In this document: piece by piece, positions 1 through 64,000 of the stretch | How the letters are laid out: every line of letters starts with the position of its first letter | Position numbering within the stretch: position 1 is the first letter of the stretch | DNA from: Actinobacteria bacterium HGW-Actinobacteria-7 | GTDB taxonomy: Bacteria; Actinomycetota; Coriobacteriia; Anaerosomatales; PHET01 | Direction of reading: 5' to 3' | Assembly (NCBI GenBank): GCA_002841275.1 | Contig: PHET01000019.1 | Span: forward strand, 1-64,000 | Length of the DNA stretch: 64,000 nucleotides | The notes under the pieces: model-generated | Seen by the model: the letters and a program-made list of their open reading frames with translations, nothing else | Told to the model about the DNA's origin: nothing | Database searches by the model: none | Position numbers and translations under genes: made by a program

Positions 1-87
1 CGGGCTGGTACTCGGATGACCCGCGAAGCACTACCTGTATACTCCACCTTCATTCCCAAAAACAGACAGAGGAGTTGGCGTGCCCGC

Positions 88-693
88 CTACTGCCCCCAG
101 CGTGCGTAGAGATCGTGTTCAACACCCAAGACGTCGAGGACCTTGCCCACCACGAACGACACCAGATCATCGATACTCTGCGGCTTGTTGTAGAACGCCG
201 GATTGGCTGGCGCGATGATCGCGCCAGCTTCCGCAAGCCCCGTGAGGTTTCGCAGGTGCACGAGCGAGAAGGGCATCTCACGCGGGACCATGACCAACGG
301 ACGTCGCTCCTTGAGTGCGACGTCAGCCGCACGTTCCGGCAAGTCTCCCGCCAGACCGGCGGCGACCGACGCGCAGAAACCCATCGATGCAGGACACACC
401 ACCACGGCGTCCAAGGGATACGAACCCGAGGCGATGGGATCAAACAGATCGTCAGGGTAGGCGACCCTCAATCGATCCGCCCCGGGTAACTCCAGGAACT
501 CAGCGAGCGCGGCGGCAGCGACTGTCGCGTCATCTGTTGGAAGCTCGAATCCTAGTTCGAAAGCGGTCACTTCCCGCCCGGCCTGGGTCGCGCAGAACAC
601 GACTTCGTGGCCTGCTGTGATGAGCTGCTCGGTGAGCCTCATGCCGTAAACACTGCCTGACGCACCGGTCACGACAACTGTGACGCGAGCCAT
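88..693 (-). CDS. ubiX: UbiX flavin prenyltransferase
   Basis: This 201-residue protein matches the UbiX/Pad1 family in length and in its N-terminal flavin-binding segment (VTGASGSVYGMRL, from about residue 8). UbiX makes prenylated FMN from FMN and dimethylallyl phosphate; UbiD decarboxylases need that cofactor. The UbiD partner is two genes upstream in the same minus-strand run (ubiD-ubiA-ubiX), so the three probably act together in quinone synthesis. In an actinobacterium of this kind that is most likely menaquinone, possibly by the futalosine route where the homologue is called MqnM; that pathway assignment is inference. The ATG start has an AAGGGG ribosome site five bases upstream. Confidence 0.93.
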   Translation of the reverse strand: MARVTVVVTGASGSVYGMRLTEQLITAGHEVVFCATQAGREVTAFELGFELPTDDATVAAAALAEFLELPGADRLRVAYPDDLFDPIASGSYPLDAVVVCPASMGFCASVAAGLAGDLPERAADVALKERRPLVMVPREMPFSLVHLRNLTGLAEAGAIIAPANPAFYNKPQSIDDLVSFVVGKVLDVLGVEHDLYARWGQ

Positions 694-706
694 ACGAACC
701 CCTTCC

Positions 707-1672
707 CTACCTGATGAGCCGATCGACGAGCGAGCCCGCGAACACGATTACGGCGATAATGCCGTTGACGGTGAAGAACGCTGCGTTGACCTTGGAAAGA
801 TCGTCGGCCTTCACCAGCGCGTTCTCGTAGGTCAGCAGGGCAGCAGCCACGCCCACTCCGGCGAACCACGGCCACCCGGCTCCTGCAAGATAACCTCCGA
901 ACCCCAACAGCATTACGGTGGCCACATGAGTGACACGCGTCTGGGTGAGCGCATGCGCCACCCCGAGGTCAGCAGGCATCGAGTGGACTCCATCGCGCAC
1001 ATCACACTCCACGTCCTGTGTCGCGTAGATGATGTCAAACCCGGCCGTCCAGAGAAGAACCGCACCGCCCAGAAGCCATGGGGCGGGATTGCCCACGGGC
1101 CCACCGACAGCCACCCACCCGCCCACTGGGGCCAGTCCCAGACATAGCCCCAGCCAGTAGTGACACATCGGTGTGAACCGCTTCGTATAGGGGTAGACCA
1201 AGAACGCAGCCAGCGGAATCGGCCACAGCCAACGGGTGATTGGCGCAAGCTGCCAAACGCCGTACAGATATGCGGCAAGCATGACTGCAGAGAAGACCCA
1301 AAGCTCCCACGCCTGGACGAGCCCGGCGGGTATCGCGCGCCCAGCGGTCCGTGGGTTACGGGCGTCGATCTCCTTGTCAACAGCGCGGTTGACCACGAAC
1401 GCGAATGCCCGCGCACCCACCATGACGACGGTGATCCAGAGCAACGACTGCCACGTCGGCCACGAGTGTTCAGTCACCCACGTCGACGGAACGGCAACAA
1501 GCGCTCCAGCACTTGAGCTGGTCGGGGACCCGGGAATCGGGCCTGTCCGCCAGGTAGTGGCCGCTACAGCCCCGTACAACGCACCGATGTATGCGTACGG
1601 CAAAGCGAAGATCGAGTGCTCGAACTTGACCAATTCCAGAAAGACCTTGGTCTTCTCGGCTAGTTTAGCCAA
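707..1672 (-). CDS. ubiA: UbiA-family prenyltransferase (MqnP-like)
   Basis: This integral membrane aromatic prenyltransferase transfers a polyprenyl chain to an aromatic acid, the step before UbiD/UbiX decarboxylation. Both Asp-rich Mg-diphosphate motifs are present: NRAVDKEID near residue 97 and DIIYATQDVECD near residue 206, with about eight hydrophobic helices around them. The open frame continues upstream, but I chose the TTG at 1672 because a GGAG ribosome site lies about eight bases before it and homologous sequence (KLAEKTKVFLELVKFEHS) begins there. The gene then overlaps the end of ubiD by 8 bp, which indicates translational coupling. The context favours menaquinone biosynthesis (MqnP) over ubiquinone, because ubiquinone is not expected in this lineage. 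Confidence 0.9.
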   Translation of the reverse strand: MAKLAEKTKVFLELVKFEHSIFALPYAYIGALYGAVAATTWRTGPIPGSPTSSSAGALVAVPSTWVTEHSWPTWQSLLWITVVMVGARAFAFVVNRAVDKEIDARNPRTAGRAIPAGLVQAWELWVFSAVMLAAYLYGVWQLAPITRWLWPIPLAAFLVYPYTKRFTPMCHYWLGLCLGLAPVGGWVAVGGPVGNPAPWLLGGAVLLWTAGFDIIYATQDVECDVRDGVHSMPADLGVAHALTQTRVTHVATVMLLGFGGYLAGAGWPWFAGVGVAAALLTYENALVKADDLSKVNAAFFTVNGIIAVIVFAGSLVDRLIR

Positions 1673-3152
1673 GACCGAGCTCCGACCACATGGCGTCGAC
1701 ACGGGCCTTGACCTGTGCGTCCATCTCGAGCGCCTCCGGCCATTCGCGTTCGTGACCCTCACCCGGGATGGGACGCGTGGCGTCGATTCCCATCTTGAAG
1801 CCGAAGCTCTCGAAGTTGCTGCTGTGATCGAGCCGGTCCAGCGGGCCTTTCGAGATCAGCAAGTCGCGGCTGGGATCCACGTTGTTGAAGCAGCGCCACG
1901 CCACCTGCGAGTAGTCGTGGCAATCCACGTCCTCATCGACCACGATCACGTACTTGGTGAACATCATCTGGCCCATCGACCAGGCGAAGTTCATGACGCG
2001 GAACGCCTGTCCGGCGAACTCCTTCTTGATCTGGAAGATAGCGCAGTTGTGGAAGACACCCTCAAGCGGCAGATCGTAGTCGATGACCTCGGGCATCATC
2101 GCCTTGATGACCGGCAGGAAGATCCGCTCGGTGGCCTTCGCCATGTAACAGTCCTCCATGGGCGGCCGGCCCACGATGGTCGTCGGATAGATGGCATCGC
2201 GCCGACGGGTGATAGCTTCGACGTGGAATACCGGGAAGTCATCGGCCAGCGAGTAGTAGCCCGTATGGTCGCCGAACGGACCCTCCCAACGCGTCTCCTC
2301 GAGATCGCACCAGCCCTCGAGCACGATTTCAGCGTGTGCCGGCACCATCAGGTCGTTGGTGACGCACTTGACGACCTCGACCGGTTCTCCGCGCAGTATC
2401 CCCGCGAACAGGTACTCGTCGATGATTGGCGGAACCGGCGCAGTGGCCGAGAAGATCATGATCGGGTCGGCACCTAAAGCAACGCTCACCGGAACGCGCT
2501 TCACGCCTGATTCGCGCCATGCGCGCAGGTTCTTCGCCCCATCGTGGTGCTCGTGGATATGCAGGCCGGTCGTGTTCTTGTCGAAGATCTGCAGTCGGTA
2601 CATGCCCACATTGGGCTTGCCCTTGAGGTTGTTGGTGACCACGAGCGGCAATGTGATGAACGGCCCTCCGTCACCCGGCCAGGTGGTCAACACGGGCAGC
2701 TTGGTGAGATCCACCTCGTCACCGCGCAGCACCACCTCCTGCACCGGAGCCTTCTTGACCTCCTTGGCGCCAGCTGTGGCGAGGTCCTTGAGGCCCATGA
2801 GCACGTCAAGCTTGCCCTTCATGCTCGCGGGCATGTCCAGCGGCAACAGATCCATGACCTGGTTGGCCTTGGCGTCAAGATCGCGCCACGTGCCGGTGTC
2901 CGCATCCACGCCCATGGCCCACGCCATCCGGTCATAGCTGCCCATCAGGTTGATGGCCACCGGCATGTCATACGCCTCGCCGGTCTCACGGTTCACCGGG
3001 TTCTCGAAGATGAGGCCCGGCCCGACCGCCTTGCTGACACGATCGGCGATCTCACCTATCTCCAGTTTGGGATCGACCGCTGCTGAAACGCGCTTCAGCT
3101 GCCCCTTGGATTCGACAAGGGAGATGAACTCACGAAGGTCTTTCAGAGCCAT
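1665..3152 (-). CDS. ubiD: UbiD-family decarboxylase
   Basis: This 495-residue protein is typical of UbiD, the prenyl-FMN-dependent non-oxidative decarboxylase of aromatic acids. It begins MALKDLREFISLVE and carries the family's characteristic central segment (LKGKPNVGMYRLQIFDKN) and the GPFGDHTGYYS stretch of the active-site domain. It is the first gene of the ubiD-ubiA-ubiX run and overlaps ubiA by 8 bp. With a prenyltransferase and UbiX next to it, its substrate is probably a prenylated naphthoate of the menaquinone pathway (MqnL role), although the family also contains fermentative and biodegradative enzymes. The ATG start has an AGGAAAGG ribosome site. Confidence 0.93.
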   Translation of the reverse strand: MALKDLREFISLVESKGQLKRVSAAVDPKLEIGEIADRVSKAVGPGLIFENPVNRETGEAYDMPVAINLMGSYDRMAWAMGVDADTGTWRDLDAKANQVMDLLPLDMPASMKGKLDVLMGLKDLATAGAKEVKKAPVQEVVLRGDEVDLTKLPVLTTWPGDGGPFITLPLVVTNNLKGKPNVGMYRLQIFDKNTTGLHIHEHHDGAKNLRAWRESGVKRVPVSVALGADPIMIFSATAPVPPIIDEYLFAGILRGEPVEVVKCVTNDLMVPAHAEIVLEGWCDLEETRWEGPFGDHTGYYSLADDFPVFHVEAITRRRDAIYPTTIVGRPPMEDCYMAKATERIFLPVIKAMMPEVIDYDLPLEGVFHNCAIFQIKKEFAGQAFRVMNFAWSMGQMMFTKYVIVVDEDVDCHDYSQVAWRCFNNVDPSRDLLISKGPLDRLDHSSNFESFGFKMGIDATRPIPGEGHEREWPEALEMDAQVKARVDAMWSELGLG

Positions 3153-3166
3153 GAAGGCTGCCTTTC

Positions 3167-4873
3167 CTAGGATGCTGTCTGTGAATCCTTTGTCCGCACC
3201 CTAGGATGATACCTACCAACCGCGTAGCTCACCACCGTACCCAATAGCGCGGTGCCGGCAAGTGCGGTCATCTGGATCAGATCCAAGTCGTACTTGAAGG
3301 CCCATTTGAAGTCAGGCAGAGTCCAGACGATCCGGGCTCCGTAGGCCCACAGGAACCACGCCACCTGAACCGCGAGCGTCGCCATGATGACAAGCGTGGT
3401 CGCCGGAGCCAGCGCCAACCAGCCGCCCAAATAACCGCGGACCCGAGGTCCCTTGGCAGACCGTCTCAGGTAGGGATAGACGACGGCTGCCACCGCCACT
3501 CCCACGAGGCCCGCGATCACGGTCTCGACCATCCGCATGTTGAAGAACGTCGACAGGTACTCCTCGGTATTGAAGGCCGACAGCGACCAACGGTAGCCGT
3601 GAACAATAAAGAACGACAGGTTGTACACGACGTAGTAGGCTGCGCACCCCGCCAAGGTCGAGACGAATGCCCGCCATGAGGCCAGGGCAACAGACACGAG
3701 CACGAGCACGGCAACCCCGACGATAATCAGGCTGTCGCGCACGCGAGTCGCCCGCTCAAGCGTCAAGCGCATCTGGCGTCTCGAGTCATCCGTCGCCTGC
3801 GCCCGAACCACGCTCTGCCGGTCCTCTCGGGAGAGACCACCGCCGCCGATGACCGAACCGATGCGGTTCAACAACGCGATTCGCTGTGCGTCTTCAGCGG
3901 CGAATACCGATGGCGCGTCAGTAAGCAAGGCCGAGCGGACACTCCCGCCGTACGCGAACGCCGGAGGACTGATTCCCGCCAGCACCGCCACTGTCGCGGC
4001 GACCTGGTCCTGTGTCCCTGTCGATTGGTCCCGGCCCAATCGCACGCCTGCGCCGGAGACGATGAGCGGCACACGGACCACTTCCGGTTCCCAGCCTCCG
4101 TGCCCGCCCGTGGCGATGTGACCGTGATCAGAGGTGATGACGAATACGGTGTCGTCGGACTGCAATGCCGTGATCAGTCTGCCGAGGTCGGCGTCTATGC
4201 GCCCGGCAACGTCCCGGTACTGCGCGGACGTGCCCCCGAAGTCATGCCCCGCCTCATCGAGATCCGGTAGATGCATCACAAGGAGTTCAGGGCTGGACGC
4301 TCTTGAGATCCTCAGCGCGTCATCGACGAGCGTCGATGAGAGATAGCCGCCTTCGGGCCAGTCCCTGAGTGACACCAGCGGGCCCTTCTTGACGCCGTAG
4401 AGGTCTGCGAAGTCCGTGGGGCCCACCACCGCCACACGAAGCTGTGCGGCCAGTGCCTGGTCGATCAGAGTCGGTACCGGCACTCGCCCCTCCCACCAGT
4501 TGGTCGTCACCCCGGTGAGCGTCTGTGGGGCGCCTGTGAGAATGGTCGTCCAATTGGGGTAGCTCAGAGACGGTTGTGCGGTCTCAAGCACCACATCAGT
4601 GCCGTATTGGCGAAGACGATCGATGCTTGGCATGCCCGATCGCGTGATGTCGTCACGCATACCATCGACAATCACTAGGACCACTCTACCGGCAAGCGGA
4701 GGCGCGGGAGGAGGTCCGGTCTCCTTCAACGGCTCAGCGGCGTAGGGGCTCCTGTACGAGACGACCTGATCCCACGAGAACGCAGCCAGAGAAGACGCTC
4801 CGTAAGCCACAACCCCGCAGACCATCAGACCAACAACGAGCAGAACCCAAGACCACCGTCCACGCGCCATCAC
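3167..4873 (-). CDS. membrane alkaline-phosphatase-superfamily phosphodiesterase
   Basis: This 568-residue protein has one N-terminal membrane segment, an extracytoplasmic catalytic domain of about residues 60-330, and a C-terminal bundle of four to six helices. The catalytic domain has alkaline phosphatase superfamily signatures: VIVDGMRDD for the first metal site, a Ser/Thr nucleophile region SYPNWTTILTG, DLDEAGHDFG, and a TSDHGH...GGHGG metal cluster. This pattern resembles type I phosphodiesterase/nucleotide pyrophosphatase and phosphoethanolamine transferase families. The C-terminal membrane part suggests work on a lipid or envelope substrate, but the substrate cannot be read from sequence. 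The GTG start overlaps the stop of the HAD gene upstream (GTGA). Confidence 0.75.
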   Translation of the reverse strand: MMARGRWSWVLLVVGLMVCGVVAYGASSLAAFSWDQVVSYRSPYAAEPLKETGPPPAPPLAGRVVLVIVDGMRDDITRSGMPSIDRLRQYGTDVVLETAQPSLSYPNWTTILTGAPQTLTGVTTNWWEGRVPVPTLIDQALAAQLRVAVVGPTDFADLYGVKKGPLVSLRDWPEGGYLSSTLVDDALRISRASSPELLVMHLPDLDEAGHDFGGTSAQYRDVAGRIDADLGRLITALQSDDTVFVITSDHGHIATGGHGGWEPEVVRVPLIVSGAGVRLGRDQSTGTQDQVAATVAVLAGISPPAFAYGGSVRSALLTDAPSVFAAEDAQRIALLNRIGSVIGGGGLSREDRQSVVRAQATDDSRRQMRLTLERATRVRDSLIIVGVAVLVLVSVALASWRAFVSTLAGCAAYYVVYNLSFFIVHGYRWSLSAFNTEEYLSTFFNMRMVETVIAGLVGVAVAAVVYPYLRRSAKGPRVRGYLGGWLALAPATTLVIMATLAVQVAWFLWAYGARIVWTLPDFKWAFKYDLDLIQMTALAGTALLGTVVSYAVGRYHPRVRTKDSQTAS

Positions 4874-5586
4874 TCACTCCCCACGTCGATGCCGAGAAGC
4901 GCGTCAAGCTCGTCCAGGGATCTGAGAAAGAGCTCGGATCCCGAGGGCTCGCCGCCATGACGATCGATGAGCACGGGAACCATTCCCACTGACCGAGCCC
5001 CTACGACATCAGCATAGTGGTGATCGCCCACATGCGCACTACGCCCGGGCTCGACGCCTGCACGAACACACGCCAGTTCGAAGATGCGCGGGTCAGGCTT
5101 GTGCATCCCGACATCAGCCGAGCACACCAGCGCGTCGAGGTGCTGATCCAGCCGAAGCCCGGTCAGAAGCGATGCGAGCCGACGGTCCCAGTTCGAGATG
5201 ATGCCGATCTTGAGACCACGCGCCTTCAGGCGCTCGAATGTGGGAGCCACATCCGGGTACGCCCGCCAGCGTTCATGGTCACCGAACTCGTCGTATACCC
5301 GGCGGGCGATCAGCTCCGCGTCTGCCTCGATGCCCAACTTGCGAGCGAGCAAGGAGTACATCCCGACCCACACAGCAGAGGTCTCATCCTCGTCGGTCCA
5401 GAAGGTGTCGTCCTCGCGGTAACGGTCCTCATAGAACGCATCGACCAGCGGCATGAAGCCGTCGATTGCAGCGAGGTCCCTGATGTGCCCCACGTCGGCG
5501 AGTACCTGGCGCACCACTTCGGGCACGCTGGGGTGCGGATAGAGCAGCGTATTGCCGACATCGAAGAAGACCGCATCCAGAATCAC
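4870..5586 (-). CDS. HAD-superfamily hydrolase
   Basis: This is a 238-residue haloacid dehalogenase-like phosphatase. Motif I is DAVFFDVGNTLL at the N-terminus (nucleophile Asp and general acid Asp/Val position DVGNT). Motif II is the IISNWD segment, and motifs III/IV are represented by KPDPRIFELA and HVGDHHYADVVGA. The alpha-helical cap lies between motif I and motif II (subclass I). The start is GTG. The gene is embedded between a nitroreductase 5 bp upstream and the membrane phosphodiesterase, whose GTG overlaps its stop, so it is co-transcribed. The substrate is unknown; families of this shape hydrolyse small phosphate esters or 2-haloacids. Confidence 0.85.
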   Translation of the reverse strand: MILDAVFFDVGNTLLYPHPSVPEVVRQVLADVGHIRDLAAIDGFMPLVDAFYEDRYREDDTFWTDEDETSAVWVGMYSLLARKLGIEADAELIARRVYDEFGDHERWRAYPDVAPTFERLKARGLKIGIISNWDRRLASLLTGLRLDQHLDALVCSADVGMHKPDPRIFELACVRAGVEPGRSAHVGDHHYADVVGARSVGMVPVLIDRHGGEPSGSELFLRSLDELDALLGIDVGSE

Positions 5587-5590
5587 TCAG

Positions 5591-6160
5591 TCAGTCCAGC
5601 CAGTCAGCGATGTCGACATTCTTGGGCGGGAACGTCCCGGGTAGTTCGCCCGGATGGCCGACGGCGATCACGGCGATGATCCTGCGATCTGCGCTGACCT
5701 GAAGTGCAGACTCCAGATCGGCGGTAACCCACTTCAGGAACGTGATGTTGCATGCCGCCAAGCCCTCTGCAGTAGCGGCCAACAGCAGGTTCTCTATTGC
5801 AGTGCCGGTGGACAACAACGTGTTGATGCTCTCCAGCTCGTCTTCGGCTGGCACGATCGAGACGCCGATAACCGCAGGCGCGCCGCCAAGCTCGGAGAAC
5901 CACTTGAGAGTCAACTCGTAGAGTTCGGGACCCAGTACGCTCATGTACTCAGCAATGTGCGCCGTCGTCTGGGCGATGACCGCACCTACCCGCACCCGTG
6001 ATACGCCCGTGGCGACATGGAACCGCCATGGCTGTGAGTTCCGCACTGATGGCGCCAGGCTCGCTGCGTGGAGAACGCGCTCAATCGACTCACGGGCAAG
6101 TGGCTCATTGCTGAAGTCGCGCACCGAATGGCGGCTCTCCACTACCTGCCAGAAGTCCAT
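5591..6160 (-). CDS. nitroreductase-family flavoprotein
   Basis: This 189-residue protein starts with the FMN-binding signature of the nitroreductase family (SRHSVRDFSNEPL, residues 9-21) followed by APSVRNSQPWRFHV, the second FMN contact. It is predicted to be a cytosolic NAD(P)H- and FMN-dependent oxidoreductase dimer. The family is functionally broad (nitroaromatic, quinone and flavin reduction, dehalogenation), so no specific substrate is claimed. It sits between the glycosyltransferase gene (8 bp gap) and the HAD gene (4 bp gap), consistent with one transcription unit. Its closeness to quinone genes may be coincidental. Confidence 0.85.
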   Translation of the reverse strand: MDFWQVVESRHSVRDFSNEPLARESIERVLHAASLAPSVRNSQPWRFHVATGVSRVRVGAVIAQTTAHIAEYMSVLGPELYELTLKWFSELGGAPAVIGVSIVPAEDELESINTLLSTGTAIENLLLAATAEGLAACNITFLKWVTADLESALQVSADRRIIAVIAVGHPGELPGTFPPKNVDIADWLD

Positions 6161-6168
6161 GGTTCCTC

Positions 6169-7278
6169 CTACTGAGCGAAAGCGGCCAACCTGTCAGTGA
6201 CCAGCTTACTTACATTGTTTCTACCCACAGAGCAGGTCGCTTCGGTCATCTGAGCCAATCGGTCCGGATGCCCCGACAAGAACCGGACCTTCTCCACGGA
6301 GTCGTCGTCGTCTCTGGACAGCAGAGACGTGCCCGCATTCACGAGAAAATCGACGTTGGCAGATTCCTGGCTTGCAACGGGATTATAGATTATCGAAGGA
6401 ACCCCGCCGCAGACAGCTTCGAGCAGCACCTGTCCGCCGGCCCTGGCGAGCACCACATCCGCCAAGAGCACCGCCCTGGACTCTTCACGCGATTCAATCA
6501 CATGGAGGAGGGCGTTTGACTCGGCAAGCCGGTGGAGTTGCCGCACGACACGCGCTTCCCGGCCCGGAACGGCGACTACCTGGATACCGTGACGCGCCAG
6601 TGTCGCGGCAATGAATCGCACGTCCGCCGATGAGTGCCCAGCGCCCCCCAGTACAACAGTGAACCGGTCGACCACCCCCGCACGTTTGCGAAACTCGGCA
6701 CGCGACGACTGGCGCTGCGTCACCTCGGAGGGGATACCGGAGACCACGATTCGAGTGTAGGGAATCCCCGCCATCACCAGATCTTCGCGCACCTCTTTCG
6801 TGGCGACGAAGTAGAGGTCGCAGCCCGGGTGAATCCACGTTCCCTTGACCGAGAACGCCGGAAGCACCGCAACCACGGGGGGTCGCTGAGTACGCGGAAC
6901 CTCGCAGATCGCCGCAGCCCCTACCGGCGACGTCACTACCACCAGGTCGTAGCCACCACGCCCGATCTCGCTGCCGATATGGCCGATTCCACCATGCATC
7001 AACGCCTGAACGACCGGACTCTCCGAGAAACCCGCTGAAGCCGCCTCAAGAGTCCCGGACAGCTGCGGTATGAACTGCGCGTCCTGCGTGTAGGAAAGCC
7101 TCGCCAGCACCGCGATTCCGGGCAGATACTGCTCGAAGAAGTCAACTTCCGTAACGTCCGCACGTACCTCTCTCGACACCAGATACCGCATCAGCGCAGA
7201 TGCAGCAGGGGCGCTGAAGCCCCCGAGCGAATCAGAGACGAGAAGGACGCGCTGTCTGGAGCGATCCGGTGGTGTCAC
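6169..7278 (-). CDS. MurG/MGDG-synthase-like glycosyltransferase
   Basis: This 369-residue protein has a two-lobed GT-B layout. The N-terminal lobe (about 1-160) opens with VLLVSDSLGGFSAPAASAL, as in monogalactosyldiacylglycerol synthase-like enzymes. The C-terminal lobe (about 200-369) has VVLGGAGHSSADV and ARAGGQVLLEAVCGGVPSI, the nucleotide-sugar site of the GT28 (MurG) group. It probably transfers a sugar to a lipid or lipid-linked acceptor at the inner membrane face. MurG itself is normally in the cell-wall cluster, so a glycolipid synthase is more likely than peptidoglycan MurG. The GTG start overlaps the stop of the upstream STAS-kinase gene (GTGA). Confidence 0.75.
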   Translation of the reverse strand: MTPPDRSRQRVLLVSDSLGGFSAPAASALMRYLVSREVRADVTEVDFFEQYLPGIAVLARLSYTQDAQFIPQLSGTLEAASAGFSESPVVQALMHGGIGHIGSEIGRGGYDLVVVTSPVGAAAICEVPRTQRPPVVAVLPAFSVKGTWIHPGCDLYFVATKEVREDLVMAGIPYTRIVVSGIPSEVTQRQSSRAEFRKRAGVVDRFTVVLGGAGHSSADVRFIAATLARHGIQVVAVPGREARVVRQLHRLAESNALLHVIESREESRAVLLADVVLARAGGQVLLEAVCGGVPSIIYNPVASQESANVDFLVNAGTSLLSRDDDDSVEKVRFLSGHPDRLAQMTEATCSVGRNNVSKLVTDRLAAFAQ

Positions 7279-8060
7279 CGAATACCAGGCCTATGCTTGG
7301 TCATTCGAACCAATGTGCCGCCCAGCGGCGAGTCATCGTAGTCCACTCGGTCCATGAGCGCCTGCATGAACATGATTCCGCGGCCGCCCGGGGCGTACAG
7401 GTCATCGCTCCCAGCGTGCGTGCCGTCGAAGCGGGTCCCATTGTCCATCACCTCGAGGACCACTCGGTCCGGATACCCCAGAACCTCGACTCGCACCTTG
7501 CTCTCGCCGGCTTGGGGAGCGCCGTGACGGACAGCGTTTGCGAGCGCTTCTCCCAAGGCGACCTTTATGTCGAACAGCGCTGAGTCAGGGAAGCCCAACG
7601 GTGCGACCAGTTCGCAGACCTCTTCCCGCACTGCTCCAAGCGACCCTATCTCCGGTGTCAGGTCGATCAACTGGTGCCACATCATCTCCGCCGGCTCATC
7701 AGGGAGATCGAGGCCCTCGAGCGCGGCAACGACCGACGATGACATGGCCACATTCGCCGCGACACCAACGAGGCCGGAAAGCTCCAGAATCCGAGTGACG
7801 TCTCGGTTGGCGCCAGCCAGCACCAAGCGCCCACTCACGGGTCCCAATCGATGATCCAGCCACACCAGCAGGCCCAGAGCGGAACTGTCGGCATACGTGA
7901 CCTCCGCGAGATCGAGTACAACATTGGCACAGCTGGCTTCCAGTGCCGATTCCAGCCCCTTGCGTAGTTCCGGAACCATCGCCATATCGAGGTCGCCTTT
8001 GAGTCGAACCACGCAAGACCGGGACTCCGCATCTTGTTCTACTCTGAAGCTGTCACTCAA
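7275..8060 (-). CDS. STAS antagonist-anti-sigma kinase fusion
   Basis: This 261-residue protein joins two partner-switching modules. Residues 1-110 form an STAS domain with the DLAEVTYADSSALGLL motif, in which Ser59/Ser60 correspond to the phosphorylated serine of SpoIIAA/RsbV. Residues about 130-258 form a GHKL ATPase of the RsbW/SpoIIAB type, with N-box ALGEALANAVRHG, VMDNGTRFD and GGRGIMFM. Normally these are separate proteins; the fusion would put antagonist and kinase in one chain. The TTG start has a strong GGAGGGG ribosome site and overlaps the phosphatase gene by 8 bp, so the phosphatase upstream probably dephosphorylates this STAS domain. The sigma factor or other target is not in the window. 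Confidence 0.85.
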   Translation of the reverse strand: MSDSFRVEQDAESRSCVVRLKGDLDMAMVPELRKGLESALEASCANVVLDLAEVTYADSSALGLLVWLDHRLGPVSGRLVLAGANRDVTRILELSGLVGVAANVAMSSSVVAALEGLDLPDEPAEMMWHQLIDLTPEIGSLGAVREEVCELVAPLGFPDSALFDIKVALGEALANAVRHGAPQAGESKVRVEVLGYPDRVVLEVMDNGTRFDGTHAGSDDLYAPGGRGIMFMQALMDRVDYDDSPLGGTLVRMTKHRPGIR

Positions 8061-11000
8061 CGGTCCCCTCCCTCATCTCCGCGGTCGACTTCGCGGTCGA
8101 ATCCTGGATCACAACCGACAGGATAGCCACGTCGTCTCGAAGGTCACCTTGCGCATACGCGCGCACCTCATCAAGGAGGTCGGCGGCAAGCGTCAGCGAA
8201 TCGTGCCGCGCAGCAAAGAACTCACTGACGCGTTCCTCTCCGAAGAAGCTCTTCCCCTCTCGCGCCTCAGTGACACCGTCGGTGTACAGAATGATGCTGT
8301 CTCCAACGTTGAGCGGAGTCTCGAACTCGTCGAACGGCGCGTCAGCAGCCGCGCCAAGCAGGGGCCCGGTGGTGACCAGGCGCTCGATGGAACCGTCGGG
8401 ATGGCGAAGCAGCCCAGGCGGATGCCCGCCATTAGCCCACGCGAGCGAGCGTAGTGAAGGATCGTAGCGGCCAACCCATAAGGTGACGATATCGCTGGCG
8501 ACTCCCGACTCGGTCGTCATCCGGTTGACCTCGGAAACCACCCCGGCGGGCGTCAGACCCGCTGCAACCAGAGCGCGAACGGCGAACTTGATCATGGTCG
8601 TCTTGGTCGCCGCATGCACACCCTTGCCGCACACATCAGCAATGGAGAACCAGATCGCCGCGTCTTTCGCACGGAACAGGTCGTAGTAGTCCCCACCAAT
8701 CTCGGTGTCCGAACCGGCAGGTTGGTAGACACTGGACGTCACGAGTTCGGGAAACTGCGGCAGGGCCTCGGGAATGATGGACTGTTGAAGAATCGTGGCG
8801 ACGTCGTGTTCACGGCTGTACAGACGCGCGGTGTCGAGTGCGAGCGCCGCTTGAGACGCGAAGGTCTGCAACACGTTCATGTCCTCGGAATCGAACGCTC
8901 CCGCCGTCGCCGAGAAGACCATCAGCACACCGATGGACCTACCGCGCGCGAGCAACGGCACGGCCAGCAGCGAACGCAGGTCGTTGTCGGCAGCGGCACC
9001 TGCAACGCCCTTCATGCTGGCGTGCAGATCGCGTACGGCAACAGGCTCTGTGCTTGAGAACACCCGTCCCGGCAGATCCTCACCAGGACCTACGTTCAGA
9101 TGCAGGACGCTCGCAGGAACCGAGCCTCGGGCCATCGCTGTCGTGAGTTCCTTCTTCCTGGTATCGAACGACAACAGCGCCACAGCGTCGGCCTCGAGAA
9201 TCTTCTGAACCACGTCCAGGACACGATTGAGAACGACATTGACCTGGAGCGAGGATCCCACTGCCTGGCTGATGCGGAAGATGGTCTCAAGGTTCGCGGC
9301 GCGAGTCACGGCCCGCTCATAGAAGTACGCGTTCTCGAGCGCGAGGGCGACCTCATCGGCAAACGCACGGGCAATCGTGAGCGGGTCTCTATGTACGACA
9401 GACTGTGCCAGCACGGCCACCATGACAGCACCGTACTCACGATCGAGGGCGATCGGGGCCACGATGAGCTTCTCCCCGTCGAACTCGTCGAGCAACCGAT
9501 CGACTGCAGGGCGGTCGCTACGGCGCATCATCACTGCGTCTCCCCCGCCGAGGAGCTGTGCCTGACGCGCCGCTTCGACGATATCCCTGCCGCGTAGCCC
9601 GGGTTCGTACTTCTCAAGCCCGAAGACTTTGGGATCCAACGGGACGATTGCGACAAAAGGAGCCCCAAGCGCCTCTTGAACGATTCCCCGCACCGCGGAC
9701 AGCGCGACCTCGAGCCCCTCCGGCCGGACGAGCTCCTCGGCGACCGCCCTGAGCGCTTCCGCAACCCGCCGAGAATCCCGTTCTTCTTTGAACAGACGCG
9801 AATTGTTCACCGCGACTGCGGCCTGCGCCGAGAACGTCCTGACCATCTCCCGCTCAGCATCCGTGACCGGATCCTGGGAGTCCCGCAGAACGACGACCAC
9901 GCCCATGGGCTCGTCTCCGACCAGAAGCGGCGCCGCCAGTGCTCCCGAGTGCGAGCCCTCGATGCCCGGGAGTTCTGCCGCCAGTCGCTCGGCGCCGCCG
10001 GTGATGTCAGCAGGCTCAGCCGTGCTCAAGGTTCCACCAAGCCAGCCTTTGACATCGGCGCTCAGCGGAAACACGCCCGCGAGGTCGATGCCACGTGTGC
10101 GCACCGGCACAAGGAGAGTGCCTTCTTCGTTGAGCAGGTAGATAGCCGCGGCCCCCGGCCCGACGATATGACCCATCGCCGAGAGGATCCGGTCCAGAAC
10201 CTGATCAAGCTGTGACGCGCTGGCAAGCAGCTGAGAGAGATCCTGAAGTGCGTTCAACCGGAGTGCTACCAAGTTGAACGCGCCGGCGACACGCCCGATC
10301 TCGTCGTCGCGATCTGCCGCCAGCTGTTTGACATACGAACCCGCCGCGGCACTACGCGCAGTACGTTCAAGGACTCGCAGCGGGTGGGCAAGACGCCTTG
10401 AGCTCGCCCAGAGCGCAAACAGCGCGCCCGAACCCCCCACGATCAGAATGGCAAGGGACGGAGCGACCGCTCGAAGGGTGTCGCGCACTGCGATGCCCGC
10501 TGATTCGGCGATGACGAGACGCCACTGGACCCCGGGCAAACCTTTCAGGTCCGAGTAGTGGCCCTGCATCGGGCTGCCGTCTGCGAGGCGTGCCGTCACG
10601 CGGCCTGTGCTACTCCCCGACGCCGTCCACCGCGCGCCGGCGAGCCGTAACCCCCTGCCCTCAGCGCTTGCGGCCAGGATGTTGTCCTCGCCATCGAGCA
10701 CCACGACCGCTCTGCCAGGCAAGGAGCTCTCGATTGTCCGTACGAGATCGTCCAGAAAGGCCGCGTCCACTCGCACCACGATCAGATACGACGCGCCGCC
10801 TTTGCGAATGCCGGCCCGAGTGAACCACAGTTGCCGATCCCCGGGAGTCTCAGGGGGCAGGAGAAAGAAGCCATCGACACCCTGCCGCGCGCGATCGAAC
10901 GCCGGAAGCGCTCGGACCCCTGTACCAGCGACCGGCGAGACAGCGGTGACGATCTGCCCATTCGCTCGTGTCACGTACGCGGCCTTGAAGAGGTTCTTGT

Positions 11001-11289
11001 TCTCGCGCAGCACAGCCTCGACGTCAGACACACTCTCCGTGTCATCACGCGTGACCGACAGCCGGCCGCTCACCGCGTCGGCAACAGAGACGACACGGGT
11101 CAGTGTGCTCTCGACGCGATCCTCGACGACCTGGACAGCCAGTAGATCGCGGCTGGCAGCCTTCTCAACGGAAAGGCGATAGGCGCTGAACGACGCAACA
11201 CCCATCGCGGCCGCGACCGTGAGCACGCCTACCGTGAAGGTCACGCGCACGATACGCGCGGCAAGTCCTCCTTGTGCCCGCTTTGTCAC
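8053..11289 (-). CDS. sensor PP2C phosphatase, RsbU/SpoIIE-like (Cache-HAMP-GAF x3)
   Basis: This 1078-residue membrane receptor phosphatase is read as follows: an N-terminal helix near 14-34, an extracellular Cache-like sensor to about 275, a second helix about 278-298, HAMP about 300-350, three GAF domains about 355-505, 525-660 and 680-825, and a C-terminal SpoIIE/PP2C domain about 850-1065 with EIGGDYYDLF and the metal-site segments SIADVCGKG and ILYTDGVTE. It should dephosphorylate an STAS serine in response to an external signal and intracellular ligands. The gene overlaps the STAS-kinase fusion that follows, its obvious substrate. Three tandem GAF domains make it longer than typical RsbU. 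Confidence 0.9.
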   Translation of the reverse strand: MTKRAQGGLAARIVRVTFTVGVLTVAAAMGVASFSAYRLSVEKAASRDLLAVQVVEDRVESTLTRVVSVADAVSGRLSVTRDDTESVSDVEAVLRENKNLFKAAYVTRANGQIVTAVSPVAGTGVRALPAFDRARQGVDGFFLLPPETPGDRQLWFTRAGIRKGGASYLIVVRVDAAFLDDLVRTIESSLPGRAVVVLDGEDNILAASAEGRGLRLAGARWTASGSSTGRVTARLADGSPMQGHYSDLKGLPGVQWRLVIAESAGIAVRDTLRAVAPSLAILIVGGSGALFALWASSRRLAHPLRVLERTARSAAAGSYVKQLAADRDDEIGRVAGAFNLVALRLNALQDLSQLLASASQLDQVLDRILSAMGHIVGPGAAAIYLLNEEGTLLVPVRTRGIDLAGVFPLSADVKGWLGGTLSTAEPADITGGAERLAAELPGIEGSHSGALAAPLLVGDEPMGVVVVLRDSQDPVTDAEREMVRTFSAQAAVAVNNSRLFKEERDSRRVAEALRAVAEELVRPEGLEVALSAVRGIVQEALGAPFVAIVPLDPKVFGLEKYEPGLRGRDIVEAARQAQLLGGGDAVMMRRSDRPAVDRLLDEFDGEKLIVAPIALDREYGAVMVAVLAQSVVHRDPLTIARAFADEVALALENAYFYERAVTRAANLETIFRISQAVGSSLQVNVVLNRVLDVVQKILEADAVALLSFDTRKKELTTAMARGSVPASVLHLNVGPGEDLPGRVFSSTEPVAVRDLHASMKGVAGAAADNDLRSLLAVPLLARGRSIGVLMVFSATAGAFDSEDMNVLQTFASQAALALDTARLYSREHDVATILQQSIIPEALPQFPELVTSSVYQPAGSDTEIGGDYYDLFRAKDAAIWFSIADVCGKGVHAATKTTMIKFAVRALVAAGLTPAGVVSEVNRMTTESGVASDIVTLWVGRYDPSLRSLAWANGGHPPGLLRHPDGSIERLVTTGPLLGAAADAPFDEFETPLNVGDSIILYTDGVTEAREGKSFFGEERVSEFFAARHDSLTLAADLLDEVRAYAQGDLRDDVAILSVVIQDSTAKSTAEMREGTVE

Positions 11290-11386
11290 AGCCGCATTCT
11301 CTCCTGCTCCACACCTGACACCAGGCCTCGAGTGACTACCTAGGCAGGAGATACCCTAACAGAGCAGCGCCCATCGGGTGGTGGCA

Positions 11387-12133
11387 CTATCCCCCGATAT
11401 CCGGAAGACGCACTTCGATGCCGGGAACGACCGATGACAGCCAGTTGGCGAGCAGGCCCAGTCTCCCGGTCGCGATGAGCAGGCCCACGACGACCAGCAG
11501 CCCGCCGGCGACCCGATTGATGGTCAACGAATGGCGCTGCAGCCAACGCATCAATCCTCGAAGGCGACCAAACAACACGGCAACTAGGATGAAGGGTATC
11601 CCCAGGCCCAACGAGTACATCACCAGCAGCAACGCGCCCTGTGAGACACTACCCGATGATCCCGCCATCGCCAGAATAGTTCCAAGAATCGGTCCGACGC
11701 ACGGCGTCCACCCAGCGGCAAAAGCCATGCCCATCACAAGCGAAGCGCCCTCCCCGAAGGCACGCGACTTCTCAAGATCCACTCGTGCCTCACCGTAGAG
11801 CCATGGCACCTTGATTATTCCGAGCATCAGGATGCCAAATGCGGCCACCGCCAGCCCGGCGATGACCTCGATGGTCCCGCGATACGCAGAGAGGAACTGG
11901 CCCAGAAACGACGCAGTGGCGCCTAGGGCAACAAACACCACCGAGAAACCGAGAACGAAGAGGAGTGCCGGAGAGAGGACCCTGCCCAGAGATGGGCGCT
12001 CATCGGCAAGTTCTGCAGTTGTGAGTCCGGTCATGAATGACAGATAGCCAGGAATCAGCGGCAACACGCAGGGAGAGAGAAAAGACAGCGTACCGGCTGC
12101 CAGTGCGATCAACAGTGCGGACATATCAGGCAT
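11387..12133 (-). CDS. ccdA: CcdA-like thiol-disulfide transmembrane protein
   Basis: This 248-residue protein has six predicted membrane helices and belongs to the CcdA/DsbD-beta family, which carries electrons from cytoplasmic thioredoxin across the membrane to extracytoplasmic thiol proteins, for example during cytochrome c maturation. The two active cysteines lie in helices 1 and 4 (LSFLSPCVLPLIPGY and GWTPCVGPILGT). The ATG at 12133 (MPDMSALL) was chosen because an AGGAG site is five bases upstream; eight further upstream codons lack such a site. Its promoter carries a perfect CsoR/CstR-type palindrome, and thioredoxin in this window has the same arrangement, so the two are probably co-regulated. 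Confidence 0.9.
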   Translation of the reverse strand: MPDMSALLIALAAGTLSFLSPCVLPLIPGYLSFMTGLTTAELADERPSLGRVLSPALLFVLGFSVVFVALGATASFLGQFLSAYRGTIEVIAGLAVAAFGILMLGIIKVPWLYGEARVDLEKSRAFGEGASLVMGMAFAAGWTPCVGPILGTILAMAGSSGSVSQGALLLVMYSLGLGIPFILVAVLFGRLRGLMRWLQRHSLTINRVAGGLLVVVGLLIATGRLGLLANWLSSVVPGIEVRLPDIGG

Positions 12134-12178
12134 GAAGACTCCTGGTCGACGACTCATCAGTGGTCAAACAACCACCGT

Positions 12179-12207
12179 AGCATACCCCATGGGGTATTTC
12201 TGCACAA
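12179..12207 (-). promoter_or_regulatory. ccdA promoter with CsoR/CstR-type operator
   Basis: On the minus strand a -35 TTGTGC (12207-12202) and a -10 TATGCT (12184-12179) are separated by exactly 17 bp. The perfect 16-bp palindrome ATACCCCATGGGGTAT occupies 12182-12197, filling most of the spacer and providing the first bases of the -10. The operator ends 49 bp before the ccdA start. A bound repressor would block RNA polymerase. The palindrome matches the form published for CsoR/CstR-family operators. The regulator is probably the tandem-domain protein at 19314-19907, an inference from the shared motif. Confidence 0.75.
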
Positions 12208-12235
12208 CCCGAGGTCGAACAGCGCGACGCGCCGT

Positions 12236-12457
12236 CTAGGACAGAAGCTCCGCATCGTAGCCAGCCGACTGGATAGCAGTGATCAGCTGAGGAACGGACA
12301 CGCGCTCATCGTCGAACACCACGGCGCTCAGACCGGTAGCGTGGTCGGTCTTGGACTCGACCACGCCGTCGAGTTCCGTAAGGGTCATGTCGACGAGCAT
12401 GGAGCATGAGCTGCAATGCAGGCCGGAAGTCGCAAAGCGGGCAGTTACCTGTGACAT
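12236..12457 (-). CDS. HMA-domain metallochaperone-like protein
   Basis: This 73-residue protein consists of a single heavy-metal-associated fold (beta-alpha-beta-beta-alpha-beta), as in CopZ/MerP. The metal site is GLHCSSC with cysteines 15 and 18, and the C-terminal helix segment (LITAIQSAGYDAELLS) is typical. It should bind a soft metal such as Cu(I), Hg(II) or Zn(II), or could serve as a thiol carrier. No P-type ATPase is adjacent. It lies just upstream of the ccdA promoter on the same strand, with the operator in the gap after its stop codon, so ccdA can be transcribed independently of it. Metal specificity cannot be fixed from sequence alone. Confidence 0.85.
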   Translation of the reverse strand: MSQVTARFATSGLHCSSCSMLVDMTLTELDGVVESKTDHATGLSAVVFDDERVSVPQLITAIQSAGYDAELLS

Positions 12458-12537
12458 GGTCTCTCCTCAGCCAATCGCAATCAGGGCACAGCGAAGTGTC
12501 GAACTCACGTTATCACGTTGGGGCCGGTTTCCGACGA

Positions 12538-12894
12538 TCAGCGCGTGGGGACCATCTCTGCCGGCGCCACGACCTCTTCGGGCACGCGAGCACCGCAGTG
12601 CGGGCACAACCGCCATTCGGAGTAGACTGCCCCTCCACACTCAGGGCATTGCACCATGGTGTGGTTGCCAATGTCCGAATGCTCGGCCGAATCGACCGGC
12701 GCGGCAAACGTCCACGCGAACCAAGCGGCGGCGATGCCGGTCACGACCGACAGAAGCCACGCGACAGGAGCAAGCGGATTGTCCGTGGCGATCCAATGAG
12801 GATCGAACTCCGCGATGATGCCGGCCAACGTGAGCGAGGACACGAGTCCGGCCACGAAGGAAGCAGTAACGCGTGTTGCCCTCAGTTTCGTCAC
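12538..12894 (-). CDS. small membrane protein with C-terminal zinc ribbon
   Basis: This 118-residue protein has two hydrophobic helices (about 10-28 and 42-65) followed by a cytoplasmic zinc ribbon made of two CxxC pairs (CPEC and CPHC) around residues 83-102. I do not recognise a specific family beyond the zinc-ribbon class. It follows the NtrC-type regulator with a 60-bp gap on the same strand. The ribbon could mediate protein contact or DNA contact near the membrane. Both the frame and the spaced cysteine pairs argue that it is real despite its small size. Confidence 0.65.
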   Translation of the reverse strand: MTKLRATRVTASFVAGLVSSLTLAGIIAEFDPHWIATDNPLAPVAWLLSVVTGIAAAWFAWTFAAPVDSAEHSDIGNHTMVQCPECGGAVYSEWRLCPHCGARVPEEVVAPAEMVPTR

Positions 12895-12954
12895 GATTGC
12901 CCTTTGCAGGAGTTGTTTGGACGACTTCCAAGGTGCAAGCGGCGTGCCAGTGGC

Positions 12955-14304
12955 CTACAGCCCCAGCCTCTGCATCCGGACCTCCAACGTCTTGGTCGTC
13001 AGCCCTAGGAGTTTCGCAGCTTTGGGTGTGTTACTTCCGGAACGGTCCAAGGCCTGCCGAACGAGGTCGAGTTCGACCTCCTCGAGGTCAACACCCGCCT
13101 CAGGCAGCACGAATCCACCTGCAACCCGTTCGATGCCGCACGCGTTGGAGCGAATCTCGGCAGGCAGGTCCTCTACACCGATCTCGTCGTCATGAGATAG
13201 GATCACAATCCGCTCGATGGTGTTCTCCAGCTCACGGATGTTGCCCGGCCATTGATACCCGCTGAGTGCCTGGATCGCCGCCGCAGACAGCGCCTTGGTA
13301 CCGGCGCGGTACTTCTCCAGAAAATGGGCCGCCAACACGGGAATGTCAGTCGGCCTCTGCCTCAACGGCGGAAGCGTGACAGGCACCACATTGAGACGGT
13401 AGAAGAGATCCTCTCGGAAGATCCCATCAGCGATGAGCTGCTGGAGGTCTTGGTTGGTGGCAGCCACGACTCGGACATCCACATCAATCGTGCGCGTACC
13501 GCCAAGACGTTCGAACTTGCGCTCCTGCAACACGCGCAACAGTTTGACCTGGGTCGCAAGTGAGATGTCGCCGATCTCATCGAGGAACAGCGTTCCGCCG
13601 TTGGCCATCTCGAATCGGCCGGGCTTGGCGTTGACCGCGCCAGTGAACGCGCCCTTCTCGTAGCCGAACAGCTCACTCTCAAGAAGAGTCTCGGGCAGCG
13701 CGCCGGCCGAAACGGAGACGAACGGCCGATTCGCCCTGTCGGACAGGTCATGGATGGCTCGCGCGATCAGTTCTTTGCCGGTGCCGGACTCGCCGTAGAT
13801 CATGACCGTCGCGCTGGTAGGAGCCACCTTGCGTACAGTCTCCAAAATGGCGAGCATGCCTGGATCCGAGGCGACGATACCTTCTACGTCGTAGTCCTTC
13901 TGCACCTCTTCGCGAAGTCGCTCGACCTCGGCTGCGAGCTCCCGGAAGTGCATGGCCTTGTCGAGTGCGAGCTTGAGCTCTTCGAGGTCGAAAGGCTTGG
14001 TGAGATACTCGCTCGCACCAGCCTTCATCGCCTCGACCGCGGTTGCCACATTGCCGTGAGCGGTAAGCATGATTATGGGAAAGGTCGCCCCCTGGCCTCG
14101 CAGACGCCTGAGGACCTCCATGCCGTCCGGTGCAGGCATGCGATGGTCAAGGACCATTATGTCGGGCTCCTGCTCCGCAACCGCGGCCAAGGCCTCTTTC
14201 CCATCAGCTGCCTCGACGACTTCGAACCCCTCGGGTGCCAACGCCTGCCCGAGCACCCAGCGCATGTTCTTCTCGTCGTCAACGATGAGAATCCTCTTGG
14301 TCAT
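12955..14304 (-). CDS. sigma-54-dependent NtrC-family response regulator
   Basis: This 449-residue activator has the full NtrC architecture: a receiver domain (1-120) with phosphoacceptor Asp53 in VLDHRMP, an AAA+ domain (about 140-370) with Walker A GESGTGKE, the sigma-54 contact loop GAFTGA and Walker [12 protein letters not shown], and a C-terminal Fis-type helix-turn-helix ending at the stop. It is predicted to bind upstream activating sites and open sigma-54 promoters. It is third in the operon rpoN-histidine kinase-regulator, so the kinase 12 bp upstream is its probable partner. The closeness of receiver and HTH to atypical NtrC proteins leaves the target genes open; nitrogen control is possible but not shown. 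Confidence 0.92.
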
Positions 14305-14316
14305 GCCGGTCCTTCC

Positions 14317-15849
14317 CTAGTCATCCATTGAAGCTGGCAGCGTCACAACGAACGTCGTGCCCGCGCGTGAACTCTCAATCTCGATATGCCCATCGTGCTC
14401 GTCGATGATACGGTGCACGATGGTCAAGCCCAACCCTGTCCCGTCAGCTCGTTTTGTGAAGAACGGGTCGAAGACCTTGTTGAGATCCTCGGGCGCAATA
14501 CCCGGCCCGTTATCCGACACGGTTATCACCACGTAGTCATCGGTGCTCGAACCCGAGATGTCTATCTGACCTCCAACACGATCCATCGCCTGTACGGCGT
14601 TGGTGACGAGGTTCAAGAACACCTGCTTCAGCTGGTCGGGATCTCCGAACACGGGCCGCAGATCGTCGTCCCCGATTCCCACGTCGATGGTCACGTCGGC
14701 CTGCTTCGCGAACCGGTTGGTGAAGAGAACCACATCCTCGAGCACGCTCTTGAGATCCGTGCGCACGAGAGTGGGCTTGCTGGGCCGTCCGAAGTCGAGC
14801 AGCGCCTTGATCACCTTGTCGAGCCGGTCGATCTCCTGCTTGACCACCCCTGCTGCCTCGTGGATTCGCTCGGGGTCCGCCTGAGCGTCTTCGAGCAGCT
14901 GTACGGTAGCGCGGATGACCCCCAGAGGGTTGCGGACTTCGTGCGCCACACCGGCGGTCAGCTCGCCCATGGCTGCCAGTCGGTCCGCTCTGATGAGTTG
15001 GTCGGTGAGCGCCTTGATGTCTGAGACGTCCTCAAGCGTCACGACGGCGCCGAGCACAGTGCCTCCCACCGCGCGCATGCGCGAGGTGGACGCCTGAACA
15101 TGGATCTCCTGTCCTGAAGCCGTGACAAGACTCGCGTCTCTCAGAGCCAGCGGCAAACGCCCGGCAAGGACCTTCGACACGTCCGAAGCGAGTCCGCCGT
15201 CATCTTTGAAGAGCAGCCCAATCGGCTTGGGAACCATGTCGAACTCCGATATGCCAAGCATGCGTTCGGCCGCAGGGTTCGCCGTGGCGACGGAACCGTC
15301 TGGCCCAACAGTGAGCACCGCAGACGTGATCGAGCGGAGAATGGACGAGGTGTAGTCCTGTACGTTGATCAGTTGGATAGCGCGTTCTTCGAGCTTCTTG
15401 TAGGCCTCTTCCAACTGGAGAGACACCTGGCGCAGGTCTCGAGTCCTGCTCTCCTCGACGTCTCTGACGATGCCGAACAGAAGCCCTACACCCAGATACG
15501 ACGCGATCTCAAGCGCGTTGTCGAATCCCATGCCAAGCGCCTGATTCAGCGAAATCTGCGCATGGATTCCGAAGGGAATCGCGGCGCCGAGTGCCGCCAG
15601 AAGTCCACCGCGCTTCCCGAAGATCCATGCCGCATACACAATCGGAACAAAGAACAGCCGGCGGTACAGAAGGTGCAGAGGGACGTTAGCAGGCGTGTTG
15701 TCCGTGAAGATGTGCACGATCGTGAGGATCGAAAGCATGACCACAACGGCGGCCAGCGCCCGTGCGTTGCCCGAGCGGGCCACGGGCACCGCGCCATCAA
15801 CGCGCGACGTCTGAGGTCGGCGCGGCAGACCGATGCGATCCGGTGTCAT
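14317..15849 (-). CDS. membrane PAS histidine kinase (NtrB/AtoS-like)
   Basis: This 510-residue sensor kinase has an N-terminal membrane part of about three to four helices (roughly residues 25-130, with RRLFFVPIVYAAWIFGKRG), a short coiled linker, a PAS domain (about 165-270), a HisKA domain with phospho-His in GVAHEVRNPLG near residue 297, and a HATPase domain with NLVTNAVQAM and GTGLGLTIV. The ATG at 15849 overlaps the stop of rpoN (ATGA) and has a GAGG ribosome site, so it was preferred to a GTG six codons upstream. It is expected to phosphorylate the NtrC-type regulator encoded next. The signal is unknown, but the membrane module resembles those found in sensors of membrane or redox state. 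Confidence 0.9.
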   Translation of the reverse strand: MTPDRIGLPRRPQTSRVDGAVPVARSGNARALAAVVVMLSILTIVHIFTDNTPANVPLHLLYRRLFFVPIVYAAWIFGKRGGLLAALGAAIPFGIHAQISLNQALGMGFDNALEIASYLGVGLLFGIVRDVEESRTRDLRQVSLQLEEAYKKLEERAIQLINVQDYTSSILRSITSAVLTVGPDGSVATANPAAERMLGISEFDMVPKPIGLLFKDDGGLASDVSKVLAGRLPLALRDASLVTASGQEIHVQASTSRMRAVGGTVLGAVVTLEDVSDIKALTDQLIRADRLAAMGELTAGVAHEVRNPLGVIRATVQLLEDAQADPERIHEAAGVVKQEIDRLDKVIKALLDFGRPSKPTLVRTDLKSVLEDVVLFTNRFAKQADVTIDVGIGDDDLRPVFGDPDQLKQVFLNLVTNAVQAMDRVGGQIDISGSSTDDYVVITVSDNGPGIAPEDLNKVFDPFFTKRADGTGLGLTIVHRIIDEHDGHIEIESSRAGTTFVVTLPASMDD

Positions 15850-17237
15850 CGGCGGCGCCTCGCCCACGAAGGCTCGATTCCCAACTCCTCGCGGTACTTG
15901 GCCACGGTCCGTCGAGCCACCGTCACCCCCTCGGCTGTGAGCAGCTCGGCCAACCTCTGGTCCGAAAGCGGCTTTGACGCATCCTCGTCTTTGACGAGCT
16001 CGCGAAGGCGCTGCTTGATGCTGGTCGACGCAACGTCCATGCCTGTGGACGTGCGATAGCCGCCACTGAAGAAGTACTTAAGTTCGAACAGCCCGTACGG
16101 CGTTGCCATGTACTTCCCGGTCACCCCTCTGGAGACCGTGGACAGATGAACGCCGATCTCGACCGCCACATCCTCGAGCCTCAAAGGCCGTAGCGGTCCC
16201 CGGCCGTCCTCGAAGAAGTCCCGCTGCACTTCCAGCACTATCTCGGTGATTCGGGTGACCGTGTCCTTGCGCCGATCCACATTGCGGATGAAGCTCTCGG
16301 CCGAACGAATCTTATCCTTGAGATAGCGTCTGGTCTCATCATCGGCGTTCGAGCCCGACCGCAGCATCGACCGATAGCGCGGTGAGACCCTGAGCGCTGG
16401 CAGCGCCTCATTGTTGGGGATGATCAACCAGTCCTCATCGAAGCGCCTCACCGTCACATCTGGAACGATGTACCCCGGAGACGGTCCCGGCGAAAACGCG
16501 CCAGCCGGGCGCGGGTTCAGAATCCTGAGGATCTCCACCAGCCGTCTGACCTCGTCCTCGTCCACCCTGAGCGCGCGAGCAACCCTCTTGAAGTGGTTGG
16601 ATGCCACGTCGTCCAGATGGTCCTTGATGATGCGCGTCAGCCGAGGCTCGTCGATTCCGAGGAACTCCATCTGGAGGCACAGGGCTTCGGCAAGGTCACG
16701 AGCACCAACCCCGGGGGGGTCCAGCTGCTGGATAGCCTCGAGCCCCGCCTTGGCGACGTCTACCGACTCACCCACCAGGGTCGCTATCTCCTCCAACGAA
16801 CCCCTGAAGAACCCGTCGACATCAAGAGAACCTACGACGGCCTTCGCCGCGTGCGACACCGCGGGCGAGATATCAAGCAGCGTCAGTTGGCCGAGAAGAT
16901 AGTCATCGAACGTCTGCACGCCACCAACGAACTCCTCGGTATTCGCCTGCTCAGCGTTGGGATCCCGAGGTGATGTCGGTTCGATCTGGTCAAGATCGTC
17001 GTACATCTCGAGCCATTCGTCCCACGAGCGCTCGTCTTCCCGCTCCTCGAGAGGTTCTTCACCCTCGGCCGGCTCGGAGTCGGTCTCGTCGACCTCGAGA
17101 ACGGGATTCTCGAGCATCTCCGCCTCCACCATCTGCTGGAGTTCGGCAACGGGCATCGCGAGTATGGCAAGCCCCTGGTAGACCTGGGGCGAAAGCGTCA
17201 TCTTCTGACGCAGTTCGGGGCGCTGCTGTAGTTCCAT
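15846..17237 (-). CDS. rpoN: RNA polymerase sigma-54 factor
   Basis: This 463-residue protein is a complete sigma-54. It has a Gln/Leu-rich region I (MELQQRPELRQKMTLSPQ) and an acidic linker near 55-75 with several Glu/Asp runs. The core-binding domain is in the middle, followed by the DNA-contact helix-turn-helix and the invariant RpoN box ARRTVAKYREELGI, which ends 8-10 residues before the stop. It directs transcription from -24/-12 promoters and requires an AAA+ activator, one of which is encoded two genes downstream. Sigma-54 is absent from most Actinobacteria, so its presence is notable here. A sigma-54-like promoter sits just upstream of the gene. The ATG start is preceded by GGAGG. Confidence 0.97.
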   Translation of the reverse strand: MELQQRPELRQKMTLSPQVYQGLAILAMPVAELQQMVEAEMLENPVLEVDETDSEPAEGEEPLEEREDERSWDEWLEMYDDLDQIEPTSPRDPNAEQANTEEFVGGVQTFDDYLLGQLTLLDISPAVSHAAKAVVGSLDVDGFFRGSLEEIATLVGESVDVAKAGLEAIQQLDPPGVGARDLAEALCLQMEFLGIDEPRLTRIIKDHLDDVASNHFKRVARALRVDEDEVRRLVEILRILNPRPAGAFSPGPSPGYIVPDVTVRRFDEDWLIIPNNEALPALRVSPRYRSMLRSGSNADDETRRYLKDKIRSAESFIRNVDRRKDTVTRITEIVLEVQRDFFEDGRGPLRPLRLEDVAVEIGVHLSTVSRGVTGKYMATPYGLFELKYFFSGGYRTSTGMDVASTSIKQRLRELVKDEDASKPLSDQRLAELLTAEGVTVARRTVAKYREELGIEPSWARRRR

Positions 17238-17284
17238 TGCCCCTCCTCCGTCGGCTCTTGGGGCCGCTGGGAAGCGCGGTCAAC

Positions 17285-17300
17285 TGCAAAAAATATACCA
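17285..17300 (-). promoter_or_regulatory. candidate sigma-54 promoter of rpoN
   Basis: On the minus strand TGGTATATTTTTTGCA keeps the GG and GC dinucleotides separated by exactly 10 bp. It matches nine of the eleven defined positions of TGGCAC-N5-TTGCA. The -12 GC lies about 49 bp before the rpoN start, a plausible distance. The region is AT-rich against a high-GC background, so chance similarity is a real possibility. If real, rpoN would need its own product, or a low basal promoter, for expression. Confidence 0.4.
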
Positions 17301-17322
17301 CTTTCAGCGCTCAATCATTCAC

Positions 17323-18294
17323 TCAGTCCGGAGGAGGCAGCGGCGACACGGTTTCTCTACCCGGAAGTTGCACCACGATGATCGCGGCGATCACTAGAAC
17401 ACCGCCCATCAGCTGGGTCAATGAGAGCGACTCGCGAAAGAGCGCGAAGGCTCCGACGGCCGCGAGCATCGGCTCGATTGTTGATGCCACCGTGGCGTTG
17501 GTCGGAGGGATGTCCCGCAGCGCGAGCAGAAACGCCGAGAACGGAACGACAGTGCTCACCACAGCCATGAACAACACTGCTCCAGCCGTCTTCACGTCCG
17601 AGAAGACAGACAGTATCGCGGATGGCCCAAGCCAGAGCATCCAGAAGATCGATGCGAATCCCAGCCCGTAGACGAGCATGGTGTACGGCGTGAAACGGGA
17701 TGCGGCAACGCTGCCCATCAGCGAGTAGAAGGCGAAAAGCACCGCTGATGCCAGACCCCAGGCCAGACCCGCCGATGAGACAACCAAACCGTCGCCACCG
17801 AGAGCGCCCACCACGAATGCGCAGCCGAGCACCGATAATGCCACGCCGACGGGGAGCGCCCATGTGAAGCGATGGCCGAGAAACATCACTCCCACGATAA
17901 GAACCAGGATCGGAGCGAGGTACTCGAGCAGGATAGCCGTCGCAACGTTGGTGAGAGATATCGTCATGAAGTAGGTGAAGTGCACTCCCGCTAGGCCGAT
18001 CACGCCGAATGCGGCAAGAAAGGGCACGTCGGGTGCAGCTATCTTGAAAGCGCCGCGCCGGGTAACAAGCAGCCACAACACAAGAATCACGAAAGCCGAG
18101 ACGGCGCGGGCACCCGAGAGTACCGTAGGCTCAATCGCAATACCCAGAGGCGGCACGGGCCAGTGGGCCGTTGCATCCGATGCGGTTGTGAACAGCCACT
18201 TTGCGGTGAGTCCACCGCTCGCCCAGCAGGTCGCGGCCAGAAGCGCGAGCATATAGCCGCGCGCGGGACGAACCGGCCTATACGAATCCTGCAT
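17323..18294 (-). CDS. EamA/DMT-family transporter
   Basis: This 323-residue integral membrane protein has ten predicted helices in two EamA repeats (about residues 15-155 and 165-310), the drug/metabolite transporter arrangement. Such carriers export amino acids, nucleosides or drugs, or import small solutes; the substrate is not predictable here. The frame is open far upstream, but the ATG at 18294 (MQDSYRPVRP) has a strong GAGGAG site and overlaps the preceding CDF transporter gene by 17 bp. The longer upstream reading is just the other frame of that gene. Co-translation with the cation exporter suggests but does not prove related physiology. Confidence 0.85.
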   Translation of the reverse strand: MQDSYRPVRPARGYMLALLAATCWASGGLTAKWLFTTASDATAHWPVPPLGIAIEPTVLSGARAVSAFVILVLWLLVTRRGAFKIAAPDVPFLAAFGVIGLAGVHFTYFMTISLTNVATAILLEYLAPILVLIVGVMFLGHRFTWALPVGVALSVLGCAFVVGALGGDGLVVSSAGLAWGLASAVLFAFYSLMGSVAASRFTPYTMLVYGLGFASIFWMLWLGPSAILSVFSDVKTAGAVLFMAVVSTVVPFSAFLLALRDIPPTNATVASTIEPMLAAVGAFALFRESLSLTQLMGGVLVIAAIIVVQLPGRETVSPLPPPD

Positions 18295-19222
18295 CGATCT
18301 CCTCGGCGGTCTTCGCACGTTGATAGTCGTCGTAGGGCTCGAGGTGAACGATAGCATCGACAACCTGCCCGAACTGCTGGCAGAGCACCCGTTCGACGGC
18401 CTCGGCAATTGCATGGCCTTCAGCGACGCTGAGGGAAGAATCCACTTGGACGTGAAGATCGACGTAGACTTCCGCGGCCGATCCACGCGTCCGGATGTGA
18501 TGGCAGCCCTTCACCCCGTCCACGGTCTCCGCAATCGTACAGATATCCGGAGCCGGGATTCGCGCTGAGTCCGACAGGGTCGCGCTCGCCTGTCGAAACA
18601 CACCCAGCGCGGTGTAGACGATTGCACCCGCCACGAGCACGGCCACGATCGGGTCGGCTTTCGCGAAGCCCATTCTCACGAGCACCAGTGAGAACACAAC
18701 ACCTATGCTGACGAAGATGTCCGATGTCGTGTGATTGGCGTCAGCGATGAGGATCTCGCTCCCAAGTCGCTGCCCCGCACGCCGCTCCCACAGGGTCACG
18801 CCGATGTTGACCGCCAGCGTGACAAGCATGATGGCGAAAGACACGACACCGACGCGCGGAGGCGCGGCCCCTTGGGTCAACTCCGCGACAGCGCTCGAAC
18901 CGACTCGGTAGGCTGCGAGGAGCAGCATCGCGCCAATGGCCGCCGATGCATAGGTCTCGTACTTGCCATGCCCGTAGGGGTGATCCTTGTCCGCCGGACG
19001 AGCTGCCATGCCCATGCCAACAAGCCCAACGACATTGCTCGCACCGTCAAAGAACGAGTGGAATCCGTCTGCCTGCATTGCGGCCGAGCCGCTGGCCAGA
19101 CCCCACAGAAGCTTGGCGGCGGCCACCGCGATGTTGAGCACCAGGATCGCCCACAGTACGCGACGGATACCGCCTATGCGGCTCGCCCCTGCGCTGCCCT
19201 GCCCTGACTTGGTGTAACCCAC
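18278..19222 (-). CDS. cation diffusion facilitator (CDF) transporter
   Basis: This protein of about 314 residues has six membrane helices and a C-terminal cytoplasmic metal-binding domain (about 215-314), the CDF layout. Transport-site residues are in DGFHSFFD of helix 2 and DANHTTSD of helix 5, and the HPYGHGKYE loop is conserved. CDF proteins exchange protons for Zn, Fe, Co, Cd or Mn and expel the metal. I chose the GTG at 19222 because GAGGGG precedes it by about five bases; an ATG seven codons upstream is possible. It is divergent from the CsoR/CstR-type repressor, and the shared intergenic DNA holds a predicted operator, so the repressor may also control this exporter. Confidence 0.88.
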   Translation of the reverse strand: MGYTKSGQGSAGASRIGGIRRVLWAILVLNIAVAAAKLLWGLASGSAAMQADGFHSFFDGASNVVGLVGMGMAARPADKDHPYGHGKYETYASAAIGAMLLLAAYRVGSSAVAELTQGAAPPRVGVVSFAIMLVTLAVNIGVTLWERRAGQRLGSEILIADANHTTSDIFVSIGVVFSLVLVRMGFAKADPIVAVLVAGAIVYTALGVFRQASATLSDSARIPAPDICTIAETVDGVKGCHHIRTRGSAAEVYVDLHVQVDSSLSVAEGHAIAEAVERVLCQQFGQVVDAIVHLEPYDDYQRAKTAEEIDAGFV

Positions 19223-19242
19223 GGAGTCCCCTCGCACAACCA

Positions 19243-19271
19243 TTGCGGCAGATACCCCACGGGGGTACCAT
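19243..19271 (+). promoter_or_regulatory. csoR/cstR-type repressor promoter with operator
   Basis: On the plus strand a -35 TTGCGG (19243-19248) and a -10 TACCAT (19266-19271) are 17 bp apart. The spacer holds an imperfect palindrome, ATACCCCACGGGGGTAC (19252-19268), one base longer at the centre than the other two copies in the window. The repressor ATG at 19314 lies about 47 bp beyond the operator. Autoregulation is predicted. The same DNA also lies upstream of the divergent CDF gene, where it could act from the other side, although no good -35 is visible in that direction. Confidence 0.7.
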
Positions 19272-19313
19272 TCACTGTGACCGAACCCACGGTACCAGAT
19301 TGCCGAGAATCCC

Positions 19314-19907
19314 ATGCCCACAAGACCATTGCCAGCCACAGTCGGCGACGACACTGAGCGCAAGAAGATCATCAACCGCCTGAGACGCCTGGAAGGTCAG
19401 GTTCGCGGTCTCCAGTCAATGGTTGAGAGCCGTGCCGCCTGTGAGCAGGTATTGACGCAGGTCATGGCATGCAAATCGGCACTAAGCCAAGTGGCTATGC
19501 ATGTCATCGGTCATGCCATGAAGAGCTGTTTGGTGGATGAGACCCTCAGAGACCGCGGCGAGCTCATCGGCGCAGCGTTCGACGTCTACCTGCACTACCG
19601 CGAGCTAAGTGACGAAGCCTTCGCCGCGCCCAACACCACGCCTGCGACGCCGGAGAAGTTGCTTCTGCGGCTCAAGGAACTCGAAGGGCAGCTGTGCGAT
19701 GTCCAAGATGTCATCACTGCACCGTCGGACTGCGAGAGCGCGCTTCTTGGTCTGACTCGCGCAAGCTCCACCCTTAACGACATCTCGCTGACCATCCTTG
19801 GGCATGCCATGCAGGACTGCCTGATAGACGAGTGCGCTACGTCACGCGACGCGGTCATCGACCAAGCCATCCAGGTGTTTCTGCGCTACTCCTCCTGCGT
19901 AAGGTAG
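19314..19907 (+). CDS. tandem-domain CsoR/CstR-family transcriptional repressor
   Basis: This 197-residue protein contains two copies of the all-helical CsoR/FrmR (DUF156) fold, about residues 15-100 and 112-195; family members are normally single-domain, about 90-100 residues. Domain 1 has NRLRRLEGQVRGLQ with Cys43 and Cys72. Domain 2 has LRLKELEGQLCDVQ with Cys140 and Cys169. In both, the position four residues before the second cysteine, histidine in copper-sensing CsoR, is alanine (HAMKSC, HAMQDC). That pattern resembles the persulfide sensor CstR, so a sulfane-sulfur or thiol-stress signal is more likely than Cu(I); this is inference. Domain 2 is less basic in its DNA-contact helix. The gene follows an operator-bearing promoter and ends before a strong hairpin. 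Confidence 0.88.
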   Translation: MPTRPLPATVGDDTERKKIINRLRRLEGQVRGLQSMVESRAACEQVLTQVMACKSALSQVAMHVIGHAMKSCLVDETLRDRGELIGAAFDVYLHYRELSDEAFAAPNTTPATPEKLLLRLKELEGQLCDVQDVITAPSDCESALLGLTRASSTLNDISLTILGHAMQDCLIDECATSRDAVIDQAIQVFLRYSSCVR

Positions 19908-19940
19908 TCGAGCTGGCGCGCTGTCTTGCGGTACCAAGAA

Positions 19941-19967
19941 GAAGGCCCCGGATCACCGGGGCCTTCT
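19941..19967. terminator. bidirectional intrinsic terminator
   Basis: An 11-bp perfect stem (GAAGGCCCCGG and CCGGGGCCTTC) with a four-base loop lies between the convergent repressor gene and thioredoxin gene. The run following it on the plus strand is only mildly T-rich (TTCTGTGTTG), and on the minus strand TTCTTC follows. It can therefore serve both directions, though less efficiently than a classic U-tract terminator. Confidence 0.75.
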
Positions 19968-19992
19968 GTGTTGCGCAATCCGTTCAGTGGTC

Positions 19993-20316
19993 CTAGGACT
20001 CGAGGCCCAACTCACGACCCAGAGCGTCGGAGCTTCGAGCGCCCACGACTTGCGCGGTAATCTCGCCGTGCTCGAACTTGGCGATGGTCGGGATGCTCAT
20101 GATCCCGTACTTGACTGCGATGTCGCGCGACTCGTCGATGTTGAGCTTCACGAACTTCGCCGCCCCACCAACACGTCCGGCTAGCTTGTCGAGTTCAGGG
20201 GCGACCATCTTACAGGGGCCGCACCACGGTGCCCAAAAATCTACGATCACGGGGGTGTCCGAACCGATTACTTCGGCGTCCCAAGACTGCTCGGTAATAT
20301 CTAGCGCGCTGCTCAT
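19993..20316 (-). CDS. trxA: thioredoxin
   Basis: This 107-residue thioredoxin has active site WCGPC (Cys32, Cys35) and the conserved cis-Pro region SIPTIAKF. It reduces cytosolic protein disulfides and could feed electrons to the CcdA protein at 11387-12133. The ATG at 20316 (MSSALDITEQ) was chosen over a longer reading because a GGAG ribosome site lies five to six bases upstream. The promoter 50 bp upstream embeds the same palindrome seen before ccdA, placing this gene in the predicted repressor regulon. It is convergent with the repressor gene across the terminator. Confidence 0.95.
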   Translation of the reverse strand: MSSALDITEQSWDAEVIGSDTPVIVDFWAPWCGPCKMVAPELDKLAGRVGGAAKFVKLNIDESRDIAVKYGIMSIPTIAKFEHGEITAQVVGARSSDALGRELGLES

Positions 20317-20362
20317 GTGTTCTCCATCTCCGCCACATCGTTCAGCTTCCTGTACGAGCTCC

Positions 20363-20391
20363 AGTATACCCATGGGGGTATTCCGCGTCAA
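20363..20391 (-). promoter_or_regulatory. trxA promoter with CsoR/CstR-type operator
   Basis: On the minus strand the -35 TTGACG (20391-20386) and -10 TATACT (20368-20363) are near-consensus and 17 bp apart. The operator ATACCCATGGGGGTAT (20366-20381) sits in the spacer and shares the first bases of the -10, the same geometry as the ccdA and repressor promoters. It ends 50 bp before the trxA start. Repressor binding would exclude RNA polymerase directly. Confidence 0.8.
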
Positions 20392-20487
20392 CATGGCTAC
20401 ACTCCTTTCATACCCAGATCGCACTCGCGCCACAGGTTTACCCTTGAGCCTTGTATCATGGTGCCGAGGAGGAGGTGCGCACCGCAG

Positions 20488-21708
20488 ATGCCATTGATGT
20501 GGGCTTCGCTGATGATCGGTGCCGTCTTGGCGGGAGCGGCCGTCGTGGCGGTCATGGTGGCGCGCCCAGCGCTCGAGCCGGCTTTCGCGCTTGCTGGTGT
20601 TCTCGGCATGGGCGGATCGACATTCTGTCTCTTCCGCATTGCCATCACCTATCGCACTGGTGAGCCGGCATTGTGGGCATTCGCGTTCGTGCTGGCGGGT
20701 ACCGCTGGTGGGTACGCACTCGCATCGACGCTACTACACGCGCTCGCCCGACATCGCCCCCTTTCCCCTCTCCCCAGTGCTCTTCCCGATGATCCGGGCG
20801 CACCCGCGATCCTTGTAGTGGCCTGCACAGAGCCCGAGCACTATGAGCCAGCCGCTACAGCCCGCATGTTCGAGGCTCTGGCGTCAGAGGGCCTCCTGGA
20901 AGCGTCCATCGGCTTTCTGCCGTTCCTGTTCTTCGCGCAGAAGACACGCTATCGCGCGGTGGGCGGCATCAACCCCGCATATCAGCAGCTGACTGCAGTA
21001 TCCGAGAGGCTCGAGAAGACCATCAAGCGTGCGCGAGTGTCCCCCGTGCTGTGCTCGGGTCCCCACTCGCTCGAGGCGGCCGTGCTCCAAGCTGTCCGAG
21101 AAGGCCACCGCACGGTGGTTGTCGCCGAGCTTAGCGTCGGCGAGTCCCTCATCCTCGCAGGCGCCAAGCAGGCGCTGTCCAATCTGCGAATGAGCGAACG
21201 TGGAGTGTCTGTGACTCACACCGGTGTGTTGTGGTGCTCCGAGCGCGTTATAGGCATGCTGGCAGCTCGGGTCATGCGCTCCGCCACCGACGTCGCCACC
21301 ACTGGCGTGGTACTCGTGGGTCACGGTCAGCCCGATGAGATCGCAAGCAAGAATCCCCAGATGGATATCGATGAAACGGCCTTCCTCAGCAGGCTGAGGA
21401 TGACACTGCTGGATACAGGGCTCCAAGAAGCCAACGTGCGCGTCGCGTGGGCGGACTGGGGTGAGCCCGGTGTAACGACCACTGTGCGACATCTGGTCGC
21501 GCTGGGATGTACCCGGGTCATCGTGGAGCCCGCGGCGTTCCCGCTGGATACGATCGGAACACGTCTGGATCTGGAAGTCGCGGTCAGGCAGGCACGGGTA
21601 CAGGAGAACGCGACAATGGTCACGCTGCCCGCCTGGAGAGATGATCCGGCCGTGATAGAAGAGCTCCGCAGTCGAGTGGTCGACGCGCTCGCCGAACACA
21701 GCGTCTAG
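20488..21708 (+). CDS. membrane-anchored ferrochelatase-like protein
   Basis: This 406-residue protein has about three N-terminal hydrophobic helices (residues 1-85) and a C-terminal class II chelatase-like region. That region has features of HemH/CbiX-type enzymes: FFAQKTRYRAVGGINPAYQQL matches the ferrochelatase N-lobe pattern ending in a GG-x-x-P turn, the VVLVGHGQPDE strand places a candidate catalytic His near residue 279, and an acidic segment (TRLDLEVAV) near 360 is in the position of the second metal ligand. Ferrochelatases are usually soluble or peripherally bound, so a fused membrane module is unusual. Role in haem, cobalt or another tetrapyrrole insertion is undecided. The ATG at 20488 has AGGAGG upstream but with long spacing (about 12 bases). 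Confidence 0.6.
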   Translation: MPLMWASLMIGAVLAGAAVVAVMVARPALEPAFALAGVLGMGGSTFCLFRIAITYRTGEPALWAFAFVLAGTAGGYALASTLLHALARHRPLSPLPSALPDDPGAPAILVVACTEPEHYEPAATARMFEALASEGLLEASIGFLPFLFFAQKTRYRAVGGINPAYQQLTAVSERLEKTIKRARVSPVLCSGPHSLEAAVLQAVREGHRTVVVAELSVGESLILAGAKQALSNLRMSERGVSVTHTGVLWCSERVIGMLAARVMRSATDVATTGVVLVGHGQPDEIASKNPQMDIDETAFLSRLRMTLLDTGLQEANVRVAWADWGEPGVTTTVRHLVALGCTRVIVEPAAFPLDTIGTRLDLEVAVRQARVQENATMVTLPAWRDDPAVIEELRSRVVDALAEHSV

Positions 21709-21711
21709 GAC

Positions 21712-22431
21712 CTATTTCGCCTTACAGCGTTCCCAGTTCAGCGACTGCATTCTGCGAATCCGGGGCAGGTCAACCGTGTAGCGCCAAGCGAGTGAGAGCC
21801 CTTGCCGGGCGGCCTGCGCACGCGTCTCGAGATTCACGATGCCAGTGCGCAGATCATCTGCGGACGTGCCCTTGAACAGCGTGTAGCCCTTACCGACGGC
21901 CTTGAGTACGTGTGCATCGCTTCCGCCCGTGGCGGCGATTCCCTGACCGCCGGCGAGAACCTTGGCGGCCATGCTGTTGGCCCATACCAGAAACGGCATC
22001 GAGTTGTAGACCTCGAAAGCGTGGAATGCCCAGTCGTTCGCCGCATCAGCGACGAGGTTGCGGCCAGTGGGGCCGAACACGCCTTGTGCCGAGAACGGAT
22101 GCGCAATGATCGCAATGCCGTCCTGGTCGTGAATCGCCCGAACCGTGTCGGCCGCCGACATGCCGGCCGGGATATGTTCTTTCAGGTAGAGGCCAAGAAC
22201 ATGGCCTTGTTTGGCGGAGATCTCCTCGCCTACGATCACTTCGAAGTCATACAGCTCAGCGAGCGATTGTGCGAACAGCGCACCCTCGATGGTGTTGTGA
22301 TCGGTAATCGCTATGACCTTGAGATCCGTGCTGTTCTGCACGTACTCCATAATCTCAGGAATCGACGGCAAGCCGTCCGAGTGATTCGAATGAATGTGAA
22401 TATCGGCCTTGCTCCACGTTTCAGCGTTCAA
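21712..22431 (-). CDS. PHP-domain metal-dependent phosphoesterase
   Basis: This 239-residue protein carries the full set of PHP motifs: DIHIHSNHSDG at the N-terminus, AITDHNTIEGA, EISAKQGHVLGLYL, IAHPF and the C-terminal GGSDAH. These residues bind a trinuclear metal centre that hydrolyses phosphoesters. Short stand-alone PHP proteins of this kind include nucleotidases and TrpH/YciV-like nucleases, so the substrate is not settled. It is convergent with the chelatase-like gene, separated by only 3 bp. The first codon is TTG, with a GGGGG site about ten bases before it, so the exact start carries some doubt. Confidence 0.85.
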   Translation of the reverse strand: MNAETWSKADIHIHSNHSDGLPSIPEIMEYVQNSTDLKVIAITDHNTIEGALFAQSLAELYDFEVIVGEEISAKQGHVLGLYLKEHIPAGMSAADTVRAIHDQDGIAIIAHPFSAQGVFGPTGRNLVADAANDWAFHAFEVYNSMPFLVWANSMAAKVLAGGQGIAATGGSDAHVLKAVGKGYTLFKGTSADDLRTGIVNLETRAQAARQGLSLAWRYTVDLPRIRRMQSLNWERCKAK

Positions 22432-22593
22432 GCGGGTTGTTCCCCCTAGCTGGGGCCTGATCGGCCATTGACTGCAACTCTAATGGAAGCAAGCGTCACA
22501 CCAAGTCACAGTGGATCAGCATTACCACGATACAGGCATCGGCACATCAGCCTCAGCCGACAAGCAACAGTCGGTGAGCGGCGCAATCCCCGC

Positions 22594-23754
22594 TCAGGCG
22601 TTCATGCGAGCCCAGCGAGCTAGTCGCGCGACCCCCTCGTGAAGTTGCTCGAGCGAGGTCGCATAGCTGAAGCGCAGGAACCCTTCGCCGCCCTGCCCGA
22701 AGTCGATGCCCGGAGCGCACGCAACCTGCGCCTCCTCCAGGAGCCGACGTGACAACGCCAGAGAGTCTCGACCCCAATCGCTCGCGTCAGCGAACACGTA
22801 GAACGCCCCGCACGGTTCACACTCTATCTTGAGCCCTATCTCGCGCAGGGCGGGCACAAGGTAGCGGCGACGCTCATCGTAGAGTGCCCTCATTCGCGCG
22901 ACATCGGGCTGTGCCTCGGTCAGTGCGACGACCCCGGCCTGTTGTACGAACGCGTTCGCCGCAAGGAAGAAGTTCTGTTGGATCTTCTCGGCGGGGCGAA
23001 CGAACTCGCGCGGTGCTATCAGGTATCCAAGGCGCCACCCCGTCATCGCGTAGGCCTTCGAAAAGCCGTTGAGGACGAACGCCCTGTCTGTGTACTGCAG
23101 GATCGAGTGCTCTTCGCCGCAGAAGGTCAGGCCGTGGTAGATCTCGTCGCTCGCAATATGCACGCCGGTCTCCTCGGCGATGTCGGCGAGCATCTGGAGA
23201 TCCTCCACCGAGAGGACCGCGCCGGTTGGATTCGACGGCGAGGTCACCATGATCGCTTTGGTTCGCGGGCCGATCGCGGCGCGCAACTCGTCCTCGCGGT
23301 AGCGGAAACCGTCCTTGGCGCGTGTACGCACGAGCTTCGGGACTCCGCCCAAGAACCGTACGTAGTTCGGATAGGCCGGGTAGCAGGGATCCGGCATGAT
23401 GACCTCGTCACCTGGATCGAGTAGCGCTCCGAACAACAGCAGCATCGCAGGGCTCGTACCCTGCGTCACCACTATGTCCTCAGGATCGATGGTGACTCCG
23501 TACACAGCACTGTAGTGGTCACGTATCGCGTCACGGAGGTCGGGAAGCCCGAGTGATTGCGTGTAGTGCGTGCTGCCGTCCTGCATAGCGGTTTCGGCCG
23601 CACGCGTGATCACATCAGGAGTGGGGAAATCCGGATCGCCGATCTCGAGCCTCACGATGCAGTGCCCTTGGGCCTCGAGCTCCTTGGCGCGGGCCACAAC
23701 GTCCATCACGAGAAACGGCTGGATCTCCTGAGCGCGACGCGAAACAGGTGTCAC
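22594..23754 (-). CDS. PLP-dependent class I/II aminotransferase
   Basis: This 386-residue fold-type I transaminase has the substrate-side motif EIGDPDFPTPDVI, the GSTHYTQSLGLPDLR segment, and the PLP Schiff-base lysine in NGFSKAYAMTGWRLGYL, followed by the carboxylate-binding Arg near the C-terminus. It belongs to the aspartate/aromatic aminotransferase clade; exact substrate pair is unknown. Its ATG overlaps the stop of the radical SAM gene (ATGA), so it is the last gene of a three-gene unit with two radical-SAM-type proteins. That link suggests it processes an amino-acid-derived intermediate made by those enzymes, an inference. Confidence 0.9.
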   Translation of the reverse strand: MTPVSRRAQEIQPFLVMDVVARAKELEAQGHCIVRLEIGDPDFPTPDVITRAAETAMQDGSTHYTQSLGLPDLRDAIRDHYSAVYGVTIDPEDIVVTQGTSPAMLLLFGALLDPGDEVIMPDPCYPAYPNYVRFLGGVPKLVRTRAKDGFRYREDELRAAIGPRTKAIMVTSPSNPTGAVLSVEDLQMLADIAEETGVHIASDEIYHGLTFCGEEHSILQYTDRAFVLNGFSKAYAMTGWRLGYLIAPREFVRPAEKIQQNFFLAANAFVQQAGVVALTEAQPDVARMRALYDERRRYLVPALREIGLKIECEPCGAFYVFADASDWGRDSLALSRRLLEEAQVACAPGIDFGQGGEGFLRFSYATSLEQLHEGVARLARWARMNA

Positions 23755-25055
23755 AGGTTCAGTCCTTTCGTTACAGGTGTGAGTCGAGCACGGTACACCG
23801 TCGACGCAGCGTTGCCTAGGACCTCAAGCCTTCGCAGGTCGCCGAAGGACATGTCCTTCGTCTGGATCAGTTCATGAGGCGGCCGGTCGTCGAAGACGAG
23901 TCCCAACTCCTCGGCGCGGACCCAAAGGTCGGTGCCGGGAAGCACGTGCAGGCTCGACATCTGGACCTTACCCGGGTCGGCGTCGAAAGCGAATCGCATC
24001 CCCGAAAGCGCATCTTCGGCGGTATCACCGGGAAGTCCGATGATGAGATCGCATTCGACGCTGATTCCTGCACGTTTGCAGGCGGCTACACCTGCGAGAA
24101 AGCGACTGGGGTCGAGAGATCGCCGACACTCCGCCAGTGCGGCGGTTCCTACCGTCTGAGGACCGGTTTCAACGCTTACAACGCCCGCGCGCACCAACAG
24201 GGCTGCCTGCTCGTCGTCAATACGCTCGATATCGACCTCGATGGTATGGAGACGGAGCCCCTTGTCGGCCCACGGCGCGAGGAGGTCGGACAGCCGCCTC
24301 AACCGATCGGTGGTCAGATTGAAGACCGGGTCGATGAAGCTGATCGAACGCATGCCCGGCTCCGATGCGACCCGCTCTATGTCGGACGCGATCCTGTCCC
24401 ATGAGAAGCTGCGGATACGAGTCGAGCCCTTCCCTTCATAGCAGTACGCACATGCGTGCGGACAGCCTCGGTACGTCTCGAGATACGCCGAGCCGTCCGT
24501 GGGGATCGCAACGCCGGGCGGATACGGTGACGCTACATCGTCGAGGTTCTCGATCTCGGGTCGGGACGGGCCGCTCTCAACACGCCCGCCCTCGCGTGCC
24601 GTGACCCCCGGCGTCGAACCGGGAGACCCGCCACGCACGAGCGAGTACACGAGATCGGGTAGCGCGAACTCACCCTCCCCGCGCACCACGGCGTCGATGC
24701 CGGGCTGCTCCGCGAGGGAATCCTCGGCCAGAGGGCCTACTTCGGGACCGCCCACGACCACGTAGGTCTGCGGGCGAACGGCCTTGATGACGCGAACCGC
24801 TTCGAACACTGAACGCGCGTTCCAACAGACCACTGAGAACCCCACGACATCGGGAGCGGGATCGAGGTCGAGTATCTGATACGCGATCCACCACGGGTCG
24901 GTGGCAGTGTCGAAATCGGGCGTTGTGATCCACGTCTCGGGCAGGCGTATGTCTGACTTGATGCTCTCGCGCAGGTACGCGTTTGCAAGCGAGCGATACC
25001 CTGGGGTCGATACTCCCACAAGTGCGACAACCAACCGCTCCTGTGCCGCGCTCAC
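23751..25055 (-). CDS. B12-binding radical SAM protein
   Basis: This 434-residue protein has an N-terminal cobalamin-binding-like domain (about 1-130, with VVGFSVVCWNARSVFE and VVVGGPEVGPLAE) and a radical SAM domain beginning at YRGCPHACAYCYEG near residue 200, a classic CX3CX2C cluster site. C-terminal to it are IIGLPGDTAEDA and the HVLPGTDLW segment seen in B12-dependent methylases and thioether-forming enzymes. The GTG at 25055 overlaps the previous stop (GTGA); the long upstream open frame is not supported. Its role is unknown. Coupling with a second radical-SAM-like gene and an aminotransferase points to a specialised modification or biosynthetic pathway. Confidence 0.8.
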   Translation of the reverse strand: MSAAQERLVVALVGVSTPGYRSLANAYLRESIKSDIRLPETWITTPDFDTATDPWWIAYQILDLDPAPDVVGFSVVCWNARSVFEAVRVIKAVRPQTYVVVGGPEVGPLAEDSLAEQPGIDAVVRGEGEFALPDLVYSLVRGGSPGSTPGVTAREGGRVESGPSRPEIENLDDVASPYPPGVAIPTDGSAYLETYRGCPHACAYCYEGKGSTRIRSFSWDRIASDIERVASEPGMRSISFIDPVFNLTTDRLRRLSDLLAPWADKGLRLHTIEVDIERIDDEQAALLVRAGVVSVETGPQTVGTAALAECRRSLDPSRFLAGVAACKRAGISVECDLIIGLPGDTAEDALSGMRFAFDADPGKVQMSSLHVLPGTDLWVRAEELGLVFDDRPPHELIQTKDMSFGDLRRLEVLGNAASTVYRARLTPVTKGLNL

Positions 25056-25744
25056 ACTGCGACCTCGCGAACAGTCCAGGGCTCTGCCGAGAACGGCGAC
25101 ACACCATCGCCGTGTAGGGCAACACCGGCCACCGTCGCGACACGCAAGGCCTCGGCGAGCGTAGCGGACGGGAGCATGAAGCCCTCTGCGCGTTCCACCA
25201 GCACCGAAACCGCCCCCGCCTTCGCCAACGCCAGCACGGCCGACGAGAGGTGCGGTGCGTTGTGTCGGCACACACGCACCAATCCGGTCACCGAGACGTG
25301 TTCCCCTACGACACGTGCAGCTTCAGTGAACGCACCTGCCCCGGAGATCGCTGCTTCGAAGAGCCCGGGGCGGTCAGCGAGTCCATCATGGGTCACGGAA
25401 TCCCCGGCCAACAGGACCAGCTCGACATGGCGCACGCCCGCTTGGACGACACCTGCAGCATTACCGCCCACGAAGAGTGCTCCGCCGTCCGTACGAAGGC
25501 GAATACGCTCGCATCCGGCCTGCACCGCGGCATTCACCAGCCGCACCAGAGCAGGATGCGCGAACGGTTCAGCTCCGACAAACGAGACGTTGGGGCCGGG
25601 CCCGGCGCCCCACTCGGCCGCCGCCCTGCCAACTGCGGCTACGACCTGCTCGGCGGGAAACATCGAGACAGCGCGTTCCGGGTGGCACCGCATGCACACC
25701 GCAGTCTCACCACACCCCAGCTGTATCTGTGCGAAGGCTATCAC
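25052..25744 (-). CDS. divergent radical-SAM-like protein with CX5CX2C
   Basis: This 230-residue protein begins with cysteines 11, 17 and 20 spaced C-x5-C-x2-C (GCGETAVCMRC) instead of the standard CX3CX2C. It also has radical-SAM-like core strands: VSFVGAEPFAHPALV, corresponding to the usual GGEP-x-x-HP motif, and RIRLRTDGG. CX5CX2C is known in HmdB-type radical SAM enzymes. The protein is short and lacks an extended C-terminal domain. It is the first gene of a unit in which all three genes overlap by 4 bp. It could be an active variant enzyme or an accessory partner of the B12 radical SAM protein. Function is unknown. Confidence 0.6.
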   Translation of the reverse strand: MIAFAQIQLGCGETAVCMRCHPERAVSMFPAEQVVAAVGRAAAEWGAGPGPNVSFVGAEPFAHPALVRLVNAAVQAGCERIRLRTDGGALFVGGNAAGVVQAGVRHVELVLLAGDSVTHDGLADRPGLFEAAISGAGAFTEAARVVGEHVSVTGLVRVCRHNAPHLSSAVLALAKAGAVSVLVERAEGFMLPSATLAEALRVATVAGVALHGDGVSPFSAEPWTVREVAV

Positions 25745-25897
25745 GAAGCTCCTCTCCCTCAGACCAGTCTAGCCGATGGTCAACTCAGCGCAGCGTTCAC
25801 TGTCCCAGCGAGATGTCACCGGCCCACCACTGCCGGCACTTCAAGGTGGAGTAGTCGCCGAGCTCGGCTTGAACAACCCGTACGCGCCTCCACGCAA

Positions 25898-25929
25898 AGC
25901 GGCCCCTCCCGTTTCCGGGAAGGGCCGCT
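25898..25929 (-). terminator. terminator after tRNA-Leu
   Basis: A 14-bp stem interrupted by one non-Watson-Crick position (AGCGGCCCCTCCCG and CGGGAAGGGCCGCT) with a four-base loop lies ten bases beyond the tRNA 3' end. On the minus strand it is followed by TTTG, a weak U-tract. It would terminate the tRNA transcript and shield the radical SAM unit downstream. Confidence 0.65.
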
Positions 25930-25938
25930 GGTAGTTCC

Positions 25939-26024
25939 TGGTGTCGAAGGAGGGATTTGAACCCTCACGAGGTTGCCCTCACTAGGCCCTCAACCTAGCG
26001 CGTCTGCCGTTCCGCCACCCGTAG
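25939..26024 (-). tRNA. tRNA-Leu (anticodon GAG), atypical acceptor stem
   Basis: The minus-strand sequence folds as a class II tRNA of 86 bases including an encoded CCA. The D-arm is TGGCGGAAC...GACGC. The anticodon stem is CTAGG/CCTAG around the loop TTGAGGG, giving anticodon GAG (leucine). A variable arm (AGG-GCAA-CCT) and the T-arm GAGGG/TTCAAAT/CCCTC are present. The acceptor is odd: the 3' strand CTTCGAC needs GTCGAAG at the 5' end, but the DNA has CTACGGG, giving only one Watson-Crick end pair plus scattered or wobble pairs. It may be a decayed gene, a recombined end or a sequence error. The identity of the body as tRNA-Leu is firm. Confidence 0.8.
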
Positions 26025-26037
26025 GACAGCGAGCGAA

Positions 26038-26046
26038 AGTATAACA
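26038..26046 (-). promoter_or_regulatory. extended -10 element of tRNA-Leu
   Basis: On the minus strand TGTTATACT is an extended -10 (TGn followed by TATACT), ending 14 bp before the mature tRNA 5' end. No convincing -35 hexamer stands 17 bp upstream. The predicted start of transcription would be close to the tRNA, as is usual for tRNA genes. It suggests the atypical tRNA is still transcribed. Confidence 0.55.
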
Positions 26047-26063
26047 AGTGCTCAGTGGCCGCG

Positions 26064-27134
26064 CTAGCCCTTTGTGCCGGCCGTTTCTTTGCCAACGATG
26101 GCCGCGAGTGCCGCCTCGTCGATCAGCTTCTGGTCCAGCTTCGAAACGTCGATCGGAAACGGCGCGGCGAAGTGGCACGCGGCCCGATGTCCGGGAGACA
26201 CCTCTCGAAGCTCCGGCTCGGCCTCCGAGCAGATCGGCAACTGGGCAATCGGGCAACGCGTATGGAAGCGGCAACCGGTCGGCGGGTCGATCGGACTTGG
26301 CGGATCGCCAGCCAGAAGGATGCGCTTCCGAGTGCGCTGGACGTCTGGATCAGGCACGGGCACAGCCGAAAGGAGCGACTGCGTGTAGGGATGGTGCGGC
26401 TTGTCGTACAGACCGCGCCAGTCGCTGACCTCAACGATCTTGCCCAAGTACATGACTGCGACATCATCGGAGATGTGCTGAACCACCGACAGATCGTGGG
26501 CAATGAACAGGTATGCCAGATCGAACTCGTCTTGCAGCTTGTCCAGCAGATTGAGCACTTGCGCCTGAATCGAGACGTCAAGTGCGGACACTGGCTCGTC
26601 ACACACTATGAGCTTCGGCCTCAGTGCCAGCGCTCGTGCGATGCCGATACGCTGCCGCTGCCCGCCGCTGAACTCATGTGGGTACCGATTGATGTGTTCC
26701 GGATTCAGCCCTACGACATCAAGCAGGTCTCTAGCCTGCTTCAATCGCTCCGCCCGCGTGCCGATGCCATGAATCTGCAACGGCTCGGTGATAATCTCGG
26801 CAATAGTGAAGCGCGGGTTCAAACTGGCGTAAGGATCCTGGAAGATGATCTGGACCTGCCGACGGAACGCCTTCAGGTCACGCCCGGTGAGTGACAACAC
26901 GTCCGTGCCCTCGAAGGTGACTGAACCCGATGTGGGCTCGATGAGTCGCATCAGTGCTCGGCCGGTCGTGGACTTGCCACACCCGGACTCTCCGACCAGC
27001 CCAAGGGTCTTTCCCTGGTCCACAGAAAGCGACACACCGTCGACCGCCTTGACCCAGCCCTTGTCGCGAGAGAGCGCCCCGGACTTCACAGAGAAGTACT
27101 TGGTGAGATCCTTGACTCTCAGAAGTTCGCTCAT
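26064..27134 (-). CDS. oppF: oligopeptide ABC transporter ATPase OppF
   Basis: This 356-residue ATP-binding subunit has Walker A GESGCGKS, signature [10 protein letters not shown], Walker [13 protein letters not shown], and the C-terminal oligopeptide/dipeptide-specific extension with [16 protein letters not shown], where OppD/F proteins bind an iron-sulfur cluster through cysteines. It pairs with OppD to power peptide import. The ATG at 27134 ([10 protein letters not shown]) overlaps the oppD stop (ATGA); the longer upstream reading was rejected. It is last in the oppA-B-C-D-F operon. Confidence 0.93.
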
Positions 27135-28156
27135 CAGGCACTCACCCCCGCACATGCGACCACGTTGCGCTCGAACCCTTCGTCCCCAGCGAAATGGCAA
27201 GCAGCGTAGTGACCCTCAGAGATCTCCCTGAGTCCAGGCGTCTTCTCACGGCACACGTCTTGCGCATAGGGGCATCGCGGTTCGAACGAACATCCTGGCG
27301 GCGCGTCGATGAGGCTGGGCGGCTGGCCTTTGATCGGGCAAAGCTCGGTCTTCGCATCGAGGATATCGTGACGGGGAATCGAGTCCATGAGACCCCATGT
27401 ATAGGGATGCAGGGGCTTGTAGAAGACGTCGTCGCACGCACCGACCTCGGCGGGCTTACCGGCGTACATGACAAGGACCTTGTCGGCGATATCTGCCACC
27501 ACACCAAGATCGTGAGTAATCATGATGATTGCGGAGTTCGTGCGCTTCTGGATCTCCTGCATCAACTCGATGATCTGCGCTTGAATGGTCACATCGAGTG
27601 CGGTCGTAGGTTCGTCCGCGATAAGGATGTAGGGATCACACGCGAGCGCCATAGCAATCATGACGCGCTGACGCATGCCACCTGAGAACTGGTGCGGATA
27701 GTCCCGGACACGCGACTCAGGATGTGGAATCCCCACGAGTCGCAAGAGCTCAACTGCCCGCGCCCAAGCGTCATGCTTGCTGAATCCCTTGTGAATGATC
27801 AACGGCTCTGCGAGCTGACGCCCAATCCGGTACACGGGGTTGAGTGACGTCATCGGGTCCTGAAAGATCATCGCAATCTCGTTGCCGCGAATCTTACGCA
27901 GATCGTCGTCGTTCATCGCGATGAGCGATGTCCCCCTAAACAGGACGTCTCCACCTTCGACCTTGCCGGGAGGCATAGGTATCAGCCCCATCATGGTGAG
28001 CGCGTGGACCGACTTGCCTGATCCCGACTCCCCTACCACGCCCAGCGTCTCACCTGAGTCCAAGGTGTAACTCACCCCGTCGACCGCCTTGACGACTCCG
28101 TCGCGTGTATGGAAATGCATCTTGAGGTCATCGACCACCAGAAGGTGCTCAGCCAT
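27134..28156 (-). CDS. oppD: oligopeptide ABC transporter ATPase OppD
   Basis: This 340-residue ATPase has Walker A GESGSGKS near residue 40, signature [12 protein letters not shown], Walker [14 protein letters not shown] and a C-terminal [15 protein letters not shown] extension typical of OppD/DppD. It is the partner of OppF. It begins 3 bp after the permease gene oppC and overlaps oppF by 4 bp. It energises import of peptides bound by the lipoprotein encoded at the head of this operon. Confidence 0.94.
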
Positions 28157-28159
28157 GGA

Positions 28160-29149
28160 TCAGTCCTTCATCTTCACGTCGAGGGCGTCACGTACGCCGT
28201 CACCCAGCAGTGTGAACGCAAGAACGGTCGTCAGAATGGCCAGCCCGGGCCAGAGGACCAGCAGCGGTGCCGTCACCAGGTACCCTCGGCTTGATTCAAT
28301 CATCTGACCCCAGGAGATCTTGGGAGGTTGAATACCCAGTCCAAGGAACGAAAGTGCCGCTTCGGTCAGGATGGCGCCACCGACGGACATCGTCGCGTAG
28401 ACCACGACCGGCGCGATCGCGTTCGGAGCGATATGGCGAAACATCAACCGACTGTCGCTCGCGCCTAGCGCGCGACCTGCGTCCACGTAGTCGTTCTCTT
28501 TCACCGAGAGGACCGAGCCTCTGAACAGGCGAGCGAACGTTGGCCAGCCCAAGAGGCCGATTGCAAGAATGACCGGCGTGATACCACGGACCTCCGGCGG
28601 CAGGACCGCCAGAATGAGAATCGCGAACAAGATATATGGGAATGCAAGGAAGATGTCGGTGATACGCATGACGAGCGTGTCGGTCCATCCGCCGTAGTAC
28701 CCCGATATCGCCCCCAAGAAGACCCCGATGATGACCGAAATGGCCACGGCGACGATACCGACAGTCAGCGACACTCTCGAGCCGTAGATGACCCTGCCCA
28801 AGATGTCTCGCCCAAAATCGTCTGTTCCAAAGGGGTGCTGTGAAGAAACAGGCAGGAGCCTCTGCGCCGCAGCGGTCTGTGAGTTGATGACGCGAGGGTC
28901 ACCGAAGGACTGTGGAACCCACAGGTCTGCGGTGATTGCAGCGAGAACGACGATAAGTATCCAACCCAGCGCCAGAACGGCCAGTTTGTTGCGGCGAAGC
29001 CGATACCACGCGTCCCCCCAGAGAGTCCGGTTCTCGTGGTCGACATGCTCCTCGAGAAGTGGAGTGTTGCCGCCGGGTTGGCCGCCGAAATCGTGCACGC
29101 CTTCTTCTACGATCTTCGACTCAGGGGTTCGTTTGTCGCCCATACCCAT
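28160..29149 (-). CDS. oppC: oligopeptide ABC transporter permease OppC
   Basis: This permease of about 329 residues has six membrane helices and the DppC-type N-terminal extension followed by WYRLRRNKLAVLALGW. The EAA loop that contacts the ATPases appears as GRALGASDSRLMFRHIAPN. It forms the channel with OppB. Two ATGs (29149 and 29143) lie just after the oppB stop; I took the first, but the second is equally plausible because ribosome-site spacing does not separate them. Confidence 0.92.
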   Translation of the reverse strand: MGMGDKRTPESKIVEEGVHDFGGQPGGNTPLLEEHVDHENRTLWGDAWYRLRRNKLAVLALGWILIVVLAAITADLWVPQSFGDPRVINSQTAAAQRLLPVSSQHPFGTDDFGRDILGRVIYGSRVSLTVGIVAVAISVIIGVFLGAISGYYGGWTDTLVMRITDIFLAFPYILFAILILAVLPPEVRGITPVILAIGLLGWPTFARLFRGSVLSVKENDYVDAGRALGASDSRLMFRHIAPNAIAPVVVYATMSVGGAILTEAALSFLGLGIQPPKISWGQMIESSRGYLVTAPLLVLWPGLAILTTVLAFTLLGDGVRDALDVKMKD

Positions 29150-29150
29150 C

Positions 29151-30161
29151 CTATTCACCAGACCCACCGAAACGGATCCTCGGATCGAGGAACGCATAGC
29201 TGATATCGACAAGCAGGTTGATGATCATCACCGCGAACAGCATCACAGTCACGCCGCCGAACACCACGGGGAAATCCCGCTGGAAGATGGAGCGAGCGAG
29301 CGTGAAGCCCACGCCCGGCCAATTGAAGACCGTCTCAGTGAGCACGGCGCCTGCGAACATAGCGCCCAAATCCAGTCCGATGAACGTCACGACCGGAATC
29401 AGCGCGTTCTTCATCGCGTGGTGCCAGAGTACTCCGTTATCAGAAAGCCCCTTGGCATGCGCTGTTCGAATGTAGTCCTGATTGTTGACCTCCAGGAGCT
29501 GGCTCCGCATGATGCGCGCGGCATAGGCGGTGGAGACAGACGCCAGTGTTATCCCTGGCAAGATCAGATGCACCCAGTCTGGAAACGCCACCGATGACGC
29601 GCCCGATATGGGGAGATAGAACGCCCCGCCTGTAGCGTTCTTGAGCCAGATGCCGAAGACATACTGCAGCATCAGTCCCAGCCAGAACACAGGGAGCGAG
29701 ACGAGGATTGACGTACTCAAGGTCACAAACACGTCGGCGAACGAGTATTGCTTCACCGCCGAGATGACTCCTGCCCCGATTCCCACGATTATCTCGATCA
29801 TGATGGCAACCAGCGCCAACCGAATCGTGTATGGATAGGTCTCCAGGAATATCGTCATGACCGGTCGGCCGGTGTAGATGGACGTGCCGAGATCGGGACC
29901 AGTCCATTTGACTGCCCCATCCACCGTCTTCACCGGCGATAGTGCTACGAGATACTTGCCGTACTGGACGTACCAGGGCTGGTCGAGCCCGAACTGCTGG
30001 ATCAGTTGTGCCTTCACCTCTGGGGGAGGTGTCCGCTCGCCAAAGCGCATCTGGATGGGATCTGCGCCTGGCATGAAGTTCGAAATCAGGAACAAAGCCA
30101 GTGTCACGCCGAAGAACACCGGGATGAACTGGATTATGCGCTTGGTGATGTACTGAAGCAT
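29151..30161 (-). CDS. oppB: oligopeptide ABC transporter permease OppB
   Basis: This 336-residue permease begins MLQYITKRIIQFIPVFFGV, the family's standard N-terminus. It has six membrane helices, a large extracytoplasmic loop after helix 1 (about 30-100), and the EAA motif near RTAHAKGLSDNG. The ATG at 30161 has an AGAGGA ribosome site nine bases upstream; the extra 21 codons in the longer frame were rejected. It pairs with OppC. A 90-bp gap with no clear hairpin separates it from oppA. Confidence 0.93.
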   Translation of the reverse strand: MLQYITKRIIQFIPVFFGVTLALFLISNFMPGADPIQMRFGERTPPPEVKAQLIQQFGLDQPWYVQYGKYLVALSPVKTVDGAVKWTGPDLGTSIYTGRPVMTIFLETYPYTIRLALVAIMIEIIVGIGAGVISAVKQYSFADVFVTLSTSILVSLPVFWLGLMLQYVFGIWLKNATGGAFYLPISGASSVAFPDWVHLILPGITLASVSTAYAARIMRSQLLEVNNQDYIRTAHAKGLSDNGVLWHHAMKNALIPVVTFIGLDLGAMFAGAVLTETVFNWPGVGFTLARSIFQRDFPVVFGGVTVMLFAVMIINLLVDISYAFLDPRIRFGGSGE

Positions 30162-30251
30162 CTGCAGAATTCCTCTACGGTCCGCTCGCAAAGGGTGGCA
30201 GGACACCCGTGGATGCCCTGCCACCCCCCAACAGTGCTTGCGAGCTGCGCC

Positions 30252-31955
30252 CTACTTCGTGGCGGCAGCGTCTGAAACCCATACCTTCTCGAAATTGCCA
30301 AAGTACAGCGGGTTGAAGACGAAATCGTTGATGCGGTCAGAGCCGACGTGATGGTGCTTGTAGAACATCAGCGGAGCAACCGGATCAGTCGAACCGATTG
30401 TGGCGTCGATCTCTGCGAACTTCGCAGCGCGAGCCGCCGGATCCGTGATCTTCTCGGCATCCTGAATCGCAGTGTCAACGGCAGGGTTCTTATACAGAGC
30501 CTTGTTGTCCGTGGACTTGGAGTTGAACAGCGCATAGAGGAAGTTGTAGGCGATCGGATAGTCCGCCACCCAGCCGAGACGCGCGATCTCATGCTTGCCC
30601 TCGTCGAGCTGCTTGAGGTACACGGGGAAGTCAGCTGACTGGAACTCGGTGTTGATACCGATGGCCTTCAGGTCAGACTGGACGAGCTCCATGATCTTCT
30701 CGTGACCGCCACCGCTGTTGAATGACAGCTTGAAGGTGGGAAGGCCCTTGCCCTCAGGATAACCGGCAGCGACGAGCGCGGCCTTGGCGGCCTCCATGTC
30801 GTACTTGGAGTCCGGCCATGCGCCCTTCTGATAGCCAGCCATTCCCGGAGGAAGGATGCTGTCAGCAGGCTCGCGTGTGCCCTCGAAGACCGTGTCGCAG
30901 ATCGCCTGGCGGTTGATGGCCAGCGAAAGCGCCTTGCGAAGATCGGCGTTCTTCAGATACTTGTTCTCGTTGTTGAAGATCAGGTAGTACGTTGAGTCCT
31001 CGGCACCAAGCAGGACCTGCTGGCCTGCCGCAACGGTGTAGCCGTCGGCCGAAACGCCGTACTTGGCCGAAGCGTCCTTGATCTTGCCCTCACCGATCTG
31101 GGTGAAGTCCAGGTTGCCCGCCTCGAACTCGGTATAAGCGGTCTCCGGATCCTTGAAGATGCGGAACTCGACGCCATCGAGGTACGGCGCGTCGCCAGCG
31201 TAGCTGTCGTTGCGCGCGACCTTGATGTACTGGTTGTGCTTCCACGGCTCGGCCATCTTGAACGGGCCGTTGCCGATGGGCATGTCGCCGTAGGCGACGT
31301 TGGTGCCGTTGAAGTCCACGCCAGCCTCCACGTACTTCTGCGGCACGGGGCCCAGCGACGGGTGAGCAACGACATACTCGAAGTCAGCGAACGACTGTGA
31401 CAACGTGACCTCGAGGGTCGTGTCGTCTATCGCCTTCAGGCCGCTCATCTCAGTGGCCTTACCTGCAGCGACATCGTCGAAGCCCTGGATGAAGCCCAAG
31501 TGGTAGCTGATGATGGAAGGGTCGGGCTTGCCCGTCGACGTGTTGACCGTGTTCGGGTTGGCGATCCGGTTCCATGCATAGACGAAGTCAGCCGCCGTGA
31601 CGGGAGTGCCATCAGAGAACTTGTCGGCGGGGTTCAGCTTGAACGTCCACACGGTTGCATCCGCGTTTGGCTCCCAGCTCAGCGCGGCAGCAGGAATGAC
31701 CTTCGTCGGATCGACGTTGTCGAAGTTCGTGAGCGAATCGAACATCGCCTGAGTGACCTGCATACCCTCGGTCTCTTGGCAGTTGTACGGGTCGATATAG
31801 GCTGGCTCGCCGATGTAGAACGACATCGAGCCGCCCTTCGTGGGCCCCGACGCACCAGTCCCGCCGCCATCCGTCGTCGCCTTGGGCGCACAGCCGCTAA
31901 CGGCCACCGCCGAGACGAGACCGGCGACAAGCGCCAGTGCCAAAGCCTTGCGCAT
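30252..31955 (-). CDS. oppA: oligopeptide-binding lipoprotein OppA
   Basis: This 567-residue substrate-binding protein of family 5 starts with a lipoprotein signal peptide (MRKALALALVAG...VAVSGC), where the Cys of SGC is lipidated. The mature protein has the typical SBP_bac_5 repeats such as TKVIPAALSWEPN, WTFKLNPADKFSDGTP and ADFVYAWNRIANP. It anchors in the membrane and delivers peptides to OppBC. It is the first gene of a complete transporter. The ATG at 31955 was chosen for the signal peptide; earlier in-frame codons would bury it. Confidence 0.93.
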   Translation of the reverse strand: MRKALALALVAGLVSAVAVSGCAPKATTDGGGTGASGPTKGGSMSFYIGEPAYIDPYNCQETEGMQVTQAMFDSLTNFDNVDPTKVIPAAALSWEPNADATVWTFKLNPADKFSDGTPVTAADFVYAWNRIANPNTVNTSTGKPDPSIISYHLGFIQGFDDVAAGKATEMSGLKAIDDTTLEVTLSQSFADFEYVVAHPSLGPVPQKYVEAGVDFNGTNVAYGDMPIGNGPFKMAEPWKHNQYIKVARNDSYAGDAPYLDGVEFRIFKDPETAYTEFEAGNLDFTQIGEGKIKDASAKYGVSADGYTVAAGQQVLLGAEDSTYYLIFNNENKYLKNADLRKALSLAINRQAICDTVFEGTREPADSILPPGMAGYQKGAWPDSKYDMEAAKAALVAAGYPEGKGLPTFKLSFNSGGGHEKIMELVQSDLKAIGINTEFQSADFPVYLKQLDEGKHEIARLGWVADYPIAYNFLYALFNSKSTDNKALYKNPAVDTAIQDAEKITDPAARAAKFAEIDATIGSTDPVAPLMFYKHHHVGSDRINDFVFNPLYFGNFEKVWVSDAAATK

Positions 31956-32212
31956 GTTTCTCTGCAACTCCCTGCCTCCTTCGTGTTCGGAACACCTTCC
32001 ACCGGGAACTCGCCACATGCTCTTCGTTTCCGGCCCCTCAGACATGCAGCCTGCTCGAATCGTATCAACGCGAACAGGACGACCTCATGAGTTTCCCCGA
32101 GCGTGCATCAAATGACAAGCACATTGGATACTGTCACTGAAACACCCTCGGCGAGCCTCCCGTGGCCCACGCCATTTCACAAGTATGTTCCCGAAACCGA
32201 CCAATAATCAAA
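31956..32212. other. oppA upstream region, no gene
   Basis: This stretch between the oppA start and the secG terminator contains no supported gene. On the minus strand TTGATT and CATACT 18 bp apart near 32185-32210 could be a weak promoter giving a leader of roughly 220 bases, but matches are poor. No riboswitch or long hairpin was recognised. Confidence 0.4.
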
Positions 32213-32246
32213 GAAAAAAACACCCGCCGCATCTGCGGCGGGTGTT
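32213..32246 (-). terminator. intrinsic terminator of the gap-secG operon
   Basis: A 12-bp perfect stem (AACACCCGCCGC and GCGGCGGGTGTT) with a four-base loop is followed on the minus strand by a T-run of seven and then CTTT. This is a textbook terminator after secG and closes the glycolysis operon. The A-run at the other end gives little efficiency in the plus direction, where no gene points anyway. Confidence 0.92.
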
Positions 32247-32267
32247 CTTCAGTCCAGCGGAAACTCT

Positions 32268-32513
32268 CTACAGGCCTTTGGGATAGATCACCATGAGAAG
32301 CACCAACGTGATCATGAATGCCGAAGCGAACCCGATAGTGATGCGGTCCAGGTTCTTCTCAATCATGCTCGTGCCCGAGGAGCTGGTACTCATCACCCCA
32401 CCCATCATCTCTGACAGGCCGGTACCTTTGCCCGAGTGAAGCAGCACGAAAACAATCAGGCCGATTGCGGAAATCGCCCAGAGAATCAAGACCAGATACA
32501 GAAACACGTTCAC
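32268..32513 (-). CDS. secG: SecG preprotein translocase subunit
   Basis: This 81-residue protein has two membrane helices (about 3-23 and 57-77) separated by the conserved loop LLHSGKGTGLSEMMGG, the SecG signature. It stimulates SecYEG-dependent protein export. Its position at the end of the gap-pgk-tpiA-gpmI run is common in Actinobacteria and Firmicutes. The start is GTG (MNVFLYL). It is followed by the strong terminator. Confidence 0.93.
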   Translation of the reverse strand: MNVFLYLVLILWAISAIGLIVFVLLHSGKGTGLSEMMGGVMSTSSSGTSMIEKNLDRITIGFASAFMITLVLLMVIYPKGL

Positions 32514-32566
32514 GAGGGTATCCCCTTAGACATCGACAGCGAGGTATGCGCCAGCGGCGCGAAAAA

Positions 32567-34087
32567 TCAGTATACCAGCAGCGAGCGCCCCGTCCACTCC
32601 TTGGGCAGATCAATGCCGATCAGGTCAAGCAATGTGGGTGCCACGTCAGCCAACTTGCCGCCGTGAGCGAGGGACGACGGCCCGTCGGCCACCGCGACCA
32701 AGGGCACGGGCGAAAGGGTGTGGGCCGTGAACGGCGTCGAACCGTCAGCATCAACCATCGCCTCGGCATTGCCATGATCCGCCGTGATCAAGACCGTGCC
32801 CCCCTTGGCACGAATCGCCGAGACGACCGCTCCCACGGAGGTGTCCACCGCCTCGACGGCCCGCACGGCCGCCTCGAAGATCCCGGTGTGCCCGACCATG
32901 TCGCAGTTGGCGAAGTTCACTATGTAGACATCCGCCGCGTCGGAGTCGATCGCCTCCACGAGTTGACGCGTGACCTCCGGGGCGCTCATCTCGGGTTGCA
33001 GATCATAGGTCGCGATGCGCGGGCTGGGCACGAGAACCCGCACTTCGCCCTTCTTGGGCGGCTCTGACCCCCCGTTCAGGAAGAACGTCACATGAGCGTA
33101 CTTCTCGGTCTCAGCGATGTGCATCTGTCGCAGGTTGTGGCAAGAGAGCACGTCTGCAAGCACGTTCTCCGGAAACGACTTGGGGAACGCCACGGCTGCC
33201 GGAATCGTGGGGTCGTACTCGGTGAGGCAGACGAACCGGACATCAGGGAATACCGGGCGTTCGAAACCCTCGAAAGCCGGATCGGTGAAAGCCCGCGTGA
33301 TCTCGCGCGCCCTGTCTGGGCGGAAATTGAAGAAGATGACCGCATCGCCCGCCTCGACCCCAGCCGGGGTGATGACCGTGGGCACCATGAACTCGTCGTT
33401 GACGCCCTGCGCATATGACGACTCGATCGCCAAATCCGCGCTGGTGGCGGATGCCCCCTGCCCCATTACGATCGCCCGCCACGCCTTCTCCACGCGATCC
33501 CAGCGGTTGTCCCGGTCCATAGCATAGAAGCGACCCGTCACCGATGCGACCGCTCCTGCGCCGATGCGCCCCAGTTCCGCTTCCAAAGCCGCCACGAACG
33601 CCCTGCCGCTTTGCGGAGGGGTGTCTCGGCCATCAAGAAAAGCATGTATCCACACAGTCGTCGCGCCGCGCCGCGCCGCCATCTCCACCAGCGCGTACAG
33701 GTGCTTCTGATGGCTGTGCACGCCACCGTCCGAAACGAGTCCCATGAAATGAACCGCGCGCCCTCCCAAGACCGCCGCATCGATCGTCTGGGCCAGAACC
33801 GGGTTCGTTTCAAGAGACCCGTCGGCCACGGCCAAGTCGATACGCGTCAGCTCCTGGTAGACCACGCGGCCGGCACCGATGTTCAGGTGCCCTACCTCCG
33901 AGTTGCCCATCTGTCCCTCAGGCAGCCCCACCGCGAGTCCGGCGGCGTCGAGCGTCGTGTGTGGCCACGCCGAGAACAGCTCGTCCAGATTGGGGGTACA
34001 GGCAGCGGCGACGGCGTTGCCGTCGCGTTCCGCGCGGACTCCGAAGCCATCCATGATGATAAGCGCCGCGGGCAGATTCCGGGTCAT
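32567..34087 (-). CDS. gpmI: 2,3-bisphosphoglycerate-independent phosphoglycerate mutase
   Basis: This 506-residue metal-dependent mutase interconverts 3- and 2-phosphoglycerate. It has the alkaline phosphatase-like signatures LIIMDGFGV, GQMGNSEVGHLNIGAGR (phosphoserine loop), GRFYAMDRDNRWDR and ITADHGNAE. Its length equals that of bacterial GpmI. It lies 4 bp after tpiA and about 50 bp before secG in the glycolytic operon. The ATG start is at 34087. Confidence 0.95.
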   Translation of the reverse strand: MTRNLPAALIIMDGFGVRAERDGNAVAAACTPNLDELFSAWPHTTLDAAGLAVGLPEGQMGNSEVGHLNIGAGRVVYQELTRIDLAVADGSLETNPVLAQTIDAAVLGGRAVHFMGLVSDGGVHSHQKHLYALVEMAARRGATTVWIHAFLDGRDTPPQSGRAFVAALEAELGRIGAGAVASVTGRFYAMDRDNRWDRVEKAWRAIVMGQGASATSADLAIESSYAQGVNDEFMVPTVITPAGVEAGDAVIFFNFRPDRAREITRAFTDPAFEGFERPVFPDVRFVCLTEYDPTIPAAVAFPKSFPENVLADVLSCHNLRQMHIAETEKYAHVTFFLNGGSEPPKKGEVRVLVPSPRIATYDLQPEMSAPEVTRQLVEAIDSDAADVYIVNFANCDMVGHTGIFEAAVRAVEAVDTSVGAVVSAIRAKGGTVLITADHGNAEAMVDADGSTPFTAHTLSPVPLVAVADGPSSLAHGGKLADVAPTLLDLIGIDLPKEWTGRSLLVY

Positions 34088-34090
34088 GCG

Positions 34091-34879
34091 CTACTCCGCG
34101 AACCCAGCGGCCGTCTTGACCATGGAGACGAACGACTCGGCATCCAAGGCCGCTCCACCGATCAAGGCACCATCGATGTCCGGCTCAGGCATGAACAGGC
34201 CGAGGTTCTCCGGCTTGGCCGAACCCCCGTAGAGGATTCGAACACGAATCGCCGCAGGCTGGCCGAACGCTGCGCCCAGAGTGGCACGGATCGACCGACA
34301 CACGTCGTTGGCCGCTTCCGGCGTGGGAATTCGTCCCGTCCCAATCGCCCAGATCGGCTCGTAGGCCACAACGACCTCCGCCGCTTGGTCTGCGGTAAGC
34401 CCCTCGAGCCCCGCGCGGACCTGTTCGCGCACGAACGCCTCGGTGCCACCTGCGTCGCGCGTCTCGAGTGACTCGCCGCAGCACATGATGGGAGTGACAC
34501 CGGCCGCCACGAGAGCGTGCACCTTCTTGTTCACAGTAGCGTCAGTCTCGCCGAAGTACTGCCGGCGCTCGGAGTGACCGACGATGCAGTAGGAACAACC
34601 AAGATCCGCGAGCATGCCCGGGGCGATCTCGCCGGTGTACGCGCCCTCGGCCTCCCAGAAGACATTCTGTGCCGCAAGCATCATCGGAGCGTGGTCGAAC
34701 TCCAGCACCGTGGCAACGCTCTTCAGATCGACGAACGGAGGGCAGACCACGATGTCGACTGACTCCACGGAACGCGGGTCATCGAGAATGAGATTGTCGA
34801 TGTGTTGAGCAAGAACGACGGCCTCGGCCGGCGTCTTGTACATCTTCCAGTTGCCCGCGATCATTGGCCTGCGACCCAT
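34091..34879 (-). CDS. tpiA: triosephosphate isomerase
   Basis: This 262-residue TIM barrel interconverts dihydroxyacetone phosphate and glyceraldehyde 3-phosphate. The start MGRRPMIAGNWKMYK carries the catalytic Lys, GHSERRQYFGET the electrophilic His, and VVAYEPIWAIGTG the catalytic Glu. The ATG at 34879 has GGGGAGAGG upstream; an upstream in-frame ATG adding 32 residues was rejected. It lies between pgk and gpmI. Confidence 0.96.
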   Translation of the reverse strand: MGRRPMIAGNWKMYKTPAEAVVLAQHIDNLILDDPRSVESVDIVVCPPFVDLKSVATVLEFDHAPMMLAAQNVFWEAEGAYTGEIAPGMLADLGCSYCIVGHSERRQYFGETDATVNKKVHALVAAGVTPIMCCGESLETRDAGGTEAFVREQVRAGLEGLTADQAAEVVVAYEPIWAIGTGRIPTPEAANDVCRSIRATLGAAFGQPAAIRVRILYGGSAKPENLGLFMPEPDIDGALIGGAALDAESFVSMVKTAAGFAE

Positions 34880-34949
34880 GGCGCCTCTCCCCTTTCGCGG
34901 CCGCACGCTGCGGCTCTCTGCAATCATTCCTAAGTCCTGAAACCGGTAG

Positions 34950-36137
34950 CTACTTGTCCAGCAGCGCTTCCACACCGGGAAGTGTGGCGCCTTCGAGCAA
35001 CTTCATCGATGCGCCACCACCTGTCGACACGAAGGTGACCCGATCCTCAAGCCCAAACTTCTTCAGCGCTGCGACGGAATCCCCCCCACCGATGATGGAT
35101 TCGGCGCGAGCATTGCGACCCACGGCGATCGCGACTTCCCGGGTTCCCGCTTCGAACGGCGCCATCTCGAACACACCCATGGGCCCGTTCCAGAAGATGG
35201 TCTTCGCACGCGCTATCTCGCCTTTGAACTGTTCGATCGAGCTCGGACCGATATCGAGCCCCATCATGTCCGCCGGAATCTCTCCACGACCAACCACCCT
35301 GGTATCCGCGTCCTCGGCGATATCCGCGGCGATCACGAAGTCGGTGGGAAGCAACAGCTCGACACCCTTCTCGGTAGCCTTCGTGAGCATCTTCTTCGCG
35401 GGCTCGACCCAGTCGGCTTCCACAAGCGAGTGGCCGACCTCGAGCCCTTGCGCGACGAGGAACGTAAATGCCATGCCTCCGCCGATGAGCAGCGTATCCA
35501 CCGCGTCGATGAGTCGATCGATGACACCGAACTTGTCCGAGACCTTACTGCCGCCCAAGATGGCCACGAACGGCCGTGATGGTTCGGCGAGCATGGCCGT
35601 GAGCGTCTCGACTTCCCGGGCGAGGAGCAGACCTGCGTACGCTGGCAAGTACTCCGCGACTCCGGCAGTCGACGCGTGCGCGCGGTGAGCGGCGCCGAAT
35701 GCGTCGTTGACGTAGATGTCCGCTAGTGAAGCGAGCGCCTTCGCGAACGCGGGATCGTTGGTCTTCTCTCCAGCGTTGAAGCGCACGTTCTCGAGCATGA
35801 TGATCTCGCCGTCGACCATGCGCTCCACCGCTTCGGCCGCCTCAGGACCCACGGTCGTGTCGACGAAGACGACATTACGTCCCATGAGCCTCTGAAGGGT
35901 GCGACGCACGGGCCGCAGGGAGAACTGCGGATCAGGCTCGCCTTTCGGGCGGCCGAGATGGCTCACCAGAATCACGCGCGCTCCGTGGTCAACGAGATAG
36001 CGCAGCGTGGGTAGCGCAGCACGCACACGCGTGTCATCGGTAACCGAGCCATCCGCGAGCGGTACGTTGAAGTCCACGCGGACCAGGACCCGTTTGCCCT
36101 TGACGTCTGCGTCTTTGACCGTCTTCTTCGAGAACAT
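34950..36137 (-). CDS. pgk: phosphoglycerate kinase
   Basis: This 395-residue enzyme makes ATP from 1,3-bisphosphoglycerate. The N-terminal domain has RVDFNVPLADG and SHLGRPKGEPDPQFSLRPV for substrate binding; the C-terminal domain has GGSKVSDKFGV, NGPMGVFEM and GGGDSVAALKKFG for nucleotide binding. It is of ordinary length, with an ATG start and a 70-bp gap to tpiA. It is separated from gap by a 75-bp spacer holding a small hairpin. Confidence 0.97.
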   Translation of the reverse strand: MFSKKTVKDADVKGKRVLVRVDFNVPLADGSVTDDTRVRAALPTLRYLVDHGARVILVSHLGRPKGEPDPQFSLRPVRRTLQRLMGRNVVFVDTTVGPEAAEAVERMVDGEIIMLENVRFNAGEKTNDPAFAKALASLADIYVNDAFGAAHRAHASTAGVAEYLPAYAGLLLAREVETLTAMLAEPSRPFVAILGGSKVSDKFGVIDRLIDAVDTLLIGGGMAFTFLVAQGLEVGHSLVEADWVEPAKKMLTKATEKGVELLLPTDFVIAADIAEDADTRVVGRGEIPADMMGLDIGPSSIEQFKGEIARAKTIFWNGPMGVFEMAPFEAGTREVAIAVGRNARAESIIGGGDSVAALKKFGLEDRVTFVSTGGGASMKLLEGATLPGVEALLDK

Positions 36138-36166
36138 CGTTCCTCCGGGCGTCTACGCTCAACGGC

Positions 36167-36185
36167 GCCCCGGGATCTCCGGGGC
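36167..36185 (-). other. intercistronic hairpin between gap and pgk
   Basis: A 7-bp stem (GCCCCGG and CCGGGGC) with a five-base loop lies between gap and pgk. There is no T-run after it on the minus strand, so it is unlikely to terminate. Similar hairpins can stabilise the upstream segment of glycolytic mRNAs or slow polymerase. This is only a structural observation. Confidence 0.4.
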
Positions 36186-36212
36186 CCCGTCTGAGTACTG
36201 GCGGGCGAGAGC

Positions 36213-37250
36213 TTACGCCATCATCTTCTTGGCGAGGTCCTTGACCCTGTTGGAGTAGCCCCACTCGTTGTCATACCAGGACAGGCACTTCACGAACGTG
36301 CCCTCCCCACCCATCACCATGGTCTGGAGAGAGTCGAAGACCGACGACGCCGGGTTGCCCACAACATCCACCGACACGATGGGGTCCTCGCAGTACTCGA
36401 GGAAGCCCTTCATCGGGCCCTCCGCGGCAGCCTTCATCGCCGCGTTGATCGACTCCTTGGTGGCTGGCCTCTCAAGCTCGGCAACCAGGTCGACAACCGA
36501 GCCGTCCGGCGTGGGAACGCGAACCGACATGCCGTCGAGCTTGCCTTTCATGTCGGGCAGCACGAGTCCGATGGCCTTCGCAGCACCGGTCGACGTGGGA
36601 ATCATCGACATGGCTGCGGCGCGAGCGCGACGCAGGTCCTTGTGCGGCGAATCCAGGATGATCTGGTCGTTGGTGTAGCTGTGAATGGTATTCATAAAGC
36701 CCGCCTTGATGCCGAACGTGTCGCGAAGCACCTTGGCAAACGGTGCCAGACAGTTCGTGGTGCATGAGGCATTCGACACGACGAAGTGCTTCGCCGGATC
36801 GTACTCATTATCATTGACGCCCATAACGATGGTGATGTCCTCATTGCTGGCAGGCGCCGAGATGATCACACGCTTGGCGCCTGCATCGATGTGCGCCTTG
36901 GCCTTCAACCCGTCAGTGAAGAAACCCGTAGACTCGACCACGAGATCCACCCCGAGCTCGCCCCACGGCAGATCAGCTGGATTGCGCTCCGAGAGTACCT
37001 TCACGACGCGTGTCGTGCCCATGGTCTGCCCACCATGTTCAAGCGCGTGAACCTTGAATCCGTCCTCGACGACTTCGACCGTGCGGCCGAACCGGCCGTG
37101 GACGGAGTCATACTTCAGCAGATGAGCGAGCGTCTTGGCGTCGGTCAGATCGTTGACAGCGACTACCTCGACTGCAGGATCGTTCTCCATCGCGCGAAAG
37201 ACCAGACGGCCAATGCGCCCAAACCCGTTGATACCTACCTTGATCGTCAA
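36213..37250 (-). CDS. gap: glyceraldehyde-3-phosphate dehydrogenase
   Basis: This 345-residue GAPDH has the Rossmann motif [15 protein letters not shown] and the catalytic cysteine in [12 protein letters not shown] near residue 155. The C-terminal [11 protein letters not shown] segment is typical. The start is TTG at 37250, because GGAGG stands eight bases upstream and the conserved N-terminus begins there; upstream ATG codons would add unrelated sequence. It follows whiA with a 94-bp gap and heads the glycolysis segment. Confidence 0.96.
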
Positions 37251-37344
37251 CCCGATCCCTCCTACTGCTCTCTGGCGGTCGTCCAATCCAGACCGCATCC
37301 CTACCCCTGACGCGCGACGTCTCCGCGCGGTGACTCCCTGCCTA

Positions 37345-38292
37345 CTACTGTGCCCCACCAACGCCAGAACGTACCTGTTCGGCCAACTCCTCGATCCGGC
37401 GGACCCTATGATATACCGCGGACTTCGACAGTGGCGGGTCCGCCAGCTCGCCCAGTTCGCGAAGCGAGACCTCCGGATTCTCCACCCTCAGACGTGCGAG
37501 CTCTTGCAGCGCAGGCGGCAGATTCTCCAACCCGCGTACGGCGTCCAGCAGCTCGATAGCCTCGATCTGCCCCAACGCGGCCTCCGCGGTCTTGGCCTGG
37601 TTCGCTATCTCGGCGTTGACCAGGCGGTTCACGTCGTTGCGCATCGACTTTACGATCCGCACATCCTCGGTCCGCAGAAGCGCCCGATGGGCACCGACTA
37701 GCGCCAGGAACGTGATGATCGGCTCGGCGCCTTTCAGATAGACGGCAAAAGTTCCCCGTCGCTGTGCCACGCGGGCCTCGATGTCGAAGCGGGCCATGAG
37801 CTTCACAAGGTCCTCGGCGAGCTGCTCGGACTCAGCAGTGAGTTCGAAATGGAAGTCGCCATGCGGATCCGCGACGAATCCGCCGCCGAGAAACGCTCCT
37901 CGCAGGTAGGCGATCGCGCAACAGTCACGCTTGACCAGAGAAGGGTCGATTCCCAGAGAGAATCCGTGCTCGCCCAGAATCCCGAGCTCCCCAAGCGCAG
38001 CGGCCATCTTGGACTGGCTTGGGACAGTGATCAGGTAGTTGTTGGTCTTGTGAAGCACGCTGCGCCGGACCGTGAGTTCGGTCTTGAGGTCGTAGACGCC
38101 GTGCAGGAGTTTGATGACGGTGCGCGCGACCGAGGCCGTCTCGGTAGCGATCTCAAGGCGGTATCGATCGGATCCCGAGAAGTGCAGCGTTCCTTCTATG
38201 CGCACCAGTGCGGCCAGCTCGGCTTTGCTACAGCACCCGCGAGCGGGATCTACGCGCGATAACTCGTCTTTCACTTCGGCAGTGAACGACAC
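37345..38292 (-). CDS. whiA: WhiA sporulation/cell-division regulator
   Basis: This 315-residue protein has the WhiA design: an N-terminal LAGLIDADG-like domain (about 1-220) beginning [13 protein letters not shown] and including [17 protein letters not shown], and a C-terminal helix-turn-helix (about 235-310). In Streptomyces WhiA controls sporulation genes; in non-sporulating bacteria it affects cell division. The GTG start abuts the yvcK stop. The rapZ-yvcK-whiA order is the conserved one. Confidence 0.95.
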
Positions 38293-39255
38293 CTAGGACA
38301 GCACCTCCTCAAGGGCCTGTTTCAACCTATCGGCTGAATGACGCGCAGGGTCACAGGGGTCTGCCACGTCCGCGCAGACAACTGAGACACCGAGAGCCTC
38401 TATCCGGGCCCGGACCTGCGGTCCTGCGCCGACCGGCTCAACGCGCGCTCCATCATCGCACACGTCAAGCGGCTCCACTGGACCGCCGTGCACTATCGTG
38501 ACGTCGATGGCACCGCTGAGCCCGTGCTCAAAGAGCGCCTGTACGTGGTCAGCCGCATCGAGTCCGGCGGTTTCCCCTCGGAAGTTGGCTACGTTGCAGA
38601 CGTATACTCGCCGGGCCGAAGACTCCCTCAGCGCATGGGCTATCCCTGCGACCAGGAAGTTCGGAACGAGGCTCGTGTAGAGCGATCCGGGACCGATCAC
38701 GACCGCATCCGCCTCATGAATCGCCTCGATTGCCAACGGATTCGCCGCCGGCTCGGACGGCTCCGTGTACACACGGGCGACGGCGGTGGGGTTGGCCGCC
38801 AGTCGTGCCTGACCGGATATCTCGGCGCCTGCACGGTCGACGCCGTGCAGCACCACATCTTCAAGCGTCGAGGGGAGCACGCGTCCGCGCGTCCGCAACG
38901 CGTGTTCCGCGACCCGGACCGCCTCACCGAAATCGCCGGTCAGATCCGTCAGGGCCGCGAGAATCAGATTTCCCAGCGCGTGACCGGCCAGCCCATCACC
39001 ATCCGCGAACCGGTACTGGAACACGCGCGCTAACATCCCCTCTTCATCACTCGCGAGCGCCGCCAGGCAGTTGCGGACATCTCCGGGGGGCAGAATGCCC
39101 AGCTGGCGACGGAGCACGCCAGTGGAACCCCCATCGTCAGCCATCGTGACTATCGCCGAAGTATCGAAGCCCAGACCCACCAGGCTTCTCAGGACCTGTG
39201 GCAGTCCCGTGCCTCCACCTATTGCGACCGCACGAGGTACACCGGACGGTGTCAC
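38293..39255 (-). CDS. yvcK: YvcK/CofD-like gluconeogenesis factor
   Basis: This 320-residue cytosolic protein has AIGGGTGLPQVLRSL and TMADDGGSTGVLRRQLG, diagnostic of the YvcK (GlmR) family, which in Firmicutes binds UDP-GlcNAc and affects cell-wall precursor flow. The GTG at 39255 overlaps the rapZ stop (GTGA). The open frame upstream of it belongs to rapZ read out of frame. Placement between rapZ and whiA supports the assignment. Confidence 0.94.
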   Translation of the reverse strand: MTPSGVPRAVAIGGGTGLPQVLRSLVGLGFDTSAIVTMADDGGSTGVLRRQLGILPPGDVRNCLAALASDEEGMLARVFQYRFADGDGLAGHALGNLILAALTDLTGDFGEAVRVAEHALRTRGRVLPSTLEDVVLHGVDRAGAEISGQARLAANPTAVARVYTEPSEPAANPLAIEAIHEADAVVIGPGSLYTSLVPNFLVAGIAHALRESSARRVYVCNVANFRGETAGLDAADHVQALFEHGLSGAIDVTIVHGGPVEPLDVCDDGARVEPVGAGPQVRARIEALGVSVVCADVADPCDPARHSADRLKQALEEVLS

Positions 39256-40178
39256 TGGGCACTCCTGTCGCGATCGATATCGCGATGGGAGACCGCAACC
39301 CGGTAGCCGCCCTTGCCGAGGTGCGCCGCCGTCGCCTCCGCGAGTGCGACCGAGCGATGCTGTCCTCCAGTGCACCCGAGAGCGATGACCAGGTGCGACT
39401 TGCCCTCTGCCAGATAGCCGGGCATCACACTGTCCAGCAACACGAACCATCGCTGGAGAAACTCGCCGGTTTCCGTGCGGCCCAAGACGAACTGTCGCAC
39501 AGGCGCCTGCAGCCCGGTGAGGGAACGAAGCTCCGGATTGTAGAAGGGATTAGGAAGGAAGCGAACATCCATGACGATGTCCGCATCCGACGGAGCGCCG
39601 TACTTGAACCCGAACGATGTCACGCTCACCGTGAGCGAATGCGCGAGCGACTCGGCGATGAACTCCTCGCGAATGCGGCGCCTGAGCTCCATCGGCCTTG
39701 ACTCAGACGTATCCAAGACAACGTCCGCTCGGGCCCTGATAGGACTCAGCGCGGCGCGCTCCGTGTCTATGCCGTCTCCCAAAGACAGGCCCTCTTCACA
39801 CAGCGGGTGGCGCCGACGAGTCTCCTTGAAGCGATTGAGGAGCGTCGCGCGGTCCGCCTCGAGGAACAGCACCCTGTGTTCGATTGCACGTTCATGGAGT
39901 GCGTCGAGCTCCCCTGCGAGCTGATCGAAGAACGCCTGGCCTCTGACGTCGCATACCACTGCGAGCCGTTGGATGCGGCTGCCGGGAAGCTGGGCCAAGT
40001 CTGTCAGCTGCGGTATGAACGATGGCGGCAGATTGTCGATGCAGAAGTAGCCCAGGTCCTCGAACGTGTGCATCGCCTCGGAACGACCGGCTCCCGACAT
40101 ACCCGTGATGACGACGAGTTCGGCCACGTGCGCAGCGGCGTCGTTTCCAGACCTCTGGACTTCACATGCATCGGCCAC
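39252..40178 (-). CDS. rapZ: RapZ/YvcJ nucleotide-binding protein
   Basis: This 308-residue P-loop protein has Walker A TGMSGAGRSEA, with Arg in place of the usual Lys as is common in actinobacterial RapZ, then LGYFCIDNLPPSF and the C-terminal GCTGGQHRSVALAE. Enterobacterial RapZ regulates glmS through small RNA decay and YvcJ binds GTP; the role in this lineage is not defined. The GTG at 40178 has GGAGGG upstream. It is the first gene of the rapZ-yvcK-whiA-gap operon. Confidence 0.93.
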   Translation of the reverse strand: MADACEVQRSGNDAAAHVAELVVITGMSGAGRSEAMHTFEDLGYFCIDNLPPSFIPQLTDLAQLPGSRIQRLAVVCDVRGQAFFDQLAGELDALHERAIEHRVLFLEADRATLLNRFKETRRRHPLCEEGLSLGDGIDTERAALSPIRARADVVLDTSESRPMELRRRIREEFIAESLAHSLTVSVTSFGFKYGAPSDADIVMDVRFLPNPFYNPELRSLTGLQAPVRQFVLGRTETGEFLQRWFVLLDSVMPGYLAEGKSHLVIALGCTGGQHRSVALAEATAAHLGKGGYRVAVSHRDIDRDRSAQ

Positions 40179-40375
40179 TTTGAGCCCTCCTCGGCAGGAT
40201 GAATCAGTCCGTCAAGTATACCCGCCTCCTGGCTTGGGAGCCTGCACACGCGATTCCCCGCCGAGAGGCCCGGCCCGCTGAACTGACACGCGAAGTGGGT
40301 AGACACTCAGAGGCGGATTCGACTGGGGGGCCGACCGCGGGACAACGTGCACCGGCTGCGTTTGGGGGCCGCGAG

Positions 40376-42646
40376 GTGGCGTCCACCTACTTCTTGCTTG
40401 TCCTTCTGACCGTGAGAGTATCGAGCGCCGGAGCCATGTTGGAGATGTTCCGGCGTCTCAGGACTCGCTCGGTCGGGCTTCTGGGCGTGGGTCTTGTCTT
40501 GTACTCGCTCTCCCCACTCCTCACCCTTGCCTTGCGTAACGCCCCAACCGGGTCTGATGTTGTGGTACATGCGATTGACATCATCGCCGGCGCCCTTCTG
40601 GTGTTCGGCGTCTTGAGCCACTTCGTGCGCCCGAGCGCCCGAGCAGTCGTGCTGGGCGTTGTGCTCGCATCCGGAGCGGCAGCGAGCAGCCATCTGCTGC
40701 AGTCGGAGCAGCAGCTGTCCCTGGTCTTGATCGCTCTGTTCGCCATCGTCGGCGTCCTCCTTATCCGCAACAGGGAATCGTTCGTTCGGGTTGCGGGTCC
40801 GAGCTATCCATGGGCCCTCGCCCTCATCACCACGGTCATCATCTTCTTCGGCCTGCGTGTGTCGCTCCCGTCTCTGGTCACCGAGATGGTGTACCAGCTC
40901 GCGCAGATCGGCTTCAGTACCACTCTGGGGCTGTACCTGCTCCACTTGGAGTTCAACGTGGCCTCCACCGCCCTGAGGGGCGAAGAGAACCGCTACCGAA
41001 CCCTTGTGGATGCGGCGGGAGACTCGATCTTCGTCTCCGATCTGGACGGTCGGATTCTCGACGCGAACCGGGGGGCCACCGTCCTGTTGGGATACCCGCA
41101 TGACACCCTCACGGAGATGCATCTCCAAGACATCGACGCGCCCGCAGCGGCCGAACAGGTGGTTGATCGAACACGCGACATAGCGAGGAACGGACATGCG
41201 ATCTTCGAGGCGGTACACCGACGTTCTGACGGAACCACGATCCCAGTCGAGGTGAATGCCCGGCTCACCGACTGGGCTGGCCGACCAGCGATTCTGGGCG
41301 TGGTGCGCGACATGACCGATCGAAAGCGCAGCGAGGAAATCATCACCCGGATGGCCTACTACGATCCTCTGACCAGGCTACCCAATCGGCGGCTGGCCAT
41401 CGACCGGCTGGAGATGGCGCTGACACATGCTCGCCGCAGCGGAGAACCGATCGCCGTGCTGTTCATGGACCTGGACTACTTCAAGGGCGTGAACGACACG
41501 CTCGGGCATACTACTGGAGACGCATTGCTCAACTCGGTGGGTGACCGACTGACCGGACTCGTCCGTGCCGGGGACACGGTGGCACGCTTCGGTGGAGACG
41601 AGTTCATGGTTCTACTCATGGACGCGGCATCCGAAGAATCGGTCTCATTGGTTGCATGGAAGGTACTCGATGCGTTGGCACAACCGTTCATGATTGACGA
41701 ACACGAGATTCACATCACCGCGAGCATGGGTATCGCGCTATGCCTTCCCGGGGAAGCTACGGTAGAGGACGTGCTGCGCGACGCTGACATTGCGATGTAC
41801 AAGGCCAAGGACCGCGGACGCAACACCTATCAATTCCATGATGCGTCACTCACCTCGTCGGCTGCCGAGCGGTTCAGGCTGAAGAACGACCTGCGCCGTT
41901 CGCTGCAGGCACACGAACTGTCCGTGGTATTCCAGCCTCAGGTTCGGATCTCAGATGGCACGGTCGTCGGTGCCGAAGCGCTGCTTCGCTGGCAACATCC
42001 GGTGCGTGGGCAGATTCCCCCCGACGAGTTCATCCCGCTGGCCGAGGAGACCGGGATGATCCGCCCAATAGGCGAGTGGGTGATGCAGCAGGCGTGCAAC
42101 CAGGCGCGCGCTTGGAATGCCGCCGGCCTTGGCGATCTCCGCGTAGGGGTGAACGTGTCCGCCCGCCAGTTCACGGCGAGTAGTTTCACGACCGAAGTGG
42201 CCGAGGTGCTGGCACGTGCCGGACTTGACCCCTCGCTCCTGGAGCTGGAGGTAACCGAGAGCATCGCCATGCGACACTCAGAGATCGTGGCTCGCGTGTT
42301 CGCGGACCTGAACGCCTTAGGAGTGCGAATCGCCATCGACGACTTCGGAACCGGCTACTCCTCGCTTGAGCGCTTGGGCACATTCCCGATTCACACCCTC
42401 AAAGTGGCCAAGGCCTTCACGGACTCTGTCGACGTACCAGGCCACTCATCTGCGATTGCCTTCTCAATCATCGCCCTAGCGAACAGCATGGGGCTTAACG
42501 TGATAGCAGAAGGAGTGGAACGAAAATCGCAAGTAGAGTTCTTGCATGCACACTCGTGCAGTGAGATGCAGGGATTCCTGTTCAGCCCGGGGGTGCCACC
42601 GGATGCATTTCTCGAACTCCTGCGCTCCTCGGCATCGAGGGGGTAG
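40376..42646 (+). CDS. MASE/PAS-GGDEF-EAL cyclic-di-GMP enzyme
   Basis: This protein of about 756 residues has roughly six to seven N-terminal helices (1-195), a PAS domain (about 205-320), GGDEF (about 325-490) and EAL (about 500-750). The GGDEF motif is intact (RFGGDEF) with an RAGD inhibitory site five residues before it. The EAL motif is intact (GAEALLRW) with [10 protein letters not shown] and IAEGVE, but the usual KID element reads KVAK, so the Asp is lost while Lys stays. It could make and degrade c-di-GMP. I placed the start at the GTG 40376 (VASTYFLL), where the membrane domain begins; the longer frame upstream lies in the rapZ-facing promoter region. Confidence 0.85.
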
Positions 42647-42676
42647 AATTCGAGAACACTTCGATTGGAGGCGTTG

Positions 42677-43780
42677 GTGGAGGCGGAAGACACAGTGACC
42701 ATCGTGGCAGACGCACCCACGCGTACCGACGACGACTTCGCTCCTTCGCCGACTCGGCACAAAGTGGTCATCGTCGATGACGAACCCACTAACGTTGAGC
42801 TGCTGAAGGCGATACTGGCACGAGAGCCGGCCATCGACATTCTTGCGACCACCGACTCGACCCGTGCCGTCGAACTCATCCACGCCTCGAACCCCGACCT
42901 CGTTCTGTTGGATCTGATGATGCCGCAGGTCAACGGCTTCCAGATCATGGAGGAACTACGCGCCGGTCAGCCGGCTTCGGCGTACAACCCGATCCTGGTG
43001 CTCACTGCTGACGCCAGCCAGCAGACCATCCACCGGGCGCTTCAGGCCGGCGCGACGGACTTCCTCACCAAGCCGGTGGACCCGACCGAGGTCTTCCTGC
43101 GTATCGGCAACCTTCTACACACTCGAGACCTATACCGCCAAGTCGTGAACCAGAACGCGAACTTGGAAACGCGTGTCAGCGAGCGCACCACACAGCTGGC
43201 GCGCGCTCGACTCGAACTGCTTGAGCGCTTGGCGCGCGCGACTGAATACCGCGACGACGACACGGGCGAGCACACGAAACGCGTGGGCATGAACGCCGCA
43301 CTACTGTGGAGCGAACTCGGCTTGTCCGCGTCCGAAACGGAGATCATTCAAGAGGCCGCACCTCTGCACGACATCGGCAAAGTGGGAATATCCGACAACA
43401 TCCTGCTCAAGCCGGGACGTCTGACTGCCGAGGAGTTCGAAGTAGTAAAGGGCCACACGACCATCGGCGCAGATATCCTGACCGGAAGCGACTACCCGGT
43501 ACTCCAGATGAGCGAGCGAATCGCGCGCTGGCATCATGAGAACTGGAACGGCAGCGGGTATCCTGATGGCCTTGCGATGCTCGAGATCCCGGTCGAGGCG
43601 CGGATAGTGAAGGTATGCGACGTCTTCGACGCGCTGGTCAACGAGCGTCCCTACAAGCGTGCCTGGACGGTCGAGGAGGCAATCGACGAGCTCAAGCGCA
43701 GCAAGGGCGTCTCGGCAGACCCTGAGATCGTGGATGCGTTCTGCAATCTGGTCGCCTCGGGTCGAATCCAACACACCTGA
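42677..43780 (+). CDS. response regulator with HD-GYP phosphodiesterase
   Basis: This protein of about 367 residues has a receiver domain (about 25-150) with phosphoacceptor Asp in LVLLDLMMPQVNG, a coiled-coil linker, and an HD-GYP domain (about 195-360) with HTKRVG, PLHDIGKVGI, GHTTIGADIL and NGSGYPDGL, all the motifs needed for c-di-GMP hydrolysis. It begins 30 bp after the GGDEF-EAL gene and is probably co-expressed. The start is uncertain: a GTG at 42677 has GGAGG five bases upstream, while a TTG at 42665 would add four residues. A convergent kinase gene ends 25 bp beyond it and may be its partner. Confidence 0.85.
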   Translation: MEAEDTVTIVADAPTRTDDDFAPSPTRHKVVIVDDEPTNVELLKAILAREPAIDILATTDSTRAVELIHASNPDLVLLDLMMPQVNGFQIMEELRAGQPASAYNPILVLTADASQQTIHRALQAGATDFLTKPVDPTEVFLRIGNLLHTRDLYRQVVNQNANLETRVSERTTQLARARLELLERLARATEYRDDDTGEHTKRVGMNAALLWSELGLSASETEIIQEAAPLHDIGKVGISDNILLKPGRLTAEEFEVVKGHTTIGADILTGSDYPVLQMSERIARWHHENWNGSGYPDGLAMLEIPVEARIVKVCDVFDALVNERPYKRAWTVEEAIDELKRSKGVSADPEIVDAFCNLVASGRIQHT

Positions 43781-43805
43781 ACCAGAACAGCCCGGAACTC
43801 TCCTG

Positions 43806-45710
43806 CTATCGGTCGAGCGGAGTCCATTCGACCGGGAGCCTCAATGTGAAGGTCGAGCCCTCGCCTTCCTTGCTGTGCAGACTGAGCCTCCCGCCGATGC
43901 CTTGCGCGAGCACTTTGGCGATTGCCAGACCCATCCCGGTACCCGGAGTCCCCTTGTCAGTCAGCGGCCGGTTTGGGCTGAACACCTCGAAGACGGACTC
44001 TTGATACTCAGCGGCGATTCCTGGACCCGTGTCCCGTACCGCCAGCCCGATCGCACCCCCTCCATTCGCGAACACCTCAAGTGAAACCCTGCCTTCATTC
44101 GTGAACTTCACGGCGTTGTCGAGGAGACTGCGGAGTATCTGTCGGATCCGAGCCGGATCCGACTCGACTTCGAAGCCGTCCGCGCCCGACGAGACGATCA
44201 GCTTGATATCGAGTCCCTTCGCCTGAGCGGATGTCGCCACGGCCTCGAGCACCTCACGAGCGAGCATCGGCAGATCAACTCTCTGGATCGTCACGTTCGG
44301 TCGACCTGTCTCGAGACGAGAGAACTCGAGCACATTGTTCACGAGCGTCAGCAGCTGATGACCCGACTCATTGATCATCTCGAGCTGGGATGCCTGATGG
44401 TCGCTCAGCTCACCCGTCAGACCGTCGAGCATCAGGCGGGAGAAGCCTATGACGGCGTTAAGCGGCGTTCTGAACTCATGGCTCACGGTGCTCAGAAATC
44501 GGCTGTTGGCCTCGTCGGCCGCGCGCAGCTCCTCGTTCAGGCCGTACAACTTCCCTACCATCGCCTCCAGCTCGTAGGTCCGTGCCTCGACTTGGCTCTC
44601 CAACGACTCATTCAAGGCCGCGAGCTGCTGCTCTGCCTGCTTGCGCTTCGTGATGTCCACAGTGAACGTGACACGGGAACCGATGTCGTCATCAGAGCCT
44701 CGCACCGCAGTCGCATCGACCCACACCGGGAAGGTCGAGCCGTCCTTGCGCACGTGGATGGATTCCATGCTGGCGTGGCCCCACTCGGCAGCACGTCGGG
44801 CCAGCTCACGCGCGTCGTGGTGCGCTTCAGCCGGGTAGACCTCGAATATCGAACGGCCCAGGAGTTCAGTAGGCTCGTATCCGTGGCTACGAGCGAATCC
44901 GTGGTTCACATCGACGAACGTATTGGTTCGCACGTCGACGTTGGTGACTCCGATATCGGCTGACTCGAATGCCTTGCGCCAGCGAAGCGCATGCAGGTGT
45001 TCCGCCTTCGCTGTCGTCACATCCCGGCAGATGGCCAGCAGCCCGCTGGCCCCCTCCCACTCAAACGGGCTGGTATGAATCTCGACGTCCAGTACCGACC
45101 CGGTCTTCTGGCGCCAGACGCCTTCCATGAAGGCGCCTTCCGAGTCTGTCAGGATCCAGCGTCGCGAGATCTCCTCTTCGCTCGCATCGCTCGCGTCCCA
45201 GTCCCACGGGAACAAGCCGGTCAATTCATCGTGTGAATAGCCGAGCATGTCGGCGAACACATGGTTGAAATCGATGAGCCTCTGGTCGGCATCGAGCACG
45301 CACATGCCGTCGGCTGCTCGATCGAAGAGGACCCGCCGTCGGACTGCGTCTTGAGCCGCCTCCCGCTCAGCCTCAGACCGATCCGCGGTGTCCAGAATCG
45401 TTGAATGAAGCAACGTTCGCCCTTCATGGATGAAGGGGCCCGAGTAGACCTCGACGGTCTTCACGGTTCCGTCACGGAGACGGTGTGGAAAGAGGAACTG
45501 CTTGCGTCGCTCCAGCCGGGCACGGTCCATCTCGGCTTGAATCTCCTCGGGCGGAAGCCGATTGATGTCCGACATACGCATCGATTGCAGTTCTTCGCGC
45601 GAGTATCCGTAGAAACCCGCCGCCGTATCGTTTGCATCCACAATGGTGCCATCGACCGGATCGACGACCAGCATGACCATGGGCGACTGGACGAACATGT
45701 CGTCAAACAA
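43806..45710 (-). CDS. multi-PAS sensor histidine kinase
   Basis: This soluble kinase of about 634 residues has three PAS domains (about 5-115, 130-250, 260-385), a short coiled coil, a HisKA domain with STVSHEFRTPLNAVIG, and a HATPase domain with LLDNAVKFT, VRDTGPGIA and GTGMGLAIAK. It has no membrane segment and likely senses an intracellular signal such as redox or a small ligand. Among possible starts I chose the TTG at 45710, which has GGGAGAG just upstream; an internal ATG is possible. It is third in an operon with two other kinases and converges on the c-di-GMP genes. Confidence 0.8.
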   Translation of the reverse strand: MFDDMFVQSPMVMLVVDPVDGTIVDANDTAAGFYGYSREELQSMRMSDINRLPPEEIQAEMDRARLERRKQFLFPHRLRDGTVKTVEVYSGPFIHEGRTLLHSTILDTADRSEAEREAAQDAVRRRVLFDRAADGMCVLDADQRLIDFNHVFADMLGYSHDELTGLFPWDWDASDASEEEISRRWILTDSEGAFMEGVWRQKTGSVLDVEIHTSPFEWEGASGLLAICRDVTTAKAEHLHALRWRKAFESADIGVTNVDVRTNTFVDVNHGFARSHGYEPTELLGRSIFEVYPAEAHHDARELARRAAEWGHASMESIHVRKDGSTFPVWVDATAVRGSDDDIGSRVTFTVDITKRKQAEQQLAALNESLESQVEARTYELEAMVGKLYGLNEELRAADEANSRFLSTVSHEFRTPLNAVIGFSRLMLDGLTGELSDHQASQLEMINESGHQLLTLVNNVLEFSRLETGRPNVTIQRVDLPMLAREVLEAVATSAQAKGLDIKLIVSSGADGFEVESDPARIRQILRSLLDNAVKFTNEGRVSLEVFANGGGAIGLAVRDTGPGIAAEYQESVFEVFSPNRPLTDKGTPGTGMGLAIAKVLAQGIGGRLSLHSKEGEGSTFTLRLPVEWTPLDR

Positions 45711-45729
45711 GGGACTCTCCCAACCCGTT

Positions 45730-48700
45730 CTAGGTGTGGACAAGTGCGTCTTCAATCGCCAGTTCCAGTGCTTCGATCGAATAGGGCTTGTGAAGGAAGC
45801 AGACTCGACGGCCACAGGCATCTTCCTGGTCGAGCATCTCTTGAGAGTGACCAGAAGCGAAAAGTACGCGTATCTCGGGGCGCTGCGTGCACACTCGCTT
45901 GACCAATTCGATACCACTCATCTCCGGCAGCGTGATGTCCGTGAACACCAGCGCAATCTCGGGATGCGCTTCGGCCAGCGCCAATGCCTCGGATGGCAAC
46001 GATGCTCCAAGCACTCGGTAGCCCCGCTTCTCAAGCACGAATCGCGCGAAGTACAGCAGCGACGGCTCATCTTCCACGACGAGGATAGTGGCCGCCTCCT
46101 CGTCCGACTCCGCAGGACCGTTGGAGGCCTCGAGAGTCGTGGAATTCGCCACGTGTGACCGAGTGGACTGACCGACGACCGGACTCGAGTCTTCACCGTG
46201 AACGATGCGCACGGCAGCTGGCGGTCCTGCCGCCACGTCGGCACCGTAGTCCTCGCCTACCGCCTCCGAATCAAGAGCCTTGCCCACCGCGGTGGCGAGC
46301 TGCCTCAGAGAAAACGGCTTCGCGACGAACTGGACTCCCTCCTCGAGCACCCCTTTGTGTGCGATGACATCGGCCGTGTATCCGGACATGAACAGGCACT
46401 TGGACTCCGGGTGGATCAACTTGACTGCGGCAGCAAGGTCCCGCCCGTTCATGTGCGGCATGACCACGTCGGTGACCAGCAACTCGATGACCTCCTCGTG
46501 GGCCGCCGCGATGGCCAGGGCCTCTTCAGGCCCTGACGCAGCAATGACCCGATATCCCTGGCGCTCGAGCATCGCTACTGTCGTTGTGAGAATCGCAATC
46601 TCATCTTCAACCAGCAGGATCGTACGTCCCTCACCGGACGCCATCCGTTCGATACTCCGAGCCGGCTCCTCGCCGAGTTCCCCCATCTCGTGCGGCAGGT
46701 AGACCCGGAACGTCGTCCCGAGGCCGGGTTCGCTGTATACGCTGACGATTCCGTTGTTCTGGCTGACGATCCCATGGACCGTCGCCAGGCCCAGCCCGGT
46801 TCCCTCGGCAGCGTTCTTGGTCGTGTAGAAGGGCTCGAAGACGTGTGGCAGCACGGTTGCGTCCATACCACTACCGTCGTCGCTCACCGAGAGCACCACG
46901 TACTCGCCCGGGCGGCACTCCGGGCGCACCGAACAGTATGCGTCGTCGACCACCACGTTTTGGGTCTCGATGGTGATCTCACCAGTGCCCGAGATCGCGT
47001 CGCGGGCGTTGACACACAGGTTGGTGAGCACCTGGTCTATTTGGACCGGGTCGACCCTCACGCGCCATAGATCCGGCGCTGGGGCCCAGGTTACTGATAC
47101 ATTCTCGCCAATCAGCCTGCGGAGCATCGTCAGCGCCTGTTCGATCACGCCGTTGAGGTCCAACACCCGTGGAACGATAGTCTGCCTGCGAGCGAATGCC
47201 AGGAGCTGGCGAGTGAGCGCCGCCGACCGCTCGGCAGCAGCCTGGATCTCGCGCAGTTCGCCAAGTAGCGGATCCGCTGCGTCAAGCCGCTCCATTGCCA
47301 TCTCGGCGTGGCCAAGGATCACCCCGAGCATGTTGTTGAAATCATGCGCCACACCGCCAGCGAGGCGACCGACCGATTCCATCTTCTGCGCCTGAGCAAG
47401 GTTGGCTTCGAGCAGCGTCGTGAGTTCCTCACTCCGCTTCTCCTCGACAAGGGACCACATCGCAACGGCGATGCTACTCACGGCCTCGCGGTCGTTGTTC
47501 GTGTAGTCCGAGGGTTTGCCGGCGACACCCAAGACGGCAACAATCTCGTCGTCCTTGACCACAGGCACGACAAGCGCGCGCATCGTGCCCGCTACGACAT
47601 TGTTACGGGTGATCGGCTCACGGAGCCTCAGACAGTCGGCGAATATCGGGTCCCTCTGAAAGTCCTGATGTGAGGAGACCCCTGCACTGGACTCCTCTGG
47701 CATCAATGGCCAGTCAGCGACGTCATGATCGGCACTTACGAGGCCAAAGAAGCCAGTGGGGCTGGCGACCAAGCCGCCTACCTTCTCCACGGTAGCAGCC
47801 CGCAACTCATTCAATGAATGTGTGGCAGCGAACTCCGCCAGCTGCAGGCGGACCTGATTCATCTGCCCGAGGACACGCTCCTCGGTCTGGTCGCGAAAGA
47901 CCAGGACGGCTCCCGTGATCGCCCCATCGATGTCCCTGATGGGAGAGCAGCTGTCCGCAATCGGCCGCTCCGCGCCGTTCCGGGCCACCAGCACGGCTCT
48001 CGTGCCTATGTCCGCTGCGACTCCGTCTTCGAGAACCCGTTCAACCGGGTTGGGCAGCGCAGCTCGGCTTTCGTCATCCAGCAGCACGAGAACCTCAGAA
48101 ATCGGCCTGCCCACCGCATCATCTCGATGCCACCCGCAAAGCGCCTCGGCAATTGGGTTGATCAGCGTAACGCGTCCGATGGAATCGGTTGCGATAACCG
48201 CGTCGCCGATCGCGTCGAGCGTGATCCTGTATCGCTGCGCACTCGCCTGATTCTCGACCTCTGCGAGATAGAGAGCCCGGTAGTGCGCCCTGCGATTCCC
48301 CTCCCATGCGACCAACCATGCCACCGCGACCAACAGGACAAGGATGACCACTGATGCGATGATCAGGGCGCCCCGGACGCGCCATCCGGCGAACGCCTCG
48401 GACTCATCGATCTTCGACACCACAACCCAGTCGGTTCCCGGAACCTTCTGGACGAAAGCAACCACCGCAACACCGTCGAGGTCAGACCCGCGTACCGGGC
48501 CCTGGGTGCCGGACGCGGCCACTTCGATCGCCTCGCGACGCTCTGCCGGTAGGCGCAGCGCCTCGTACGCGCCTGGTGTTGTCGCGGGTCTGAACACGAC
48601 GACATCGCCATCGCCTGCCTGAATCAGAACGCTCTCGCCGCTCTTGCTGGGAGTTGGCCATTGGGACAACACCGGGTAGAGGAAGTTTGATGCCTTGGTC

Positions 48701-49260
48701 ACCAATACAACAGCCGAGAGTGACCCTGCCCCCATGCTTCCTGCACCACTGATGGGCGCCAATACGTTCACGTGGAGCTCAGTGCCACCGGACTCGACGT
48801 GAAGGTCGGTCATCACCGGCGTGCTTCGTTGGGTGGCCGTTGCGAGCGTCGGAAGAAGCTCGTTTAGGTCGTGCTTGGCTCCTCCTAGACTCCAGTAGCG
48901 CGAACCGTCCGCCCTAACCAGAAAGACCCCGTCCAGTGCGTTGTTCTCCTCGTAGAATCGCAGAAACTCGCGCAAATCATCGCTCGGTTCAACACTCGTT
49001 TGAGTGGACCATTCCACCAGGTCACGCCCCACGGCCGGACTCGTGATCAAGAGCTCGGCATCGGCTATCTGGTCCTCGCGCCACGCCTGTATCTCGTTGA
49101 CTTTCAGTTTGGAGATGGCCTCGAGTCGGTCCTGCACCTGCGCACGTTCCTGCAGCGCCTGCGACTGGAAGAACCAACGCCCTCCCGCAAGAACGACCAG
49201 GAGCGCGAACAGCAACAATGCTGAAGCCCCCCGGGGAATCGGTTCTCTAGTCGGTCGCAT
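45730..49260 (-). CDS. hybrid sensor histidine kinase with two receiver domains
   Basis: This 1176-residue protein has a helix near 12-32, an extracellular sensor (about 33-285), a second helix near 295-318, a PAS domain (about 340-465), a GAF domain (about 485-630), a HisKA domain with GVAHDFNNML and a HATPase domain (about 760-880, with LCVNARDAI and GTGLGLATV). Two receiver domains lie at about 895-1010 and 1055-1170, each with an Asp site (VTDVVMPHM, FTDITLPEM). It is a phosphorelay hub that could dock to a separate phosphotransfer protein. The neighbouring kinases start directly before and after it. Confidence 0.88.
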   Translation of the reverse strand: MRPTREPIPRGASALLLFALLVVLAGGRWFFQSQALQERAQVQDRLEAISKLKVNEIQAWREDQIADAELLITSPAVGRDLVEWSTQTSVEPSDDLREFLRFYEENNALDGVFLVRADGSRYWSLGGAKHDLNELLPTLATATQRSTPVMTDLHVESGGTELHVNVLAPISGAGSMGAGSLSAVVLVTKASNFLYPVLSQWPTPSKSGESVLIQAGDGDVVVFRPATTPGAYEALRLPAERREAIEVAASGTQGPVRGSDLDGVAVVAFVQKVPGTDWVVVSKIDESEAFAGWRVRGALIIASVVILVLLVAVAWLVAWEGNRRAHYRALYLAEVENQASAQRYRITLDAIGDAVIATDSIGRVTLINPIAEALCGWHRDDAVGRPISEVLVLLDDESRAALPNPVERVLEDGVAADIGTRAVLVARNGAERPIADSCSPIRDIDGAITGAVLVFRDQTEERVLGQMNQVRLQLAEFAATHSLNELRAATVEKVGGLVASPTGFFGLVSADHDVADWPLMPEESSAGVSSHQDFQRDPIFADCLRLREPITRNNVVAGTMRALVVPVVKDDEIVAVLGVAGKPSDYTNNDREAVSSIAVAMWSLVEEKRSEELTTLLEANLAQAQKMESVGRLAGGVAHDFNNMLGVILGHAEMAMERLDAADPLLGELREIQAAAERSAALTRQLLAFARRQTIVPRVLDLNGVIEQALTMLRRLIGENVSVTWAPAPDLWRVRVDPVQIDQVLTNLCVNARDAISGTGEITIETQNVVVDDAYCSVRPECRPGEYVVLSVSDDGSGMDATVLPHVFEPFYTTKNAAEGTGLGLATVHGIVSQNNGIVSVYSEPGLGTTFRVYLPHEMGELGEEPARSIERMASGEGRTILLVEDEIAILTTTVAMLERQGYRVIAASGPEEALAIAAAHEEVIELLVTDVVMPHMNGRDLAAAVKLIHPESKCLFMSGYTADVIAHKGVLEEGVQFVAKPFSLRQLATAVGKALDSEAVGEDYGADVAAGPPAAVRIVHGEDSSPVVGQSTRSHVANSTTLEASNGPAESDEEAATILVVEDEPSLLYFARFVLEKRGYRVLGASLPSEALALAEAHPEIALVFTDITLPEMSGIELVKRVCTQRPEIRVLFASGHSQEMLDQEDACGRRVCFLHKPYSIEALELAIEDALVHT

Positions 49261-49278
49261 CCGTCACCTCAGTGAAGT

Positions 49279-49998
49279 TCAGATTCCGTTGGGAGTAAGA
49301 GGAAGTGAGAGAACCGCAACGTCACTGGAGCCCGCCGGACTTCTTCTCGACGAGATTGTGCCCCCCATGGCTCTCGCGTAGGCCCGCGACAGGCACAGCC
49401 CAAGCTCGACTCCATCTGAAGGTCCGGGATTGGCACGAACGTCCGCATCGTCGACATCAAAGACCCGCGTGACTGCTTGCGCTTCGGCGCCAGCCGACAG
49501 ACCGTTGATGCAAAACTCGACTGTAGTGCCATCTTGATTGACTTCGGCGGTCAGCGACAAGGTGCAATCGGCAACCAAGCGTAATGCGGCCACCACCATG
49601 TTCTCAAACGCTTGCCGCGTACGAAGCGGATCTGCAACGAACGTGATGGGGTCCGCCGGGGAAACCAGCTTCACGCGCGCTCCTCGCGATTCCGCAAGCC
49701 GGAGCGTGCGCTCGACACACTCAGAAAGCACCCAGGACGGGTCAACGGGCTCATTGGCCAGATTGAGCGCACCGGCTTGAGCCTTCGCCAACTCCATCAT
49801 GTCATCGATCAAGAGAAGCAGCTGCCGACCGGCGTCACCAACCATCCTCAGCTGTCTTTCCTGCTCAGAGGTAACCGGGCCCGCCAATCCCTGCGCGAGG
49901 ATGTCGGAGAATCCGATGATGGCGTTGAGCGGCGTTCGCAGCTCATGTCCCATCAGACGAAGACAGGGGGCTCCGTCGGGCATCGCATCAGCCTCCAT
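49279..49998 (-). CDS. short soluble HisKA protein with degenerate ATPase
   Basis: This 239-residue protein has a HisKA dimer domain with phospho-His in GHELRTPLNAIIGFSD near residue 18, but no sensor region. The ATPase half looks decayed: the N-box reads AFENMVVAALRLV without the usual Asn-x-x-x-Asn-Ala pattern, the D-x-G-x-G loop is missing, and only ELGLCLSRAYARAMGG remains of the GtGLGL lid. It may accept phosphate or act as a phosphatase/pseudokinase for its neighbours. It is the first of a three-gene kinase run. Confidence 0.7.
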   Translation of the reverse strand: MEADAMPDGAPCLRLMGHELRTPLNAIIGFSDILAQGLAGPVTSEQERQLRMVGDAGRQLLLLIDDMMELAKAQAGALNLANEPVDPSWVLSECVERTLRLAESRGARVKLVSPADPITFVADPLRTRQAFENMVVAALRLVADCTLSLTAEVNQDGTTVEFCINGLSAGAEAQAVTRVFDVDDADVRANPGPSDGVELGLCLSRAYARAMGGTISSRRSPAGSSDVAVLSLPLTPNGI

Positions 49999-50152
49999 CC
50001 ACTACCGAATTTGCAACCGGACAGCTTACGATATCGAATCAGTTCAAACTCGCTGCTCAGGGCATCCACAACCCGGATAAGCTGCTGATGAACCACCCTC
50101 TCTAGTCATACCCAAAGCCGGTCGGAAACGCCGCTGACGCGCACGATTCGCG

Positions 50153-53100
50153 CTAGCGCCACTCCTCGAAACTGCGACGCAACCGTTCGCGGGTGTCAGC
50201 AACAAGAATCCGCTGCCGTTCCCACGTGAGAGCGATGACCAGCATCGCTACCCCTACGAATCCCAGCAGCAGCCACCAGACCCCTGCCAGGGCGACAAAC
50301 GATCGATACAAGGCCACCGACACCAGGGCCAAGACCCCGCCAAAGAAGTACCACCTCGACTTCGCGGCGATTCCACCTCCGATAGCGATCAGCGAGAGAC
50401 ACAGCACCCAGCCAGCATGCCCGAGCGCCTGGTTTGGAGTCGCAGAGAGCGCCATGAGCAACGGGAGTCCCAACCCCACACCGACCGCGCCGACATCGGT
50501 GGCGACCGGGAACTCGTTGTGCGGTGAGAGGCGTCGGTGCAGATAACCAGCGGCAACCAGGTAGAACGCCAGCGGCGTTGTGTACAACTCAAGCCACGTG
50601 ACATCCGCGGCGCCGAACAGGAACCAAGCCGAGCCGACAAGCACAAGCCCACCTATGTGGTAGCCCGGCTCGAAGCGCCAACGCGCAGACTGCGTGAGGA
50701 CGTGCACACCCAGTCCGGCAAGCACAGCACTCACTGCATAGCCACCGAGCGCATACCACGAACCGACATCCCCGAATCCGGACCACACGGTGCCGATGCC
50801 AACAAGCAGCACCTGTCCCGCGATACCAGCCATTGCGAGAGAGCGGGCACCGACCGAGAAACGACCGCCGGGGCCGCCTGCGCGAGTGAGACTCGCGCCA
50901 CCCAAAGTCAGACCCAGCAGCGACAGAACGATCACTGTACGCCAGGGTGTGCCTTCGAGATACGCAAGCAGTGAAATCGCCGAGAGGACCGTGGCCAGAC
51001 CGGCTGGCAAGACGAGCCACTGCCCCGCGATCACCGCAGCGCCAGCCCATGCGACCGCAATCATCGCCAGTGCTCCCGCCATGTGCCCTGAATGCTCGAC
51101 TGACCCCAGAAGTAGCGGTACCGGCATGAGCGCGGCGGCCACAGCGGCATATCGTGCGAGCGGGCGCGCCCTTCTCCCAAACACCGCAAGCCCCCACGCC
51201 ACGAGCGCGCCCGCTACCGCACCACAGACCGCGAACCAGACCACGTCGTTTGTCGCCCCAAGGCGATAGCTCGCAAAGCCCCCCGCGTACGCAAGGGCGA
51301 GCACACTCGATGCAGCCGCTGCGGCTGCCGTGACCTCGGAGCTGAGCGCGATCGCATCCGTAAGATAGACGATAGTGGCCACCGCCATCAGTGTGGCGGG
51401 CCACAACGTGCCTCTGTTCCCAAGATCGAAGCCCAGAAGTATTCCCCCGGTCGCCAACAGGACGACCGCCGCCCTGCCAACCCAGCGCGTAGCAAGGGCC
51501 CACTCGTCACCGTAGCGGTTCGAGAGCGCCGAACCGGAGGCGATCCACACTCCTGCGAGCGCAACGAGCCCGGCCGCGTACGCCTCAGGTCGTTGATCGG
51601 GCACCAGCCACGACATCAGAGCCGCAAGTGCATAGAACGACCACGCAGATCCAGCGAAGGAGACCACACCACTTCGCGACAACCCGGAAAGCGCGTACCA
51701 GCCCGTGAGCACACCGAGGACCAGAGACGCATCCCCCGAGCCGAGCGACAACCCGACCAGCGCGATACGGTCGCTGACCGCGAGCGAGGCAACCGAGACG
51801 ACCACCATAAGCACGAACGCGCCCGTCTCGGCGACCAAAGCCACGCCGGGGCTGCCATGGGCCGCCACCACGACGCTCTCGCGCGCCATCAACCTGGAAC
51901 CAACGCCCCATGCCACAGCAAGCGCAGCCAGTGCGAGAACCGTCACCGGGGCGCTCGCGTCGAGCACGTGACACAGCTCCAGCACGAGCCCTACTTCCGC
52001 TAGCAGGCCAGGAATCGCCAGTGATGCGCCCGCCGATACGAGGGCAACCAAGTCGTACGCAAGCGCCATGAGCGCCAAGGCCGCGACAATCCACCAGCTG
52101 TGTCCGGTCGTCGCCACTGTCACGATGACCGTCACGAACAGCGGAACCTGCGCAAGCGCTGTCAGCTCCTTGTTGAACGTCGGCGCGAGAAGTTGCGAAC
52201 GCCACATGACCAGCCCGCTGGTCACCGCGACCACGCCTGCACACGCCACCTCCGTGAGGCCCGCATTCCTGAGCAAGGCCAGGTCCAGAAGTACGCCCAC
52301 CGACAGCAACAGCGCCGAGACCGGCGCCACCCACTCGAGAACGCGAGCGAGAGAACCCACCGTGCGGTCGTCTCGGCCACGCTCCGAGGCGAGCTGCCAT
52401 ATCAGCGCGACAACCGCCAGCCCGGCGAGACGGACCGGCTCGGCCCAGCCCATGCCGGCTCCGAGCAGCCACCACCAACCCGCCTGCGCGGCAGCTCCCA
52501 CGACGCCGAAGAACCGCTGTGCAAGTCGCACCTCGGTGTACCAGTAAGCCGCCGAGCAGACCAACAGCACCACGGCCCACGGCATGGGTCCGGTGAGGTG
52601 CAGCCCGTCGATGGCGATCCACCCTTCGAAAAGCAGCATCGCAGAGGCCACAGCGGTCAGCGCGGTGCCTCCCGCTCGCAGCTCGATGCGGCGCGCATAG
52701 TAGCCACCGCCATAGAACAGCGCAGTGAGGGAGCCCATCATCCCGAGCTTGCCCGCCACACCGATGATGTCCCACACCACCACGGCGAAGATCGCGCTGG
52801 CGACCACCACGAGAAACGCTCCCAGAAACGTCAGCACCGTCGTCCACTGCACGGGTTGCGACACGGTACGCGCGGATGCGGGCCTCGACACGGGGCGTTC
52901 CGGCCCGGGCTGCGCCGGCTCGCCCTCGCCCCTCACCTGCTGGGCTGCGGCCGCCACGGACTCCCCCGTCACCACTGGTGCGCGCTTGCCACCAGTGACG
53001 ATCTCGACGAGGGTTTCTCGGCGAGCGAGGAAGCGGGGTGCCATCAGGTCGTAGGAGCTGCGGGGCACTTCACCTGACTCAACGGCCCGCGCGAGTTGAT

Positions 53101-53164
53101 CGAGCAGAAAGTCGATGCGGGAGATCTCGTCGCGCTCGGCCGAGAAGCGCTCGCTTGTCGCCAT
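50153..53164 (-). CDS. very large polytopic membrane protein
   Basis: This 1003-residue protein has a soluble N-terminal region (1-120) with a coiled segment and a Pro/Arg linker, then more than twenty hydrophobic helices to about residue 965, ending with WERQRILVADTRERLRRS. It resembles the SCO7613-type or DUF2157-like membrane proteins of actinobacteria, which lack an assigned function; that resemblance is only by overall appearance. No catalytic motif was recognised. It lies upstream of no obvious partner; uvrC begins 117 bp away on the same strand. It may act in envelope sensing or transport, but no role is claimed. Confidence 0.8.
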   Translation of the reverse strand: MATSERFSAERDEISRIDFLLDQLARAVESGEVPRSSYDLMAPRFLARRETLVEIVTGGKRAPVVTGESVAAAAQQVRGEGEPAQPGPERPVSRPASARTVSQPVQWTTVLTFLGAFLVVVASAIFAVVVWDIIGVAGKLGMMGSLTALFYGGGYYARRIELRAGGTALTAVASAMLLFEGWIAIDGLHLTGPMPWAVVLLVCSAAYWYTEVRLAQRFFGVVGAAAQAGWWWLLGAGMGWAEPVRLAGLAVVALIWQLASERGRDDRTVGSLARVLEWVAPVSALLLSVGVLLDLALLRNAGLTEVACAGVVAVTSGLVMWRSQLLAPTFNKELTALAQVPLFVTVIVTVATTGHSWWIVAALALMALAYDLVALVSAGASLAIPGLLAEVGLVLELCHVLDASAPVTVLALAALAVAWGVGSRLMARESVVVAAHGSPGVALVAETGAFVLMVVVSVASLAVSDRIALVGLSLGSGDASLVLGVLTGWYALSGLSRSGVVSFAGSAWSFYALAALMSWLVPDQRPEAYAAGLVALAGVWIASGSALSNRYGDEWALATRWVGRAAVVLLATGGILLGFDLGNRGTLWPATLMAVATIVYLTDAIALSSEVTAAAAAASSVLALAYAGGFASYRLGATNDVVWFAVCGAVAGALVAWGLAVFGRRARPLARYAAVAAALMPVPLLLGSVEHSGHMAGALAMIAVAWAGAAVIAGQWLVLPAGLATVLSAISLLAYLEGTPWRTVIVLSLLGLTLGGASLTRAGGPGGRFSVGARSLAMAGIAGQVLLVGIGTVWSGFGDVGSWYALGGYAVSAVLAGLGVHVLTQSARWRFEPGYHIGGLVLVGSAWFLFGAADVTWLELYTTPLAFYLVAAGYLHRRLSPHNEFPVATDVGAVGVGLGLPLLMALSATPNQALGHAGWVLCLSLIAIGGGIAAKSRWYFFGGVLALVSVALYRSFVALAGVWWLLLGFVGVAMLVIALTWERQRILVADTRERLRRSFEEWR

Positions 53165-53280
53165 CGCTGCCCGCTCTCCCCCCTGCTCGCAGGTGTGTCA
53201 CGCCACAGCGTACCGCCCATACGAACCAAGGGGAACCGCGAATACCAGAATCTGGACGATTGCACGGTCAGTGTTGCTGC

Positions 53281-55146
53281 CTAGCGGGCGCCACCTTGGG
53301 CGAGAACCGCCACGATCTCCTCGGCCACCTGCAGCGGGATGCCCGGAACCTCCGCAATCTGCTCGGCGGTCATCTCGCGAAGCCGTTTGACGCTGCCGAA
53401 CGCCTTGAGGAGCGCCTTCTTGCGCTTGGGGCCGAGCCCCGTGACGTCGTCGAGCACGCTCGCGGTCATCGCCTTGCCACGAAGGTTGCGGTGGTACTCG
53501 ATGGCGAAGCGGTGCGCCTCGTCACGTACGCGTTTGACCAGGTACAGCGACGGCGAACCGGAGGGCAGAACGACCGGGTCATCTGACCACGTGACGAACA
53601 GTTCCTCCTCGCGCTTCGCGAGTCCGGCGATTGGAATGTCGCCGAGACCCAGCTCCTCGAGCACCGCGGCGGCTGCGTTGAGCTGTGGCTTGCCCCCGTC
53701 GACGATCACGAGTCCGGGGCGGGAGCCGAAGCGGCCATCCGCCATGCGCGCGGCAGCGAAACGTCGGCGCAGGACCTCGCTCATCATGGCCACGTCGTTG
53801 GCCTCGCCCGAATCGAGCCGGACCTTGAAGCGCCGGTAGGACTTCGAATCGGATCGCCCGTTGGCGAACACGACCATCGAGGCAACCGAATGGGTCCCGT
53901 GCAGCGTAGAGATGTCGTAGCACTCGATGCGCAGTGGCGGCGCGGGAAGCGAGAGGGCGCTTTCCAACTGCAGGAGTGCAGAGTTGAGCCGCCCCTCGTC
54001 GTAGCGCGTTCGGACCTTGAAGCGCATGAGCGTGTGCTGAGCGTTGCGCTGCCCCAACTCGAGCAGGTCGTGCTTCTCGCCACGCTGCGGCACGGTGAGC
54101 GAGACCTTCGTGCCGCGCGCCTCAGTGAGCCATGCCGAGACTACCTCGGGCCACTGGGGCAGCTCGGGTAGCACCAGCTCCTTGGGGATGTCGGTCACGT
54201 CACCGTAGTAGCGCAGGAGGAATCCCTCGACTAGCTCGCACATCGGCACGTCGAGCCCCTTGTCGAGCACGAACTCGTTGCCGTAGAGCACGCGTCCCTC
54301 TCGGACCACGAAGACGTGTACGCCGGCAACTGTCTCTTCGCGGTAGAAGCCCACCACATCCATGTTCAATGGCCGAGAAGACACGATGGTCTGCCGCTCG
54401 CGAATCGACTGCACCGCCTCGAGGCGGTTGCGGTGTCGCGCCGCGGACTCGAAGTCGAGATCGGCGGCGGCTGCGCGCATCTGACGCCCGAGTTCGCCCT
54501 CGAGGTCATCATGTTTGCCGGTCAGGAAGCGGGCAACCTTCGCCACGTTGAGCGCATAGTCATCGCGGCTGATCGCACCGACGCACGGGCCCGGGCCGAT
54601 ACCTACGTGGAAGTCGAAGCAGGGACGTCCCGCCGGCGCGCCGTCCTTGGCGGTCACACGCTTCCACTCGGCGCACGTCGCCCGGCAGATCGGCACGATT
54701 CGGCGGACCGTATCGATGGTCTCGCGCGCGGCCCGGGAGTCGGTGAAGGGCCCGAAGTACCGCGTGCCTGCCTTGTGCTTCTCTCGGGTGTACTTGATGG
54801 CGGGATACGGGTCGTCGAGCGTGAGCGCGATGAACGGGTAGCTCTTGTCGTCCCGGTAATCCACGTTGTACGGCGGATTGAACTGCCGGATGAGGTTCTT
54901 CTCGAGGATGAGCGACTCCACCTCGTTGGTTGTTACCACGTAGTCGAACGCCGCGACCTGCTCCATCATCAGCGGGATCTTCTCGCGCTCGTCCTGGCCG
55001 CTCGTGTACTGGCGCATACGCTTCTTGAGCGACTTCGCCTTCCCCACGTACAGCACATCGCCCTCGGCATTCTTCCACAGGTAGACACCGGGAGAGTCCG
55101 GGACGCTTCCTACCTGCTCGGCGATGGAGGGGTACGGCGCAGACAC
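53281..55146 (-). CDS. uvrC: excinuclease ABC subunit UvrC
   Basis: This 621-residue nuclease has an N-terminal GIY-YIG domain (about 12-95, with VYLWKNAEGDVLYVGKAKSL), a UVR-type UvrB-binding segment near 205-240, the RNase-H-like endonuclease domain (about 390-545, IECYDISTLHGTHSV and GLVIVDGGKPQLNAA), and two C-terminal helix-hairpin-helix repeats. It makes the dual incisions of nucleotide excision repair. The GTG start is 8 bp after uvrA, so both are expressed together. Confidence 0.97.
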   Translation of the reverse strand: MSAPYPSIAEQVGSVPDSPGVYLWKNAEGDVLYVGKAKSLKKRMRQYTSGQDEREKIPLMMEQVAAFDYVVTTNEVESLILEKNLIRQFNPPYNVDYRDDKSYPFIALTLDDPYPAIKYTREKHKAGTRYFGPFTDSRAARETIDTVRRIVPICRATCAEWKRVTAKDGAPAGRPCFDFHVGIGPGPCVGAISRDDYALNVAKVARFLTGKHDDLEGELGRQMRAAAADLDFESAARHRNRLEAVQSIRERQTIVSSRPLNMDVVGFYREETVAGVHVFVVREGRVLYGNEFVLDKGLDVPMCELVEGFLLRYYGDVTDIPKELVLPELPQWPEVVSAWLTEARGTKVSLTVPQRGEKHDLLELGQRNAQHTLMRFKVRTRYDEGRLNSALLQLESALSLPAPPLRIECYDISTLHGTHSVASMVVFANGRSDSKSYRRFKVRLDSGEANDVAMMSEVLRRRFAAARMADGRFGSRPGLVIVDGGKPQLNAAAAVLEELGLGDIPIAGLAKREEELFVTWSDDPVVLPSGSPSLYLVKRVRDEAHRFAIEYHRNLRGKAMTASVLDDVTGLGPKRKKALLKAFGSVKRLREMTAEQIAEVPGIPLQVAEEIVAVLAQGGAR

Positions 55147-55154
55147 GGTGCCAT

Positions 55155-58085
55155 CTACCCCACTGACTTCTTGGCTCGGCTCGCACGCTTCTTCGGTGTA
55201 GGCGCTGCAGACCGCTCTGCCATCGCGTGACCTTCACCGAGTTCAGGGGTCGCCGTCGCACCGCGCCCTGCGAGCACGGGCGCGAGGAACCTGCCGGTGG
55301 CGCTCCGGTCGCACGCGGCTATCTCCTCGGGTGTGCCTGTGATGATGATCTCGCCGCCGCGGTCGCCACCCTCGGGGCCAAGATCGATGATGCGATCCGC
55401 GCACTTGATGACGTCGAGATTGTGCTCGATCACAAGCACGGTGTTGCCACCATCGACGAGGCGCTGCAAGACGATGAGTAGCTGGCGAACGTCGTCGAAG
55501 TGCAAGCCGGTGGTGGGCTCGTCGAGAATGTAGAACGTGCGGCCGGTCGAGCGCTTCTGCAGCTCGCTCGCGAGTTTGACACGCTGCGCTTCGCCGCCTG
55601 ACAGCGTCGTGGCCGGCTGACCCATCCGAATGTAGCCGAGGCCGACATCGTAGAGTGTCTGAAGCTTGCGGCGTATCGGCGGGATGTTCTCGAAGAAGTG
55701 CAATGCCTCTTCCACCGACATGTCGAGAATGTCCGAGACGGTCTTGCCTCGATAGGTGACCTGAAGGGTCTCTCGGTTGTAGCGGGCGCCCTTGCACACC
55801 TCGCACGGCACATAGACGTCGGGCAGGAAGTGCATCTCGATCTTGATCTGCCCGTCGCCCTTGCACGCCTCGCAGCGCCCGCCGGCGACGTTGAAGCTGA
55901 AGCGACCCGGCGCGTACCCGCGCATCTTCGCCTCCGGCGTCGACGCGAACAGCGCGCGCACGTCGTCCCATATTCCGGTGTACGTGGCAGGGTTCGAGCG
56001 CGGTGTGCGCCCGATCGGGCTCTGGTCGATATCGATGATCTTGTCGATGTTCTCAAGACCATGGATCGCCCTATGGGCTCCGGTGCGCCTGCGCGTCCGG
56101 TAGAGGTGATTGGTCATGACCGGAGCAAGCGTGTCGGCCACCAGCGAGCTCTTCCCGCTGCCGGAGACGCCGGTTATCACGGTCAGAGCGCCCAGCTGGA
56201 TGGACACGTCGATGTTCTTCAGGTTGTGCTCGGTCGCTCCTTTGAGGGTGATGGATCCTCTCCCCGGATTGCGGCGCTTCTCAGGTAGCGCGATCTCGCG
56301 ACGTCCTGAGAGATAGGCTGCTGTGAGCGAATCGGGACAGGCTAGGATGTCGGCCGGAGCCCCCTGGCACACGATCTCACCACCGTGTTCGCCCGCCCCG
56401 GGGCCCATGTCGACCACGAAGTCTGCCGCCCGGATCGTCTCCTCGTCGTGCTCGACCACGATCACGGTGTTACCCAGATCGCGCAGCCGCTCCATCGTGG
56501 CGATGAGCCGTGCGTTGTCGCGCTGGTGGAGACCGATCGACGGCTCGTCGAGGATGTAGAGCACGCCCATGAGCCCTGCGCCTATCTGAGTGGCGAGCCG
56601 AATACGCTGGGCCTCGCCGCCCGACAACGTGGCGGTAGCACGCTCGAGCGTCAGGTAGTCCAGCCCCACATCGACCAGGAACTTCAGCCGTTCGACGATC
56701 TCCTTGACGATACGCCGAGCTATCGCCTCCTCGCGCTCGGTGAACACGAGCCCTTCGAAGAACGCGAGAGAGTCCTTCGCCGAGAAGACCGTGACATCGT
56801 GGATGTTCGTACCACCAACGGTCACCGCGAGGATCGATGGCTTGAGCCGCGCGCCACCACACGCCTTGCATGGGATGACCGCCATGTACTGTTGCAGCTT
56901 CTCCTTGACGTTCTCGGACTCGGACTCCTCGAAACGCCGCATGGTCGACGCGAGCGCGCCCTCGTAGCGCGAGAACCAGTGGGTCTCTCGGCCATCACGG
57001 GTCAGATAGTCGACGCGGATGCGGGTCTCACCCAGCCCGTTGAGCAGGGCGTCCTTGGCCTTCTTGGGCAGCTCCGACCACGGCACTTCCGTGCTGAACT
57101 TCATGTGCTTCGCGACAGCGGCCACGAGCTGGGGGTAGTAGTTCATGCCTGGACTGAACGGGGCGATTGCGCCCTGAGACAGCGTAAGCCGGGGATCGGG
57201 AACGACCAGTTGCGGATCGGCCTCGAGACGGCTGCCCAACCCGTTGCATTCAGGGCACGCGCCGTACGGGCTGTTGAATGAGAAGTCTCGAGGAGCAAGC
57301 TCGTCCATGGAGATATTGCCGTGAACCGGGCATGCCAGTGCCTGGGAGAACTGCAGCTCGTCTGCGCCCACCACAGCGATGACCACACTGCCGCTGGACA
57401 AGCGCAAGGCCGTCTCTACGCTGTCCGCGAGACGGGTGCGCACACCGTCCTTCATTACCAGCCGGTCGATGACGACGTCGATGTCGTGCTTGTACTTCTT
57501 GTCGAGGACGATCTCCTCGTCAAGCCCGCGCACTTCCTTGTCCACGCGGACGCGCGTGAAGCCTTCACGCTTGAGGTCGTCGAGCAGCTTGCCGTATTCG
57601 CCCTTCCGGCCCTTCACAACCGGCGCGAGCACTTGGAACTTCGTGCCCTCAGCCAGTTCCAGGATGCGGTCGACTATCTGATCGGACGTCTGCCGCTCGA
57701 TCGCGCGACCACAGATGGGGCAGTGCGGAATCCCGATACGCGCGTAGAGCAACCGGAGATAGTCGTAGATCTCGGTGACCGTGCCCACGGTGGAACGCGG
57801 GTTCTTGCTCGTGGTCTTCTGGTCGATGGAGACCGCAGGAGAGAGCCCCTCGATGTGGTCCACGTCAGGCTTATCCATCTGTCCAAGGAACTGGCGCGCA
57901 TACGCCGAGAGCGACTCGACGTAGCGACGTTGTCCCTCCGCGTAGATCGTGTCGAAGGCCAACGAACTCTTGCCGGAGCCGGACAACCCGGTGATCACGA
58001 CGAGCTTGTCTCGGGGAATGTCCAGATCGAAGCCTTTGAGGTTGTGTTCGCGTGCGCCGCGAATCGAGATGCAGTCCAGGGACAC
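55155..58085 (-). CDS. uvrA: excinuclease ABC subunit UvrA
   Basis: This 976-residue protein has two ABC ATPase modules, each with a Walker A ([19 protein letters not shown] near the N-terminus and [15 protein letters not shown] in the middle) and LSGGEAQRI signatures, plus zinc-binding Cys pairs (CPVHG...[14 protein letters not shown]...[10 protein letters not shown]). It finds DNA distortions and loads UvrB. I took the GTG at 58085 ([10 protein letters not shown]), which has AGGAG upstream, rather than an upstream ATG that adds 20 residues. It is divergent from amtB. A TATACT -10 lies about 43 bp upstream. Confidence 0.96.
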
Positions 58086-58127
58086 GGATCGACTCCTGCC
58101 GAAAGTTTCGTCTACGGGCGACTTTTG

Positions 58128-58133
58128 AGTATA
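58128..58133 (-). promoter_or_regulatory. candidate -10 of uvrA
   Basis: On the minus strand TATACT stands about 43 bp before the uvrA GTG, at a suitable distance for a start site near 58121. No good -35 is visible 16-18 bp further upstream. An 11-bp palindrome CGAAAGTTTCG (58100-58110) lies between it and the gene but does not match a LexA box. Confidence 0.35.
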
Positions 58134-58190
58134 CGCCCCACTCATCCCCCGCGGGAACTGCGGGAAGGTTCATCACTCGGATACAGCCTC

Positions 58191-58243
58191 GAAACAACCG
58201 CGAAACATCTGCCCGTGAAACTTCATACGAACACGATGGAAAC
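58191..58243 (+). promoter_or_regulatory. GAAAC repeat array upstream of amtB (GlnR-like box)
   Basis: Four GAAAC pentamers lie at 58191, 58202, 58217 and 58239, with the first two 11 bp apart (GAAAC-N6-GAAAC) and the last two 22 bp apart, so spaced by one or two helical turns. This is the form of GlnR boxes (GTNAC-N6-GAAAC) bound by the actinobacterial nitrogen regulator GlnR. The array ends 61 bp before the amtB ATG, suitable for activation. No glnR gene is in the window. The same pair recurs before the second amtB. Confidence 0.6.
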
Positions 58244-58303
58244 ATCAAAAGACGCTCTGGGGATGCAGGGTTGTCGTGACACCGGGAACCAAGGGAGGCA
58301 CAG

Positions 58304-59906
<1,603 letters not shown>

Positions 59907-59930
59907 ATCCCTACACATCGCTGCACTCTC

Positions 59931-59966
59931 GACCCCCTCCGGTGTCCCCCGGAGGGGGTCTTTCTT
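59931..59966 (+). terminator. terminator of the first amtB-glnB pair
   Basis: A 12-bp stem (GACCCCCTCCGG and CCGGAGGGGGTC) with a six-base loop is followed by TTTCTT. This is a good intrinsic terminator 25 bp after the glnB stop, separating the two amtB-glnB units. Confidence 0.9.
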
Positions 59967-59984
59967 CGCCCAACGCCGCTACTT

Positions 59985-60016
59985 GAAACACATTCGAAAC
60001 CTGCCGTTCTTATGCT
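59985..60016 (+). promoter_or_regulatory. second amtB promoter with GAAAC-N6-GAAAC box
   Basis: GAAAC at 59985-59989 and again at 59996-60000 are spaced by 11 bp, the same pair found upstream of the first amtB. A -10 TATGCT lies at 60011-60016, so the pair would be centred near -25 to -35 relative to the start, where a GlnR-type activator could overlap the weak -35 region. The ATG of amtB is 53 bp further on. Confidence 0.55.
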
Positions 60017-60068
60017 TGCCACATTCGCGTCCGCTGTTGCGGGCGGTCACAAGCTCAAGGAGGGTCCG

Positions 60069-61657
<1,589 letters not shown>

Positions 61658-61665
61658 GTCACCCC

Positions 61666-63918
61666 GTGGAAGCCTACCTGCAGCAGCGCGAAGAACTCGT
61701 CCGAGAAGCCCTGCCGGGGCTCGGTTCGGCGCGGCAGCTCGCCGTACTGACGGACGACGCCCTTGCCGGATTGGTGGCTCGTTCTCCGCACCAGCCCAGA
61801 CGCCGTTTCGCGCTGGTCGCTCTGGGCGGCTACGGCGCGGGCGCGCTCCTCCCTGCCAGCGACATCGACCTGCTTATCGTCACGGACGAACCGGCGTCGC
61901 GACTCAAGCCTTTCGTCGAGTCCGTCCTCTACCCGCTATGGGACTCAGGCCTGAAGGTCGGGCACCAGGTGCGCTCCGAACGCGAGCAGCTCCGCGCGTG
62001 CAAAGACGACCTCCAGACATTGACGGCGACGCTCACGGGGCGGGCGATCGCCGGCGACCTGGCGTTCGGCGACGCAGTGGTGGCCGCCTGTGCGCGTGCA
62101 GCCTCGAAGCGTGCGAAGACAGTCCTGCCCCAGCTGGCCCGCCGGGACCGGCCCGGTTCACCGTTCCTGCTCGAGTCCGATCTCAAGGACGGCGCAGGTG
62201 GCCGTCGGGACTTCGACGAACTGGTATGGAGTGCCGCGGTAGTCTCGGGCGTGCGCGCTTCAGACCCCGAGCCGCTCGTCGCGGTACAGGCGCTCACACC
62301 CGAAGAACTCGAGTCGGTCCGGCTCGGCGCTCAGAAGGTCGCCGCCGTGCGCTGGTGTCTGCAACGCTCCGGCCGCCACGACTCGCAGCTCGCTAACGAC
62401 CTCGCCGTCGAGACCGGTGCCGACGACGAGCTGCACCGCGCATTGGCCGATACCGCTCGCGCGCTCGACTCCGCTCGCACACGTCTGGCCGGAATCGGCG
62501 CCGATACCGTATTGCCGCTCGACGGCGACGCGCTCATCGGGCTGCTCGACCACGGGGACGTAGCCCTCCCCCGCCTCGAGGACGCCGCCTGCCTCGGTGA
62601 ACTCGACCCGTACATCGAAGGCTTCTCTGCGCTCATGTACCTGAGGCGACCTGGTTTGACGCACCGGTACACGGTCGGGGCGCACAGCCTGCGCGCCGCC
62701 GTCTCCATTGCCGACATCTGCCGAGAAGCCCGTGGCGCGCTCGCGCGTTCGTGCGAGCAGCTCACAGACCGGCCTGCGCTCGCCATCGCCGCGCTCGCCC
62801 ATGATGTGGGCAAGCTCACGGGAGGGCCCGACCACCCGCGCCTGGGCGCTGAACCGGCCCACGACGCCGCGACGAAGTTCGGTCTGCGCCCATCGCGTGC
62901 CCAAGACGTTGCCGACCTGGTGCGCTTGCACCTCACGTTGGTCGAGACGGCGACCCGGCATGACATAGACGACGAGGATGCTGTTCTGCGCGCGGCCTGT
63001 CGTATCGGTCGCCGCGAACTCGTCGCTCCCCTTCATGTACTCACTGTCGCGGACTCGTTGGCCACCGGACCCGAGGCGTGGGGACCGTGGCAGGATACGC
63101 TTGTCGGAGCACTCGTGGCACGGCTCGACGCTGCCTTGTCGCCTGAGGTGGACGGCGCCGGAATGGCGACCCATGGGGAGGCTGTGCGCGATGAGGCAAT
63201 CGCGCTGTGCAGCGACGACGCTGAGGTGCTGAGCTTCCTCCGGGCCGCATCACTACGGTACTTCGCCTCGCACTCAGCCCAGGAAGCCGTAGAGCACGCC
63301 CGGCTGGTCTCGGCGTTCGACCCGCGCGTCCAGCCGCTCGGCTTTCGCGCGGGCGTTCATCCGACCACGTCGGCCGGCGCGTGGTCCGTCGCCGTCGCGG
63401 CGGCGGATCGGCCCGAACTGTTCTCCCGCATCGCCGGAGCATTGACCTTGGCGGGCCTCGACATACTCGGTGCGGACGCGAGCGGCACGCATCAGGGTGT
63501 GGCTCTTGACGTGTTCACTGTCCGTTCCGCAACGCTCGCAGCCGTGACCTCCGAGGTGTGGGCCCGCTTCGAACGGTACCTGGGCGCCGCACTCGCCGAC
63601 CGGCTCGAACTCGAAGTCCGGCTGGCGGAACGTCGCCGGCACTACCCTGACTCCGTGCACACGGCACCATCCGTTCAGGTGGATCCGTCATCGGGCTACG
63701 GCACCGTTGTCCGGGTCCGAACGGGTGACCGTGTGGGTCTTCTTCATGACCTCGCACACGCGATCTCCGAGGCCGGCTTTGACATCCGGTGGGCCACTGC
63801 GCTCACCTCGAACGGTATCGCCGAGGACTCATTCCTGGTCGTTGGACCGGACGGCAGCGCGCCCACCAACCCGGGAGAGCTTGGCCATATCGCGATGCGA
63901 ATCCGCGACGCACTATAG
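61666..63918 (+). CDS. glnD: PII uridylyltransferase/uridylyl-removing enzyme GlnD
   Basis: This 750-residue enzyme attaches UMP to PII Tyr51 when glutamine is low and removes it when glutamine is high. It has an N-terminal nucleotidyltransferase domain (about 40-150, GGYGAGALLPASDIDL with Asp66 and Asp68), a linker domain, an HD domain with LAHDVGKL near residue 378, and two C-terminal ACT domains (about 565-640 and 680-745) for glutamine sensing. It is somewhat shorter than the E. coli enzyme (about 890). The GTG start lies 8 bp after the second glnB, so one unit holds transporter, PII and modifier. Confidence 0.95.
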   Translation: MEAYLQQREELVREALPGLGSARQLAVLTDDALAGLVARSPHQPRRRFALVALGGYGAGALLPASDIDLLIVTDEPASRLKPFVESVLYPLWDSGLKVGHQVRSEREQLRACKDDLQTLTATLTGRAIAGDLAFGDAVVAACARAASKRAKTVLPQLARRDRPGSPFLLESDLKDGAGGRRDFDELVWSAAVVSGVRASDPEPLVAVQALTPEELESVRLGAQKVAAVRWCLQRSGRHDSQLANDLAVETGADDELHRALADTARALDSARTRLAGIGADTVLPLDGDALIGLLDHGDVALPRLEDAACLGELDPYIEGFSALMYLRRPGLTHRYTVGAHSLRAAVSIADICREARGALARSCEQLTDRPALAIAALAHDVGKLTGGPDHPRLGAEPAHDAATKFGLRPSRAQDVADLVRLHLTLVETATRHDIDDEDAVLRAACRIGRRELVAPLHVLTVADSLATGPEAWGPWQDTLVGALVARLDAALSPEVDGAGMATHGEAVRDEAIALCSDDAEVLSFLRAASLRYFASHSAQEAVEHARLVSAFDPRVQPLGFRAGVHPTTSAGAWSVAVAAADRPELFSRIAGALTLAGLDILGADASGTHQGVALDVFTVRSATLAAVTSEVWARFERYLGAALADRLELEVRLAERRRHYPDSVHTAPSVQVDPSSGYGTVVRVRTGDRVGLLHDLAHAISEAGFDIRWATALTSNGIAEDSFLVVGPDGSAPTNPGELGHIAMRIRDAL

Positions 63919-63971
63919 CCAGCAAGGGGCATACTCACCCCGACAGACAGCTTCGAATGCAGGAGAGTGCC

Positions 63972-64000
63972 ATGACGATCTATACCCGCCGAGGAGACCA
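63972..64000 (+). CDS. cobalamin adenosyltransferase (5' fragment)
   Basis: The window ends nine codons into a frame reading MTIYTRRGD, the N-terminus of PduO/CobO-type ATP:cob(I)alamin adenosyltransferases, which convert reduced B12 to adenosylcobalamin. A ribosome site AGGAG is six bases upstream of the ATG. The rest lies outside the window, so only the identity of the start can be judged. Confidence 0.55.

Follow-up and report, generated by a model that had tools for sequence, protein, structure and literature searches.

We analyzed a 64,000-nucleotide stretch of DNA (the window) from Actinobacteria bacterium HGW-Actinobacteria-7, in which genes for a CsoR/CstR-family repressor, a thioredoxin, and a CcdA-type thiol carrier are each preceded by a promoter containing an ATACCC...GGGTAT-type palindrome. 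The features are listed below; the promoter elements were read from the sequence.

11387..12157, minus strand: CcdA/DsbD-type transmembrane thiol carrier (ccdA), putative target; PF02683, 56.2 bits, above cut-off
12179-12184 and 12202-12207, minus strand: ccdA promoter, TTGTGC (12202-12207) and TATGCT (12179-12184)
12182-12197, minus strand: putative ccdA operator, ATACCCCATGGGGTAT, 16 bp (N4)
12236..12457, minus strand: HMA-domain protein, upstream of the ccdA operator; PF00403, 43.9 bits
18278..19241, minus strand: CDF cation-efflux transporter, divergent from csoR; PF01545, 135.5 bits; start codon uncertain
19243-19248 and 19266-19271, plus strand: csoR promoter, TTGCGG (19243-19248) and TACCAT (19266-19271)
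19252-19268, plus strand: putative csoR operator, ATACCCCACGGGGGTAC, 17 bp (N5), with C rather than T as its last base
19314..19907, plus strand: CsoR/CstR-family repressor (csoR), 197 aa, two PF02583 domains in tandem
19993..20316, minus strand: thioredoxin (trx), putative target; TIGR01068, 111.3 bits (cut-off 96.8); PF00085
20363-20368 and 20386-20391, minus strand: trx promoter, TTGACG (20386-20391) and TATACT (20363-20368)
20366-20381, minus strand: putative trx operator, ATACCCATGGGGGTAT, 16 bp (N4)

Re-reading of the sequence reproduced exactly the palindrome coordinates given by the initial annotation (12182-12197, 19252-19268, and 20366-20381) and the shared design that it described: at all three sites, the promoter elements are separated by exactly 17 bp and the palindrome fills the spacer. 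The distance between site and start codon, given there as about 47–50 bp, is ~50 bp for trx, ~45 bp for csoR, and ~49 or ~25 bp for ccdA depending on the start used. The operator-in-spacer layout is also found at the promoter of a rhodanese gene elsewhere in the genome and at most FAD-oxidase and MFS promoters. It is not a universal rule, because at the permease and chemoreceptor sites the palindrome lies downstream of the apparent -10 element.

The three sites had been described as a three-site regulon. A scan of the 2.53-Mb genome for the perfect pattern ATACCCN3-6GGGTAT instead identified 11 matches, 9 of them on other contigs, compared with ~0.4–0.5 expected from base composition and none for the reversed pattern in the same scan; a regulon limited to three sites is therefore ruled out in favor of at least 11 perfect sites and an order-wide core. 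In sequence with a coding density of 91–95%, each of the 11 perfect sites falls between genes, and so the palindrome does not occur at similar frequency in coding regions, which the initial annotation had named as an observation that would count against it. Two imperfect matches (on contigs C11 and C18) lie within genes. Across the same order, the palindrome is present in 59 of 61 genomes, with 331 sites in total and none for the reversed pattern, and it is rare in the remainder of the class (mean 0.7). We considered whether these are chance palindromes in promoter-like sequence. When the outer A/T is dropped, the pattern TACCC...GGGTA does have a background (12 matches for the reversed control), so near-matches of this kind carry little weight standing alone; they are partly background, and two, within hypF-like and alr-like genes, were discarded. 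Chance may account for individual unconserved sites of the genome, but it is refuted for the conserved ones by the 11 perfect intergenic sites that are kept before the same genes across the order, and as a general explanation its probability is negligible.

Relatives across the order carry the csoR, trx, and ccdA sites at corresponding positions. Upstream of csoR, 19 of 20 relatives have a perfect 17-bp site at the same position; the trx site is perfect in 15 of the 16 trx genes of relatives and carries a single mismatch in the remaining one; and the ccdA site is perfect in 9 of 14 relatives (eight N4 and one N3), with a single-mismatch site in one further relative. The trx site is retained where trx has left the csoR neighborhood (G017 and L181), as is the ccdA site where ccdA has done so (G009 and L163). 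This recurrence supports trx and ccdA as putative targets, and the palindrome in the repressor's own promoter, in place in relatives, likewise supports the proposal that the repressor regulates itself. The CDF gene is a possible, weakly supported second target of the site at 19252. It is unlikely to be the main target, because the site persists in L133, L134, L135, and L137, where tblastn shows no CDF gene beside csoR. The HMA gene is a conserved neighbor by synteny and does not lie downstream of the ccdA site.

Against PF02583, the repressor scores 108.7 bits over two stretches (1.9e-31; gathering cut-off 22.8 bits), which places it in the CsoR family; the two domains score 77.6 and 37.7 bits. 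No second PF02583 match was found anywhere in the genome, making this its sole CsoR-family protein. In the 21 orthologues compared, Cys is conserved at positions X and Z (in both halves of the tandem forms), position Y is occupied by Ser or Ala, and the CstR-like DC motif is retained, either as such or as one of the close variants EC, GC, and AC. The protein thus has the two conserved Cys residues without a Y-position His that define the CstR type, as the initial annotation suggested, and not the Cys-His-Cys (X-Y-Z) pattern of Cu(I)-sensing CsoR proteins. The site before a rhodanese gene, both here and in 13 of 15 relatives sampled, matches the sulfurtransferase or sulfur-detoxification targets of CstR-type regulators.

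These observations bear on the alternative that the genes form a regulon for copper or another metal, with a Cu(I)-sensing repressor, thiol proteins that deliver metal, and HMA and CDF proteins that take part in metal handling. Membership of the CsoR family and the conserved HMA and CDF neighbors are compatible with such a function, and CcdA has roles in metalloprotein maturation. However, the absence of the Y-position His in 21 of 21 orthologues disfavors it; furthermore, the recurrent targets include no copper ATPase, the HMA gene is not downstream of a site, and the repressor falls far below the curated cut-offs of the NCBIfam equivalogs RicR (61.1 versus 175 bits), FrmR (45.4 versus 133 bits), and RcnR (35.1 versus 138 bits). 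We consider a metal regulon improbable.

The repressor is a tandem fusion in this genome, an architecture that the initial annotation did not mention, and most relatives carry a single-domain protein. Typical members of the CsoR/RcnR family form tetramers of three-helix protomers and bind a palindrome with a GC tract; an AlphaFold model of the tandem form contains two three-helix units (pLDDT 81). A fold search with this model returned single-domain CsoR matches only (4adz, TMt 0.75, E 0.24) and is therefore silent on how the two halves pack. A search for related loci with the tandem protein returned only one distant Erysipelothrix locus, and a literature search on tandem CsoR found nothing relevant.

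The closest match to the operator is that of ScCsoR (SCO0620) from Streptomyces coelicolor, which binds the 16-bp sequence ATACCn6GGTAT, requires two Cys residues for sulfane-sulfur sensing, and has a rhodanese gene among its targets (PMC7533328). ScCsoR and the repressor in the window are both CsoR-family proteins with two Cys residues, an operator of the ATACCn6GGTAT type, autoregulation, and a rhodanese target (the last two predicted here). It is very unlikely that the palindrome is bound by a different transcription factor. Sites are kept in some assemblies that lack CsoR (four and five sites in assemblies that are 73% and 85% complete, and two in one that is 91% complete). Nevertheless, the motif has the form of a known CsoR-type operator (PMC7533328), it precedes csoR at 19 of 20 loci, the repressor is the genome's only candidate from this family, and sites are fewer where the gene has been lost: CsoR-less genomes that are at least 90% complete have 0, 0, and 2 sites versus a mean of 5.9 (P = 0.002).

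Further recurrent sites precede genes for a membrane rhodanese, a chemoreceptor (a putative target in almost all genomes examined), an SBF-type permease, NAD synthetase, and an FAD/Fe-S oxidase. The SBF-type target scores 101.3 bits against the ACR3 arsenite permease model TIGR00832, below the equivalog cut-off of 282.8. Weighing against the sulfur-stress interpretation given below, persulfide dioxygenase, SQR, and TauE, which are typical of CstR operons, are absent among the targets seen, and the chemoreceptor is not accounted for by sulfur detoxification.

The rhodanese gene lies on a different contig from the window, under the same palindrome. In 14 of 14 sequences, an in-frame TGA occurs at the first active-site Cys of a thioredoxin domain and the frame remains open beyond it; the domain scores 54 bits across the TGA. 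Just after the TGA is a SECIS-like hairpin whose six-pair helix is 100% paired, with compensatory changes at two pairs, compared with at most 58% pairing in slid controls. The genome also encodes selenocysteine machinery (selB, 317 bits; tRNA-Sec, 69 bits; both above cut-off). The gene product, a single membrane-anchored protein with the predicted Sec motif UPxC (rhodanese-SecTrx), is probably a selenoprotein. Its N-terminal anchor is the only feature that suggests a location outside the membrane and the direction of the relay proposed below.

We think it probable that these sites serve a CstR-type repressor as operators in a persulfide/thiol-stress regulon that runs a relay from thioredoxin through CcdA to an extracytoplasmic rhodanese-SecTrx. 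The initial annotation had suggested control of thiol or persulfide balance across the membrane, and this theme is strengthened because the rhodanese-SecTrx gene has the same putative operator. From the sites, their positions and conservation, the domain content, the Cys pattern, and the recoding signals, all of which can be read directly in the DNA, we infer repressor binding, the effector, derepression, and the electron path. The repressor would occupy its target promoters, in the spacer or around the -10/start region, and block RNA polymerase; a persulfide, a polysulfide, or a related thiol oxidant would modify the two conserved Cys residues and release it from DNA; and derepression would yield more repressor, cytosolic thioredoxin, CcdA, and membrane-anchored rhodanese-SecTrx. 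Rhodanese-SecTrx would receive electrons from cytosolic thioredoxin via CcdA and, on the outer side of the membrane, strip and reduce sulfane sulfur. The chemoreceptor, SBF-type permease, NAD synthetase, and FAD/Fe-S oxidase may also belong to the regulon in parts of the order.

The same repressor and regulon could respond to a different signal (general disulfide or electrophile stress, nitroxyl, or selenium stress), with the cysteines forming a disulfide. In favor of this, the target set is one of general thiol-redox proteins and contains both a probable Sec protein and NAD synthetase; the CstR of Staphylococcus aureus is also reactive toward nitroxyl (PMC5480029); and TTHA1953 of Thermus thermophilus responds to oxidation and not to NaHS (PMC10318464). 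On the other hand, the rhodanese domain indicates sulfane sulfur, and the closest operator match belongs to a sulfane-sulfur sensor, ScCsoR. We regard a signal of this kind as unlikely, although it is the most credible of the alternatives considered here. More tentatively, and with somewhat less than even confidence, we suggest that an order-wide CstR-type regulon ties a dedicated, selenium-dependent persulfide-reducing relay across the membrane to a chemoreceptor, and that the tandem repressor of this genome is a built-in asymmetric sensor in which the first half would contact DNA and both halves would sense through Cys.

The initial annotation knew of no description of this set of genes. The target set does look new, as do the selenoprotein and the repressor fusion, but the type of regulator is already known, and so is the operator, from ScCsoR (PMC7533328). 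ScCsoR controls a local four-gene circuit (csoR, persulfide dioxygenase, rhodanese, and sulfite transporter) (PMC7533328), whereas the regulon proposed here is scattered, includes trx, ccdA, rhodanese-SecTrx, the chemoreceptor, and the SBF permease, and has, in this genome, a tandem repressor. The CstR proteins of S. aureus and Enterococcus faecalis are similarly Cys-based per/polysulfide-sensing CsoR paralogues that lack metal ligands and have rhodanese-type targets (PMC5480029, PMC9405070); S. aureus CstR probably has one operon under its direct control, in contrast to a genome-spread regulon centered on a transmembrane thiol relay. TTHA1953 resembles the present case in that one CsoR-like protein has several sulfur-related targets at unlinked loci, but it differs in its operator (TACNNTACNNNNGTANNGTA) and its Sox targets (PMC10318464).

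If our interpretation is correct, a little-studied order has a defined, testable sulfane-sulfur/thiol-stress regulon, in which one operator governs an electron path to the outside and a chemoreceptor is an unexpected target. The natural fusion of a CsoR-family repressor could be used to test the division of work among sensor subunits, and the rhodanese fused to a Sec thioredoxin represents a candidate selenoprotein architecture. The selenoprotein TsoB, which is rhodanese/DsbD fusion-like, combines Sec and a rhodanese with a membrane domain of the DsbD/CcdA type (NF045694; PMC13188914); here, these modules are divided between separate, apparently co-regulated genes, with rhodanese and Sec-thioredoxin in one protein and CcdA in another. 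Against the TsoB model NF045694, rhodanese-SecTrx scores 41.9 bits and CcdA 52.5 bits, both far below the equivalog cut-off of 805.

The initial annotation had proposed that three genes in the window are controlled through a shared palindrome, ATACCC-Nn-GGGTAT, placed within their promoters:

11387-12157, minus strand: ccdA
19314-19907, plus strand: csoR, the putative repressor gene
19993-20316, minus strand: thioredoxin gene (trx)

Reading of the sequence placed the palindromes at 12182-12197, 19252-19268, and 20366-20381, as described; at all three promoters exactly 17 bp separate the -35 hexamer from the -10, and the 3' half of the palindrome supplies the first bases of the -10. The csoR site has a 5 nt spacer (N5, 17 bp) and ends in GTAC, and the trx and ccdA sites each have a 4 nt spacer (N4, 16 bp). 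Because loose matching (up to three mismatches) in the window alone gave 19 matches against 9.5 expected, a modest excess over chance, the genome and its relatives were needed for the test.

In the 2.53 Mb genome, ATACCCN3-6GGGTA was found at 17 places and the reversed pattern at none. Eleven of the 17 sites are perfect on both sides, where base composition predicts about 0.4–0.5, and all 11 are intergenic in surroundings that are 91%–95% coding (genes outside the window were called with a simple codon-usage caller). This excess and placement argue against the possibility that the perfect motif is scattered at random through coding regions. Two imperfect sites lie inside genes (hypF-like and alr-like by translation), and omission of the outer A and T raised the background, with 12 matches to the reversed control. 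The three original sites are real, but the predicted regulon is not limited to them. Four of the 11 perfect sites (C4:4779, C17:31813, C35:29948, and C36:25475, by contig) have N3 (15 bp) spacing, which is rare among the relatives listed. The genes that follow them encode a 148 aa protein, a multihaem cytochrome, a class-V aminotransferase, and a 1301 aa protein, none of which was seen as a target in relatives.

Of 61 genomes of a single order (this genome and 60 relatives), 59 contain the perfect motif, with 331 occurrences in all, and in none of the 61 was the reversed pattern matched; 82 other genomes of the class have a mean of 0.7 sites. The gene order at the csoR locus (PP2C-ccdA-HMA-zinc ribbon-NtrC-HK-RpoN-EamA-CDF / csoR / trx / ferrochelatase-like) is for the most part retained in 20 relatives. 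In 19 of the 20 loci csoR has a perfect 17 bp N5 site in front of it, and among the genomes listed this spacing is mostly confined to csoR itself. Of 16 trx genes, 15 follow a perfect N4 site and the remaining one a site with one mismatch. For ccdA, 10 of 14 genes carry a site: it is a perfect N4 site in eight and a perfect N3 site in one, and the tenth has a single mismatch. Where trx (G017, L181) or ccdA (G009, L163) has moved away from csoR, the site is retained. The NtrC-type regulator, histidine kinase, and RpoN genes between ccdA and csoR (12955-17237) are kept order-wide. The ferrochelatase-like protein adjoining trx (20488-21705; PF00762, 41 bits) has an N-terminal hydrophobic region and was kept in 20 of 20 loci examined.

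A profile search identified the 19314-19907 protein as the sole PF02583 protein of the genome. Orthologues conserve the X and Z cysteines and have Ser or Ala at Y, not the copper ligand His, a pattern that would fit a CstR-like sensor and not a Cu(I) sensor. Genomes at least 90% complete that lack CsoR carry 0, 0, and 2 sites, compared with a mean of 5.9 with CsoR (P = 0.002, genomes being counted as independent), which supports the CsoR-family protein as the probable cognate regulator of the predicted operators. Two assemblies have no detected CsoR yet carry 4–5 sites; both are at most 85% complete.

The domain occurs twice in this protein (77.6 and 37.7 bits), and an AlphaFold model shows two three-helix units (pLDDT 81). 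Almost all relatives have one single-domain CsoR protein per genome; the tandem form occurs at the same locus in three families of the order (here and in G012 and G016; L129 and L132). As the N-halves cluster together in a tree (support 0.97) and so do the C-halves (0.99), the fusion probably arose once, although the single-domain form is found in two members of the family to which this genome belongs. The C-half keeps both cysteines, but within the NRLKRLEGQIRG and AAKSAL motifs it has lost conserved residues that we take from known CsoR work to be DNA-contacting.

Neither CstR-type sensors nor this class of operator is new. ScCsoR senses sulfane sulfur through two cysteines and binds ATACCn6GGTAT, an operator of the same class as the palindrome described here (PMC7533328). 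Staphylococcus aureus CstR directly controls probably one operon (PMC5480029), and the CsoR-like sulfur regulator TTHA1953 has several targets, but its operator differs from this palindrome (PMC10318464). A literature search found no account of this target set. The families present tentatively point to class Coriobacteriia, perhaps to the order OPB41/Anaerosomatales; one isolate of that order reduces elemental sulfur and thiosulfate (PMC9686372).

Further predicted targets, with recurrence among 15 sampled relatives

Membrane rhodanese: this genome and 13 relatives; motif site before gene
Membrane-anchored chemoreceptor with MCP signalling domain (L040:2829-4061): this genome and 14 relatives; motif site before gene
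SBF-family permease: this genome and 9 relatives; ACR3-like at 101 bits, below cut-off
NAD synthetase: this genome and 4 relatives; divergent Hsp20 gene alongside in two
FAD-oxidase with Fe-S and CCG domains: 5 relatives; motif site before gene
MFS transporter: this genome and 1 relative; motif site before gene

Sites before the aminotransferase, multihaem cytochrome, UbiA protein, and other genes did not recur in the 15 sampled relatives, and these are weaker candidates. The palindrome fills the spacer in the csoR, trx, ccdA, rhodanese, and most FAD-oxidase and MFS promoters, and overlaps the end of the apparent -10 in those of the permease and chemoreceptor; both positions would fit simple repression. 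In three FAD-oxidase promoters (L147, L158, and L166), a second ATACCC...GGGCAT-like sequence lies shortly 3' of the perfect site.

The rhodanese gene (contig C1, L031:4054-4755; relatives' loci L140, L144, L149, L155, L168, L171, L173, L177, L182, L190, L192, L195, and L198) has an apparent TGA stop in every genome, with the frame open beyond. All 14 sequences have this TGA where a thioredoxin active site has its first cysteine (...EFFTDS-U-PTC-KEMKP...; UPxC motif), and translation across the TGA gives Rhodanese (73 bits) and Thioredoxin (54 bits) domains. About 20 nt 3' of the TGA begins a SECIS-like hairpin of six pairs, its loop of the GGUC type. The helix is fully paired across the 13 distinct sequences and has compensatory changes at two pairs; slid controls were at most 58% paired. 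The genome encodes selenocysteine machinery (selB, 317 bits; tRNA-Sec, 69 bits; both above cut-off), and the gene likely encodes a selenoprotein. A standard gene caller would cut it short at the TGA. Because the N terminus resembles a membrane anchor, ending in a lipobox-like LSAC in L190 and L195, both domains should face outward. Among the entries of a 2026 selenoprotein catalogue are Sec thioredoxins and five forms of rhodanese, one of them TsoB (rhodanese/DsbD); in the portion consulted, no rhodanese-Sec-thioredoxin fusion was found (PMC13188914).

What the sequences themselves display is one predicted regulator, one predicted operator, conserved targets, redox motifs, and apparent recoding signals. 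The reduced repressor would sit on the target promoters and leave them when its cysteines become persulfidated or oxidised. Derepression would then provide Trx in the cytosol, CcdA in the membrane, and rhodanese-SecTrx on the outer side, and these three could work as a chain that reduces sulfane sulfur or disulfides on that side. With a chemoreceptor among the predicted targets, the same signal may also tune behavior or another Che-type output.

Outside the csoR locus, no other predicted target is shared as widely as the chemoreceptor. A conserved protein of 50–77 aa, weakly DUF1462-like (23.1 bits against a cut-off of 25), is encoded divergently from the chemoreceptor gene at L174:1889-2113 and 11 further loci.

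Follow-up and report, generated by a model that had tools for sequence, protein, structure and literature searches.

A fused CsoR-family tandem with unlike halves, probably a CstR-like thiol/sulfur-switched repressor, in Anaerosomatales-type Coriobacteriia

CsoR-family proteins normally carry one domain per chain. Single-domain homotetramers define the CstR proteins (for example, those of Staphylococcus aureus and S. pneumoniae (PDB 7MQ1-3) and YrkD of Bacillus licheniformis), which combine the CsoR fold with a Cys-x28-Cys dithiol, have a residue other than His at the ligand position four residues before the second cysteine (-4; Asn in S. pneumoniae CstR) and regulate a local cst/sqr cluster, with rhodaneses as typical members of their regulons (PMC10318464). 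One crystal structure, 7MQ3, is that of the CstR double mutant C9A N55A, with Ala at -4 (PMC8879271). A related sulfur regulator, TTHA1953 of Thermus thermophilus, is likewise a single-domain CsoR-family protein with two cysteines, controls a scattered sulfur-metabolism regulon that includes Sox pathway targets, has the operator TACnnTACnnnnGTAnnGTA and does not switch, under reducing conditions, in response to Cu, Ni or Co (PMC10318464). For the copper CsoR of Streptomyces lividans, which has the ligand His and a Tyr preceding the first cysteine and an operator of the form ATACCCC-N3-GGGGTAT, the DNA contacts (an RLxR motif and a Gln) have been defined by mutagenesis: DNA binding is undetectable in R57A and in Q81A and strongly weakened in R54A (PMC3902906).

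Here we describe a CsoR-family gene in a window of 64,000 nucleotides (the whole stretch of DNA analysed; contig PHET01000019.1 of Actinobacteria bacterium HGW-Actinobacteria-7), which encodes two such domains in one chain:

19314–19907, + strand: gene of the predicted tandem CsoR/CstR-like repressor (open reading frame with ATG, 197 aa; PF02583 twice)
19344–19607, + strand: N-terminal CsoR domain (aa 11–98), the predicted DNA-reading half, with the RLRR motif, Q49, C43, C72 and A68
19638–19904, + strand: C-terminal CsoR domain (aa 109–197), the predicted sensor half, with C140 and C169 retained, RLKE and G146 in place of RLxR/Gln, and C195 at the C terminus

Pfam PF02583 matches two stretches of the protein (108.7 bits; cut-off 22.8), and in a genome search the two halves scored separately reach 77.6 and 37.7 bits, as expected from the fusion of two domains claimed in a preliminary description of this DNA; no other PF02583/CsoR-family protein was found in the 2.53 Mb genome. 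AlphaFold models, each of one chain only, comprise six helices (that is, two CsoR three-helix units; pTM 0.80 for the window protein and 0.79 for a second tandem, from genome G036) and suggest that the two domains are packed in a defined arrangement. Foldseek matched the fold to InrS, CstR and CsoR with weak E-values and target-normalised TM-scores of 0.83 (InrS) and 0.72–0.76 (CsoR/CstR), which speak to the fold, the method being unable to match one chain of two domains to a dimer in a crystal. The protein has the PF02583 domain and all-helical fold of the superfamily, but two domains in its chain instead of one.

The cysteines of the window protein are at positions 43, 53, 72, 128, 140, 169, 174 and 195 and the histidines at 63, 67, 94 and 164. 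Each half has two cysteines in the CsoR/CstR spacing (C43-x28-C72 and C140-x28-C169; that is, 29 residues apart, as in CstR) and Ala at -4 (Ala68 and Ala165), where copper sensors have the His of their Cys-His-Cys ligand set. This arrangement had been noted before, and it withstands alignment: in a gap-free alignment with the canonical CsoRs L107, L119 and L122 (His at -4), the nearest His is H67 at -5, and given this offset of one residue, no alignment shift brings the ligand His back. As 7MQ3 has Ala at -4, Ala is compatible with the CstR fold at this position. The missing His is, however, no property of the tandem as such. Across 49 single-domain orthologs (on named contigs from Coriobacteriia, several labelled Anaerosomatales), the -4 residue is Ser in 45 and Ala in 4, and Ser is also found there in the two other tandems described below, so the absence of His is ancestral in the group and not part of the fusion. 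The residue preceding the first cysteine points in both directions: it is Asp in 41 of the 49 orthologs (Glu in 6) and in the C half of the window protein, a likeness to S. pneumoniae CstR that sets them apart from copper CsoRs with their Tyr, but in the tandem N halves it is Ala, Glu or Gly, which counts against a CstR-like reading. Of the remaining cysteines, a third one at the C terminus recurs in 44 of the 49 orthologs and in all three tandems (Cys195 in the window protein). Cys53, previously proposed to add redox potential, is indeed present, but the two other tandems have Ala in its place, as do nearly all of the aligned single-domain relatives; it is private to the window protein and probably of no importance.

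Homologs are present in 64 of 69 genomes of the order (Anaerosomatales-type Coriobacteriia), almost all of them single-domain and mostly 50–65% identical to the tandem N half. These orthologs (loci L050–L099) share with the tandem the locus order rpoN, CDF, regulator, thioredoxin, as well as the operators, the cysteine pair, Ser/Ala at -4 and the C-terminal cysteine, and differ in not being duplicated. Full-length tandems were found only in the genome of the window (G000), G036 and G028, that is, in three genomes from three families. The same architecture in two independent genomes, at 42–48% identity to the window protein, argues that the tandem is not an artefact. Searches of 400 genomes from the class and 397 from the phylum found no further tandem, and a scan of GTDB contigs, which alone covered fusions of other origin outside the Actinomycetota, returned a single full-length tandem, L096, which corresponds to the copy in G036. 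Literature searches found no paper describing a tandem CsoR family, and the idea of a widespread known family was rejected. One further candidate, G651, was rejected as two adjacent separate genes. An unfused analogue of the tandem comes from another family of the Actinomycetota: L237 has two adjoining separate csoR-like genes (1905–2180 and 2214–2489), both with His at -4, and helix 1 of the second gene product is degenerate (KNIEGRLRSI). In a tree of about 90 aligned columns, in which deep forks are poorly resolved and characterised CstRs were left out, the N halves of the three tandems group in a single clade (97/87), as do their C halves (99/97). This pattern indicates that the fusion probably arose once; as the three tandem genomes belong to different families, the simplest reading is one fusion with subsequent loss or transfer. 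End branches of the C halves measure 1.1–3.0, versus about 0.1 for most single-domain proteins, and these long branches make the exact placement of the C halves unsure.

The two halves differ in the residues predicted to contact DNA, as assigned by homology to R54, R57 and Q81 of S. lividans CsoR (PMC3902906). Equivalents of RLxR and Gln are retained in all three N halves and in 49 of 49 single-domain orthologs, whereas the corresponding positions of the C halves hold RLKE/G, HLHG/E and RLHD/R, lacking the R57 and Q81 equivalents in every case. The first helix follows the same division, with net charges in the N and C halves of +3 versus -4 in G036, +4 versus -5 in G028 and, by hand count, +4 versus about -3 in the window protein, so that the less basic first helix reported for the second half extends to the other tandems. 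We infer from these sequences that the second half is defective in DNA binding, which upholds the earlier suggestion of an asymmetric pair with one DNA-binding half and one probable signalling half. Such losses, together with the much faster evolution of the C halves, could also be expected if the second domain were a decaying copy with no independent function and the whole chain acted like its single-domain ancestor through inter-chain contacts between N domains, a possibility compatible with either signal discussed below. We consider this quite unlikely: the three diverged tandems share both cysteine pairs and Cys195 without exception, the CLI helix end and a C-terminal KYxxC(V/L)R-type tail are conserved in them, and AlphaFold predicts a well-packed second domain.

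Candidate operators were found around the tandem gene and elsewhere in the window (operators are given without strand), and all regulatory links proposed here are drawn from DNA motif and synteny:

19252–19268: predicted autoregulatory operator ATACCCCACGGGGGTAC, of the ATACCCC-N3-GGGGTAT type, between the tandem gene (45 nt upstream of it) and the divergent CDF gene
18278–19243, − strand: CDF cation-efflux gene (start uncertain), divergent from the tandem gene and a conserved neighbour
20366–20381: predicted operator ATACCCATGGGGGTAT, 50 nt upstream of the probable thioredoxin start
19993–20433, − strand: thioredoxin, predicted target (probable start 20316)
12182–12197: perfect predicted operator ATACCCCATGGGGTAT, 25 nt upstream of ccdA
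11387–12157, − strand: CcdA/DsbD-type membrane thiol-disulfide protein, predicted target

The 17-bp form ATACCCC-N3-GGGGTAT lies upstream of the regulator itself in 48 of 49 orthologous loci and usually occurs once or twice per genome; the five genomes in which no homolog was detected (G037, G048, G050, G053 and G062) all lack it. A 16-bp form, ATACCC-N4-GGGTAT, is present in 67 of the 69 genomes (reversed-pattern control, 0), and the exceptions, G050 and G053, have neither this site nor a detected homolog. Order-wide, the sites fall into two classes, with a 3-base centre at the regulator's own promoter and a 2-base centre at most targets. The genome of the window has 17 matches to the palindrome ATACCC-N4-GGGTA (mostly single sites counted on both strands; reversed-pattern control, 0), which lie upstream of the thioredoxin (20366), ccdA (12182), a rhodanese-thioredoxin fusion (contig C1, 186004), an SBF-family transporter (C6) and an MCP (C28), while the position of others is less clear (C3, C22 and elsewhere). 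Thioredoxin is adjoined by a site in most of the regulator loci L050–L099, and in other genomes thioredoxin, ccdA and the SBF transporter recur as site neighbours, as do a membrane sensor-like protein and a ferredoxin-like one. Of 30 rhodanese-thioredoxin loci, 29 have a site with at most one mismatch, placed 48–121 nt upstream of the start. By operator, then, rhodanese control as in CstR is predicted both in the window's genome and across these loci, although the sites of the tandem are scattered over the genome where CstR regulates a local cluster. Two further genes border the operators in the window: just upstream of the ccdA operator, a small HMA-like protein (12236–12457, − strand) that carries an HCSSC motif, and a ferrochelatase-family (PF00762) membrane-anchored protein (20317–21708, + strand), divergent from the thioredoxin across the 20366 operator and conserved in the order.

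The rhodanese-thioredoxin fusion (G000, contig C1, 186057–186755; L003, 1554–2252) is very probably a selenoprotein. Its reading frame contains an in-frame TGA (EFFTDS-U-PTC), which about 50 genomes of the order have likewise as TGA and which is followed about 20 nt 3′ by a hairpin with compensatory changes (21 cells, 0/500 shuffles), and selA is present in the window's genome; Rfam gave no match at this gene.

The 17-bp operator has the form TAC-N9-GTA that is known from the copper-CsoR operators of actinomycetes (PMC3902906), so the DNA site alone cannot tell sulfur from copper. The operator search gave no sign that the tandem controls a copper efflux ATPase: at the four best matches to P1B-type ATPases in its own genome, the best site scores 9–11/14, versus 13–14/14 at the predicted sites. 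Given this and the ligand residues, we rejected a copper sensor. A sensor of Zn(II) or another metal, bound by the cysteines and a nearby His/Asp and mainly controlling the divergent CDF exporter, would agree with the conserved position of that gene and of the operator between it and the regulator, and the best NCBIfam match of the CDF protein is a zinc exporter, albeit below cut-off; moreover, FrmR, which is no metal sensor in the cell, responds to metals in vitro (PMC5016687). Yet the ligand His is absent from both halves and from every one of the 49 orthologs, at -5, 17 of the 49 have Tyr, Phe or Gln and two of the tandem N halves have Tyr, and the predicted targets are mostly thiol/sulfur genes, with no good sites at the P1B ATPase loci, which makes metal sensing decidedly improbable. 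The CDF gene is possibly under the shared 19252 operator nonetheless.

Ligand residues, rhodanese and thioredoxin targets and the absence of copper targets together fit a sulfur-type switch best, in keeping with the CstR-like chemistry first proposed from the missing copper His, and the main rival is a wider redox signal. Under this rival, the protein would be a general thiol-redox or electrophile switch (responding to oxygen, disulfide stress or aldehydes) that forms plain disulfides, as TTHA1953 does with Cu(II)/H2O2. Indeed, TTHA1953 is freed from DNA through its two cysteines by H2O2 and Cu(II), and NaHS is without effect in vitro (PMC10318464), which counts against a sulfane-sulfur reading, and the thioredoxin, CcdA and Sec-thioredoxin targets would fit disulfide repair in an anaerobe. 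On the other side, thioredoxin is also a standard persulfide-removing enzyme (PMC9774590) and the most consistent distant target is the rhodanese; we regard the general switch as unlikely.

We therefore favour, as the probable reading, a CstR-like repressor switched by thiol or sulfane-sulfur chemistry, with a DNA-reading half and a sensor-only half fixed in one chain. It is filed as CstR-like and not as CstR because it is a tandem chain of two fused domains, the second without DNA contacts, and not the single-domain homotetramer that defines CstR; it is presumed to work like CstR. The sequences show the domains, the residues, the common origin of the tandems and the operators with their adjoining genes, and from these the persulfide signal, the crosslinks, the oligomer and repression itself are inferred. 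In the proposed scenario, an ancestral single-domain CsoR-family gene was duplicated and fused once, after which the first domain would have continued to read DNA and the second would have become a fixed non-DNA-binding partner and sensor with an intact dithiol. Two chains could then assemble into a pseudo-tetramer of the CsoR kind, which would contact DNA through fewer elements than a homotetramer does and bind the ATACCCC(N2-3)GGGGTAT operators that the single-domain relatives also use. The signal, reactive sulfane sulfur (that is, persulfides or polysulfides) or a thiol oxidant related to it, would cross-link paired cysteines (C43–C169 and C140–C72, if the domains pair within the chain), weaken DNA binding and thereby derepress a thiol/sulfur programme comprising the rhodanese-Sec-thioredoxin protein, thioredoxin, CcdA, the membrane transporter, the tandem gene itself and perhaps the divergent cation exporter. 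More tentatively, the tandem may fix the asymmetry of a CsoR-family tetramer, its DNA-reading and its sensor-only halves having set positions, with sulfur crosslinks between unlike domains within one chain and DNA contact on one side, a possibility to which we give somewhat less than even credence.

In homotetrameric CsoR/CstR proteins, single subunits are hard to alter, which makes it hard to test what number of dithiol sites has to react and by what route their state reaches the DNA face. The tandem, a natural covalent version whose second half has lost its DNA-contact residues and kept its cysteines, would separate sensing from DNA reading and open these questions to simple mutagenesis. If the proposed reading is true, the asymmetric tandem would be a natural test of how the dithiol chemistry of one subunit reaches the DNA binding of another, and the predicted order-wide regulon would tie a CstR-like regulator to a rhodanese-thioredoxin protein that very probably contains selenocysteine.
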